From an uncultured Caryophanales bacterium (GTDB lineage: Bacteria > Bacillota_I > Bacilli_A > RF39 > UBA660), in contig CAMNCL010000008.1 in NCBI GenBank assembly GCA_946534345.1, forward strand, positions 1-39,042: a DNA stretch of 39,042 nucleotides. Direction: 5' to 3'. Below are positions 1-39,042 of the stretch, in pieces. Position 1 is the stretch's first letter. The number at the start of each line of letters is the position of its first letter. Under the pieces are notes generated by a model. It was given only the letters and a program-made list of their open reading frames with translations. It was not told the DNA's origin and did no database searches. Position numbers and translations under genes: made by a program.

Positions 1-51
1 ACTTGGTTTGGGACCAAGGGGTTGCAGGTTCAAATCCTGTCTTCCCGACCA
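1..51 (+). tRNA. tRNA-Pro(UGG), 3' part, cut by window edge
   Basis: These 51 bases are identical to positions 110-160 of the complete tRNA-Pro that follows. They hold the anticodon arm with TGG, the T arm, the 3' acceptor strand and an encoded CCA. The 5' half lies outside the window. Confidence 0.93.
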
Positions 52-83
52 TTTTATTAAGACAATTTAATATATATTTTTTT

Positions 84-160
84 CGGGAAGTGGCTCAATT
101 TGGTAGAGCACTTGGTTTGGGACCAAGGGGTTGCAGGTTCAAATCCTGTCTTCCCGACCA
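84..160 (+). tRNA. tRNA-Pro(UGG)
   Basis: A complete 77-nt cloverleaf. The acceptor strand CGGGAAG (84-90) pairs with CTTCCCG (150-156), followed by A73 and an encoded CCA. The anticodon stem CTTGG/CCAAG (111-115/123-127) encloses the loop TTTGGGA, with anticodon TGG at 118-120. It is a tandem copy of the partial tRNA at the window start, 32 nt downstream of it. UGG is the broad-reading proline anticodon. Confidence 0.97.
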
Positions 161-171
161 TTTTAATTATT

Positions 172-197
172 AAGCGTTGATTATCAATGCTTTTTTA
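172..197 (+). terminator. Terminator of the tRNA-Pro cluster
   Basis: AAGCGTTGA (172-180) pairs with TCAATGCTT (184-192, one G-T pair) around a 3-nt loop and is followed by a T run. It also covers the ATG at 187, which argues against that codon being the start of the next gene. Confidence 0.75.
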
Positions 198-219
198 TTT
201 GAAAAATAAGCAAAAACAA

Positions 220-248
220 TTGCCAAAACAATATACTTTCATTATAAT
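220..248 (+). promoter_or_regulatory. Sigma-A-type promoter of the phosphodiesterase gene
   Basis: -35 TTGCCA (220-225), 17-nt spacer, -10 TATAAT (243-248). Transcription would begin near 255, downstream of the ATG at 187, which supports the ATG at 298 as the real start. Confidence 0.75.
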
Positions 249-297
249 AGAGTATAGTTTTTTAAAGGAACTTTTAGAAAGAATAACGGTGAATAAT

Positions 298-1989
298 ATG
301 ACAAAAAAGCAAATTGACACAATTAGTAAAAGTATTAAGCAAGTATTACCTTATGAATTGTTTTTCTTATTAGGAATCAGTCTACTAATAGTTCCTGGTT
401 TCGTTTATATAGGTGATTTAATAATAAATAAACATAGTTTTTCAACATTAAATTTTCTATACATTTCGTTTTTAATAGTATTCCTTTTTATAGCACTATT
501 ATTTAATAAAATTGCTTTAATTATTATGGTTGATAGAGTCTCTAATAATAAATCAATCAAATCTAAAGAAGTTATTTCACAATCTATTTCAAAATTATTA
601 TCATATTTAAATTATAAAAATATCAGTAGTATAGTTTTATATTTATTATTTATACCATTTCTATATTTTACTATATTTGGTTATGTCACAATATATATAT
701 TAAAACTATATGATATTGAATTAGACTTAATATTGTCATTAATTATAGCTTATGTTTTATTAGTACTACTTTTCTTTAAAAACTTATATTTCTGTAACTA
801 CATGGTTATTGAAAATAAAAATAAAAACAAAGCAGTAAAAGCTAGTACAAACCTAATTAAAGGGAATATTACTAAAAATATAAGTAATATTTTAGTAATA
901 CATTTAGTTATGGTAATTGGTTTATTATTAATTGCTTCGTTATACAAAATATTATTCTCTCATAATTTATTAAATACTGTGACTAATTTTAATACTATAA
1001 TGTTTACTGTATTTTGGGTATTTACTACTTTAGCAATTAGTCTATATACTACATCTATAAATAGTAGTATAGGGGTAATGTTTAATAATTATAAAAGAGA
1101 AAAACATGAATTGTTTAAAAATAATAAAAGTTTAAGAGCAAATAATTGGTTAATTATTCCTAAACTATGTAAATATACTTTTATCTTATTTTCTGTAATC
1201 TTAATCTATGATAATGTTCATAAAGAACTAAGTTATGAACCTCCTAAACCAATTAATACAGAAATCACAGCTCATAGAGGGTTTAGTATGGTATATCCTG
1301 AAAATACTATGGCAGCTTTAAAAGGAGCTAAAGAAGAAGATGCTAAGTGGATAGAAGTAGATGTTCAAAAGACAAGTGATGGACAATATGTTATCTTCCA
1401 TGATGACGATTTAAATAGAATAACAGGTTATTATGGACATGTTGCGGATTTGAGACTGGCTGATTTGAGAACTCTAGACTATGGAAGTTATTTTGATAAA
1501 AAATACTCAGGAGAAAAGATCCCATTATTATCTGAAGTATTAGATTATTCTAAGAAAAATAAACTAAATGTAATTTTGGATTTAAAAAATGATTGGGAAA
1601 AAATCGACTATTATGAAAAAGATATTATAGATATGATTAATAAGTATCATTATGCAAATCACTGCGTTATAGAAACTCCTTTTTATAAGCAAATAAGAAA
1701 TATCAAAAGAATTGATTCTAAAATAAAAACAGCTTATTTAATTGCGATGCCAACTGAAGAAGTATTTGATTTAACTGATGCGGATATAATATCAATTGAT
1801 TCTATTAATATTAATAGTTATTGGATTAATAATATTCACAATGCCGGTAAAAAAGTATATGTATGGACTCCTAATGATGAAGAACAACTTAGACAATTAT
1901 TAACATTAGAAATAGATAATATTATTACAGACAATGTTGAAGTTGCATTAGAATTAAAGAATAATGATGAAGAGACAACTAATAATTAG
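298..1989 (+). CDS. Membrane-anchored glycerophosphodiester phosphodiesterase
   Basis: This enzyme is predicted to hydrolyse glycerophosphodiesters to glycerol-3-phosphate and an alcohol at the membrane. Residues about 15-310 form a polytopic membrane region like the membrane domain often fused to GDPD enzymes. Residues about 320-555 are a GDPD TIM-barrel domain: it opens with HRG (His326) and continues with PENT, the acidic E-x-D strand (IEVDVQ) and the FHDDDLNR motif, and ends with a typical TDNVE segment. The protein is 563 aa. I chose ATG 298 because a GGTGA site precedes it, a promoter lies at 220-248, and the upstream in-frame ATG at 187 sits inside the tRNA terminator. Lipid or teichoic-acid turnover is a likely role, but the substrate is not visible from sequence. 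Confidence 0.88.
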   Translation: MTKKQIDTISKSIKQVLPYELFFLLGISLLIVPGFVYIGDLIINKHSFSTLNFLYISFLIVFLFIALLFNKIALIIMVDRVSNNKSIKSKEVISQSISKLLSYLNYKNISSIVLYLLFIPFLYFTIFGYVTIYILKLYDIELDLILSLIIAYVLLVLLFFKNLYFCNYMVIENKNKNKAVKASTNLIKGNITKNISNILVIHLVMVIGLLLIASLYKILFSHNLLNTVTNFNTIMFTVFWVFTTLAISLYTTSINSSIGVMFNNYKREKHELFKNNKSLRANNWLIIPKLCKYTFILFSVILIYDNVHKELSYEPPKPINTEITAHRGFSMVYPENTMAALKGAKEEDAKWIEVDVQKTSDGQYVIFHDDDLNRITGYYGHVADLRLADLRTLDYGSYFDKKYSGEKIPLLSEVLDYSKKNKLNVILDLKNDWEKIDYYEKDIIDMINKYHYANHCVIETPFYKQIRNIKRIDSKIKTAYLIAMPTEEVFDLTDADIISIDSININSYWINNIHNAGKKVYVWTPNDEEQLRQLLTLEIDNIITDNVEVALELKNNDEETTNN

Positions 1990-2003
1990 AGGTCTCTTTG
2001 TTT
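1970..2003 (+). terminator. Probable terminator
   Basis: AAGAGAC (1970-1976) pairs with GTCTCTT (1992-1998), with a loop of 15 nt and an imperfect T tail. It overlaps the stop codon of the phosphodiesterase gene. The large loop lowers certainty. Confidence 0.5.
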
Positions 2004-2004
2004 A

Positions 2005-2013
2005 TGCTATAAT
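2005..2013 (+). promoter_or_regulatory. Extended -10 promoter of the YjbR-EVE gene
   Basis: TGC then TATAAT (2008-2013), 18 nt before the start codon; no good -35 is seen. The following transcript would have a very short leader with the site GAGGTG. Confidence 0.55.
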
Positions 2014-2030
2014 ATATATGAGGTGTTTAC

Positions 2031-3056
2031 ATGCTTGAAGATAATGTTTTTAAAAGAAGTATTCCTAATTATAATAAGTTGGAAAAATATGGCTTTATAA
2101 AAAAAGGTAGTACTTATATTTATGAAAAAATTTTTATTGATAGTTTTAAAATAGTAATTGAAATTACTGAAAATATTACATGTAGAGTATATGATTTAGA
2201 TTCTAATGAAGAATATTCTAATTTTCGTACTAATAGTAATGGAGAGTTTGCAGGTACTATTTGTGATAGTGTTGAAAAAGTATTATTAGATATTAGGGAT
2301 AAATGTTTTGATAGACAAGATTTTATAAGTAAACAAGCTAATCGTATTAGTAAATTAATAAATGAATACTATGGAGATAACCCTATATTTGAATGGGATG
2401 ATTATCCAGGATTTGGAGTATTTAAAAATAATTCTACTAAGAAATGGTATGCTCTTATAATGAATATTACAAAAGATAAGCTAAAAGCAGGAACTGGTTC
2501 GTTTGATATTATAAATGTTAAATTAGATCCTAAAGTAATAGAAGAATTATTAAAAAAAGAAGGTTTTTATCCAGCTTATCATATGAATAAAAAATATTGG
2601 ATTACTATATCTTTGGATGATAGTGTTCCTGATAAAGAAATATTTGAATTAATTAAGACTAGTCACTTATATACTGAAAAAGGTACTAGTACTAATGAAT
2701 GGATTATTCCTGCAAATCCAAATTACTTTGATATTGATGAAGCATTCAAGAATATTAAAAGTATTATTTGGAAACAAAGTACTAATATTAAAGTAGGGGA
2801 TACTATTTACTTATATGTTGGTAGTCCAGTATCTGCTATTAGATATAAATGTAGAGTAGAAGAGGTAAATATTCCATATGACTATAATGATAAGAATGTT
2901 AAAATGAAGTATGTCATGAAAATAAAACAATTAGATTCTTATGATAAAAAACTATTTCCATTTTCTAAATTAAAAGAATATGGAGTTAATGCAATTAGAG
3001 GGCCTAGATTTATGCCTAAAGAATTAAGTAATTATATAAATAAAAAAGAAGGATAA
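2031..3056 (+). CDS. MmcQ/YjbR-family protein fused to an EVE (PUA-like) domain
   Basis: A 341-aa soluble protein with three parts. Residues about 1-100 are an N-terminal module often seen before YjbR domains (YGFIKKGSTYIYEK, then an FRTNSNGEF segment). Residues about 105-205 match the MmcQ/YjbR fold (EWDDYPGFGVFKN, KWYALIMNI, then a late YWITISLDD). Residues 224-338 look like an EVE domain (WIIPANP, GDTIYLYVGSP, late YGVNAIRGP). EVE domains are PUA-like readers of modified bases in DNA or RNA, and YjbR proteins have a poorly defined nucleic-acid-related role. A base-modification sensing role is therefore plausible but inferred. The start ATG 2031 has a GAGGTG site. The gene is alone and converges on proS. 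Confidence 0.72.
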   Translation: MLEDNVFKRSIPNYNKLEKYGFIKKGSTYIYEKIFIDSFKIVIEITENITCRVYDLDSNEEYSNFRTNSNGEFAGTICDSVEKVLLDIRDKCFDRQDFISKQANRISKLINEYYGDNPIFEWDDYPGFGVFKNNSTKKWYALIMNITKDKLKAGTGSFDIINVKLDPKVIEELLKKEGFYPAYHMNKKYWITISLDDSVPDKEIFELIKTSHLYTEKGTSTNEWIIPANPNYFDIDEAFKNIKSIIWKQSTNIKVGDTIYLYVGSPVSAIRYKCRVEEVNIPYDYNDKNVKMKYVMKIKQLDSYDKKLFPFSKLKEYGVNAIRGPRFMPKELSNYINKKEG

Positions 3057-3068
3057 TTCCTTCTTTTT
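3043..3068. terminator. Bidirectional terminator between the YjbR-EVE gene and proS
   Basis: A perfect 11-bp inverted repeat (3043-3053 with 3058-3068) around TAAT, A-rich on the left arm and T-rich on the right, so it works on both strands. It overlaps the stop codon at 3054-3056. Confidence 0.85.
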
Positions 3069-3072
3069 GTTT

Positions 3073-4512
3073 TTAATATGATTTTCCCCAAATAACCATG
3101 TGTTTAGCTTCTTTACCACAGAAGATACATTTATCACTAAGATGTTTTTGTTCTTTAGGGATACAACGAGATCCACATCCACCAGTTCTATACTTGATTT
3201 CATCTTCACAGTCTTCACTTCCACACCACATAGCTTCAATGAATCCGATTTTATTATTAGCTAAATCAATCATTTCATCCATTGTAGTTGCTTCATAGAT
3301 ATGATCATTTAAGAACTTAGTAGCTGTTTCTAACATATCATTTTGAATATCTTCTAAGATCTTAGGCATTTTCTTAGCTAAATCTTTGATTTTAACAGTT
3401 ATTTTTTTTCTGTCATTTCTTCTAACTACTACAACTTCACCTTTTTCAATATCCTTTGGTCCAATCTCAATACGAGTAGGGATACCTAACATTTCTTGTT
3501 CAGCGAATTTGAATCCTGGACTCTTTTCAGTATCATCTAATTTAGCTCTAATTCCAGCTTTCTTTAATGCTTCTAATAATTTATTAGCTTCATCAAGAAC
3601 TCCTTCTTTATGTTGAGCAATTGGAATAATCATAGCTTGAGTAGGTGCAATTCTTGGAGGTAATACTAATCCAGAATCATCACCATGTACCATAATTAAA
3701 GCTCCAATAGTTCTAGTTGAGAATCCCCAACTTGTTGTATAACAACTATGTAATTTATTTTCTTTATCTAAATATTTAATATCAAATGTATCAGGGAATC
3801 CTGATCCAAAGAAATGTGAAGTAGCAGATTGTAAACTCTTACCATCATGCATCATAGCTTCTAATGTATAAGTGTCTTCAGCGCCAGCAAATCTTTCACT
3901 ATCAGTTTTCTTTCCACCGAAAGTTGGGATTGCTAAATCTTCTGCTAAACAATCTTTGTATACTTGATACATCATTAATGTTCTTTCTTCAGCTTCTTCA
4001 GCAGTTGCATGAACTGTGTGTCCTTCTTGCCATAAGAATTCACGACTTCTTAAGAATGGTCTAGTAGTCTTTTCCCATCTAAGAACTGTATTCCATTGAT
4101 TCCATACAAATGGTAAATCTCTATATGATTTTACCATTCTATGCCATAAATCATAGAATAATGTTTCAGATGTAGGTCTAATACACATTCTTTCTTCTAA
4201 TTTTTGATTACCACCTTCAGTTACCCAAGCAACTTCTGGAGCAAAACCTTCAATATGTCTAGCTTCTTTTTTTAGAAGACTTTCTGGTATCAATACCGGT
4301 AGGTAAACATTCTCCACACCAGTGTCTTTGAATCTTTTATCTAAAAGATTACGAATGTTCTCCCATATGGCATAACCATTCGGCAAATAGTTCAAACATC
4401 CTTTAACACTAGAATAGTCACATAATTTTGCTTCCCTTACAACATCTGTGTACCATTGAGCAAAATTTTCATCTCGCGATGTTACTTTTTGAACAAATTT
4501 ATCATTTGCCAT
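3073..4512 (-). CDS. proS: Prolyl-tRNA synthetase, archaeal/eukaryotic type
   Basis: A class II synthetase that charges tRNA-Pro. The class II core is clear: TRPFLRSREFLWQEGHT is motif 2, and MCIRPTSET and the GSGFPDTFDIKY region are typical of ProS type 3. The anticodon-binding domain follows. The C-terminal zinc-type module carries CGSEDCEDE, GGCGSRC and CIFCG and ends in Tyr, as in archaeal-like ProRS. The 479-aa length and continuous core show no INS editing insertion. I chose ATG 4512 (MANDKFVQ) because AGGAG stands 6-7 nt upstream; a longer reading frame to 4548 would cover the promoter and SD. The tRNA-Pro genes lie 2.9 kb away, and a free-standing prolyl-tRNA deacylase is at 35201. 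Confidence 0.97.
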   Translation of the reverse strand: MANDKFVQKVTSRDENFAQWYTDVVREAKLCDYSSVKGCLNYLPNGYAIWENIRNLLDKRFKDTGVENVYLPVLIPESLLKKEARHIEGFAPEVAWVTEGGNQKLEERMCIRPTSETLFYDLWHRMVKSYRDLPFVWNQWNTVLRWEKTTRPFLRSREFLWQEGHTVHATAEEAEERTLMMYQVYKDCLAEDLAIPTFGGKKTDSERFAGAEDTYTLEAMMHDGKSLQSATSHFFGSGFPDTFDIKYLDKENKLHSCYTTSWGFSTRTIGALIMVHGDDSGLVLPPRIAPTQAMIIPIAQHKEGVLDEANKLLEALKKAGIRAKLDDTEKSPGFKFAEQEMLGIPTRIEIGPKDIEKGEVVVVRRNDRKKITVKIKDLAKKMPKILEDIQNDMLETATKFLNDHIYEATTMDEMIDLANNKIGFIEAMWCGSEDCEDEIKYRTGGCGSRCIPKEQKHLSDKCIFCGKEAKHMVIWGKSY

Positions 4513-4546
4513 AAAAAATCTCCTCTCTTTTTTCCAAATATAGAAC

Positions 4547-4575
4547 ATTTTACCATAAACTATTTATTAAATCAA
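4547..4575 (-). promoter_or_regulatory. Promoter of proS
   Basis: Read on the minus strand: -35 TTGATT (4570-4575), 17-nt spacer, TG-n extended -10 TAAAAT (4547-4552). It leaves a leader of about 30 nt, so there is no room for a T-box on proS. Confidence 0.7.
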
Positions 4576-4639
4576 TTAATGAAAAATAAAAACTAGTATT
4601 TTTTTTACTATTTTGATAAAATTAATACTAGGTGATAAT

Positions 4640-5734
4640 ATGGAAAAAGATGTTTTTATGCGTTATGTACAATTACTACATCGCTTTGAAGAATTATCAA
4701 AAGAAGAACATAGTATTTATTCAAATACTATTGAAGCAAAGACAATATTAGAAGTAAGACAATTAGTAGAAAACAATCAAGAATTATTAGAATTATTAAA
4801 AAAGATACATTCATTACCTGATTCTGAAAGAGAAAAAGCAGTTGAGGAATACTTTTCTAAACAAAATAAAAAAGAGGAACAAGAAGAACCTAAAAAATCA
4901 GAAGAGGAAGAAATTGCAAAAACATTTGGAGTTAATGTTAATGAAATTGATCATAAATACTTAAAAAATGGTAATGAAATATTTTCATTCTATGATAATG
5001 TTTCAAATAGACAAGTCGTATTAGAAAACAATAAAAAAGGTAAATCTTTACTTGAGTCTCTTCAAGATATTCAAAAGCAAAATGAAAAGTATCAAACAGA
5101 AGATGAGTATGATAATTCAAAAAATATTTTAAGAGATAAGTCTAGTACTGAAAACATTGAATTAAAGTTTTATACTAGAAATGAAATTATTAATCTTCCA
5201 TCATTAGATAATATACGTGGAAAAGATGCTTTAATTCTTACATTTTTATTAAAACACTATGACGAATTAGGAATTAAAGGTATTAATTTAGATAATTTAA
5301 TATATTTAGATGCAAACAATAATATACAAGAGGCTGTAGTAGTAAATGATAAGGTAATAGTTGGAGAACCAGATGATGCAAAATCAAATAATGCTGCCGA
5401 GACTTCAAATGAAGCAGTAAAGGAAGAGGTTGAAGAAGAACCAGAACTTAAAGAAGAAAAAAAATCTGAAGTTCAAGAAGAACCAAAAGAATCAAACAAT
5501 GAAGAACTTAATGAGATGATGGAAGAGTCTAAAGAAGAGGTAAAAGAAGAAGTAAAAGAAGAAGACAAAAAAAATGAAAAAGAAAAGCCTAAAACTCTAA
5601 TAAGAAATATTAAAGATAAAATGAAAGATACAGATAGTAATGGATTTATAAATAATGTTTTATTTATATCTATTGCGACGGGTGCTGTATTATTAATAGC
5701 TCTTGTTGTGACAATTATAAAGTATTATGCATGA
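4640..5734 (+). CDS. Acidic, tail-anchored membrane protein of unknown function
   Basis: I do not recognise this 364-aa protein. The N-terminal 60 residues look helical. The middle (about 95-245) is a mixed alpha/beta-looking region. Residues about 255-330 are a low-complexity Glu/Lys tract with repeated VKEE units. A single hydrophobic helix (about 338-360) ends a few residues before the C-terminus, so the protein is predicted to be anchored by its tail with almost all of it in the cytoplasm. The start ATG 4640 has AGGTGAT; the ATG at 4613 lies upstream of that site. It resembles the gene at 23207 in layout but not clearly in sequence. Confidence 0.7.
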   Translation: MEKDVFMRYVQLLHRFEELSKEEHSIYSNTIEAKTILEVRQLVENNQELLELLKKIHSLPDSEREKAVEEYFSKQNKKEEQEEPKKSEEEEIAKTFGVNVNEIDHKYLKNGNEIFSFYDNVSNRQVVLENNKKGKSLLESLQDIQKQNEKYQTEDEYDNSKNILRDKSSTENIELKFYTRNEIINLPSLDNIRGKDALILTFLLKHYDELGIKGINLDNLIYLDANNNIQEAVVVNDKVIVGEPDDAKSNNAAETSNEAVKEEVEEEPELKEEKKSEVQEEPKESNNEELNEMMEESKEEVKEEVKEEDKKNEKEKPKTLIRNIKDKMKDTDSNGFINNVLFISIATGAVLLIALVVTIIKYYA

Positions 5735-5757
5735 GAACGTAAGTTCTCTTTTTTTAT
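5733..5757 (+). terminator. Terminator after the acidic membrane protein gene
   Basis: GAGAAC (5733-5738), GTAA loop, GTTCTC (5743-5748), then seven or more T. It overlaps the TGA stop. Confidence 0.85.
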
Positions 5758-5760
5758 TAA

Positions 5761-5791
5761 TAAAAAAAGATTATCATTTATTTGATAATCT
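5761..5791 (-). terminator. Terminator of the phosphoesterase gene (minus strand)
   Basis: A 9-bp inverted repeat (5768-5776 with 5783-5791) with an A run at 5762-5768, which is the T tail when read on the minus strand. It overlaps the stop codon of the minus-strand gene. Confidence 0.8.
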
Positions 5792-6688
5792 AAAGAAATT
5801 AATAGATGGTCTACAGAATAGTCTAAAACTATTTTTAGTTCCTAAACCACTAGATATATATAATTTAGAATTGTTTATTTCATAATAATCTTGATCATAT
5901 TTTTTAGCTCCATCAACCTTAAAGAATGAATATTTAGCAAATGGAATTCTAATATTACCATTATGTGAATGACCTGCTAAAAATAAATCAGAATTATAGC
6001 TACCAACAATATCATCTACCGCATCAGGTTCATGTAATAAAGTAACAGAATAGATATTAGAATTATGAGTAGGTTCTTTATAATAACTATAAGCTTTATC
6101 TATATTTTGACCTTTTTTACTAGAACCTAATCCAACTAATAAGATTGGATTATCTTTAGAATTATAAATTAATTCATATTCGTCTCTTAAAATAGTAAAA
6201 TCACTTTGATTAAATATAGTAGCTATTTTTTCATTATCTTCATCGCCTAGAATAGCATATTTACCAGTAGTTGATGTAATATTTTTTAAATTATTAATAA
6301 TTTTTTCTTGTTCTTTAGAATCTAAATTATAATCTTTATTAATTAAATCACCAGTATATACAACTAAATCAGGTTTTCTTTCATTAATTAAATTAACTAT
6401 TTTTTTTAAATCTTTATCAAACATAGTACTTCCATAGTGTAAATCACTCATTTGAATTATTTTATAACCATTAAAATTATTAGGAATTTTCTCATTAGTT
6501 ACTCTATATTCTCTTACATCTATATGTGTAGTTGATACATAAGTTGTATAGGTATAGAATATAGTTCCTATAATAAATAAGATGATTAGTAATTTAACTG
6601 TTGTTTTTATTATTTGTTTAGTATTTTCTTTATTACGTTCGTGAGATACTTTACTATGAATGTCTTTATTTAATTCTTCACGTGTCAT
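5774..6688 (-). CDS. Membrane-anchored metallophosphoesterase, YkuE-like, altered metal motif
   Basis: A 304-aa calcineurin-like phosphoesterase with a cytoplasmic N-terminus, one membrane helix (about 27-48) and a catalytic domain outside. Visible motifs are SDLHYG, VVYTGDLINKD, LLHEPD and AGHSHNG, in the order usual for YkuE-type enzymes acting on lipid- or nucleotide-linked phosphate esters. The normal GNHD/E motif reads LGDEDNEK here, so the Asn metal ligand and the catalytic His are replaced. The other metal-binding residues are kept. The enzyme may have changed activity or may have lost it. The start ATG 6688 follows GGTGATAGT. Confidence 0.85.
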   Translation of the reverse strand: MTREELNKDIHSKVSHERNKENTKQIIKTTVKLLIILFIIGTIFYTYTTYVSTTHIDVREYRVTNEKIPNNFNGYKIIQMSDLHYGSTMFDKDLKKIVNLINERKPDLVVYTGDLINKDYNLDSKEQEKIINNLKNITSTTGKYAILGDEDNEKIATIFNQSDFTILRDEYELIYNSKDNPILLVGLGSSKKGQNIDKAYSYYKEPTHNSNIYSVTLLHEPDAVDDIVGSYNSDLFLAGHSHNGNIRIPFAKYSFFKVDGAKKYDQDYYEINNSKLYISSGLGTKNSFRLFCRPSINFFRLSNK

Positions 6689-6703
6689 ACTATCACCATC
6701 TTC

Positions 6704-6712
6704 ATTTTATCA
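6704..6712 (-). promoter_or_regulatory. Extended -10 promoter of the phosphoesterase gene
   Basis: On the minus strand TG-A-TAAAAT (-10 hexamer at 6704-6709, TG at 6711-6712), 15 nt before the start codon. The -35 is not convincing. Confidence 0.45.
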
Positions 6713-6795
6713 TATTTTTTAGTGATTGTATTAATTCTGTCAAAAAACTTTATCATTGGGTGACAATTATGTTAAAATTAAATTGGTGATTAAAA

Positions 6796-8190
6796 ATGAA
6801 ATATGATGTAGCAATTATAGGTGCAGGACCTGCGGGTTTGTTCGCAGCCTATGAATTAATTACAAAAAACAAGGATTTAAAAATAGTATTAATTGATAGA
6901 GGATTTAAAGTTAAAAATAGAGTTTGTCCTATGAATCAAAAGAAAATTCCATGTCAAAATTGTAATCCATGTGCAATTCTTTCTGGATATGGAGGAGCAG
7001 GTACTTTCTCTGATGGAAAACTTAATTTTATTCCAAAACTTGGTAAATCTGATTTAACTAAATATATGCTAGAATCAGAAGCTTATCAATTAATTGATGA
7101 GACAGAAACTATATTTACTAAATTTGGAATGGATGCAGAAGTATACCCTTCAAATATGGAAGAAGCAAATGCAATTAGAAAGAAAGTAGCTATTGCAGGA
7201 GCTAAATTATTAGTTATTAAACAAAAGCATTTAGGTAGTGATCATTTACCTGGATATATTCAAGGAATATGTGATTATTTAGAAGATAAAGGGGTTACTT
7301 TATTAGATAAATGTGATGTTATAGATATTAAAACTAATTCAGAAGACTCACATACAATTATTTATGAAAAAGGTAAAAAAGAAGAAAAACTTAGTGCTAA
7401 GAAAGTTATTGTTGCACCTGGTAGAACAGGAGCAAAATGGATTCAAGAATACGCTGATAAACATGAAATAGATTATTTATCACAAAGTATTGAAATAGGA
7501 GTTAGAGTAGAAGTAAGAAAAGATATTATGGAAGAAATAACTAATGTTATTTATGATCCAACTATATTTATTAAGACCAAGACTTATGGTGATGAAATTA
7601 GAACTTTCTGTACTAATCCAGGAGGCTTTGTAGCTAAAGAAAACTATTATGGATATATTTGTGTTAATGGTCATGCTTTAAAAGAAGTAAAGAGTAATAA
7701 TACTAATTTTGCTTTTATTTCAAAAGTTAATTTAACACAACCTGTTACTAATACAAGACTTTATGGAGAAAGTATCGCAAGAATTGCGAATGTATTAGGA
7801 GATGGAAAACCAATTATTCAATCATTAAAAGATTTACGTAGTGGTAGAAGAAGTGAATGGCATCGTATAAAGAAAGGCTTTATTGAACCAACTTTAAAAG
7901 ATTGTGTTGCGGGAGATTTAGCTTTAGTAATGCCACATAGAATTATTACTAATATCTTAGAAGGATTAGAAATACTAGATAAAATTATTCCAGGTGTTAA
8001 TAATGATGATACTTTGTTATATGGACCTGAGATTAAATTCTTCTCAAATGAAATAGAGACAGATAATAAATTTAGATTAAAAGATGATAATATTTACTTT
8101 GTAGGTGATGGGGCTGGTAAAGCTGGTAATATAGTTACTGCAGCTGCGACTGGTCTAGTTGCTGCTAGAGATATTTTGGAGAGGTTGTAA
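6796..8190 (+). CDS. FAD-dependent dehydrogenase, COG2509-like, with four-cysteine motif
   Basis: A 464-aa flavoprotein. The N-terminal Rossmann FAD motif is IIGAGPAGLFAA (residues 7-18), followed by an acidic strand end (LIDRG). Cys44, 53, 56 and 59 form a C-x8-C-x2-C-x2-C group just before SGYGGAGTFSDGKLN, an arrangement I know from COG2509 proteins. The C-terminus has the second FAD motif, FVGDGAGKAGNIVTAAATGL. The substrate is unknown for the family, and the cysteines could hold a metal or Fe-S centre. ATG 6796 follows GGTGAT. The cyclophilin gene starts 1 nt after the stop, so the two are cotranscribed. Confidence 0.85.
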   Translation: MKYDVAIIGAGPAGLFAAYELITKNKDLKIVLIDRGFKVKNRVCPMNQKKIPCQNCNPCAILSGYGGAGTFSDGKLNFIPKLGKSDLTKYMLESEAYQLIDETETIFTKFGMDAEVYPSNMEEANAIRKKVAIAGAKLLVIKQKHLGSDHLPGYIQGICDYLEDKGVTLLDKCDVIDIKTNSEDSHTIIYEKGKKEEKLSAKKVIVAPGRTGAKWIQEYADKHEIDYLSQSIEIGVRVEVRKDIMEEITNVIYDPTIFIKTKTYGDEIRTFCTNPGGFVAKENYYGYICVNGHALKEVKSNNTNFAFISKVNLTQPVTNTRLYGESIARIANVLGDGKPIIQSLKDLRSGRRSEWHRIKKGFIEPTLKDCVAGDLALVMPHRIITNILEGLEILDKIIPGVNNDDTLLYGPEIKFFSNEIETDNKFRLKDDNIYFVGDGAGKAGNIVTAAATGLVAARDILERL

Positions 8191-8191
8191 T

Positions 8192-8890
8192 ATGAAGAAT
8201 AAAGTATATATAATAATTGGAATTGTTGTAGTAATAGGATTATTAATAGTTGCTACAGTACTTCCTACTAAAGAAAAGAAAGAAGTGAAAGTAAAAGTGG
8301 ATTTATTAGGAATAGATTATAATGTTGAAGGACATGAGACTAGTCTAAATTATGATACTACTAATCCTGTAGTCGCAATGAATATTGAAAAATATGGTTC
8401 AATAGTAATGGAATTATATCCAGAAGTTGCTCCAAATACAGTTAATAATTTTATTTCACTAGTTAAGAGTGGCTTCTATGATAATAATTCATTTCATCGT
8501 TTAGTTCCAGGATTTGTCTTACAAGGAGGAGATCCTGATGGTAATGGAACAGGAGGACCAGGATATACTATAAAAGGAGAATTCACTAATAATGGTTTTC
8601 AAAATGATTTAAAACATGACCAATGGGTATTATCTATGGCTAGAAGTCAAGAAAATGATTCTGCTGGAAGTCAATTCTTTATTTGCTTAGATGCAGCTAA
8701 TAGTTTAGATGGAGACTACGCAACATTTGGTAAAGTAATTGATGGATTTGATTCACTTAAAACAATTGAAAAAAATGAAGTAGTAGCTGATCAATCTTCT
8801 GGAAAATTACAAAATAATTTAGTTATAAAGAAAACACTAATAGATCTAAAAGGAAAAGAATATCCTGAAGTAGAGATAATTACTGAATAA
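8192..8890 (+). CDS. Membrane-anchored cyclophilin-type peptidyl-prolyl isomerase
   Basis: A 232-aa PPIase predicted to help fold exported proteins. An N-terminal hydrophobic helix (residues 4-25) without a lipobox anchors it, and the cyclophilin domain (about 60-225) would face outside. Signature segments are FHRLVPGFVLQGGDPDGNG, SMARSQENDSAGSQFFI and the DGDYATFGKVIDG end. The catalytic Arg (FHR) and the QFF site are intact. ATG 8192 follows GAGAGG; an upstream ATG at 8159 would overlap the flavoprotein gene. With several exported surface proteins in the window, a role in their folding is possible. Confidence 0.92.
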   Translation: MKNKVYIIIGIVVVIGLLIVATVLPTKEKKEVKVKVDLLGIDYNVEGHETSLNYDTTNPVVAMNIEKYGSIVMELYPEVAPNTVNNFISLVKSGFYDNNSFHRLVPGFVLQGGDPDGNGTGGPGYTIKGEFTNNGFQNDLKHDQWVLSMARSQENDSAGSQFFICLDAANSLDGDYATFGKVIDGFDSLKTIEKNEVVADQSSGKLQNNLVIKKTLIDLKGKEYPEVEIITE

Positions 8891-8920
8891 AAAAAAGATA
8901 TAAATATTTATATCTTTTTT
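8891..8920. terminator. Bidirectional terminator, perfect 30-bp palindrome
   Basis: The 30 bases are exactly self-complementary, with A6 on the left and T6 on the right. They serve the cyclophilin gene on the plus strand and the dCMP deaminase gene on the minus strand, whose stop lies inside. Confidence 0.85.
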
Positions 8921-9444
8921 ATTTCTATTTCTCTAATTACTTGATCAGGTTTTAATGATAAATTAAAATCCTTCTCAGATGACATTTCTCTATAAGCGAC
9001 TCCACAAGTATTAAACATTTTTTTTGAAGCTACTGTAGAATCACTATCCCTATATTTATCTGATAAATAGATTACTTCTTTAATACCACATTGAATAATT
9101 CTTTTAGCACATTCATTACAAGGGAATAAATCTACATAGATTCTTGCTCCTTCAAATTCTTTTTTATAACCACGGAAATTATCAATTGCATTGGCTTCTG
9201 CATGACAAACATACATATATTTAGTATCTAATGGTTTGCCTTCACGGTCCCATGGAAAATTATCATCTTCAAAACCATTAGGAGCTCCATTATAGCCACA
9301 AGACAAAACTCTGTTGTCACTACTTACAATACAAGCTCCAACTTGTGTATTAGGATCTTTACTACGACCAGCGGTTAGCTTTGCTATTCCCATAAAGTAC
9401 TCATCCCATGAAAGATAATCATTACGTTTTTTTGTTTTACTCAT
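8908..9444 (-). CDS. dCMP deaminase (ComEB-like)
   Basis: A 178-aa cytidine/deoxycytidylate deaminase-fold enzyme, predicted to convert dCMP to dUMP for thymidylate synthesis. Zinc ligands and the catalytic Glu are in CHAEANAI and FPCNECAKR. The N-terminal SWDEYFMGIAKL, DPNTQVGACIV and GYNGAPNGFEDD segments match dCMP deaminases. The start ATG 9444 (MSKTKKRN) has GGAGG 7 nt upstream; the upstream extension to 9522 has no site and lies over the promoter region. Confidence 0.93.
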   Translation of the reverse strand: MSKTKKRNDYLSWDEYFMGIAKLTAGRSKDPNTQVGACIVSSDNRVLSCGYNGAPNGFEDDNFPWDREGKPLDTKYMYVCHAEANAIDNFRGYKKEFEGARIYVDLFPCNECAKRIIQCGIKEVIYLSDKYRDSDSTVASKKMFNTCGVAYREMSSEKDFNLSLKPDQVIREIEIKKI

Positions 9445-9515
9445 ATAATACCTCCTAGTAAATAATATCATAGAAAAACTTATATTATTAACTATATAAA
9501 CTAATTTTATAAAGA

Positions 9516-9544
9516 TTGACATATTTATAAAAATATGTTATAAT
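9516..9544 (+). promoter_or_regulatory. Strong consensus promoter of the first TasA-like gene
   Basis: TTGACA (9516-9521), 17-nt spacer, TATAAT (9539-9544) with the TG of an extended -10 at 9536-9537. It is one of the closest matches to consensus in the window, which suggests high expression. Confidence 0.88.
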
Positions 9545-9592
9545 ATGCCCACATATGAAGTAGTAGGGGTTCTTCTATGTTGGGGGTTCGGT

Positions 9593-10048
9593 ATGAATAA
9601 ATTAAAAAGTGTGGTACTAGTGATACCTATAGTTTTAGGTATAATTGGATTTAATTATTCAGACATTCAAACATTAAAGTCTAAAAAAGGTATTTATTAT
9701 GATAATTTTAAATATACAGATAATGTTGAATTAATTAAAGCAGAAGGTACTGATATTAATTATAATGCTAGTTTAATTAACGTTGGAGATTATTATGAAA
9801 TAGTCTTTGATGTAATTAATGATAGTAATGTAGATATTAAAGTAACTGATTGTATTTATAATAAAGATGATTCTTATATAAACTATGAATTAACATATAG
9901 TAATGGTCAAAGAATTAATAGTGGAGACATTATTAAAAAAGGTGAATCAAAAAGAATAAAGTATTATGTTTCATATGATAAGCCAATTGTAGAAGAAAGC
10001 TATGAAGTAGATTCAAGTTTTTCAATTGGTTATGAACAAGTATTATAG
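9593..10048 (+). CDS. Exported TasA/camelysin-like protein, small divergent member
   Basis: A 151-aa protein with an N-terminal hydrophobic segment (residues 5-20) and a beta-rich domain. It is paralogous to the proteins at 11945 and 14649: all have the N-[PV]-G-D-[FY]-Y-E motif, followed by a V-D/N segment, then a Y-x-x-[YF]-x-[GS]-x-G region and a basic K/R-Y-x-V strand. It lacks the WDVHF motif of the other two, and its signal is less typical of SipW substrates. ATG 9593 follows GGGGGTT; the upstream ATG at 9545 is within the promoter. A surface or matrix role is inferred from the family. Confidence 0.65.
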   Translation: MNKLKSVVLVIPIVLGIIGFNYSDIQTLKSKKGIYYDNFKYTDNVELIKAEGTDINYNASLINVGDYYEIVFDVINDSNVDIKVTDCIYNKDDSYINYELTYSNGQRINSGDIIKKGESKRIKYYVSYDKPIVEESYEVDSSFSIGYEQVL

Positions 10049-10058
10049 GGGGATTAAT

Positions 10059-10268
10059 ATGTTGAACAAAAAAGAAAATAAAATAGTTATTGGTTTAGAT
10101 ATAGTTCAATTAATATTATTATTTTTTACATTAATAGTTTTTACATTTGTATATAAAATTGTGGCTGAACCAGTAAGATATGTATTTTTACTTGGAGATG
10201 TTTTCTTAATATATGGTTTTTCTAAAACTTTAGAGAGTATTGAAAATCATTTAAGAATAATAAAATAA
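10059..10268 (+). CDS. Small two-helix membrane protein
   Basis: A 69-aa protein made of two predicted membrane helices (about 8-32 and 38-56) and short basic ends. It begins 10 nt after the TasA-like gene, behind a GGGGGATT site, and shares its promoter and terminator. I do not recognise it. An assembly or immunity partner of the exported protein is possible, with no direct evidence. Confidence 0.65.
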   Translation: MLNKKENKIVIGLDIVQLILLFFTLIVFTFVYKIVAEPVRYVFLLGDVFLIYGFSKTLESIENHLRIIK

Positions 10269-10270
10269 TA

Positions 10271-10294
10271 AGAAATCGATAGATTTCTTTTTTA
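10271..10294 (+). terminator. Terminator before the glyS leader
   Basis: AGAAATC (10271-10277), GATA loop, GATTTCT (10282-10288), then a T run. Confidence 0.85.
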
Positions 10295-10298
10295 TTTA

Positions 10299-10327
10299 TT
10301 GACAACATTAAAAAAAGAGTTTATATT
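10299..10327 (+). promoter_or_regulatory. Promoter of the glyS T-box leader
   Basis: TTGACA (10299-10304), 17-nt spacer, TATATT (10322-10327). The transcript would begin near 10334, giving a leader of about 137 nt. Confidence 0.8.
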
Positions 10328-10333
10328 TAATGC

Positions 10334-10457
10334 ATAAGTGCGATGACGGGTGTGGAAAGCCTAACAGCAGTATAGATTAAAGCTGATTCTTCTAGAATAA
10401 GTAAGGTGGAACCGCGGGTATTACTCGTCCTTACAAAATTCTAGAAGTTTTTATTTT
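10334..10457 (+). promoter_or_regulatory. T-box riboswitch of glyS, unusually compact
   Basis: The T-box core AAGGTGGAACCGCGGG is at 10403-10418, and its flanks TAAGG/CCTTA close the antiterminator. The variable base in TGGA is A, which would pair with discriminator U73 of tRNA-Gly, in agreement with the gene. The terminator stem is CTTCTAGAAT (10389-10398) with ATTCTAGAAG (10438-10447), then a T run. Only about 70 nt lie between the predicted transcript start and the T-box core, less than half of a usual Stem I-III region. I could not place a specifier loop with confidence; GGA or GGT near 10350-10355 are options. Confidence 0.85.
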
Positions 10458-10470
10458 TTAGGAGGTAATT

Positions 10471-11850
10471 ATGAAAGATTTAACAATGGAAAAAATAGTT
10501 AATTATTGTAAACAATATGGATTTGTTTATCAAGGATCTGAAATATATGGAGGACTAGCTAATTCTTGGGATTATGGTCCTTTAGGTAAAGAAATAAAAG
10601 AAAATATTAAAAGAGCATGGTGGAAAAAGTTTATCCAAGAAGAAAGAAATAGCTTTGGAATAGATGCGGCTATTATAATGAATCCACAAGTTTGGGTAGC
10701 TTCAGGTCATGTTGCTAGTTTCTCAGATCCATTAATTGATTGTAAGGCATGTAAGAGTAGACATCGTGCAGATAAATTAATTGAAGACTTTACTGAAGGA
10801 AAAGAAACAGGAGATGGATGGGATAATAAAAAGTTAGAAAAGTTTATTAGTGATAATAAAGTTCCTTGTCCTAAATGTGGAAAAAGTGATTTTACTGGAA
10901 TCCGTCAATTTAATTTATTATTTGAAACACATATGGGTGTTACTGAAGATTCTTCATCTAAAGTATATTTAAGAGGAGAAACTGCTCAAGGAATATTCGT
11001 TAATTATAATAATGTTTTAAGAAGTGGTAGAGCTAAAATACCATTTGGTATAGGACAAATTGGAAAAGCTTTTAGAAATGAAATTACTCCAGGAAACTTT
11101 ATCTTTAGAACTCGTGAATTTGAACAAATGGAATATGAATTCTTCTGTAAACCAGATACTGATTTAGAATGGCATGCTTATTGGAAACAAAAATGTTTGG
11201 ATTTCTTAAAAGAAGTTGGTTTAAAAGAAGAGAATTTAAAATATCGTGACCACTCTCCAGAAGAATTATCATTCTATAGTAAAGCAACTACAGATATTGA
11301 ATATAAATATCCAATGGGTTGGGGAGAATTATGGGGAATTGCAGATCGTACTGATTACGATTTATCAGTTCATGAAAAACATTCTAAAACTGAATTAAGA
11401 TATCTAGATCCAGAAACAAATGAAAAATATATTCCATATGTTGTAGAACCAAGTGTAGGTGTTGATAGATTATTCTTAGCATTGATTTGTGATGCTTATG
11501 ATGAAGAAGAGATTGCAGAGGGTGATACTAGAGAAGTATTACATATAATTCCTAGTTTAGCTGCTTATAAAGTTGCAGTATTACCATTAGTAAAGAAATA
11601 TCATTCAGAAAAAGCACTAGAAGTATTTAATGATTTATCAAAACATTTTATGACTACATATGATGAATCAGGTTCTATTGGAAAAAGATATAGAAGAGAA
11701 GATGCTATTGGTACACCATGGTGTATTACAATAGATGATGAAACTATTAATAATGGTACAGTTACTATTAGAGATAGAGATACAATGAAACAAGAAACAA
11801 TAGAACTAAGTAAAGTGATTGAATACATAAAAGAAAGAATTAATTTTTAA
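10471..11850 (+). CDS. glyS: Glycyl-tRNA synthetase, homodimeric type
   Basis: A class II synthetase of 459 aa, of the alpha2 type shared with archaea and eukaryotes rather than the bacterial alpha2beta2 type. The start MEKIVNYCKQYGFVYQGSEI and the YGPLGKEIKENIK segment are typical. A zinc-binding insertion has CKACKSRH and CPKCGK. Motif 2 is in FRNEITPGNFIFRTREFEQM, motif 3 is GVDRLFLAL, and the C-terminal anticodon-binding domain follows. ATG 10471 has GGAGG 5 nt upstream. The T-box leader makes expression depend on uncharged tRNA-Gly. Confidence 0.98.
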   Translation: MKDLTMEKIVNYCKQYGFVYQGSEIYGGLANSWDYGPLGKEIKENIKRAWWKKFIQEERNSFGIDAAIIMNPQVWVASGHVASFSDPLIDCKACKSRHRADKLIEDFTEGKETGDGWDNKKLEKFISDNKVPCPKCGKSDFTGIRQFNLLFETHMGVTEDSSSKVYLRGETAQGIFVNYNNVLRSGRAKIPFGIGQIGKAFRNEITPGNFIFRTREFEQMEYEFFCKPDTDLEWHAYWKQKCLDFLKEVGLKEENLKYRDHSPEELSFYSKATTDIEYKYPMGWGELWGIADRTDYDLSVHEKHSKTELRYLDPETNEKYIPYVVEPSVGVDRLFLALICDAYDEEEIAEGDTREVLHIIPSLAAYKVAVLPLVKKYHSEKALEVFNDLSKHFMTTYDESGSIGKRYRREDAIGTPWCITIDDETINNGTVTIRDRDTMKQETIELSKVIEYIKERINF

Positions 11851-11860
11851 TTCTTTTTTT
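11833..11860 (+). terminator. Terminator of glyS
   Basis: A GAATTAA/TTAATTC type hairpin spanning the stop codon, followed by a run of seven T. Confidence 0.75.
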
Positions 11861-11891
11861 ATGTAAACCGGTATAAAAAGCTATAAAATAA

Positions 11892-11920
11892 TTGCATTGT
11901 AAAAATTAATATTATATAAT
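11892..11920 (+). promoter_or_regulatory. Promoter of the TasA-like/SipW-like operon
   Basis: TTGCAT (11892-11897), 17-nt spacer, TATAAT (11915-11920). A strong AGGAGG site follows at 11934-11939. Confidence 0.75.
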
Positions 11921-11944
11921 TATATTAGAAAATAGGAGGATGTT

Positions 11945-12502
11945 ATGATGAGAAAAAATAATAAAAAGAAAAAGAAAGTTTTAAGTGTATTAGTATTACT
12001 ATTATTAGTCTTAGGAGTCTCAATTGGGTATGCTATATTGACACAAACATTAGCAATTAATGGTACTTCTAGAATTGGTGTTTCTACTTGGGATGTACAT
12101 TTTGAAAATGTAGCAGTAACAACTGGAAGTGTAACTGCAACTACTGCACCAGTTGCTGCCGCAGCTGATAAAAAGACTACACTTACTTATGCAGTAGATC
12201 TTAATAATCCTGGAGATTTTTATGAATTTACTGTAGATGTAGTAAATGGTGGAAGTATTGACGCTAAACTAAGCGCAGTTCCAACTATAAGTGGTGTATC
12301 ATCAACTCAAGATGATTATGTTAATTATTCATTTACTAATTCTGATGGTACTGCAGTAACTGCAGGACAAACTATTGCAGCAGGAGCTAGTAAAAAATAT
12401 AAAGTACGTGTAGAATTTGATAGTAATATAACAGCAGATAAATTACCAACAAGCGCTCAAACTTTGAATTTAACTGCATCTATGAACTGGGTTCAAGCAT
12501 AA
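11945..12502 (+). CDS. Exported TasA/camelysin-like protein (SipW-type substrate)
   Basis: A 185-aa protein with a highly basic N-terminus, a long hydrophobic core (about 13-31) and a SipW-substrate-like region around GYAILTQTLAINGT, then a beta-rich domain. The domain starts with the WDVHF motif, has an Ala/Thr-rich loop, the NPGDFYEFTVDV motif and ends in a Trp-containing strand. TasA and camelysin family members form surface fibres or biofilm matrix protein. It is rich in Ala, Thr, Ser and Val, unlike its Lys-rich neighbours, which fits a secreted structural protein. It lies upstream of the SipW-type peptidase at 12622 and is its likely substrate. The ATG at 11948 is an alternative start. 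Confidence 0.8.
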   Translation: MMRKNNKKKKKVLSVLVLLLLVLGVSIGYAILTQTLAINGTSRIGVSTWDVHFENVAVTTGSVTATTAPVAAAADKKTTLTYAVDLNNPGDFYEFTVDVVNGGSIDAKLSAVPTISGVSSTQDDYVNYSFTNSDGTAVTAGQTIAAGASKKYKVRVEFDSNITADKLPTSAQTLNLTASMNWVQA

Positions 12503-12518
12503 TAAAAATATAAATTAT

Positions 12519-12598
12519 ACAAAGTAACTACTGAGAAGTAGTTTCTTTGTAATTATGTATGTCTATTATTACGATAATAGGTGTATTTAATTACAAAG
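12519..12598 (+). promoter_or_regulatory. Structured intergenic RNA between TasA-like and SipW-like genes
   Basis: Three nested structures are visible. Hairpin 1 is ACAAAG-AACTACT (12519-12532) with AGTAGTT-CTTTGT (12537-12550), 13 pairs and one T-T mismatch, with no T tail. Hairpin 2 is CTATTAT (12563-12569) with ATAATAG (12574-12580), loop TACG. The 3' arm of hairpin 1 (12545-12555) is also exactly complementary to TAATTACAAAG at 12588-12598, 23 nt before the sipW-like start. Hairpin 1 and the long pairing exclude each other. This could tune peptidase expression relative to its substrate. Confidence 0.6.
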
Positions 12599-12621
12599 AA
12601 GAGAATAATAGAGGGAAAAAT

Positions 12622-13770
12622 ATGACAAAGAGAAGTATTAAAAATTATATTTTGTTATTTCTATTTGTTGCATATATGATTGTTTATAAAGCATTTTTAT
12701 TTACAAACTATATGAAGTATTCAGAAATGATAAATGTCTCTTTTCTAGCTATACTTTTATGTGTTTCTATTATATTATTGGGATTTAGAAAATGTAAAAA
12801 CAATTACATGAGTCAAAATATTACACAAATATTATTAATCTATTTAATGATTACATTTGCACTCATGTATGGTTTGGGATTATTTACGGGTTTTCTACAA
12901 AATGCTTATTCAAGATCAGCTGTTGGACTGTTAAATAATATATGTGCTCCAATATTAATAATTGCTTTAATAGAACTAATTAGATATGTAGTAATATGGG
13001 CAAATAGAGATAAAAAATTATATGTTGTTTTAATTACAATAGCAATTACTTTATTTGAAATTATTATTGGAAGAAGAAGCATACCATTTAATAATTTAGA
13101 AGAGTTATTTAGAATGAGTGCTACTTTTATTATTCCAGTAATAATTAAGAATGGAGTATTAAGTTATTTATGTTATCATGTGGGTTATAAAATACCAATG
13201 ATCTATCGTATGATAATGGATGTTTATGTATTCATAGTACCTGTTATCCCTAATTATGGAGAATATATACAATCATTAATATTGATATCATTGCCGATAA
13301 TAATATATATAAGTGCTTTCTCTTTAATAGATGAAAGAAATCAAAAAGTTGAACATATATTTACTAAGACTAATTTTACTTTGTTAGATGTCCCAGTGGC
13401 AGTAATAATAGTAGTCTTAGCTTGTTTAATATCGGGATTCTTCCCACATTTTATGATGGGTATAGGTTCTGAATCAATGAGCCCTAAGATTAATAAGGGT
13501 GATGCAGTAATAATAGAAAAATATAATGGAAAAAAAGAATTAAAAAAAGGTCAAATAATCGCTTATAAAAGAGATGAAAAAATAATTGTACATAGGATTA
13601 AGGATATTACTAAACAAAAAGGAAAAACAGTTTATGTAACTAAAGGTGATACTAATAAGAGTGTTGATTCAAAGGTAGTTACAAAAAAAGATATCCAAGG
13701 TGTAGTAATTGTAAGAATTCCTTTAATCGCCTATCCTACAGTATGGTTAAGTGAATTATTTTATGGTTAG
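12622..13770 (+). CDS. SipW-type signal peptidase I with polytopic N-terminal region
   Basis: A 382-aa membrane protease of the archaeal/ER-type signal peptidase group. Residues 1 to about 270 hold roughly seven predicted membrane helices, far more than the one or two in ordinary SipW. The catalytic domain follows the last helix: Ser285 in GIGSESMSP, then KINKGDAVII, IIAYKR and His324 in IIVHRIKDI, where a Lys-type enzyme would have Lys. GDTNKSVDS supplies the Asp region. Ser/His/Asp chemistry marks SipW-like enzymes, which cut TasA-like proteins. ATG 12622 (MTKRSIKN) has AGAGGG; an ATG at 12559 would translate the structured RNA. TasA-like genes flank it on both sides. Confidence 0.85.
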   Translation: MTKRSIKNYILLFLFVAYMIVYKAFLFTNYMKYSEMINVSFLAILLCVSIILLGFRKCKNNYMSQNITQILLIYLMITFALMYGLGLFTGFLQNAYSRSAVGLLNNICAPILIIALIELIRYVVIWANRDKKLYVVLITIAITLFEIIIGRRSIPFNNLEELFRMSATFIIPVIIKNGVLSYLCYHVGYKIPMIYRMIMDVYVFIVPVIPNYGEYIQSLILISLPIIIYISAFSLIDERNQKVEHIFTKTNFTLLDVPVAVIIVVLACLISGFFPHFMMGIGSESMSPKINKGDAVIIEKYNGKKELKKGQIIAYKRDEKIIVHRIKDITKQKGKTVYVTKGDTNKSVDSKVVTKKDIQGVVIVRIPLIAYPTVWLSELFYG

Positions 13771-13781
13771 GAGTGATTTTC

Positions 13782-14624
13782 ATGCAAAAGTATCTTAAAG
13801 GAATATTATTTATAGTAGGAGCTGTTGCTTTATTAATAATTGGATTAGTTCTTAAAAATACAGATTATGCAGGTTATGCTATTCTTGGATTTACAGGAGC
13901 TGGTATATTATGTGTACTTGGTGTATTTTCACTATTTACTAGTAGTAATCCTACTAAATTATATGATAGTAAAGTTAGAAATTTACTAAATACATATGAT
14001 TCTATTTTAGTACAAAGTAATAGTGTTCCATCTTTAGAGGGTAGAAATATAGTTAATCTAGAGAGAATGGAAGACTTAGTAGATGCTCAATTAGAATTAA
14101 GAAAACCAATTTGTTATTTAAAACAAACTGAATCTTGTTCATTTATTCTTTTAGATGAAAAAGAAGCTTATGTCTATGTTGAAAAATTAAACGATGATGT
14201 AATATCTCCAGTAGAAATAGAATTAAATAATCTACGTATAAAAGAAAAAGATAAAGATGATATGGATTCTGAAATGTTAAAAGGTATAGATAAAACTACT
14301 ATTGTTAAATTATCTAATCGTAAGAGTTATAAAGTCTCTCCTGTACGTAAGAAAACAGTAGAAAATACTGAAGAAGAAAAGACTGAGGAAGTAAAAGAAG
14401 AAGAAAAAGCTCAAGAACCTGAGAATGTTGAAATGCATCCAGTAAACGATAATTTAGTACAACCAGAAGTAGAAAAAGAAGATGAGTATAAATTCCAAAT
14501 AAATCCAGAAGAAATTGCTAAAGCACAAGAAGAAATAAATGTTGAAGGAACAACAGAACCTTCAAACGAAGAAGTAGTAGAGAAAAAAGAATCTCACATT
14601 AGAGAGGATGAAGAGATAATATAA
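13782..14624 (+). CDS. Membrane protein with DUF5305-like cytoplasmic tail
   Basis: A 280-aa protein with two predicted membrane helices (about 5-24 and 30-50) and a cytoplasmic region. Residues about 62-130 (KVRNLLNTYDSILVQ, then MEDLVDAQLELRKPICYL, then EAYVYVEKL) align with the C-terminal part of the 29698 protein (ILKEHDDDIVNA, FNELLDARHLLNQPIIY, KAFKYVLKD). I know this module from DUF5305 proteins that accompany SipW genes. The last 100 residues are Glu/Lys-rich. The start ATG 13782 lies 11 nt after the peptidase stop, with AGGAG overlapping that stop, so the two are in one operon. Confidence 0.65.
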   Translation: MQKYLKGILFIVGAVALLIIGLVLKNTDYAGYAILGFTGAGILCVLGVFSLFTSSNPTKLYDSKVRNLLNTYDSILVQSNSVPSLEGRNIVNLERMEDLVDAQLELRKPICYLKQTESCSFILLDEKEAYVYVEKLNDDVISPVEIELNNLRIKEKDKDDMDSEMLKGIDKTTIVKLSNRKSYKVSPVRKKTVENTEEEKTEEVKEEEKAQEPENVEMHPVNDNLVQPEVEKEDEYKFQINPEEIAKAQEEINVEGTTEPSNEEVVEKKESHIREDEEII

Positions 14625-14648
14625 GCTACTACTAAAGGTGGTGCTAAT

Positions 14649-15947
14649 ATGGCTTTTAAAAGAAGATTAAAATTTGATAAAAGAATCAAACATAAAAAGA
14701 AAATGGAAGTATTATACATACTTCTTTTTGTCATTTTTGCATCTTTAGGAATAGGGTATTCTTATATTAGTACTAATCTAAATATAAATGGAACAGCTAA
14801 TGTAACTGCAGCTAAATGGGATGTGCATTTTACTAATTTAAGTGTTACAGAAGGATCAGTTACTGCGACAACACCAGCTAATATCACAAGTGCTACTACG
14901 GTAGAATTTGCAGCTACACTAGAAAATCCTGGAGACTATTATGAATTTAGTGTAGATGTAACAAACCAAGGTACAATGGATGCGATGATAGATAGCTTTT
15001 CTCTTGAACCAACACTAACTACAGCACAAAAGAAATACTTAGAATATAAAGGAACATATAGTGATGGAGTAGAGTTGGAGAATAAGCAAGAGTTAAAAGC
15101 AGGTGCAACAGAAAGTTTAAAAGTAAGATTTAGCTATATTGAAAATGAAGATAAAACAAATTATCCAATTGAGGATCAATCGTATAATGTATCATTTGGT
15201 ATGACTTATACGCAGGCAGATGATAGTGCAGTAACGATTGATCATTCGTTTTCAGGTCATCCCTGGGAAGTAATAATTAATAATGTTCGTTCTGGAAATA
15301 CAAATAATTATAATGTGGGAGATACAAAGACAATAGATATGGGAATATTTGGAACACACACGTTAAGAATAGCCAATATGAGTACACCAGCAGAATGCTC
15401 TACAGCAGGATTCTCACAAAGTGCCTGTGGATTTGTCTTAGAATTTGCAGATATAATTACGACACATGTAATGAATTCAACATATACAAATGTTGGAGGT
15501 TGGCCAGCAAGTGAAATGAGAACATATGTAAATAATGATATATATAGTGCACTACCATCCGAATTATGGAACGGAATAATAGATACAGCAGTAGTATCAG
15601 GACATGGAATAACTGCTGGAGAGGTCAATTTCACTTCAACTGATAAATTATACTTACTTAGTACTAAAGAGGTATGGGGAAAAGAAGGAACATCTAGTAT
15701 AATCAATGAAGACAGCGCAGAAGCAGAGACAAGACAATTAGACTATTATAGTATCAAAGGTGTTACTACAAACAATTATTTAGATGTAATAAAAAAATAT
15801 AATGGATCAAATTCTATGTGGTGGTTGCGTTCAGCCCACAATTTCGGTTCTACAAGTTGTTTCTTCTATGTACGTAGTGGAGGAGATTGGGATTATCGTG
15901 ATGCTGATAGTACTATTGGAGTATCGCCAGCTTTCCGAATAGGGTAA
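14649..15947 (+). CDS. Exported TasA/camelysin-like protein with C-terminal DUF6273-like domain
   Basis: A 432-aa exported protein. A basic N-terminus and hydrophobic helix (about 19-37, GIGYSYIS) lead to a TasA/camelysin-like domain (about 40-200) with WDVHF, NPGDYYEFSVDV and a tyrosine-rich end. Residues about 200-432 form a second domain with HPWEVIINNVRSG, NTKTI-type turns, the WPASEMRTYVNN helix, SMWWLRSAH and a final GVSPAFRIG. These last two motifs are the signature of DUF6273, a lectin-like-looking domain common on surface proteins of gut Firmicutes. ATG 14649 has GGTGGTG. It is probably a SipW-type substrate; the C-terminal domain may bind a ligand or display on the fibre. Confidence 0.75.
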   Translation: MAFKRRLKFDKRIKHKKKMEVLYILLFVIFASLGIGYSYISTNLNINGTANVTAAKWDVHFTNLSVTEGSVTATTPANITSATTVEFAATLENPGDYYEFSVDVTNQGTMDAMIDSFSLEPTLTTAQKKYLEYKGTYSDGVELENKQELKAGATESLKVRFSYIENEDKTNYPIEDQSYNVSFGMTYTQADDSAVTIDHSFSGHPWEVIINNVRSGNTNNYNVGDTKTIDMGIFGTHTLRIANMSTPAECSTAGFSQSACGFVLEFADIITTHVMNSTYTNVGGWPASEMRTYVNNDIYSALPSELWNGIIDTAVVSGHGITAGEVNFTSTDKLYLLSTKEVWGKEGTSSIINEDSAEAETRQLDYYSIKGVTTNNYLDVIKKYNGSNSMWWLRSAHNFGSTSCFFYVRSGGDWDYRDADSTIGVSPAFRIG

Positions 15948-15980
15948 GAAGAGGTGGATTGTTCTACCTTCTTTTTTTTG
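15946..15980 (+). terminator. Terminator of the SipW/TasA-like operon
   Basis: AGAAG-GGT pairs with ACCTTCT (with a small bulge), then eight T. It overlaps the stop codon at 15945-15947. Confidence 0.65.
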
Positions 15981-15987
15981 CTATAAT
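15959..15987 (+). promoter_or_regulatory. Promoter of the glutamine amidotransferase gene
   Basis: TTGTTC (15959-15964), 17-nt spacer, TATAAT (15982-15987) with an extended -10 TG at 15979-15980. The -35 and spacer lie inside the preceding terminator. Confidence 0.7.
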
Positions 15988-16002
15988 TTAAATGGTGATA
16001 GT

Positions 16003-16689
16003 ATGGTTAAAATAGGAATTCCTTTAAAGTATAATAGATTGCCTGATGGTAGATGTATTTTGTTTTTAGGGGAGAAGATAAGACGGTGTGTTCAAAAAGC
16101 AGGTGGGTTTGTAATACCTATAGTTCAAGTACAAGATGTTGATTATATGGATACACATTATAATGAATACCCTGAGTTAACTGAAAAAGAAAAAGAAGAT
16201 ATTGAAAAATATCTAGATATGGTTGATGGAATAATATTTCCAGGTGGGAATAAAATAACTCCATATGATCAATATTTAGTAAAAAGATGCATTGAAAGAG
16301 ATATACCAACTCTAGGAATATGTTTAGGTATGCAATTACTATGTTACTATGATAGAGATTTTAAACCTACAAAGATTGAATCAAAGAACCACTTTCAAGA
16401 TAATGACGATATATTGACACATAAAGTACAACTCAAGAAAGATTCTTATTTATATAAGATACTTGAAAAGGATGAGATAATGGTTAATAGTTTTCATAAT
16501 TATTATGTAGATGTTAATAATGAATATATTGTTAATGCTACTAGTGAAGATGGTTTAATAGAAGGTGTAGAATTAAAAGATAAGAAGTTTAATATTGGTA
16601 TTCAATGGCATCCTGAAATTAGTTATGACTTTGATGATAATTCTAAAAAATTAATAGACTATTTTATAAATATATGTGATAAAAAGTAA
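16003..16689 (+). CDS. Class I glutamine amidotransferase-like hydrolase (peptidase C26, PuuD-like)
   Basis: A 228-aa protein of the gamma-glutamyl hydrolase group. The nucleophile elbow is GICLGMQLL and the catalytic His/Glu pair is in IQWHPEISYDF. DGIIFPGGNKI is the loop that precedes the elbow in this family. Relatives hydrolyse gamma-glutamyl-GABA or other gamma-glutamyl amides, or act in peptidoglycan or cofactor metabolism; the substrate here is not visible. ATG 16003 has GGTGATAGT. The gene has its own promoter, and the next gene follows after 55 nt. Confidence 0.85.
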   Translation: MVKIGIPLKYNRLPDGRCILFLGEKIRRCVQKAGGFVIPIVQVQDVDYMDTHYNEYPELTEKEKEDIEKYLDMVDGIIFPGGNKITPYDQYLVKRCIERDIPTLGICLGMQLLCYYDRDFKPTKIESKNHFQDNDDILTHKVQLKKDSYLYKILEKDEIMVNSFHNYYVDVNNEYIVNATSEDGLIEGVELKDKKFNIGIQWHPEISYDFDDNSKKLIDYFINICDKK

Positions 16690-16744
16690 GAACTTGTAGT
16701 TTTTACTTTTTTGTGATATTATATGCTGTACTTGGAGGGATAGT

Positions 16745-17248
16745 ATGGAAGTTAATAGTAAGATTCCGTATATAGATGTTATTGCTGTTACAAAAGATTT
16801 ATGTGAATATGTAACAGGTAAGGATCAAGAAATTGTTTATGGACAAGTTACATTAAAGGATGGAGAAGACTATAATAAATATCTTTCAGCAATTGTATGT
16901 AATAAAGAAGATGTAGAAAAAGTTTTAATAGAAACTAGTAAGCTTAATGGTAAAACAATGGAAGAGTATCTAAAATCTCTTAATAAAGATTTTTGTCATA
17001 TCGCAACTTTTAAAGAAGATGTTAGAAGATATGAAATAGATTTTAATCCTAGAAGTGATAGTAAAATTAAAGCTAATATTGATGACGAACATGCTTATGT
17101 AGATATGTTCTTCAGAAGATTTATTAAGTTCAGAAACAATTTAATTGAAAATAAACAAGTTGTTAAAAGAGACGATATTTATCAATATTTCTTATCTATT
17201 ACAGGATTTGAACAAAATAGACCTAATAATAGTAAGAAAAGTAAATAA
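16745..17248 (+). CDS. Hypothetical protein
   Basis: A 167-aa soluble protein that I do not recognise. It has no membrane helix or signal. The first 95 residues look mixed alpha/beta; the rest has an MFFRRFIKFRNNL helix and a basic C-terminus. ATG 16745 has TGGAGGGA. It lies between the amidotransferase gene and the infC leader, separated from infC by a new promoter. Confidence 0.7.
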   Translation: MEVNSKIPYIDVIAVTKDLCEYVTGKDQEIVYGQVTLKDGEDYNKYLSAIVCNKEDVEKVLIETSKLNGKTMEEYLKSLNKDFCHIATFKEDVRRYEIDFNPRSDSKIKANIDDEHAYVDMFFRRFIKFRNNLIENKQVVKRDDIYQYFLSITGFEQNRPNNSKKSK

Positions 17249-17253
17249 AAATG

Positions 17254-17282
17254 TTGACAAATAGTTAATTATTTACTAGAAT
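17254..17282 (+). promoter_or_regulatory. Promoter of infC-rpmI-rplT
   Basis: TTGACA (17254-17259), 17-nt spacer, TAGAAT (17277-17282). Transcription would begin near 17289, giving a leader of about 145 nt before the infC start. Confidence 0.85.
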
Positions 17283-17288
17283 ATTACT

Positions 17289-17420
17289 AGTTGAAATGAG
17301 GAAAGTGATTTATATCCACCTGATTGCCAGTAGCGATAGGTAAAAAGCCAAGAGAAAATAATTATATTTTATTGTGGTTTTTAAGTGGGTATAGATTATA
17401 TATCCACTTTTCTTATTTAT
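17289..17420 (+). promoter_or_regulatory. infC-rpmI-rplT leader (L20-leader-like switch)
   Basis: The leader contains TTATATCCAC at 17310-17319 and again TATATCCAC at 17399-17407. Both can pair with GTGGGTATA at 17385-17393. Pairing with the 3' copy makes a hairpin ending in a short T run (terminator-like); pairing with the 5' copy would prevent it. This is the layout of the ribosomal protein L20 leader known before infC in Firmicutes, where L20 represses the operon. I cannot confirm the L20-binding site by eye. Confidence 0.65.
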
Positions 17421-17433
17421 GGAGGTGTTAAAT

Positions 17434-17958
17434 ATCGCAAAGGATAATAATAACATGTTGATTAACGAACAGATAAAGGTTCCAGAAGTATTAGTTATTG
17501 GACCTAATGGAGAACAAGTGGGAGTAAAGTCTATTAATGATGCTTTAACTTTGGCTAGTTATGCTGCCTTAGATTTAGTATTAATTAGTCCTAATGCTAA
17601 TCCACCTGTTTGTAAAGTAATGGATTATAATAAGTTCCGTTATGAGAAGCAAAAGAAACAAAAAGAGGCTTTAAAGAGACAAAAAGCTAATATGAGTGAA
17701 ATTAAAGAGTATCGTTTATCACCTGTTATTGATGTAGGGGACTTTGAAACTAAGCTTAGAAATGCTACTAAGTATCTTGAAAAGGGAGATAAGATTAAGC
17801 TTACAATTCGTTTTAAAGGACGTCAAATGGCTCACACTGAATTAGGAAAAGAAGTTTTAGAAAGATTTGCTGATCGAGTAAAAGATTATGCTGATATCGA
17901 ACAACATCCTAAATTAGATGGAAGAACTATGACAATGATGTTAATACCAAAAAAATAA
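17434..17958 (+). CDS. infC: Translation initiation factor IF-3, probable ATC start
   Basis: A 174-aa protein that prevents premature subunit joining and proofreads the initiator tRNA. LINEQIKVPEVLVIGPNGEQVG is the usual N-terminal domain (given here in part: LINEQIKVPEVLVI), and the C-terminal domain holds YEKQKKQKEALKRQK, IRFKGRQMAH and the end MMLIPKK. An ideal GGAGGTG (17421-17427) stands 6 nt before an in-frame ATC at 17434; the upstream ATG at 17419 overlaps that site and the next ATG (17455) would shorten the protein. ATT/ATC starts are a known feature of infC and allow IF-3 to regulate itself. Confidence 0.95.
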   Translation: MAKDNNNMLINEQIKVPEVLVIGPNGEQVGVKSINDALTLASYAALDLVLISPNANPPVCKVMDYNKFRYEKQKKQKEALKRQKANMSEIKEYRLSPVIDVGDFETKLRNATKYLEKGDKIKLTIRFKGRQMAHTELGKEVLERFADRVKDYADIEQHPKLDGRTMTMMLIPKK

Positions 17959-17975
17959 ATTGAGGAGGAAAGAAT

Positions 17976-18161
17976 ATGCCAAAAATTAAGACACATAAAG
18001 GTACTGCAAAAGTATTCAAAAAACGTAAAAATGATATTAAAATAGGTAAACCAGGAAGTAGACATAATACTGGTGCTAAAAGTGCAAACTTTAATAGAAG
18101 TTGTAGAAAGGGATCTAACCTTAGTAAGGCAGATCAAAACAGATTAAAGAATTTAATTTAA
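17976..18161 (+). CDS. rpmI: Ribosomal protein L35
   Basis: A 61-aa basic protein of the 50S subunit. MPKIKTHKGTAKVFK at the N-terminus and the GSRHNTGAKS segment are diagnostic. It follows infC by 17 nt with a GAGGAGG site, in the conserved infC-rpmI-rplT order. Confidence 0.97.
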   Translation: MPKIKTHKGTAKVFKKRKNDIKIGKPGSRHNTGAKSANFNRSCRKGSNLSKADQNRLKNLI

Positions 18162-18185
18162 TCTAGAAAGTGAGGATGAAGAGAC

Positions 18186-18803
18186 ATGGCAAGAGTTAGA
18201 AGTGGAGCAGTTACAAAAGCTCGTCATAAAAAAGTATTAAAAGAAGCTAAAGGCTATTTCGGAAGTAAACATAGATTATATAAAACAGCTAAAGAACAAT
18301 TAATGCATTCTGGACAATATGCTTTTAGAGATAGAAGACAAAAGAAAAGAGATTTCAGAAAATTATGGATCACAAGAATCAATGCTGCTTGTAGATTAAA
18401 TGATATTTCTTATTCTAGATTTATTGAAGGTTTAACTAAGGCTGGTGTTGAAGTTAATAGAAAGATGTTATCAGAAATCGCTATTAATGATCCAAAAGCA
18501 TTTGCTGAATTAGTTAAAGTAGCTAAAGATGGAAAAGCTGGAAAGATTAAACCTGCTACAGAAGTTACAGGTAATGAAGTAACTATTGGTGGTGCTAAGA
18601 AAGCTACTGCTAAAAAAGAAACAACTAAGAAAGAAACTGCAAAGAAAGAAGTTAAAAAGGAAACTAAAAAAGTAGAAAAGAAAGAAGAAAAGGTTGACTA
18701 TTCTAAAATGACAGTAGCTGAATTAAAAGAAGTTGCTGCTAAAAAGAAGATTAGTGTTACTGGTATGAAGAAAGCTGAAATCATTGAAGCTTTATCTAAA
18801 TAA
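18186..18803 (+). CDS. rplT: Ribosomal protein L20 with C-terminal SAP/Rho-N-like extension
   Basis: Residues 1 to about 118 are normal L20 ([36 protein letters not shown]), a 23S rRNA-binding early assembly protein and probable repressor of its own operon. The usual length is about 118 aa, but this protein has 205. The extra part is a Lys/Glu/Thr/Ala-rich linker (about 135-165) followed by a 38-residue helical module, [16 protein letters not shown] then [12 protein letters not shown], which fits SAP/HeH or Rho N-terminal domains. The same kind of module ends S2, the next gene. ATG 18186 follows GAGGATGAAG. Confidence 0.97.
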
Positions 18804-18895
18804 AAATAAACATATTAGTGAATTTACTTATCTAGTGCCTTATGGTGATAAGTTTTAGAAACTAGTAGAAGATTAAACGAAAAGGAGATTAAAAA
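18804..18895 (+). promoter_or_regulatory. rpsB leader with hairpin and possible pseudoknot
   Basis: ACTTATC (18826-18832) pairs with GATAAGT (18847-18853) around a 14-nt loop. The loop bases TAGT (18833-18836) can pair with ACTA (18861-18864) downstream, which would make a pseudoknot. This could be an S2 autoregulatory leader, but the pairing is short. The rpsB SD AAAAGGAGA follows. No clear promoter is seen, so read-through from rplT is possible. Confidence 0.35.
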
Positions 18896-19936
18896 ATGAC
18901 TGTTGTATCAATGAATTATTTATTAGAAGCTGGTGTTCAATTTGGACATCAAAAGAGAAGATGGAATCCAAAGATGAAGGAATATATCTTCACTACAAGA
19001 GATGATATTTATATTATCGATTTACAAAAAACTGTTAAAAAATTAGAAGAAGCTTATGAAGCTATGAAAGAAATAGCTGAAAAAGAAGGAAAAGTTTTAT
19101 TTGTAGGAACTAAGAAACAAGCTCAAGAAGCTGCTGAAGAATGTGCTACAAGAACTAACATGTATTTCGTAAATGAAAGATGGTTAGGTGGAACTTTAAC
19201 TAACTTTAAAACTATCCGTTCTAGAATTAGAAGAATGGAAGATATTGAAACTATGGAAACTGATGGTACTTTTGAAGCATTACCTAAAAAAGAAGTTATC
19301 CAAATTAAAAAAGAATATGAAAAATTAAATAAAAACTTAAGAGGAATTCGTGATATGAAGAAAATGCCTCAAGCTATGGTAATAGTTGATCCTCGTAAAG
19401 AAGAAATCGCTATTAAAGAAGCACGTATCTTAGGTATTCCTGTATTTGGTATCGTAGATACTAACTGTGATCCAGATATGGTTGATTATGTAATTCCTGG
19501 TAATGATGATGCTGTTCGTTCAGTTAAATTATTAATTGGAGTTTTAACTAATGCAATTGCTGAAGTAAATGGAAATGAAGTAATTGATTATATTAGTGAA
19601 GATGATAAGAATAAAGCTTCAGAAAAAGTTGAAGAAAAAGAAGTTAAAGAAGAAAAGAAAGCTGAAAAGGAAAAGGCTGAGAAGGCTGAAAAGGCAGAAA
19701 AGACTGAAAAAGCAGTAAAGGTTGAGAAAAAAGAAGCTTCTGAAAAAGAAGAAGTAAAAGAAGTTAAAGAAGAAAAGAAAGCACCAAAGAAAAAAGCAGA
19801 AAAGAAAGAAGAAAAAGTAGAAGAAGATTTAACAAAACTTACTTTAGCTGATTTAAAAGCAAAAGCTAAAGAAGCAGGAATTAAAGGATATTCTACTATG
19901 AAGAAAGCAGAAATTATTGAAGCTTTAACTAAATAA
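18896..19936 (+). CDS. rpsB: Ribosomal protein S2 with C-terminal SAP/Rho-N-like extension
   Basis: Residues 1 to about 232 are a normal S2 ([49 protein letters not shown]-like [19 protein letters not shown]). Usual lengths are about 230-260 aa, but this protein has 346. Residues about 238-305 are a charged Lys/Glu/Ala linker with repeated KAE units, likely a long helix or disordered. Residues about 308-346 form a module, [16 protein letters not shown] and [12 protein letters not shown], matching the one at the end of L20. ATG 18896 has AAGGAGATT. tsf follows with its own promoter. Confidence 0.97.
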
Positions 19937-19948
19937 TTTTACTTATTA

Positions 19949-19976
19949 AAAGGAGTGGATTTATCATTCCTTTTTA
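19949..19976 (+). terminator. Terminator after rpsB
   Basis: AAAGGAGTG (19949-19957) pairs with CATTCCTTT (19965-19973, one G-T), 7-nt loop, T run. A TATAAT at 19979-19984 directly after it probably drives tsf; the -35 is weak. Confidence 0.7.
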
Positions 19977-19978
19977 TG

Positions 19979-19984
19979 TATAAT
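19979..19984 (+). promoter_or_regulatory. Probable -10 of the tsf promoter
   Basis: TATAAT at 19979-19984, about 28 nt before the start codon. A -35 at the right distance would be TGGATT (19956-19961), a poor match lying within the terminator. Confidence 0.4.
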
Positions 19985-20011
19985 ATAGATGTTGAATAAA
20001 GGAGGATAATT

Positions 20012-20899
20012 ATGTTTAGTGCAAGTGATGTAAAAGAATTAAGAGAAAAAACAGGCGCTGGAATGATGGATTGTAAGAAAGCTCTAGATGCTTGTGAAGG
20101 AAATATGGATAAAGCTATAGATTGGTTAAGAGAAAAAGGTATAGCTAAAGCAGCTAAGAAAGAATCAAGAATTGCAGCAGAAGGTTTAACAATAGGTGCT
20201 GCTAATGATAATGAAGCTATTATCTTTGAAGTAAACTGTGAAACTGATTTCGTTACTAAGAATGAAAAGTTTATTGATTTAACTAAAGAATTAAGAGATG
20301 CTTTAATGTTTAGTGATTGTAAAGATTATGAAGAAGCAAAAGAAGTTAAATTAGAAGATGGTAAGACAGTTGCAGAAAGAATAGTTGAAGAAACAGCTAC
20401 AATCGGAGAAAAAATTTCATTTAGACGTTTTGAAAGAATTACTAAATCTGATGATGAAGTATTTGGAATTTATTCACATATGGGTGGAAAAATCACTTCA
20501 GTAGTAGTATTAAAAGGCGCTGATAGAGATGTCGCTAGAGATGTTGCTATGCAAGTATGTGCTATGAGTCCAGTTGCTGTTAATAGAGATAGTGTTCCAG
20601 CTGAAATGGTTGAACATGAAAAAGAAATGATTAAGAGCGAAATGAAAAACGATGAAAAGAATGCTAAGAAATCTGAGGAAATCTTAGATAAGATGGCTAC
20701 AGGTAGATTAAATAAATTCTTTAAAGAAATTTGTTTAGAGGAACAAGACTTCATTAAAGATTCAAGTCTTAATGTTAAAAATTATGTTAAGAATGCTGGT
20801 GGAGAAATTGTTTCAATGGTACGTTACTCAGTAGGTGAAGGAATTGAAAAGAAACAAGAAAACTTTGCTGAAGAAGTAGCTGCTCAAATGAATATGTAA
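20012..20899 (+). CDS. tsf: Elongation factor Ts
   Basis: A 295-aa nucleotide exchange factor for EF-Tu. The N-terminal UBA-like domain has LREKTGAGMMDCKKALDACE and the EF-Ts signature 2 is FEVNCETDFVTKNEKF. The coiled-coil and dimerisation parts follow, ending in AEEVAAQMNM. ATG 20012 has AAAGGAGG. Neighbours are rpsB upstream, as usual, but pyrH does not follow. Confidence 0.97.
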   Translation: MFSASDVKELREKTGAGMMDCKKALDACEGNMDKAIDWLREKGIAKAAKKESRIAAEGLTIGAANDNEAIIFEVNCETDFVTKNEKFIDLTKELRDALMFSDCKDYEEAKEVKLEDGKTVAERIVEETATIGEKISFRRFERITKSDDEVFGIYSHMGGKITSVVVLKGADRDVARDVAMQVCAMSPVAVNRDSVPAEMVEHEKEMIKSEMKNDEKNAKKSEEILDKMATGRLNKFFKEICLEEQDFIKDSSLNVKNYVKNAGGEIVSMVRYSVGEGIEKKQENFAEEVAAQMNM

Positions 20900-20920
20900 A
20901 TTATTGTAAAAGACTTTGTA

Positions 20921-20946
20921 AAGTGTACATACGTGTACACTTTTTT
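20921..20946 (+). terminator. Terminator of tsf
   Basis: A 9-bp perfect stem (20921-20929 with 20934-20942), TACG loop, followed by T6. Confidence 0.9.
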
Positions 20947-20957
20947 ACTTGTTTGTA

Positions 20958-20966
20958 TGGTATAAT
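20958..20966 (+). promoter_or_regulatory. Extended -10 promoter of the KPILYLYP-domain gene
   Basis: TGG then TATAAT (20961-20966), 22 nt before the start codon. The -35 position falls in the terminator and is poor. Confidence 0.6.
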
Positions 20967-20987
20967 GCAAGCATAGAGGTGAAGTTT

Positions 20988-23138
20988 ATGGATAATAAAG
21001 AAGATATTGATAAACTTGATAGACAAATTAACCAATTAAAGAAGACTGAAGAAGTAAAGAAAGAAAAAAATTTAGACAAAGAAAGAGAAATAATTATAGA
21101 TCGTAAATTTGTTTTTGATGATATTAAAGATGGAGATACAAAAAAGATTGATAAAATAGAAGATATACCTGAGGATAATGAAGTAGAAGAAGAACCTAAA
21201 AAGACTCGAGTAGAACGTATTGAAGAAGAACAAGCTAAAGAAGCAGAAGAGGTTGAAAAAGAAGAAGTAGAAGTATTAGATGAAGAACCTACTGAAGAAA
21301 AAGAGTCTCGAGTAGAGCGATTAGAAGAAAAGAATAAAGAAAAACTAAGTAAAAAGAAAAAAATAATTATTATTTGTTCTGTCATAGGAGTATTATTATT
21401 AATATTAATCCTTGTATTACTAGGAAGTAAGAAAGAAGAAACAATTGATGTAGAAGCAGAAGACAAACTAAGTCCTAGTGAACAAAAAGAAATACTTGAA
21501 GATTACGGTGATGCATTAAAAATTGTTGTTGCTATAAACTATGAAAAAGACAAAAAATTACTTGATTATTCTGATGCTATTAAATTAGTAGATTTTGATT
21601 ATAAAGTAGTTTGTAGTGAACACGAAATATATGAAGATGGTGAAGTATATTTAAATAAGTGTAGTATTGATAAACAAAGAACTAAATATTCATATGGTAA
21701 AAAGCAAAAAAAAGTTGTACCAGAGACTGGTAAAAAAGTAAGAGTATATGTTAATAAAGAAACAAAGAGGGCTACTTTAAAAGAACCTCCTTATAAAGAT
21801 AACTATGATATACATGAAATTAGTATTGAAGGTACATATAGTGAATTATCATTATTAAGTGAATATGGATCTGACTATGTTTATTATGTTGATTCTGATA
21901 ATAAAGTTCATATGATTAACTTTAAAACAGGTTTGAAGGCCCTTAATCCATTAAATTATACAAATATCTTACCAATTAAAAATGCAGGAATAATGGATAC
22001 TTCATATGTTGCGGTAGAAATCAATGATATGTGGGGAATTTATAATCTTAATACTCGTGAAAGAGTAGTTAATCATAGTTATAAGATAATTGCTCCTAGA
22101 TTATCATATGGAGTAAGTGGACCACAGTTTTATATAGAACCACTTGAGTTAGATAAAGTTGCGGTTAATGATGGAGAATATTTTGGGGTTATTAATTATA
22201 AAACAGGAGAAGTTATAATACCTGTAAGTTATAAAACTATGTTAATAAGTGGTAACTATTTATGGGTAGTGGATGATAATGGTAAAGGTCATATTTTAGA
22301 TTTATCTAATAATGAATATTTGAAAGATCAATATGATGAAATATATGGTATTGCTAGTGGTAGATATGTTTTAGTTAACGATAAAAAAGATATTAAGATG
22401 GTTAATACGGATGGGAAAGTATTATATGATTATGGAAAAATAGAACTAGGTAGATTTATTTCCGCTTATGAATATAATGCTGGTGTAATATTCTCATTTG
22501 AAAAAGACGAAAAAAGTATTGGATGTACAGAAGTGGTATATGATCCTAGTACTAAAAAAGGCGAAGTAAAAGATGATATAACTTATGAAGTTTTAGTAGA
22601 AAAACCAATTCTTTACTTATATCCAAAGAAAACTACTGATGTAACTGTAACTTTTGAACATCCTGAATATTTAGAAACTACTTATCCAAAATACATTGAT
22701 AAATGGGAAGTAAAAGCTAAATCAAATGGAGATTTAATAGATAAAAACAACAAAAAGTATTATGCCTTATACTGGGATGAAAAAAAAGTTCATACTACAG
22801 ATTTTAGTACAGGATATTATGTAACTAAAGAGAATGCAATCCATTTCTTAGAAAGTAAATTGACTTATATAGGATTAAACTATAAAGAAAGAAATGAATT
22901 TATAATGTATTGGTTACCTGTATTAGAAAAGAATGAAAAAAGCTTAGTATATTTTGAACTTACTGAAGAGAGAGAAAGTTACAATAAGATTAATATTGAT
23001 CCGAAACCAGATTCATTATTAAGATTAGTTATTCATATTAAGAAAGTAGATAAGAAAGTAACTATCCCAAAACAAAAACTAGTTAAATTTGAAAGAAGAG
23101 GATTTACTGCTGTTGAATGGGGAGGAACTACTTATTAA
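20988..23138 (+). CDS. Single-pass membrane protein with WG-like repeats and a C-terminal YLYP/EWGG domain
   Basis: A 716-aa protein. Residues 1-115 are a cytoplasmic charged segment that begins with IDKLDRQINQLKKTEE. A membrane helix lies near 121-141. Residues about 240-500 form a beta-propeller-like or WG-repeat-like array (MWGIYNLNTRE, YFGVINYKTGEVIIPVSYK, GHILDLSNNEYLKDQYDEI). Residues about 535-716 are a domain I have seen at the C-terminus of many Clostridia/Bacilli surface proteins, beginning KPILYLYPKKTTDV and ending RRGFTAVEWGG. The large part should face outside. ATG 20988 has AGAGGTGA. It sits where pyrH would be expected between tsf and frr. Function unknown. Confidence 0.72.
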   Translation: MDNKEDIDKLDRQINQLKKTEEVKKEKNLDKEREIIIDRKFVFDDIKDGDTKKIDKIEDIPEDNEVEEEPKKTRVERIEEEQAKEAEEVEKEEVEVLDEEPTEEKESRVERLEEKNKEKLSKKKKIIIICSVIGVLLLILILVLLGSKKEETIDVEAEDKLSPSEQKEILEDYGDALKIVVAINYEKDKKLLDYSDAIKLVDFDYKVVCSEHEIYEDGEVYLNKCSIDKQRTKYSYGKKQKKVVPETGKKVRVYVNKETKRATLKEPPYKDNYDIHEISIEGTYSELSLLSEYGSDYVYYVDSDNKVHMINFKTGLKALNPLNYTNILPIKNAGIMDTSYVAVEINDMWGIYNLNTRERVVNHSYKIIAPRLSYGVSGPQFYIEPLELDKVAVNDGEYFGVINYKTGEVIIPVSYKTMLISGNYLWVVDDNGKGHILDLSNNEYLKDQYDEIYGIASGRYVLVNDKKDIKMVNTDGKVLYDYGKIELGRFISAYEYNAGVIFSFEKDEKSIGCTEVVYDPSTKKGEVKDDITYEVLVEKPILYLYPKKTTDVTVTFEHPEYLETTYPKYIDKWEVKAKSNGDLIDKNNKKYYALYWDEKKVHTTDFSTGYYVTKENAIHFLESKLTYIGLNYKERNEFIMYWLPVLEKNEKSLVYFELTEERESYNKINIDPKPDSLLRLVIHIKKVDKKVTIPKQKLVKFERRGFTAVEWGGTTY

Positions 23139-23165
23139 AAACAAGTAGTAAATACTTGTTTTTTC
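23138..23165 (+). terminator. Terminator of the KPILYLYP-domain gene
   Basis: AAAACAAGTA (23138-23147), 5-nt loop, TACTTGTTTT (23153-23162), then more T. Confidence 0.85.
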
Positions 23166-23183
23166 CAGTATTTTTGATATAAT
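23156..23183 (+). promoter_or_regulatory. Promoter of the Lys/Thr/Ser-rich membrane protein gene
   Basis: TTGTTT (23156-23161), 16-nt spacer, TATAAT (23178-23183). The -35 overlaps the terminator tail. Confidence 0.6.
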
Positions 23184-23206
23184 AAGTCGCAAATAAGGGG
23201 ATGATT

Positions 23207-24148
23207 GTGGTGGCAAAGAAGAGTTCCAGTAATGCAATTAATAAAATTGATAAACAATTAAAAGATTTAGAGAAGACTACTAAAAAAGATAGTACAGAAA
23301 AAATAGAAAAAATATCTAAAAAAGAACTACAAGAAAAAGTTAAAGAAGTAACTACAAAAGAAACAGCTAAGAAGAGTACTAATAGTAGTAAAAATACTAG
23401 TACGAAGAAAAGTAGTAGTAATAAGTCTAATACTAAAAAGAAAACTACTAAGAAAAACAACACTTCAAAGAAGAGTACTGGTACTAAGAAAAAAATAACT
23501 ACTAGTAAAAGTACTACTCAAAAGAAAACAACTAAGCAAGCACCTAAGAAAGTAGAGAAAAAAGAAGTAAAAGAAGCAATTGTAGTAACTGAAAGAAAAG
23601 AGAAAGTAGTAAAAGAAGCGCCAGTTGTAGTAACTGAGAGAAAAGAAAAGCCAGTAGAAAAACCAAAGAAATTTGTAATGGCTGAGCCAGAAGAAGTAAA
23701 AGAAGATGTTGTTGAAACACAAATTGATTCTGAAGAGCTAGTTGGTAAACATGTTTATAAAGAAGAAACTCCAATAGAAGAAAAACATGAAGAGAAAAAA
23801 GAAGAAACTGAAGTTGAAGTAAAAGAAGAATCTAAGGAAGAAGTAAAATCTGAAGAAAAAACTGAAGCTAGTGAGTCTACTTTAAAACTAAATAAGCTAC
23901 AAGATGAAATGCGTAGTTTATATGATAAAGTTAATGACGTAGTAGATGATATTAATTATGTTAAAGAAGTTAATAATGCTCAAGATATCATAATATCTGA
24001 TGTAGTAGAAAGTAAAGAAGAAACAGCTACTAAACTAGATGATATTAGTAATAGATTATTACGTAATCTTACAATAGCTTTAAGTATAATTTTCATGTTA
24101 TTATTTATATTTGTAATTGGTGTAATTATTTTTGTATGTACTTATTAA
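23207..24148 (+). CDS. Low-complexity Lys/Ser/Thr- and Glu-rich tail-anchored membrane protein
   Basis: A protein of about 313 aa. It begins with AINKIDKQLKDLEKTTKK, similar to the start of the 20988 protein. Residues about 45-115 are a Lys/Ser/Thr low-complexity tract, about 120-215 Glu/Lys/Val-rich, about 225-280 a likely coiled coil, and the C-terminus is one membrane helix (about 287-310). The start is uncertain: the ATG at 23201 touches the AAGGGG site, so GTG 23207 or GTG 23210 is more likely. Function unknown; a membrane-tethered scaffold or nucleic-acid-binding tail is conceivable, given the many lysines. Confidence 0.65.
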   Translation: MVAKKSSSNAINKIDKQLKDLEKTTKKDSTEKIEKISKKELQEKVKEVTTKETAKKSTNSSKNTSTKKSSSNKSNTKKKTTKKNNTSKKSTGTKKKITTSKSTTQKKTTKQAPKKVEKKEVKEAIVVTERKEKVVKEAPVVVTERKEKPVEKPKKFVMAEPEEVKEDVVETQIDSEELVGKHVYKEETPIEEKHEEKKEETEVEVKEESKEEVKSEEKTEASESTLKLNKLQDEMRSLYDKVNDVVDDINYVKEVNNAQDIIISDVVESKEETATKLDDISNRLLRNLTIALSIIFMLLFIFVIGVIIFVCTY

Positions 24149-24204
24149 TTTAATCTTTATTTTATTTTACTTATATAATATAATTGACATAAGGAGAGAT
24201 GATT

Positions 24205-24753
24205 ATGGATAGTGATATGATTATTTTAGAAGTTACTGAAAAAATGGATAAAACAATTGAAAATTTAGAAAAACGCTTTGGAACTGTTAGAGCAGGTAGA
24301 GCAAATCCTTCTAGTTTAGATGGAGTAAATGTTGATTATTATGGAGTAATGACTCCTCTTAAACAATTAGCAACTATTTCTGTTCCAGAAGCTAGACAAT
24401 TATTAATTAAACCATTTGATAAAGGGGCTTTAAATAATATAGAGAAAGCAATCTTAGCTTCTAATTTGGGATATAATCCTGGTAATGATGGAGAAACTAT
24501 TCGTATTGTTATTCCAGAACTAACTGAAGAAAGAAGAAAAGAATTAGCTAAACAAGTAAAAGCACTTGCTGAAGATGCTAAAGTATCTGTTAGAAATAAT
24601 AGACGTGATGCTTTAGAAGATATTAAGAAAGCAGAACTTCCTGAAGATGAAGAAAAGGGAATGGAAAAGGATGTTCAAGATTTAGTTAATGATTATAATA
24701 AAAAAATAGATAGTTTATTAAAAGAAAAAGAAGAAGAATTACTTACTGTTTAG
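24205..24753 (+). CDS. frr: Ribosome recycling factor
   Basis: A 182-aa protein that splits post-termination ribosomes with EF-G. GTVRAGRANPSSLDGVNVDY, the VPEARQLLIKPFDKGAL segment and VSVRNNRRDALEDIKK are typical. ATG 24205 has AAGGAGAG 6 nt upstream; the ATG at 24199 touches the SD. pyrH is not next to it in this window. Confidence 0.97.
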   Translation: MDSDMIILEVTEKMDKTIENLEKRFGTVRAGRANPSSLDGVNVDYYGVMTPLKQLATISVPEARQLLIKPFDKGALNNIEKAILASNLGYNPGNDGETIRIVIPELTEERRKELAKQVKALAEDAKVSVRNNRRDALEDIKKAELPEDEEKGMEKDVQDLVNDYNKKIDSLLKEKEEELLTV

Positions 24754-24767
24754 TAAGTAATTTTTTA
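24737..24767 (+). terminator. Terminator of frr
   Basis: An 11-bp perfect stem (24737-24747 with 24752-24762), 4-nt loop, T6. It overlaps the stop codon. Confidence 0.85.
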
Positions 24768-24796
24768 TTGTTAAAAGACCCTCGTTGTGCTATAAT
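24768..24796 (+). promoter_or_regulatory. Promoter of the HAD hydrolase gene
   Basis: TTGTTA (24768-24773), 17-nt spacer, TATAAT (24791-24796) with extended -10 TG at 24788-24789. Confidence 0.8.
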
Positions 24797-24822
24797 ATCT
24801 TCTTACAAACAGGGTGATATAG

Positions 24823-25455
24823 ATGGAGAAGAAGAGATTTATTTTTGATTTAGATAGGACATTACTAACATGTAATTATGAATTGGTAGAGAGAAAATTA
24901 TTTGAACCTAAGTTTAAAGATAATACCACTTGGTTGATGGAAAACATAGGTAAATTATTAGATGAATATGAAACTATTTATCCTAGATATAATGATCAAG
25001 TATTAAGTGAATATTTAGTTAATGAGACAGGGTTAGCTTTTACACCAGAAATTATTAGAGAATGGGCACATACAATGCGTAGTGAAGCTGATACTATGGA
25101 AGATGGTGTAATTGAAGTACTAGACTATTTAAAGAGTAAAGATAAGAGTTTAATAGTATTAACTAATTGGTATGGTTCTGCTCAAATACAAAGATTAAAG
25201 AATGCTGATATTTTTGATTATTTTGATGAAGTGTTAACTGGTGAGTATCAATTAAAACCTCATCCAATGGCATTTCTTAGAGCTATAGGTGATTATGATC
25301 CAAGAGAATGTGTAGTAATAGGAGATAGTATTAGTAAAGATTATAATGGACCAAGAGTACATGGAATAGAATCTATTTTATATGATAAAGATGATGTTCA
25401 TAGTAATAATTACGTAAAAATAAAAAAATTAACAGATTTAAAAAAGAGATATTAA
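24823..25455 (+). CDS. HAD-superfamily hydrolase
   Basis: A 210-aa phosphatase-like protein. Motif I is FIFDLDRTLL (Asp nucleophile and Asp two later; the usual Gly-Thr is Arg-Thr). Motif II is VLTNWYG, motif III the Lys in QLKPHP and motif IV GDSISKDYNG. A helical cap lies between motifs I and II, as in YjjG/PhnX-type enzymes. The substrate cannot be told from sequence; nucleotide or sugar phosphates are usual. ATG 24823 follows GGGTGATATAG. Confidence 0.88.
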   Translation: MEKKRFIFDLDRTLLTCNYELVERKLFEPKFKDNTTWLMENIGKLLDEYETIYPRYNDQVLSEYLVNETGLAFTPEIIREWAHTMRSEADTMEDGVIEVLDYLKSKDKSLIVLTNWYGSAQIQRLKNADIFDYFDEVLTGEYQLKPHPMAFLRAIGDYDPRECVVIGDSISKDYNGPRVHGIESILYDKDDVHSNNYVKIKKLTDLKKRY

Positions 25456-25487
25456 TGTAAAAAACTAAAATATCTCTTTTATTTTTA
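25441..25487 (+). terminator. Terminator of the HAD hydrolase gene
   Basis: AAAAGAGATAT (25442-25452) pairs with ATATCTCTTTT (25470-25480), a 17-nt loop, then a T-rich tail. Confidence 0.7.
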
Positions 25488-25526
25488 AATGGTATTTGTT
25501 ATTATTAAACTAGAGGAGTGTGTCTT

Positions 25527-26543
25527 ATGGATAATAATGAAAATAATGTTAAAACTATATCCCCAGAAGAAATAGGGCAAGCTGTAGGTGCTACGGTTGA
25601 TTCACATAATATTGCTCAAACTCCTCCAGCACAATCAACTGTACAAACAGCCCCAACAGTACAGATTCCTGTTCAACAAATAATTATTCCACCAGTACAA
25701 TCTACTTCAGAAGAAATAAATATTGGTGAGGGAAAAAAGGAAAAAAATATATTCATAATTTTGATTGCTGCTTTAGTAATACTAATTTTAATCGCAATCA
25801 TTGGAGTATTTGTTTTGCCAAATATGAATCAAAAAGAAACAGAACCTACTGAAGAAAAGACTCCTAGTTGGGAAGAAATAGATATTGATGATAGAATACA
25901 AGAGGCATTTAATAATACACGTGTCGCTACATTTGGAGTAGATAAGACATTGTATTCTTCTAAAAAGCTAAGTGTAAGTGAAATGAGTGATGAATATAAA
26001 GGTTTAATTGCTTCTAATATATTTGCTTTACGTGCTAATACAGGAAATACACCAAATCAATACATAGTATCAGAAAATAATGTAAAAGAAGCCTATGAAG
26101 AAATATTTGGTGAAGGAGCATATACATCTGGTCAGAAAATATACGATATTTGTATTCAAGATTATACTTATGACGCTGATAAGAAACAATATATTGGTAC
26201 AAATAATGGTTGTGGAGGAACTAGTGCTATACTAGCTACAGAAGAAATAATAAAAGCTGAAATGAAAGAGAATGTATTAAGGATCACAACAGTTGTTATA
26301 TTTGCTGCTATGGATAACTTATATAAAGACTATACTGATGCTGAATCTGAAACTAAACCATTAGGTAAAATTGAAGATTTAATAGGAAAAGACAATGTAA
26401 CAACAGATGATTATACAACTAATGAAAAAATAATAGAATATGCAAAAACTAATGCTAAAAAGCTAGAACAATATACCTATAGTTTTGAAGTAATAGATAA
26501 AAATAAATATAAATATTTAGGTTTTGAAAGAACTAATGAATAA
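25527..26543 (+). CDS. Single-pass membrane protein with Pro/Gln-rich cytoplasmic segment
   Basis: A 338-aa protein that I do not recognise. Residues 1-70 are cytoplasmic and Pro/Gln/Thr-rich, with repeats like VQ-x-x-P. A membrane helix covers about 74-98, followed by about 240 residues outside. The outer part has two cysteines (in DICIQDY and NNGCGG) that could form a disulphide, and YSFEVIDKNKYKYLGFER at its end. Similar layouts (DUF-type proteins with a Pro-rich head) are common in gut Bacilli metagenomes. ATG 25527 has GAGGAG. Confidence 0.7.
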   Translation: MDNNENNVKTISPEEIGQAVGATVDSHNIAQTPPAQSTVQTAPTVQIPVQQIIIPPVQSTSEEINIGEGKKEKNIFIILIAALVILILIAIIGVFVLPNMNQKETEPTEEKTPSWEEIDIDDRIQEAFNNTRVATFGVDKTLYSSKKLSVSEMSDEYKGLIASNIFALRANTGNTPNQYIVSENNVKEAYEEIFGEGAYTSGQKIYDICIQDYTYDADKKQYIGTNNGCGGTSAILATEEIIKAEMKENVLRITTVVIFAAMDNLYKDYTDAESETKPLGKIEDLIGKDNVTTDDYTTNEKIIEYAKTNAKKLEQYTYSFEVIDKNKYKYLGFERTNE

Positions 26544-26574
26544 TAAAGACTAGTTTACTAGTCTTTATTTTTTT
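26542..26574 (+). terminator. Terminator after the Pro-rich membrane protein gene
   Basis: A 12-bp perfect stem (26542-26553 with 26558-26569), TTTA loop, then T7. It overlaps the stop codon. Confidence 0.92.
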
Positions 26575-26609
26575 ATACATTTATTGTAAAATATAGATGT
26601 GGTGGTAAT

Positions 26610-27248
26610 ATGCATCTTGAATATAATAATAAGGATTATGAAGTAGTTATTGAAAGAAAAAAAGGTCAAAAAAATACTTATATTCGCGTTAAAAAAGATT
26701 TAAAAATAACAGTAACTACTAATTATTTTACACCTGAGAGATCTATACGTAATTTACTTAGAGATAATACAGATAAGATTTGTAAGATGATAGATGAACA
26801 AGAAATAAAGAAAAAGAATAATACTGGTTTTTTCTATTTAGGAAAACAATATGTAGTTATTTATTCTGATAATAAAGGTATTACTTTTAGTGATGATAAA
26901 GTATATATAAATCATGATTTTGATATAGATGCTTGGTATAAGAAACAAGCTAAGAAATTATTTCAAGAAAGATTAGATTATAATTATGAAAGATTTACTA
27001 AGTCTATTCCATATCCAAGACTTAGAATTAGAAAGATGACTACTCGTTGGGGTGTATGTAATGTAAGTACACATGTAATGACTTTAAATCTAGAACTTAT
27101 TAAGAGAGATATTAGTTATTTAGACTATGTTATTATTCATGAATTAAGTCATTTAATACATGGTGATCACTCTAGTAGATTTTGGAAATTAGTAGAAGAA
27201 AATATGCCTGATTATAAGAAATATAAAGAAGAAATGAAGGAGTTCTAA
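26610..27248 (+). CDS. YgjP-like zinc metallopeptidase (M48/DUF45)
   Basis: A 212-aa protein of the YgjP/SprT-like group. The zinc motif is VIIHELSHLIHGDHS, preceded by the family block MTTRWGVCN and LNLELIKRD. The third ligand region is SSRFWKLVEENMPDY. The N-terminal 90 residues are the usual beta-rich part. YgjP relatives are poorly characterised. ATG 26610 follows GGTGGT. Its stop overlaps the start of the next gene by one base (TAATG), so translation is coupled. Confidence 0.9.
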   Translation: MHLEYNNKDYEVVIERKKGQKNTYIRVKKDLKITVTTNYFTPERSIRNLLRDNTDKICKMIDEQEIKKKNNTGFFYLGKQYVVIYSDNKGITFSDDKVYINHDFDIDAWYKKQAKKLFQERLDYNYERFTKSIPYPRLRIRKMTTRWGVCNVSTHVMTLNLELIKRDISYLDYVIIHELSHLIHGDHSSRFWKLVEENMPDYKKYKEEMKEF

Positions 27249-27973
27249 TGATAATTACTAGTTTAGAAAATAATAAAGTAAAAGAAGTAGTAAAATTACA
27301 AAGTAAGAAGTATCGTGATTTAACTAATACTTTTGTAGTTGAAACTGAACATTTAGTAGAAGAAGCAGAAAAAGCGGGTATCGTTAAAGATTTATTTCTA
27401 GTAGAAGATGAATTTGTAGATAGAGATGATACTTATTTTGTTACCAAAGAAGTTATGAAAAAGATGTCTTCTATGGAATCTCCTAGTAATGTTTTAGCTA
27501 TTTGTGAAAAGAATAATTCTACTGAAATTATTGGAGATAAAATATTACTATTAGATGAAATACAAGATCCTGGTAATTTAGGTACTATTATTAGAAGTAG
27601 TGTTGCTTTTGGAGTTAATACTATTATCTTATCTCCTGATACAGTTGATTTATATAATCCTAAAGTAATTAGAGCTAGTGAAGGTATGTTCTGTCATATA
27701 AATATAATTACTATGGACTTAGAAGAAGCTATTAGAATTATTAAAGATAGAAATATTACTATATATGGTACTAATGTAGTTAATGGAGAAGATGTTAGAA
27801 ATATTAATAATAAAGTTAGTTATGCATTAGTTCTTGGTAATGAAGGCAATGGAGTAAAAAAACATATTCAAGAGTTATGTGATAAGAATTTATATATTCC
27901 TATGAATGAAGAATGTGAAAGCTTAAATGTAGGAGTTGCTTGTAGTATTTTATTATATGAATTGGGGAGATAA
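27248..27973 (+). CDS. TrmH/SpoU-family RNA 2'-O-methyltransferase
   Basis: A 241-aa SPOUT enzyme that probably methylates a ribose in 23S rRNA. The N-terminal RNA-binding part (substrate-binding SpoU domain) precedes the knotted domain. The motifs are DEIQDPGNLGTIIRSS (motif 1), ALVLGNEGNGV (motif 2) and ESLNVGVACSILLYEL (motif 3), with the SAM-binding knot complete. The length and N-terminal domain fit YsgA/RlmB-type enzymes. It overlaps the protease gene by 1 nt and is followed by rimM after 1 nt. Confidence 0.92.
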   Translation: MIITSLENNKVKEVVKLQSKKYRDLTNTFVVETEHLVEEAEKAGIVKDLFLVEDEFVDRDDTYFVTKEVMKKMSSMESPSNVLAICEKNNSTEIIGDKILLLDEIQDPGNLGTIIRSSVAFGVNTIILSPDTVDLYNPKVIRASEGMFCHINIITMDLEEAIRIIKDRNITIYGTNVVNGEDVRNINNKVSYALVLGNEGNGVKKHIQELCDKNLYIPMNEECESLNVGVACSILLYELGR

Positions 27974-27974
27974 T

Positions 27975-28457
27975 ATGAATAAAATTTATATTGGTAAAAT
28001 TGTATCTACTCATGGTATTAAAGGTGAATTAAAAATTAAAAGTAACTTTGATTTCAAAGATAAAGTATTTAAAGTAGGTAATAGTTTAATTATTGATGAT
28101 AAAGAATATATTATAAAAAGTTATCGTGTTCATAAAAACTTTGATATGGTTACTTTAGATGATTATCATGATATAAATGAAGTATTATTTCTTTTAAAAA
28201 AAGATGTATATTATGATAAAGATAAATTAGATTTAAATAATAATGAAATATTAGATGAAGATTTAATTAAGTATACTGTATTGACAAAAGATGGTAAAAA
28301 AGGAATAATAAAAGAAATCTTTTCCGCAAGTGAATCTAATAAAATATTACGTGTTGAGTTTGATCATGAAGTATTAATTCCTATGAATTCACCAATGATA
28401 GTTGAAATTAATAAAGAAAATAAAGAAGTAATAGTAGAATTAATAGAGGGGATGTAA
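27975..28457 (+). CDS. rimM: Ribosome maturation factor RimM
   Basis: A 160-aa 16S processing factor that acts on the 30S head near S19. [18 protein letters not shown] is the typical start of the N-terminal barrel; the C-terminal PRC-like barrel has [22 protein letters not shown] 27975 has GGGGAGA; an ATG at 27936 would overlap the methylase gene. trmD follows after 1 nt, the conserved order. Confidence 0.95.
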
Positions 28458-28458
28458 A

Positions 28459-29124
28459 ATGAAAATAGATGTTTTAACATTATTTCCTGATATGTTTGAA
28501 GGAGTACTTAGTGAATCAATTCTAAAACGCGCTATTGATGAGAAAAAAGTAGAAGTTAATTTAGTTAACTTTAGAGATTATACTAAAGATCCACATAATA
28601 AAGTAGATGATACTCCATATGGTGGAGGAGCTGGAATGGTACTTACTTGCCAACCAATATTTGATTGTGTAAAAGATTTAAGAAAAGATAATTCTAAAGT
28701 AATTCTAATGACTCCTCGAGGAAATGTTTATAAACAAGATATGGCTTATAACTTATCAAAAGAAGAACATTTAATAATTATCTGTGGCCATTATGAAGGT
28801 TTTGATGAGAGAATTAGATCTATTTGTGATATGGAAATAAGTATAGGTGATTATATATTAACAGGTGGAGAAATACCTGCGATGATTCTTATAGATTCAA
28901 TCACAAGATTATTACCTGGAGTTATAACTGAAGAAAGTTATATAGAAGATTCTTTTAGTAGTAATTTATTAGATTACCCAACATATACTAAACCAAGAGT
29001 ATATGAAGGTATGGAAGTACCGGAAGTATTACTATCAGGTGACCATAAAAAAATAGAAGAATATCGTTATAATGAAAGTTTAAGAATAACTAAAGAAAAA
29101 AGACCAGATTTATTAGATAAGTAG
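28459..29124 (+). CDS. trmD: tRNA (guanine37-N1)-methyltransferase TrmD
   Basis: A 221-aa SPOUT enzyme that makes m1G37 in tRNAs with G36, including tRNA-Pro. [40 protein letters not shown] and [14 protein letters not shown] are the family blocks, including the SAM knot and the catalytic Asp region. The length is slightly under the usual 240-250. ATG 28459 follows GAGGGGATG. Confidence 0.97.
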
Positions 29125-29132
29125 GTGGTGTT

Positions 29133-29570
29133 ATGTACTCTGTAAGAGAAAAGAAAACTAAAGGGAAGATAATAGATATAATTAGTATTAATGGTTTTCC
29201 TATGGCTTCTAATGATAAAGTGTTTAAAATAGAAGGTAATAAGATTAGAAAGATTAAAATAATGAATAAGAACTTAGCTAATCCTTTAGTTTCAAAGAAA
29301 GTAATGAAAAAATATGATAAACTTATAGAGTATTTAACAGAAGCTGTATTAGATGAAGATGATGATGGAGAAACTTGTAGAGAAGCTCTTAATCAAATAG
29401 AAAAATTTAGATTAATAATTAAGAATAAATATCGTGATTTTTTAAAGAAAAAAGAAATAGAGAAAATGTCTAAACAACTTGTTTTATTTCAAAAAGAACT
29501 AACTAAAAAAGAGATTCAAATTAGAGAAAGTTATTTAGAATATATGGATTCAAATAAAAGAAGCAGATAG
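29133..29570 (+). CDS. Hypothetical protein in the rimM-trmD operon
   Basis: A 145-aa soluble, basic protein, mostly helical after residue 55, with a coiled-coil-like C-terminus (KKKEIEKMSKQLVLFQKEL). I do not recognise it. It follows trmD by 8 nt with a GGTGGTG site and is closed by a terminator, so it belongs to the same operon. An RNA- or ribosome-linked role would fit the position and charge, but nothing in the sequence proves it. Confidence 0.7.
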   Translation: MYSVREKKTKGKIIDIISINGFPMASNDKVFKIEGNKIRKIKIMNKNLANPLVSKKVMKKYDKLIEYLTEAVLDEDDDGETCREALNQIEKFRLIIKNKYRDFLKKKEIEKMSKQLVLFQKELTKKEIQIRESYLEYMDSNKRSR

Positions 29571-29579
29571 CTTCTTTTT
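29556..29579 (+). terminator. Terminator of the rimM-trmD operon
   Basis: AAAAGAAGC (29556-29564), 5-nt loop, GCTTCTTTT (29570-29578), short T tail. Confidence 0.8.
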
Positions 29580-29634
29580 AGTTTAATTTATTTTATAAAT
29601 ATTTAGAAAAAGTGTTTTTAAAAAGAAGAAAGTG

Positions 29635-29643
29635 TGTTATACT
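29635..29643 (+). promoter_or_regulatory. Extended -10 promoter of the DUF5305-like gene
   Basis: TGT then TATACT (29638-29643). The -35 is weak (T-rich). The leader is about 48 nt with GGTGGTGA before the start. Confidence 0.5.
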
Positions 29644-29697
29644 TTTTATATCATGATGGGGTAGTAGAGTATTGTGTGTTATGGTGGTGATTAATAC

Positions 29698-30930
29698 ATG
29701 GATAAGAATAAAAAGGATAATAAGTTCGTTTTTATTACTGATGAAGATAGTGTTTCTAATGAGAAAGAACTTTCATTTAAAGAAATGCATGAAAAAGAGT
29801 TTGAGACTAAATCACTAAAAGATTTAGTTGAAGCTAGTCTTAAGAATCCTAGAAAAGTACCACCTAGAGAAGAATTAGATAGAACTGAAGAATTTAAAAA
29901 TAGAAAAAAATATATTAGTTTTGAAACTAGAATAGCAGTTAGAATAGTAATTATTTTAGCACTATTTTCAACAGCTTGTTATTTCATATATTTAGCTCTT
30001 GGTAGTAATAAAAAAGATATTGTTACTTACAATGAAATAACAGAAGCAAATTATAGTGTATGTGAAACAAATAATCCTAGTACTTTCTATGATAGTAAAT
30101 GTTTAGATGAAGGATTAAATTATGATAAAAGCACTGCTAATTTTATAAATATATTATTTAAATATAATATGGATTATTCAAAGAGTATTCCATATGATAT
30201 TGCATATCATATAGTCGCAATTACAAAGATATTTGATAAAGATAATAATACTAAGGTATTATATAAGAATGAAGATGTTTTAGTAGAAAGAACTTCTATA
30301 AGTGATATATCTGATCGTATATTCTTTGATAATAATATTAATATAGATTATGATCATTATAACGATTTAGTTACTCAAAATGCTGATAAGTATGGAGCTA
30401 ATGCTGAAAATGCTGAAGCTGATGTAGAAGTTGCTCTATACTTGGATACTGATGAAGAAACTACTAATGTCGCATCTGTCACAATCCCATTAAATGAGAA
30501 TTCATTTCAAATTAGAAAAAGTGCTCTAAGTAACTTAAATAAGTCGATAGAACTTGACAATAAGGGCTGGAATGACTATAATTCTTTATGTGCTGTAATT
30601 GCAACTATATTAATTGTTACTTCATTAATAATCTTATATAGAACTACTAGATTAGTTCTTAAAGTAGTAAATAATCGAAGCGAATATGATAAATTACTTG
30701 ATAAGATATTAAAAGAACATGATGATGATATTGTTAATGCTAAAGATGGATATGTAGTAGAAGCTACTAAAAAGATTATTAAAGTTGCTAATTTTAATGA
30801 ATTATTAGATGCAAGGCACTTATTGAATCAACCTATTATTTATTCTAAAATAAATCCAGTTAAAAGTGAATTTGTTGTAGAAGATGAATCAAAGGCATTC
30901 AAATACGTATTAAAAGATTCTGACTTATAA
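29698..30930 (+). CDS. DUF5305-like membrane protein
   Basis: A 410-aa protein with a cytoplasmic head (1-78), a first helix (about 80-101), an outer domain of about 190 residues, a second helix (297-316) and a cytoplasmic tail. The outer domain has ANYSVCETNNPSTFY, a SKCLDEG partner cysteine and INIDYDHYNDL. The tail has YDKLLDKILKEHDDDIV, FNELLDARHLLNQPIIY and KAFKYVLKD. This order (FY near the start, IDYDxYN, IPL, then helix and DLLDAR tail) is what I remember of DUF5305 proteins, which often accompany SipW systems. The tail is homologous to that of the 13782 protein. It lies between trmD and rplS. Confidence 0.7.
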   Translation: MDKNKKDNKFVFITDEDSVSNEKELSFKEMHEKEFETKSLKDLVEASLKNPRKVPPREELDRTEEFKNRKKYISFETRIAVRIVIILALFSTACYFIYLALGSNKKDIVTYNEITEANYSVCETNNPSTFYDSKCLDEGLNYDKSTANFINILFKYNMDYSKSIPYDIAYHIVAITKIFDKDNNTKVLYKNEDVLVERTSISDISDRIFFDNNINIDYDHYNDLVTQNADKYGANAENAEADVEVALYLDTDEETTNVASVTIPLNENSFQIRKSALSNLNKSIELDNKGWNDYNSLCAVIATILIVTSLIILYRTTRLVLKVVNNRSEYDKLLDKILKEHDDDIVNAKDGYVVEATKKIIKVANFNELLDARHLLNQPIIYSKINPVKSEFVVEDESKAFKYVLKDSDL

Positions 30931-30948
30931 GGGAGAAGGTGAAATTAC

Positions 30949-31101
30949 ATGGGTTTTTTGAATTCTAAAAATGCTTCATTATTAATAGCTTTATTAGTAG
31001 TTGTAGTAATCACATTTACTTATGTAATTATACAAACTAATCTACACAAAGATATTTATACTGATATGAATGAAGTTAGTTTAGTAGGAGAAGAAGATTA
31101 A
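30949..31101 (+). CDS. 50-aa single-helix membrane peptide
   Basis: A short gene behind an excellent GGGAGAAGGTGA site, 18 nt after the DUF5305-like gene and before a strong terminator. The product begins MGFLNSKNASLL, has one membrane helix (about 10-28) and an acidic end (SLVGEED). Good codon use, SD and context make it real. It is likely a small partner of the upstream membrane protein; the function is unknown. Confidence 0.7.
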   Translation: MGFLNSKNASLLIALLVVVVITFTYVIIQTNLHKDIYTDMNEVSLVGEED

Positions 31102-31115
31102 TTCTTCTCTTTTTT
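31088..31115 (+). terminator. Terminator before rplS
   Basis: GAGAAGAA (31088-31095) pairs with TTCTTCTC (31102-31109), 6-nt loop, T6. It overlaps the stop codon of the 50-aa gene. Confidence 0.9.
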
Positions 31116-31116
31116 C

Positions 31117-31144
31117 TTGATTTTTTTAAGAAATGTGATATAAT
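31117..31144 (+). promoter_or_regulatory. Promoter of rplS
   Basis: TTGATT (31117-31122), 16-nt spacer, TATAAT (31139-31144) with extended -10 TG at 31136-31137. Confidence 0.8.
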
Positions 31145-31150
31145 TTTATA

Positions 31151-31234
31151 CGTCTAGTGGGAATGATCCGCTTGTTAAGGATGATTACTTAATTATGATC
31201 ATTTGTAAATATATATAGAGAGGAGACTTAGAAT
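31151..31234 (+). promoter_or_regulatory. rplS leader, candidate L19 leader
   Basis: AGTGG (31156-31160) pairs with CCGCT (31168-31172), and TTAAG (31175-31179) with CTTAA (31188-31192). Two small adjacent hairpins in an 84-nt leader before rplS recall the L19 leader of Firmicutes, an autoregulatory site. Short helices make this a moderate call. The SD is GAGAGGAGA. Confidence 0.5.
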
Positions 31235-31579
31235 ATGAACGTTATAGACAAAATTAATGAAAGACAAATTAATCCTAATATTCCAGAGTTTCGTGTAGGA
31301 GATACTGTAAGAGTAGACGTTAAGATTATCGAAGGTAAGAGAGAACGTATCCAAGCTTTCGAAGGTGTTGTAGTTGCTCGTAAAGGTGGAAGTGTTTCTG
31401 AAACTTTCACTGTACGTAAAATCTCTAGTGGTGTAGGAGTTGAAAGAACTTTCCCAATCCACTCACCAAAAGTTGCTGGAATTACTGTAGTACGTAAAGG
31501 AAAAGTTAGAAGAGCTAAACTTAAATTCCTTAAAGGTATGGTTGGCGGATATCGTATTAAAGAAAGAGGACAACAATAA
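31235..31579 (+). CDS. rplS: Ribosomal protein L19
   Basis: A 114-aa 50S protein at the subunit interface. [48 protein letters not shown] and the end of the [10 protein letters not shown] stretch are diagnostic. ATG 31235 has GAGGAGA. The separate promoter and leader show independent control from trmD. Confidence 0.98.
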
Positions 31580-31582
31580 GAA

Positions 31583-31605
31583 TAAGGCCAAGGCCTTATT
31601 TTTGT
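31583..31605 (+). terminator. Terminator of rplS
   Basis: AATAAGGCC (31583-31591) and GGCCTTATT (31594-31602) form a near-perfect stem, then T. The short T tail may allow read-through into lepB. Confidence 0.75.
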
Positions 31606-31620
31606 TATGGGGTTGATATA

Positions 31621-32109
31621 ATGAAAAAGTTTATTAAAGAATACTTACCATATTTATTAATAATTATTCTAGTAATTCTATTTAAAAGATATGTAATGTC
31701 ACCAGTAAAAGTAAATGGTACAAGTATGATGAATACTCTACATCATGGAGATATAATGATTTTAAATAATTCAGCTTACTATTTTAATGATATTAAAAGA
31801 TTTGATATTGTAGTAATAAAAGAAGATAATGAATATATTATTAAAAGAGTTATAGGTCTTCCTGGAGAAAAAGTAGAATATAAGAATAATAAATTATATA
31901 TTAATAATAAATTAATAAAAGATAATTATGGTAAAGCTAAGACAGATGATTTCAAATATAAAGTAGAAAAGAATTCTTACTTTGTTTTAGGAGATAATCG
32001 TACTAATTCTATGGATAGTAGAGTATTTGGATCATTTAAGAAAAAAGATATTCTTGGAAAAACTAATTTAATTATTTTTCCATTCAACCGTTTTGGTACT
32101 AAAAATTAA
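31621..32109 (+). CDS. lepB: Signal peptidase I (Ser/Lys type)
   Basis: A 162-aa single-pass membrane protease that removes signal peptides from Sec-exported proteins. One helix (about 8-24) is followed by the catalytic domain: Ser35 in NGTSMMNTLHHGD, Lys75 in YIIKRVIGLPGE, and box E GDNRTNSMDSR. It is the general signal peptidase, in contrast with the Ser/His SipW-type enzyme at 12622. ATG 31621 has GGGGTTGAT. Position after rplS is common in Bacilli. Confidence 0.96.
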   Translation: MKKFIKEYLPYLLIIILVILFKRYVMSPVKVNGTSMMNTLHHGDIMILNNSAYYFNDIKRFDIVVIKEDNEYIIKRVIGLPGEKVEYKNNKLYINNKLIKDNYGKAKTDDFKYKVEKNSYFVLGDNRTNSMDSRVFGSFKKKDILGKTNLIIFPFNRFGTKN

Positions 32110-32111
32110 TA

Positions 32112-32142
32112 AATAAGAGTAGAAATACTCTTATTTTTTTTG
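32112..32142 (+). terminator. Terminator of lepB
   Basis: A 10-bp perfect stem (32112-32121 with 32126-32135), GAAA loop, T8. A TATAAT at 32143-32148 directly after it may start the next operon. Confidence 0.9.
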
Positions 32143-32168
32143 TATAATTAATAATAGGGTGGTATGTC

Positions 32169-32930
32169 ATGAATGATAGAATTCTATTTATGATAATTGA
32201 TGATCAAGTTAAGTATTTAACTGAAGGTAATATGGATCATCGTGAATGGTATAGTTCTCTAGGATTAGATCCTAATAACTATGAAAATATAGTTAGGGGA
32301 TTTGTCTTAGATGGTAAGATTATTTTCTTCAAAGGAACTAATTTCATTGCAGATCAAGAAGTAATTACCATGGCTAAAAGACATGCACCAGGTATTAGAT
32401 TACAATTAAATAATACATATGAAGTTTATTGTGGAATAGAAGCTCATTCACTAGGAGGTAAATGGGAACCTATTGTTAAAATAAATGATAATGAATTAAC
32501 TGGTATTGTTCAAAAGAAAGAAGAAGTAAAAGAATATGTTCCTAAAGAATTAAGTTCTTCACTAGAATTTAAAAATAATTATGAAGATCCTAAGTTTATA
32601 AAAAGAGCTATTCTTGTGACAGTAATAGTATTAATTATTAGTTTATTGGTAAATATCTTAGGTATAATTAAAGATCCTAGTAAATTAGATCTATTAGAAG
32701 TTATATTTATTGTTGGACAAGTAATAGCCTTAATACTTACTATAGTTGGTTATATAAAGAAGAAAGAATCTGTTAAAGTTACTGGTATAATCGCAGCTTT
32801 ATTATTAGTACTTACATTTAATATTATTAATATCATATTAGGTATATTTTACTTTGTATTTAGTGTAGACCAAGGTTATTTTATAAAGTTAAGTAATATG
32901 ATAAATGGATTAAAAGGAAAGAAGGGGTAA
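32169..32930 (+). CDS. Hypothetical membrane protein upstream of nfnAB
   Basis: A 253-aa protein with a soluble N-terminal part (1-125; YSSLGLDPNNYENIVRGF, FFKGTNFIADQEVI) and about four predicted membrane helices (about 145-167, 178-195, 205-225 region, 218-240). I do not recognise it. ATG 32169 follows GGGTGGTATG. The nfnA-like gene starts 1 nt after its stop, so the three genes are likely cotranscribed. Confidence 0.7.
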   Translation: MNDRILFMIIDDQVKYLTEGNMDHREWYSSLGLDPNNYENIVRGFVLDGKIIFFKGTNFIADQEVITMAKRHAPGIRLQLNNTYEVYCGIEAHSLGGKWEPIVKINDNELTGIVQKKEEVKEYVPKELSSSLEFKNNYEDPKFIKRAILVTVIVLIISLLVNILGIIKDPSKLDLLEVIFIVGQVIALILTIVGYIKKKESVKVTGIIAALLLVLTFNIINIILGIFYFVFSVDQGYFIKLSNMINGLKGKKG

Positions 32931-32931
32931 T

Positions 32932-33777
32932 ATGTATAAAGTTTATTACAATAAGAAGATTAGTTCTAATTCATATGAGATGAAAGTAAAAGCTCCATTA
33001 GTAGTAGAGAATTGTTTACCTGGACAATTTGTAATAGTAATGGCACATGAAGATAGTGAGAGAATTCCTTTAACTATTTATGATTATGATAAAGAAAAAG
33101 GTATTTTAAAATTAATATATCAAGTTATTGGTGCTTCTACTGAAGAATTAACTACTATTAAAGATGAATTATTTAGTGTTACAGGGCCACTTGGTAATGC
33201 GAATGAAATATGTGCTAATCCAAAAGAATTTAAGGGTAAGAGAATTTGTTATGTAGCTGGTGGTGTAGGAATTGCCCCTGTTTATCCACAAGTTAAGTAT
33301 TTAAAGAGTAAAGGTTTCAAAGTAGATATTATTTATGGCTCTAGAAATGTAGATTTATTATTAATACGTAAAGAAACAGAAAAAGTATGTAATAAGATTA
33401 GTTATGCTACTGATGATGGATCATTTGGAACTAAAGGTTTTGTTACTGATATTTTAAAGGATAGAATTAAAGATTATGACATAGTAGTAGCTATTGGACC
33501 TGTTATTATGATGAAAAATGTTTGTAATTTAACTAAAGAATATAATATTCCAACTATTGTTAGTATGAATCCATTAATGGTAGATGGTAGTGGTATGTGT
33601 GGAGCATGTCGTTGTGAAGTTGATGGAAAACCAAGATTTGCTTGTATTCATGGACCTGAATTTGATGGACATAAAGTTGATTTTGACTTAGCCTTAAAGA
33701 GAATGAATATTTATAAAGAAGAAGAAGCAATCAAATGGGAAGAAATGAAGAAGAGACTTGCAAAGGAGGTAGCTTAG
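32932..33777 (+). CDS. nfnA: NfnA-like FAD/NAD-binding, 2Fe-2S subunit
   Basis: A 281-aa ferredoxin-NADP reductase-fold subunit. The FAD part has ERIPLTIYDYDKEKG, the NAD part CYVAGGVGIAPVYPQVKYL and VVAIGPVIMMKNV. The C-terminal 2Fe-2S site is DGSGMCGACRCEV followed by FACIHGPEFDGH. With the next gene it would form a flavin-based NADH-dependent ferredoxin:NADP+ oxidoreductase (NfnAB) that bifurcates electrons in anaerobes. The same families are also annotated as sulfide dehydrogenase SudAB or as glutamate-synthase-like. Translation is tightly coupled to the next gene. Confidence 0.85.
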   Translation: MYKVYYNKKISSNSYEMKVKAPLVVENCLPGQFVIVMAHEDSERIPLTIYDYDKEKGILKLIYQVIGASTEELTTIKDELFSVTGPLGNANEICANPKEFKGKRICYVAGGVGIAPVYPQVKYLKSKGFKVDIIYGSRNVDLLLIRKETEKVCNKISYATDDGSFGTKGFVTDILKDRIKDYDIVVAIGPVIMMKNVCNLTKEYNIPTIVSMNPLMVDGSGMCGACRCEVDGKPRFACIHGPEFDGHKVDFDLALKRMNIYKEEEAIKWEEMKKRLAKEVA

Positions 33778-35136
33778 ATGGAAGATAAGAAAGTAATTGG
33801 TAGATTACAAGATCCAAAAGAAAGAGTTACTAACTTTGAAGAAGTAGAGTTTGGTTATAATGATAAAGAAGCTTTAGCTGAAGCTAGTCGTTGTCTTCAA
33901 TGTGTTAATCCTAGATGTATGCAAGGATGTCCAGTAAGTATACACATTCCAGAGTTTATAAAAGCTATTCGTGAAGGTAATTTAAAGGAAGCTTATGAAG
34001 TTATTTCAAAGTCTTCTTCATTACCTGCAGTATGTGGAAGAGTTTGTCCACAAGAAAAACAATGTGAAGCAATGTGTGTAAAAGGTTTAAAAGGAGATGC
34101 TATTGCGATAGGATCACTAGAAAGATATGTTGCTGATCAAGCTATCATTAATGAATTTAATAGTGTAAAACCAGCTAAAAAGAATGGTAAGAAAGTAGCT
34201 GTTGTAGGAAGTGGACCAGCAGGACTTACATGTGCAGGAGATCTTGCTAAAGCAGGTTATAGTGTTACAGTCTATGAAGTACTTCAAAAAGCTGGAGGAG
34301 TATTAACTTATGGTATTCCAGAATTTAGATTACCAAAAGCAATAGTTGCCAAAGAAGTAGAAAGTTTAAAGAAACTAGGAGTAAAAATACTTACTGATGT
34401 ACCAGTAGGAAATGCTTTAACTATTAAGAGACTACAAAAAGAATATGATGCAGTATTTGTAGGAACTGGTGCTGGACTTCCTAAGTTTATGGGAATAGAA
34501 GGAGAAGATGCTAATGGTGTATTCTCTGCTAATGAAATATTAACTCGTATTAATCTTATGGGAGCATTCAAAAAAGACTCTAAAACGCCTGTTAAAGTAG
34601 GTAAAAAAGCCTACGTTATTGGTGGAGGAAATGTCGCAATGGATGCTGTTAGAAGTCTAAAGAGATTAGGAGTAGATGCCCATATCATGTATAGAAGAAG
34701 TATGGATGAGTTACCTGCTCGTAAAATGGAAGTAGAACATGCTAAAGACGAAGGAATCAAATTTGATTTATTAAAGAATCCAGTAAAAATACTTACTGAT
34801 GATAATAATAATGTTACAGGTATGGAAATAGTTAATATGGTTTTAGGTGAACCTGGAGAAGATGGAAGACGTAGTGTTGTAGAGGAAGAAGGTTCTAATC
34901 ATGTTGTTAAATGTGATATGGTTGTCATGGCTCTAGGTACTAGTCCAAATCATGAAGCATTAAAGCATTCTGATATAGAATTAAGTGATAGAGGATTAAT
35001 TGTAGTAGATGGTACGAAAACATCTCTAAAGAATGTTTATGCTGGAGGAGACGCTGTAACAGGAGCAGCTACTGTTATACTTGCTATGGAAGCTGGAAAG
35101 AATGCAGCAAAAGAAATAATGGAAAAACTAAAGTAA
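33778..35136 (+). CDS. nfnB: NfnB-like NADPH-binding flavoprotein
   Basis: A 452-aa protein related to the glutamate synthase small subunit. Eight N-terminal cysteines in CLQCVNPRCMQGCPV and VCGRVCPQEKQCEAMC bind 4Fe-4S clusters. The FAD motif is AVVGSGPAGLTCAGDLAKAG, and the NADPH motif YVIGGGNVAMDAVRSLKRLG; the C-terminal FAD motif is VYAGGDAVTGAATVILAMEAG. Length is close to known NfnB proteins. The start codon follows directly after the nfnA stop, with AAGGAGGTAG inside nfnA. There is no adjacent glutamate synthase large subunit, which favours Nfn over glutamate synthase. Confidence 0.9.
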   Translation: MEDKKVIGRLQDPKERVTNFEEVEFGYNDKEALAEASRCLQCVNPRCMQGCPVSIHIPEFIKAIREGNLKEAYEVISKSSSLPAVCGRVCPQEKQCEAMCVKGLKGDAIAIGSLERYVADQAIINEFNSVKPAKKNGKKVAVVGSGPAGLTCAGDLAKAGYSVTVYEVLQKAGGVLTYGIPEFRLPKAIVAKEVESLKKLGVKILTDVPVGNALTIKRLQKEYDAVFVGTGAGLPKFMGIEGEDANGVFSANEILTRINLMGAFKKDSKTPVKVGKKAYVIGGGNVAMDAVRSLKRLGVDAHIMYRRSMDELPARKMEVEHAKDEGIKFDLLKNPVKILTDDNNNVTGMEIVNMVLGEPGEDGRRSVVEEEGSNHVVKCDMVVMALGTSPNHEALKHSDIELSDRGLIVVDGTKTSLKNVYAGGDAVTGAATVILAMEAGKNAAKEIMEKLK

Positions 35137-35155
35137 TAGTATTGAAATCTTCTTA

Positions 35156-35187
35156 TTTAAGTAATACAATTATTGTAATTACTTAAA
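35156..35187. promoter_or_regulatory. Dyad-symmetric element before the prolyl-tRNA deacylase gene
   Basis: TTTAAGTAAT (35156-35165) and ATTACTTAAA (35178-35187) are an exact inverted repeat with ACAAT/ATTGT between, so almost the whole 32 bp is symmetrical. The right arm ends just before the SD AAGGAG and no T tail follows. It could be a repressor operator or an RNA hairpin that affects translation. Confidence 0.45.
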
Positions 35188-35200
35188 AAGGAGATTTTTT

Positions 35201-35689
35201 ATGAATAAACAAGATATTTATAATTTATTAGAAGAAAAAGGAGTATGGCACGAAATAGTAGAACATGAAGCTGTTTGGAACATGGAAGATTTAGCTAAAG
35301 TAAAATTACCATATCCAGATGCAGATGCTAAAAATGTATTTGTTAGAGATGATAAAAAACAAAATTATTACTTAATTACAGTTAAAGATGATAAGAGAGT
35401 AGATTTAAAGAAATTTAGGGAAGATCATAACACTCGTAAATTAAGTTTCGTATCTGAAAATGATTTGATGGAAATACTTAATTTAATACCTGGTAGTGTA
35501 TCTCCATTTGGATTGTTAAATGATAAAGAATGTAAAGTAAAATTCTTCTTAGACAAAGCTTTTACAGTAAATAAAGCAATAGTTGGAATTCATCCAAATG
35601 ATAATACTGCTACTGTATTTGTTAAAGCAAATGACTTAATTGATATCATTAAAGAACATGGTAACGAAGTAGAAGTAGTTAAGATTTAA
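35201..35689 (+). CDS. Prolyl-tRNA deacylase, ProXp/YbaK family
   Basis: A 162-aa free-standing editing protein that removes a wrong amino acid, typically alanine, from tRNA-Pro. YPDADAKNVFVRDDKKQNYYLI, shown here by its core KNVFVRDDKKQNYYL, and the IPGSVSPFGLLND block with the GIHPNDN motif are the family signatures of the ProXp-ala/PrdX type. ATG 35201 has AAGGAGA. Because the ProRS of this genome (3073-4512) lacks the INS editing domain, a trans-editing factor is expected. Confidence 0.92.
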   Translation: MNKQDIYNLLEEKGVWHEIVEHEAVWNMEDLAKVKLPYPDADAKNVFVRDDKKQNYYLITVKDDKRVDLKKFREDHNTRKLSFVSENDLMEILNLIPGSVSPFGLLNDKECKVKFFLDKAFTVNKAIVGIHPNDNTATVFVKANDLIDIIKEHGNEVEVVKI

Positions 35690-35718
35690 TTGACAAATTG
35701 ACACTTTTGTGGTATAAT
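35690..35718 (+). promoter_or_regulatory. Promoter of the manganese-riboswitch operon
   Basis: TTGACA (35690-35695), 17-nt spacer, TATAAT (35713-35718) with extended -10 TG at 35710-35711. A second TTGACA at 35698-35703 is too close to serve. Confidence 0.88.
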
Positions 35719-35725
35719 TTACACA

Positions 35726-35835
35726 TCAATTGAGGGAGTAGTCCTTAAACGTTATATTTCGTCATTCGGTAATACCCGGAATATAAGAAGCAATTCGGAC
35801 AAGACTTATTGAAATAATAGGTCTTGTCTTTTTTT
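35726..35835 (+). promoter_or_regulatory. yybP-ykoY (manganese) riboswitch with terminator
   Basis: The conserved loops AGTA (35737-35740) and AAGA (35801-35804) are closed above by GTCC/GGAC (35741-35744/35797-35800) and below by TCAAT/ATTGA (35726-35730/35808-35812) with GGG/CTT, leaving a 3-nt bulge. The upper arm pairs TTATATTTCG (35752-35761) with CGGAATATAA (35777-35786), enclosing TCATTC and a GGT-AAT-ACC mini-hairpin. This matches the L. lactis-type manganese riboswitch part for part. The terminator is 35798-35810 with 35816-35828, then T7. Its left arm contains AAGACTTATT, so aptamer closing excludes the terminator: an on-switch for Mn2+. Confidence 0.85.
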
Positions 35836-35860
35836 ATAGATAAGACCAAGGAGGTGGATT

Positions 35861-36208
35861 ATGAGCACAACTAGAGTTTATGAACATGAAAAAGCAGACT
35901 TTAAGAAAATGGTTAAAGAAGATATAATTGATTGTTTAATTAAAGCAGGAATAAGTGATACTTTGGCATTTGCTTTACTAAGAACCCTTTCTGAAAAAAT
36001 AGATAATATTCCTGATTTAATTACAGCACTTACTGCTTTAGCCTCAGGTTTCTACGGATTTGGTGCAGCTTTAGCTGCTTGTATGTTACTTGGAGAACTT
36101 ATAAGAATAGATAATAATTACTCATACTTATATGATTATAATGATTTAAAAGAATACAGAGAAGAAAAGAAATTACTTTTAAAAAACAAATATAGAGAAA
36201 TAAAATAA
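35861..36208 (+). CDS. Small protein under manganese riboswitch control, unknown
   Basis: A 115-aa protein, first gene after the riboswitch. Residues 1-25 are charged, 26-52 a helix (AGISDTLAFALLRTLSEKI), and 56-84 a Gly/Ala-rich hydrophobic stretch (ALASGFYGFGAALAACMLLG) that could be one long membrane segment or a buried helical hairpin. The C-terminus is basic (EEKKLLLKNKYREIK). It is not one of the families known behind this riboswitch (MntP, YkoY/TerC, P-type ATPases). ATG 35861 has AAGGAGGTG 5 nt upstream. The next gene starts 13 nt after the stop. Confidence 0.72.
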   Translation: MSTTRVYEHEKADFKKMVKEDIIDCLIKAGISDTLAFALLRTLSEKIDNIPDLITALTALASGFYGFGAALAACMLLGELIRIDNNYSYLYDYNDLKEYREEKKLLLKNKYREIK

Positions 36209-36221
36209 AGGAGGAATTAAA

Positions 36222-37301
36222 ATGAATATTGAATATATAAAATTATGTAAATTTATTGAAGATAATAAAGAATTAAATAATTATATTGAAAGACTATTAA
36301 GTACAGTAGAATATAAAGATATTGAAAAAAATCAAATTATTTTAGATAACCTACAAGAATTAGGAGATAAATATATACAAGCAGAAAGTGAAATAGAAAA
36401 AAGTAGGGAAGAATTAGAATCATTAGGTATGGTATTTACAGAGGATACTATGTTTTATCCAGAAGGACGTATTCCTGAGTATGAAGAAGACTCAAATGAT
36501 GCATTAAGAAAATATGGACATTATTCTTTTTGTCATAATGATGAATACTGTTGTTACCATGACCATGAATGGCTAAATGAAGATAGAGTGGGATATCCTA
36601 CTTCTATCAATGGTATTGAAATATCTAAAGAAAAACTTGAAGATGAAAGAGTTAATCATACATCAAAAAAAGAATATGAAAAATGGTTAAATGAACATTC
36701 TAATTTAAATGAAGAGCTAAATGAATTAGCTAAAGAAATAAATAAAGATTTAGAATTATTAGATAAAAAAATATTTGGTAAGACTAAGTTAGATAAAAAA
36801 ATAAAAGCTAATAAAGAAAAACTATTAAAATTAAATAATATAAAACTACAAGGTGATAATTTAAAAAAGAAAAGTGAATTGTTTGAAAGTTTAGATGATC
36901 ATAAATATGATTTATTAAATAATTATTTTAATTCAATAGAAGAGTGTAATAATATTTCTAAAGAAATAAATAATTCGTTTAGAAAACTATATGTATCCGA
37001 GGAAAGAGAATTGATTTCTAATGTTGATAAACTTGTAGAAGAAGCTATTCGTTTTGAAATTGTTACTCCTGAGGAAGTAGAAAAATATGATTATATTTTA
37101 ATGAATATTGATACTTCTAATGTAGTAGTATCTGATGATTATATAAAAGGGTTTGATTCTTTATCTTCTTGGTATAGAAATAGAACAACTCAATCTTTAG
37201 TAGATAGTTATGGTCGTAAAATAATGGAATTAAGAATGCAACAAGAATTTGATAATTTATCTAAAGAAGCAGAAGCTAAAGTAAAAACTAAAAATAAGTA
37301 A
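36222..37301 (+). CDS. Coiled-coil protein with Cys/His/Asp cluster, manganese riboswitch operon
   Basis: A 359-aa soluble protein that I do not recognise. It is rich in Lys, Glu, Asn and Leu. Helical or coiled-coil segments cover about 15-75 and 140-260. Between them, near 100-125, is HYSFCHNDEYCCYHDHEW, with three Cys, four His and several acids in 18 residues, a likely metal site. The C-terminal 80 residues are again helical (REL, EEVEKYDYILMNI). ATG 36222 has AAGGAGG. The preceding 115-aa gene and the Mn2+ riboswitch suggest a link to manganese. Confidence 0.75.
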   Translation: MNIEYIKLCKFIEDNKELNNYIERLLSTVEYKDIEKNQIILDNLQELGDKYIQAESEIEKSREELESLGMVFTEDTMFYPEGRIPEYEEDSNDALRKYGHYSFCHNDEYCCYHDHEWLNEDRVGYPTSINGIEISKEKLEDERVNHTSKKEYEKWLNEHSNLNEELNELAKEINKDLELLDKKIFGKTKLDKKIKANKEKLLKLNNIKLQGDNLKKKSELFESLDDHKYDLLNNYFNSIEECNNISKEINNSFRKLYVSEERELISNVDKLVEEAIRFEIVTPEEVEKYDYILMNIDTSNVVVSDDYIKGFDSLSSWYRNRTTQSLVDSYGRKIMELRMQQEFDNLSKEAEAKVKTKNK

Positions 37302-37306
37302 TTTTT

Positions 37307-37332
37307 TAAAAGCCATTGACAATGGCTTTTTT
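37307..37332 (+). terminator. Terminator of the manganese-riboswitch operon
   Basis: AAAAGCCATT (37308-37317) pairs with AATGGCTTTT (37321-37330) around GAC, then T. Its loop contains part of the TTGACA used by the next promoter. Confidence 0.88.
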
Positions 37333-37344
37333 AAGTGATAAAAT
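37316..37344 (+). promoter_or_regulatory. Promoter of the tyrosine T-box transcript
   Basis: TTGACA (37316-37321), 17-nt spacer, TAAAAT (37339-37344) with extended -10 TG at 37336-37337. The -35 lies in the loop of the preceding terminator. Confidence 0.8.
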
Positions 37345-37350
37345 TCATTT

Positions 37351-37560
37351 ATTCGGGCAGAGATTAATTCAAAGTAATATTAATGTTCAACTTAATAGAG
37401 AGCTAAGGGTTAGGTGGAACTTAGTGAGTAACGTTAATATGAATTACAAATTAGGAGTCTGAAGCGGTTTTGCGCGTTATAGCAATTAGAGTGTATGATC
37501 AAGTTCATAAATTAAGGTGGTACCACGGGTTTATCTCGTCCTTAGTTTATGAACTTTTTT
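37351..37560 (+). promoter_or_regulatory. T-box riboswitch, tyrosine specifier (UAC)
   Basis: A full-size T-box leader. Stem I base CAGA/TCTG and TAATT/AATTA encloses a specifier loop with AGTA on the 5' side and GAATTACA on the 3' side. In the glyQS reference the same place reads GAA-A-GGC-A, so here the specifier is TAC (37445-37447), tyrosine. The long stem continues to the distal loop (AAGGGTTAGGTGGAACTTAG). The T-box core is AAGGTGGTACCACGGG (37514-37529); its variable base T pairs with discriminator A73, right for tRNA-Tyr. Terminator: AGTTCATAAA with TTTATGAACT, then T6. Confidence 0.9.
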
Positions 37561-37593
37561 CATATTATAATGACAGAAAGGGAGGAATATAAA

Positions 37594-39042
37594 ATGTCAG
37601 AAATTAAATTTTACAAACATGAGCAAATACCTATGGAAATGCATAAGGTTAAAATTGTTCAACAACTAAAGCTTTTGCCAGCAGATGAAAGATTGGCAAA
37701 GATGAAAGAAGCAGGGTTCAATACATTCCAACTTCATAATGGTGATATTTTCATGGACATGTTAACAGATTCTGGTGTTAACGCAATGAGCGACAACATG
37801 TTAGCCGCAATGATGAAAGCAGACGATGCATATGCTGGAAGTGAAACATTCTATCGTATGAGAGATAAGTTAGAAGAGATTTTTGGCATTAAGTATTGCC
37901 TACCTGCACACCAAGGACGTGCTTGTGAAAATATACTTGCCAATCGTTTCGTAACACCAGGAAAATGTGTCATCATGAATTATCACTTCACTACAGCTAA
38001 AGCTCATATCACAAGACTTGGAGGTCATGTTGAAGAGCTTGTTAAAGATGAAGGATTAGTATCACAAAGTGATTTACCATTCAAAGGAAATATTGATCTA
38101 AAGAAAGTAGAAGAATGTATAAAGAAAGAAACACCTGAAAACGTAGCATTTATGAGAATTGAGTCTGGTACTAACTTAATTGGTGGACAACCAATCTCAT
38201 ATGAAAACATGAAAGAAGCTACAAAGTTAGCTAAGAAGCATGGAATTACAACTGTATTAGATGCATCTCTATTACAAGATAATTTATACTTTATTAAAAC
38301 TAGAGAAGAGAGTATGAAAGATAAAACTATCAGAGAGATTACAAGAATGATTGCAGATCTATTTGATATTATTTACTTCAGTGCTCGTAAATTTGGTTTT
38401 GCTAGAGGTGGAGCTATCTTAGTAAGAGATGAAGAAATGTTCCATTCAATGGAAGACTTAATTCCAATGTTTGAAGGATTCTTAACATATGGTGGAATGA
38501 GTGTTAAAGAGATGGAAGCTATGACTGTTGGTTTTGATGAATCAATGGATATGGATGTTATCTCTCAAGGACCACAATTTATTGATTACTGTGTAAAAGC
38601 ATTAGATGAATATGGAGTACCAGTAATTACACCAGGTGGTGGACTAGGAGCTCACTTAGATGCAATGGAAATATGTAAGCATATTCCACAAGAAGAGTAT
38701 CCAGCAGGAGCCTTAGTTTGTGCGCTATACTTATGTGGTGGAATCAGAGGAATGGAGAGAGGAACTCTATCTGAAGAGAGAGAACCAGACGGAAGTGAAA
38801 GATTTGCTTCTATGGAATTAGTTAGATTAGCTTTCCCAAGAAGAGTATTTACACTATCTCAAACAGAATATGTAATTGATAGAGTAAAATGGTTATATGA
38901 TCATAGAGACTTAGTAGGTGGATTAAAGTTCGTTCATGAACCAAAAACACTACGTTTCTTTACTGGTAGATTAGAACCAACTTCTGATTGGCCAGAAAAA
39001 TTAGTAAAAGCTTATAAAGAAGAATTCGGAGAAGATGCATAA
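37594..39042 (+). CDS. Divergent tryptophanase/tyrosine phenol-lyase-family beta-eliminating lyase
   Basis: A 482-aa PLP enzyme of the beta-eliminating lyase family, complete to the last base of the window. Family blocks are LTDSGVNAMSDNM, DAYAGSETFY (PLP-ring Tyr), HQGRACEN, NLIGGQPISYENM, LDASLLQDNLYFIK and FPRRVFT (carboxylate Arg). The PLP lysine lies in SARKFGFARGG, where tyrosine phenol-lyase has SGKKDCLVNIGG and tryptophanase SAKKDAMVPMGG. THQGR of both becomes AHQGR, so the Thr124 of tyrosine phenol-lyase is Ala. It is thus family-level certain and substrate uncertain. ATG 37594 has GGGAGGAAT. The tyrosine T-box in front suggests tyrosine as product or substrate. Confidence 0.87.
   Translation: MSEIKFYKHEQIPMEMHKVKIVQQLKLLPADERLAKMKEAGFNTFQLHNGDIFMDMLTDSGVNAMSDNMLAAMMKADDAYAGSETFYRMRDKLEEIFGIKYCLPAHQGRACENILANRFVTPGKCVIMNYHFTTAKAHITRLGGHVEELVKDEGLVSQSDLPFKGNIDLKKVEECIKKETPENVAFMRIESGTNLIGGQPISYENMKEATKLAKKHGITTVLDASLLQDNLYFIKTREESMKDKTIREITRMIADLFDIIYFSARKFGFARGGAILVRDEEMFHSMEDLIPMFEGFLTYGGMSVKEMEAMTVGFDESMDMDVISQGPQFIDYCVKALDEYGVPVITPGGGLGAHLDAMEICKHIPQEEYPAGALVCALYLCGGIRGMERGTLSEEREPDGSERFASMELVRLAFPRRVFTLSQTEYVIDRVKWLYDHRDLVGGLKFVHEPKTLRFFTGRLEPTSDWPEKLVKAYKEEFGEDA

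Follow-up and report, generated by a model that had tools for sequence, protein, structure and literature searches.

A probable Mn2+-responsive ON riboswitch of the yybP-ykoY class, lacking helix P2, ahead of a two-gene accessory cassette of an uncultured gut bacterium

Introduction

Mn2+ riboswitches are regarded as controllers of manganese homeostasis genes, chiefly exporters. In the solved structures of this class an invariant adenosine of loop L3 senses the ion through its N7 (PMC6754395), while in L. lactis the ligand-stabilised helix P1 prevents termination of transcription (PMC11087558). Two further systems are close to the locus described here: the GDT1/UPF0016 family, one member of which, MneA of V. 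cholerae, is a Mn exporter (PMC13274385), and the S. pyogenes RNA SSRC10, which precedes a putative calcium transporter (PMC3675131).

The window, that is, the whole stretch of 39,042 nucleotides analysed here, belongs to an uncultured gut bacterium and carries a cassette organised as one promoter-riboswitch-Shine-Dalgarno-two-gene unit. An earlier note on this DNA had described a riboswitch leader, a terminator and a two-gene operon, and all three were found where it had placed them (Table 1).

Results

Layout of the locus

The leader between the promoter and ORF1 spans around 130 nt, and sister leaders show the same promoter arrangement upstream. On the other side of the cassette, the promoter of the T-box unit displays 11/12 consensus matches, its TTGACA sitting inside the terminator-like hairpin. 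At the far end of the window (1-157) two near-identical tandem tRNA genes are found, the first truncated by the contig start, which suggests that the assembly broke within this tRNA repeat.

Table 1. Features of the cassette, its flanks and the second P2-less leader of the genome
Feature	Position	Strand	Remarks
ybaK-type gene	35201-35689		aminoacyl-tRNA editing domain; directly 5' of cassette promoter
Promoter	35690..35718	+	TTGACA-17-TATAAT, TG ahead of -10; 12/12 consensus matches
P1 5' strand (segment 1)	35726..35734	+	TCAAT-t-GAG; pairs with 35805-35812
L1 5' strand	35734..35741	+	GGGAGTAG; invariant in sister leaders
P1.2	35741..35800	+	35741-35744 with 35797-35800; closes three-way junction
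Joining strand	35745-35751	+	TTAAACG; replaces canonical P2
P3	35752..35786	+	35752-35761 with 35777-35786; contains L3 and apical P3.2
L3 element	35760-35764	+	CGTCA, discriminator A35764; role of L3 from PMC6754395
Apical P3.2 hairpin	35768-35776	+
P4 hairpin	35787..35796	+	GAA-GCAA-TTC; covarying helix by RNAalifold
L1 3' strand and P1 3' strand (segment 2)	35800..35812	+	L1 3' strand CAAGAC, 35800-35805
Intrinsic terminator	35797..35835	+	5' arm segment 2, 3' arm segment 3; 14-15 bp, z -5.95
Segment 4	35838..35847	+	AGATAAGACC; can pair with 35820-35829 of terminator 3' arm; abuts Shine-Dalgarno
Shine-Dalgarno of ORF1	35848..35854	+	AAGGAGG; from sequence
ORF1	35861..36208	+	115 aa
ORF2	36222..37301	+	359 aa; own ribosome site
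Terminator-like hairpin and T-box unit promoter	37308..37344	+	hairpin 37308-37332 overlapping promoter 37316-37344
T-box leader	37351-37546		111 bits (Rfam)
Beta-eliminating lyase gene	37549-39042		T-box-controlled
Second P2-less leader of same genome	L023:5095-5192 = G000:C10:23094-23192	minus	before deoxyribosyltransferase-like gene PF15891

Structure of the aptamer

BLAST searches with the leader returned relatives in the genus and beyond, together with the second copy in the same genome. Thirteen P2-less leaders share the succession GGGAGTAGTCCTTA[AG]AnG, a P3 helix with a TCA/ACA loop, GG[AG]C[AG]AGACTT and then a terminator. When the structure formed by P1, P1.2, P3 and P3.2 was evaluated on their alignment, 95.6% of cells were paired (82% in shuffles), compensatory double changes occurred at 11 pairs (0/500 shuffles), and the covariation score reached 0.397 against 0.145 in shuffles (0/500) and 0.05-0.12 for slid versions of the structure. 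All cells of P1.2 (100%) and 98.5% of those of P3 are paired, the latter helix with double changes at 8/10 pairs; P1 also covaries across the 13 leaders, and its copy in the window carries a bulge. Helix P2 is absent from the 13-leader alignment, so that a three-way rather than a four-way junction is predicted, and the strand that takes its place, TTAAAnG, is near-invariant in all of these leaders.

The residues expected around the metal are kept. Both L1 strands (GGGAGTA and AAGAC) and L3 with its Mn-sensing adenosine fall in invariant columns, the L1 5' strand being almost invariant among canonical class members as well. This adenosine corresponds to A35764 by sequence mapping to A41/A48 of the solved structures (PMC6754395). 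The AGTA, AAGA and CGTCA elements that the earlier note had listed are thus all present, with their roles to be reassigned: AGTA and AAGA, there taken as two conserved loops, are the two strands of L1, and the Mn-sensing L3 is the CGTCA element.

Membership of the yybP-ykoY class

The window leader is not matched by RF00080 either at its gathering cut-off (45 bits) or at E 10, and the same holds for the whole genome. A score below threshold had been named beforehand as what would refute the assignment; formally it does so, but the result is uninformative, since bona fide members fail too. No RF00080 match above 45 bits was obtained in 198 genomes of the class, where exporter-associated members reach only 19-34 bits; among the best matches, at 22-34 bits, are leaders before MntP-like proteins, P-type ATPases and exchangers (gene names by sequence recognition). 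As exporter-associated members also fall below the cut-off, the miss is not decisive; it reflects the low sensitivity of the curated model in these lineages.

Covariance models built from the leaders themselves matched reciprocally. R1, derived from the 13 P2-less leaders with that of the window included, recovers 12/14 class-level Mn riboswitches (E up to 0.04) and 4/4 GDT1/UPF0016-associated leaders, two of which score weakly (E 0.3-0.6). It matched 0/9 unrelated loci. R2, derived exclusively from 14 class-level leaders with that of the window left out, gives the leader the top score of the window (E 1.8e-4; 28.6 bits against 17.7 for the runner-up) and finds 41/43 sister and GDT1 loci. When genome contigs were scanned with a pattern of the P2-less core, it matched in gut Bacilli and also in three contigs of Chloroflexota and one of Austwickia. 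In these last four the element precedes a GDT1/UPF0016 gene; three of the genes were run against Pfam, and each scored E 1e-35 or lower for GDT1. Because P2-less forms precede GDT1 genes and the class member L047 also seems to be without P2, this helix appears dispensable. Judged by homology, the identity of the window leader as a yybP-ykoY riboswitch is secure, as the earlier note had recognised, and Mn2+ is its likely ligand.

These reciprocal matches, together with the compensatory changes, also make it barely credible that the leader is a mere attenuator or small RNA devoid of metal sensing, a reading to which the silence of Rfam on any riboswitch here would lend itself. Its predicted terminated transcript of ~110 nt resembles S. 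pyogenes SSRC10 (RF02617), the model of which matches the sister leaders L094, L097 and L105; SSRC10, however, precedes a putative calcium transporter (PMC3675131) and is probably a terminated streptococcal Mn riboswitch itself, filed as an sRNA. The RF02617 matches, all below cut-off, coincide with those of the Mn-riboswitch model (L094:1481-1577, L097:1502-1614, L105:1523-1615). In L097 a second, weak aptamer match lies just downstream of the first (1503-1594 and 1624-1718).

Switching and the fourth segment

The terminator stem (35797-35829, followed by a T run) includes in its 5' arm both the L1 and P1 3' strands. Since the P1 3' strand sits inside this arm, P1 and the terminator are mutually exclusive, P1 being a switch helix that competes with termination in the ON configuration, just as had been proposed. 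Segment 4 can form a duplex of -15 kcal/mol with the terminator 3' arm (0/200 shuffles). An equivalent segment occurs at 5/200 shuffles or better in 16/21 P2-less leaders, with ~0.6 expected, and was not found in those exporter leaders of the family that could be scored; only P2-less leaders are relied on for these counts, those of P2-containing leaders being affected by misplaced T runs (for example L095 and L169, and L037, L038 and L052 in the outgroup).

In the mechanism envisaged from these pairings, the P1 3' strand would join the terminator when Mn2+ is absent, and transcription would end at 35829-35835. With Mn2+, L1 and L3 would dock around the ion and stabilise P1, which would block the terminator and allow transcription of ORF1-ORF2, leaving the freed terminator 3' arm available to pair with segment 4 just ahead of the ribosome site. 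Both the direction of the response to Mn2+ (ON) and the locking of this ON state by segment 4 are inferred.

An accessory cassette

Two relatives, G170 and G177, ~90% identical in the region, are without positions 35690-37306, absent as a single block: in both of them ybaK is joined directly to the hairpin/T-box unit, setting the right edge of the insert at ~37306. Gain of the cassette in this lineage, with ybaK on one side and the T-box/beta-eliminating lyase unit on the other, is probable, being simpler than loss because the two ORFs occur in no relative. Neither an integrase nor terminal repeats were identified at the cassette. G158 also lacks the second cassette of the genome, a riboswitch with a nucleoside-2-deoxyribosyltransferase-like gene, at the corresponding site, which in G177 holds a different gene; in G159 the equivalent unit lies on another contig than the flanking gene.

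The two proteins

ORF1 encodes a protein with a single hydrophobic segment of Gly/Ala type (about residues 53-83, hydropathy 1.72). The ORF2 product, an acidic protein for which long helices are predicted, carries a Cys/His cluster, CHNDEYCCYHDHEW, at residues 104-117 (motif in 8/5000 shuffles). Searches for homologues gave nothing convincing, with weak matches at E 0.002-1, in genomes of the family (145) and of the genus (39), in viral contigs, phages, PDB, Pfam, PHROGs, NCBIfam and PADLOC, in genome contigs (ORF1 only) or in plasmids (ORF2 only); the earlier view of both genes as being of no known family therefore stands. Neither protein matched any of the Mn exporter families (MntP, GDT1, TerC, P-type ATPase, CDF) significantly in Pfam, NCBIfam or PDB. 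AlphaFold models computed without an alignment were unusable (mean pLDDT 43 and 60).

A kinship between ORF2 and an L059 protein through a shared C-terminal EAKVKTK was considered and dropped (seven residues, E 0.95). A C-x5-H-x-H-x-Y motif, to which the C..HxHxW cluster of ORF2 is comparable, occurs in an unnamed family of exported proteins under riboswitch control (L096, L145, L160, L163, L165). The most likely guess is that ORF1 is a small membrane protein and ORF2 a soluble, possibly metal-binding partner, both made at high Mn2+.

Genes under the same switch in the clade

The genes directly behind the switch were surveyed for 66 non-identical leaders from the family and its contigs, on automatic gene calls and counting leaders rather than independent events. 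First genes encode exported or lipoprotein-like proteins (17), deoxyribosyltransferase-like proteins of PF15891 (9, all P2-less), the VLKSIKPEEY family (6), SPFH/HflC proteins (5), Na/Ca exchangers (4), P-type ATPases (2), NfeD (2), AdoMet decarboxylases (2) and others, exporters thus representing about one in ten of the genes under this switch in the clade. Individual instances include Mn-type riboswitches directly before NfeD and SPFH/HflC-like membrane proteins (L095, L099, L100, L107, L110, L133, L159) and before an S-adenosylmethionine decarboxylase-domain protein (L158, L172); in G164, two riboswitch-gene units lie ~600 nt apart (L133, G164:C3:7819-8516). Among the papers covered, mostly freely accessible ones, none was found to report a Mn riboswitch ahead of an SPFH, NfeD or deoxyribosyltransferase gene.

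The nine P2-less leaders ahead of nucleoside-deoxyribosyltransferase-like genes, the near-invariance of the joining strand and the association with non-exporter genes might indicate a change of ligand in the P2-less aptamer, the joining TCCTTAAAnG helping to bind another or an additional compound, for example a nucleotide-related one. Such a change is improbable, given that the metal-site residues of L1 and L3 are kept, TCCTT P2-less forms precede GDT1 antiporters in other phyla, and non-exporter genes likewise stand behind aptamers of the same genus that do have P2.

Regarding the genes themselves, P-type ATPases and Na/Ca exchangers, which are Mn homeostasis genes, stand behind relatives of the aptamer in the family; ORF1 and ORF2 are not recognisable as genes of that kind. 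The proposal that they form a manganese detoxification, storage or sensing pair is left unproven: they have no homologues to provide context, are absent from two close relatives, and share their switch with many unrelated genes. The same observations, including the great diversity of genes to which the switch is attached, fit a genuine riboswitch in front of genes unrelated to Mn, namely orphans of recent acquisition or origin that came to lie behind a Mn-inducible leader already present. This is a serious alternative, of a likelihood somewhat short of even; it is opposed by the dedicated promoter-riboswitch-Shine-Dalgarno-two-gene organisation and, more faintly, by the C..HxHx[YW] signature that ORF2 has in common with one riboswitch-controlled exported-protein family.

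Discussion

Considering that (i) covariance models match reciprocally and compensatory changes back the helices, (ii) the discriminator adenosine is kept, (iii) the unit has its own promoter and is cleanly absent from G170 and G177, (iv) the aptamer precedes GDT1/UPF0016, P-type ATPase and Na/Ca exchanger genes, and (v) P1 and the terminator overlap as in L. lactis, the cassette is with high probability controlled by a P2-less yybP-ykoY riboswitch that switches transcription on in response to Mn2+. Against this explanation count the failure of RF00080, the missing P2, the bulged P1 and the want of a demonstrable conserved association between the riboswitch and ORF1/ORF2. A bolder version is rather doubtful: in it a compact, four-segment P2-less Mn2+ subclass would control exchangeable cassettes in uncultured gut Bacilli, Mn2+ would thereby induce a clade-specific accessory set of lipoproteins, SPFH/NfeD proteins, deoxyribosyltransferase-like proteins and orphan pairs, not exporters alone, and ORF1-ORF2 would be a new Mn-handling pair.

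The cassette belongs to a Mn-switch-controlled gene set of gut Bacilli that comprises exporters and many clade-specific proteins, with accessory status seen in the two cases examined. If the preferred explanation of a Mn2+-responsive switch is correct, a form of the riboswitch missed by the reference model would control many genes other than exporters in this large clade of uncultured gut bacteria. This would extend what bacteria are seen to do in response to Mn2+ and would give many orphan genes a functional hint open to testing; it also suggests that the class is undercounted in surveys relying on RF00080.

Comparison with known systems

With the yybP-ykoY riboswitches of RF00080, as represented by the L. 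lactis and X. oryzae structures, the window leader shares L1, L3, the discriminator adenosine, helices P1, P1.2, P3 and P4, the mutual exclusion of P1 and terminator and the ON architecture. It differs from them in being without P2, with a three-way junction, a conserved TTAAAnG joining strand and segment 4, in being unrecognised by RF00080 and in regulating orphan genes. The GDT1-associated P2-less leaders of Chloroflexota and Austwickia display the same GGGAGTAGTCCTT ... GGnCGAGACT core without P2, but are GC-rich, precede a divalent cation antiporter and depart in loop details. The SSRC10 model (RF02617, Streptococcus sRNA 10, filed in Rfam as an sRNA) matches sister leaders exactly at the riboswitch, although not the window leader itself. 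Finally, the leader is similar to classic attenuators in its alternation of 1:2 and 3:4 pairings (ON) with the 2:3 pairing (OFF).
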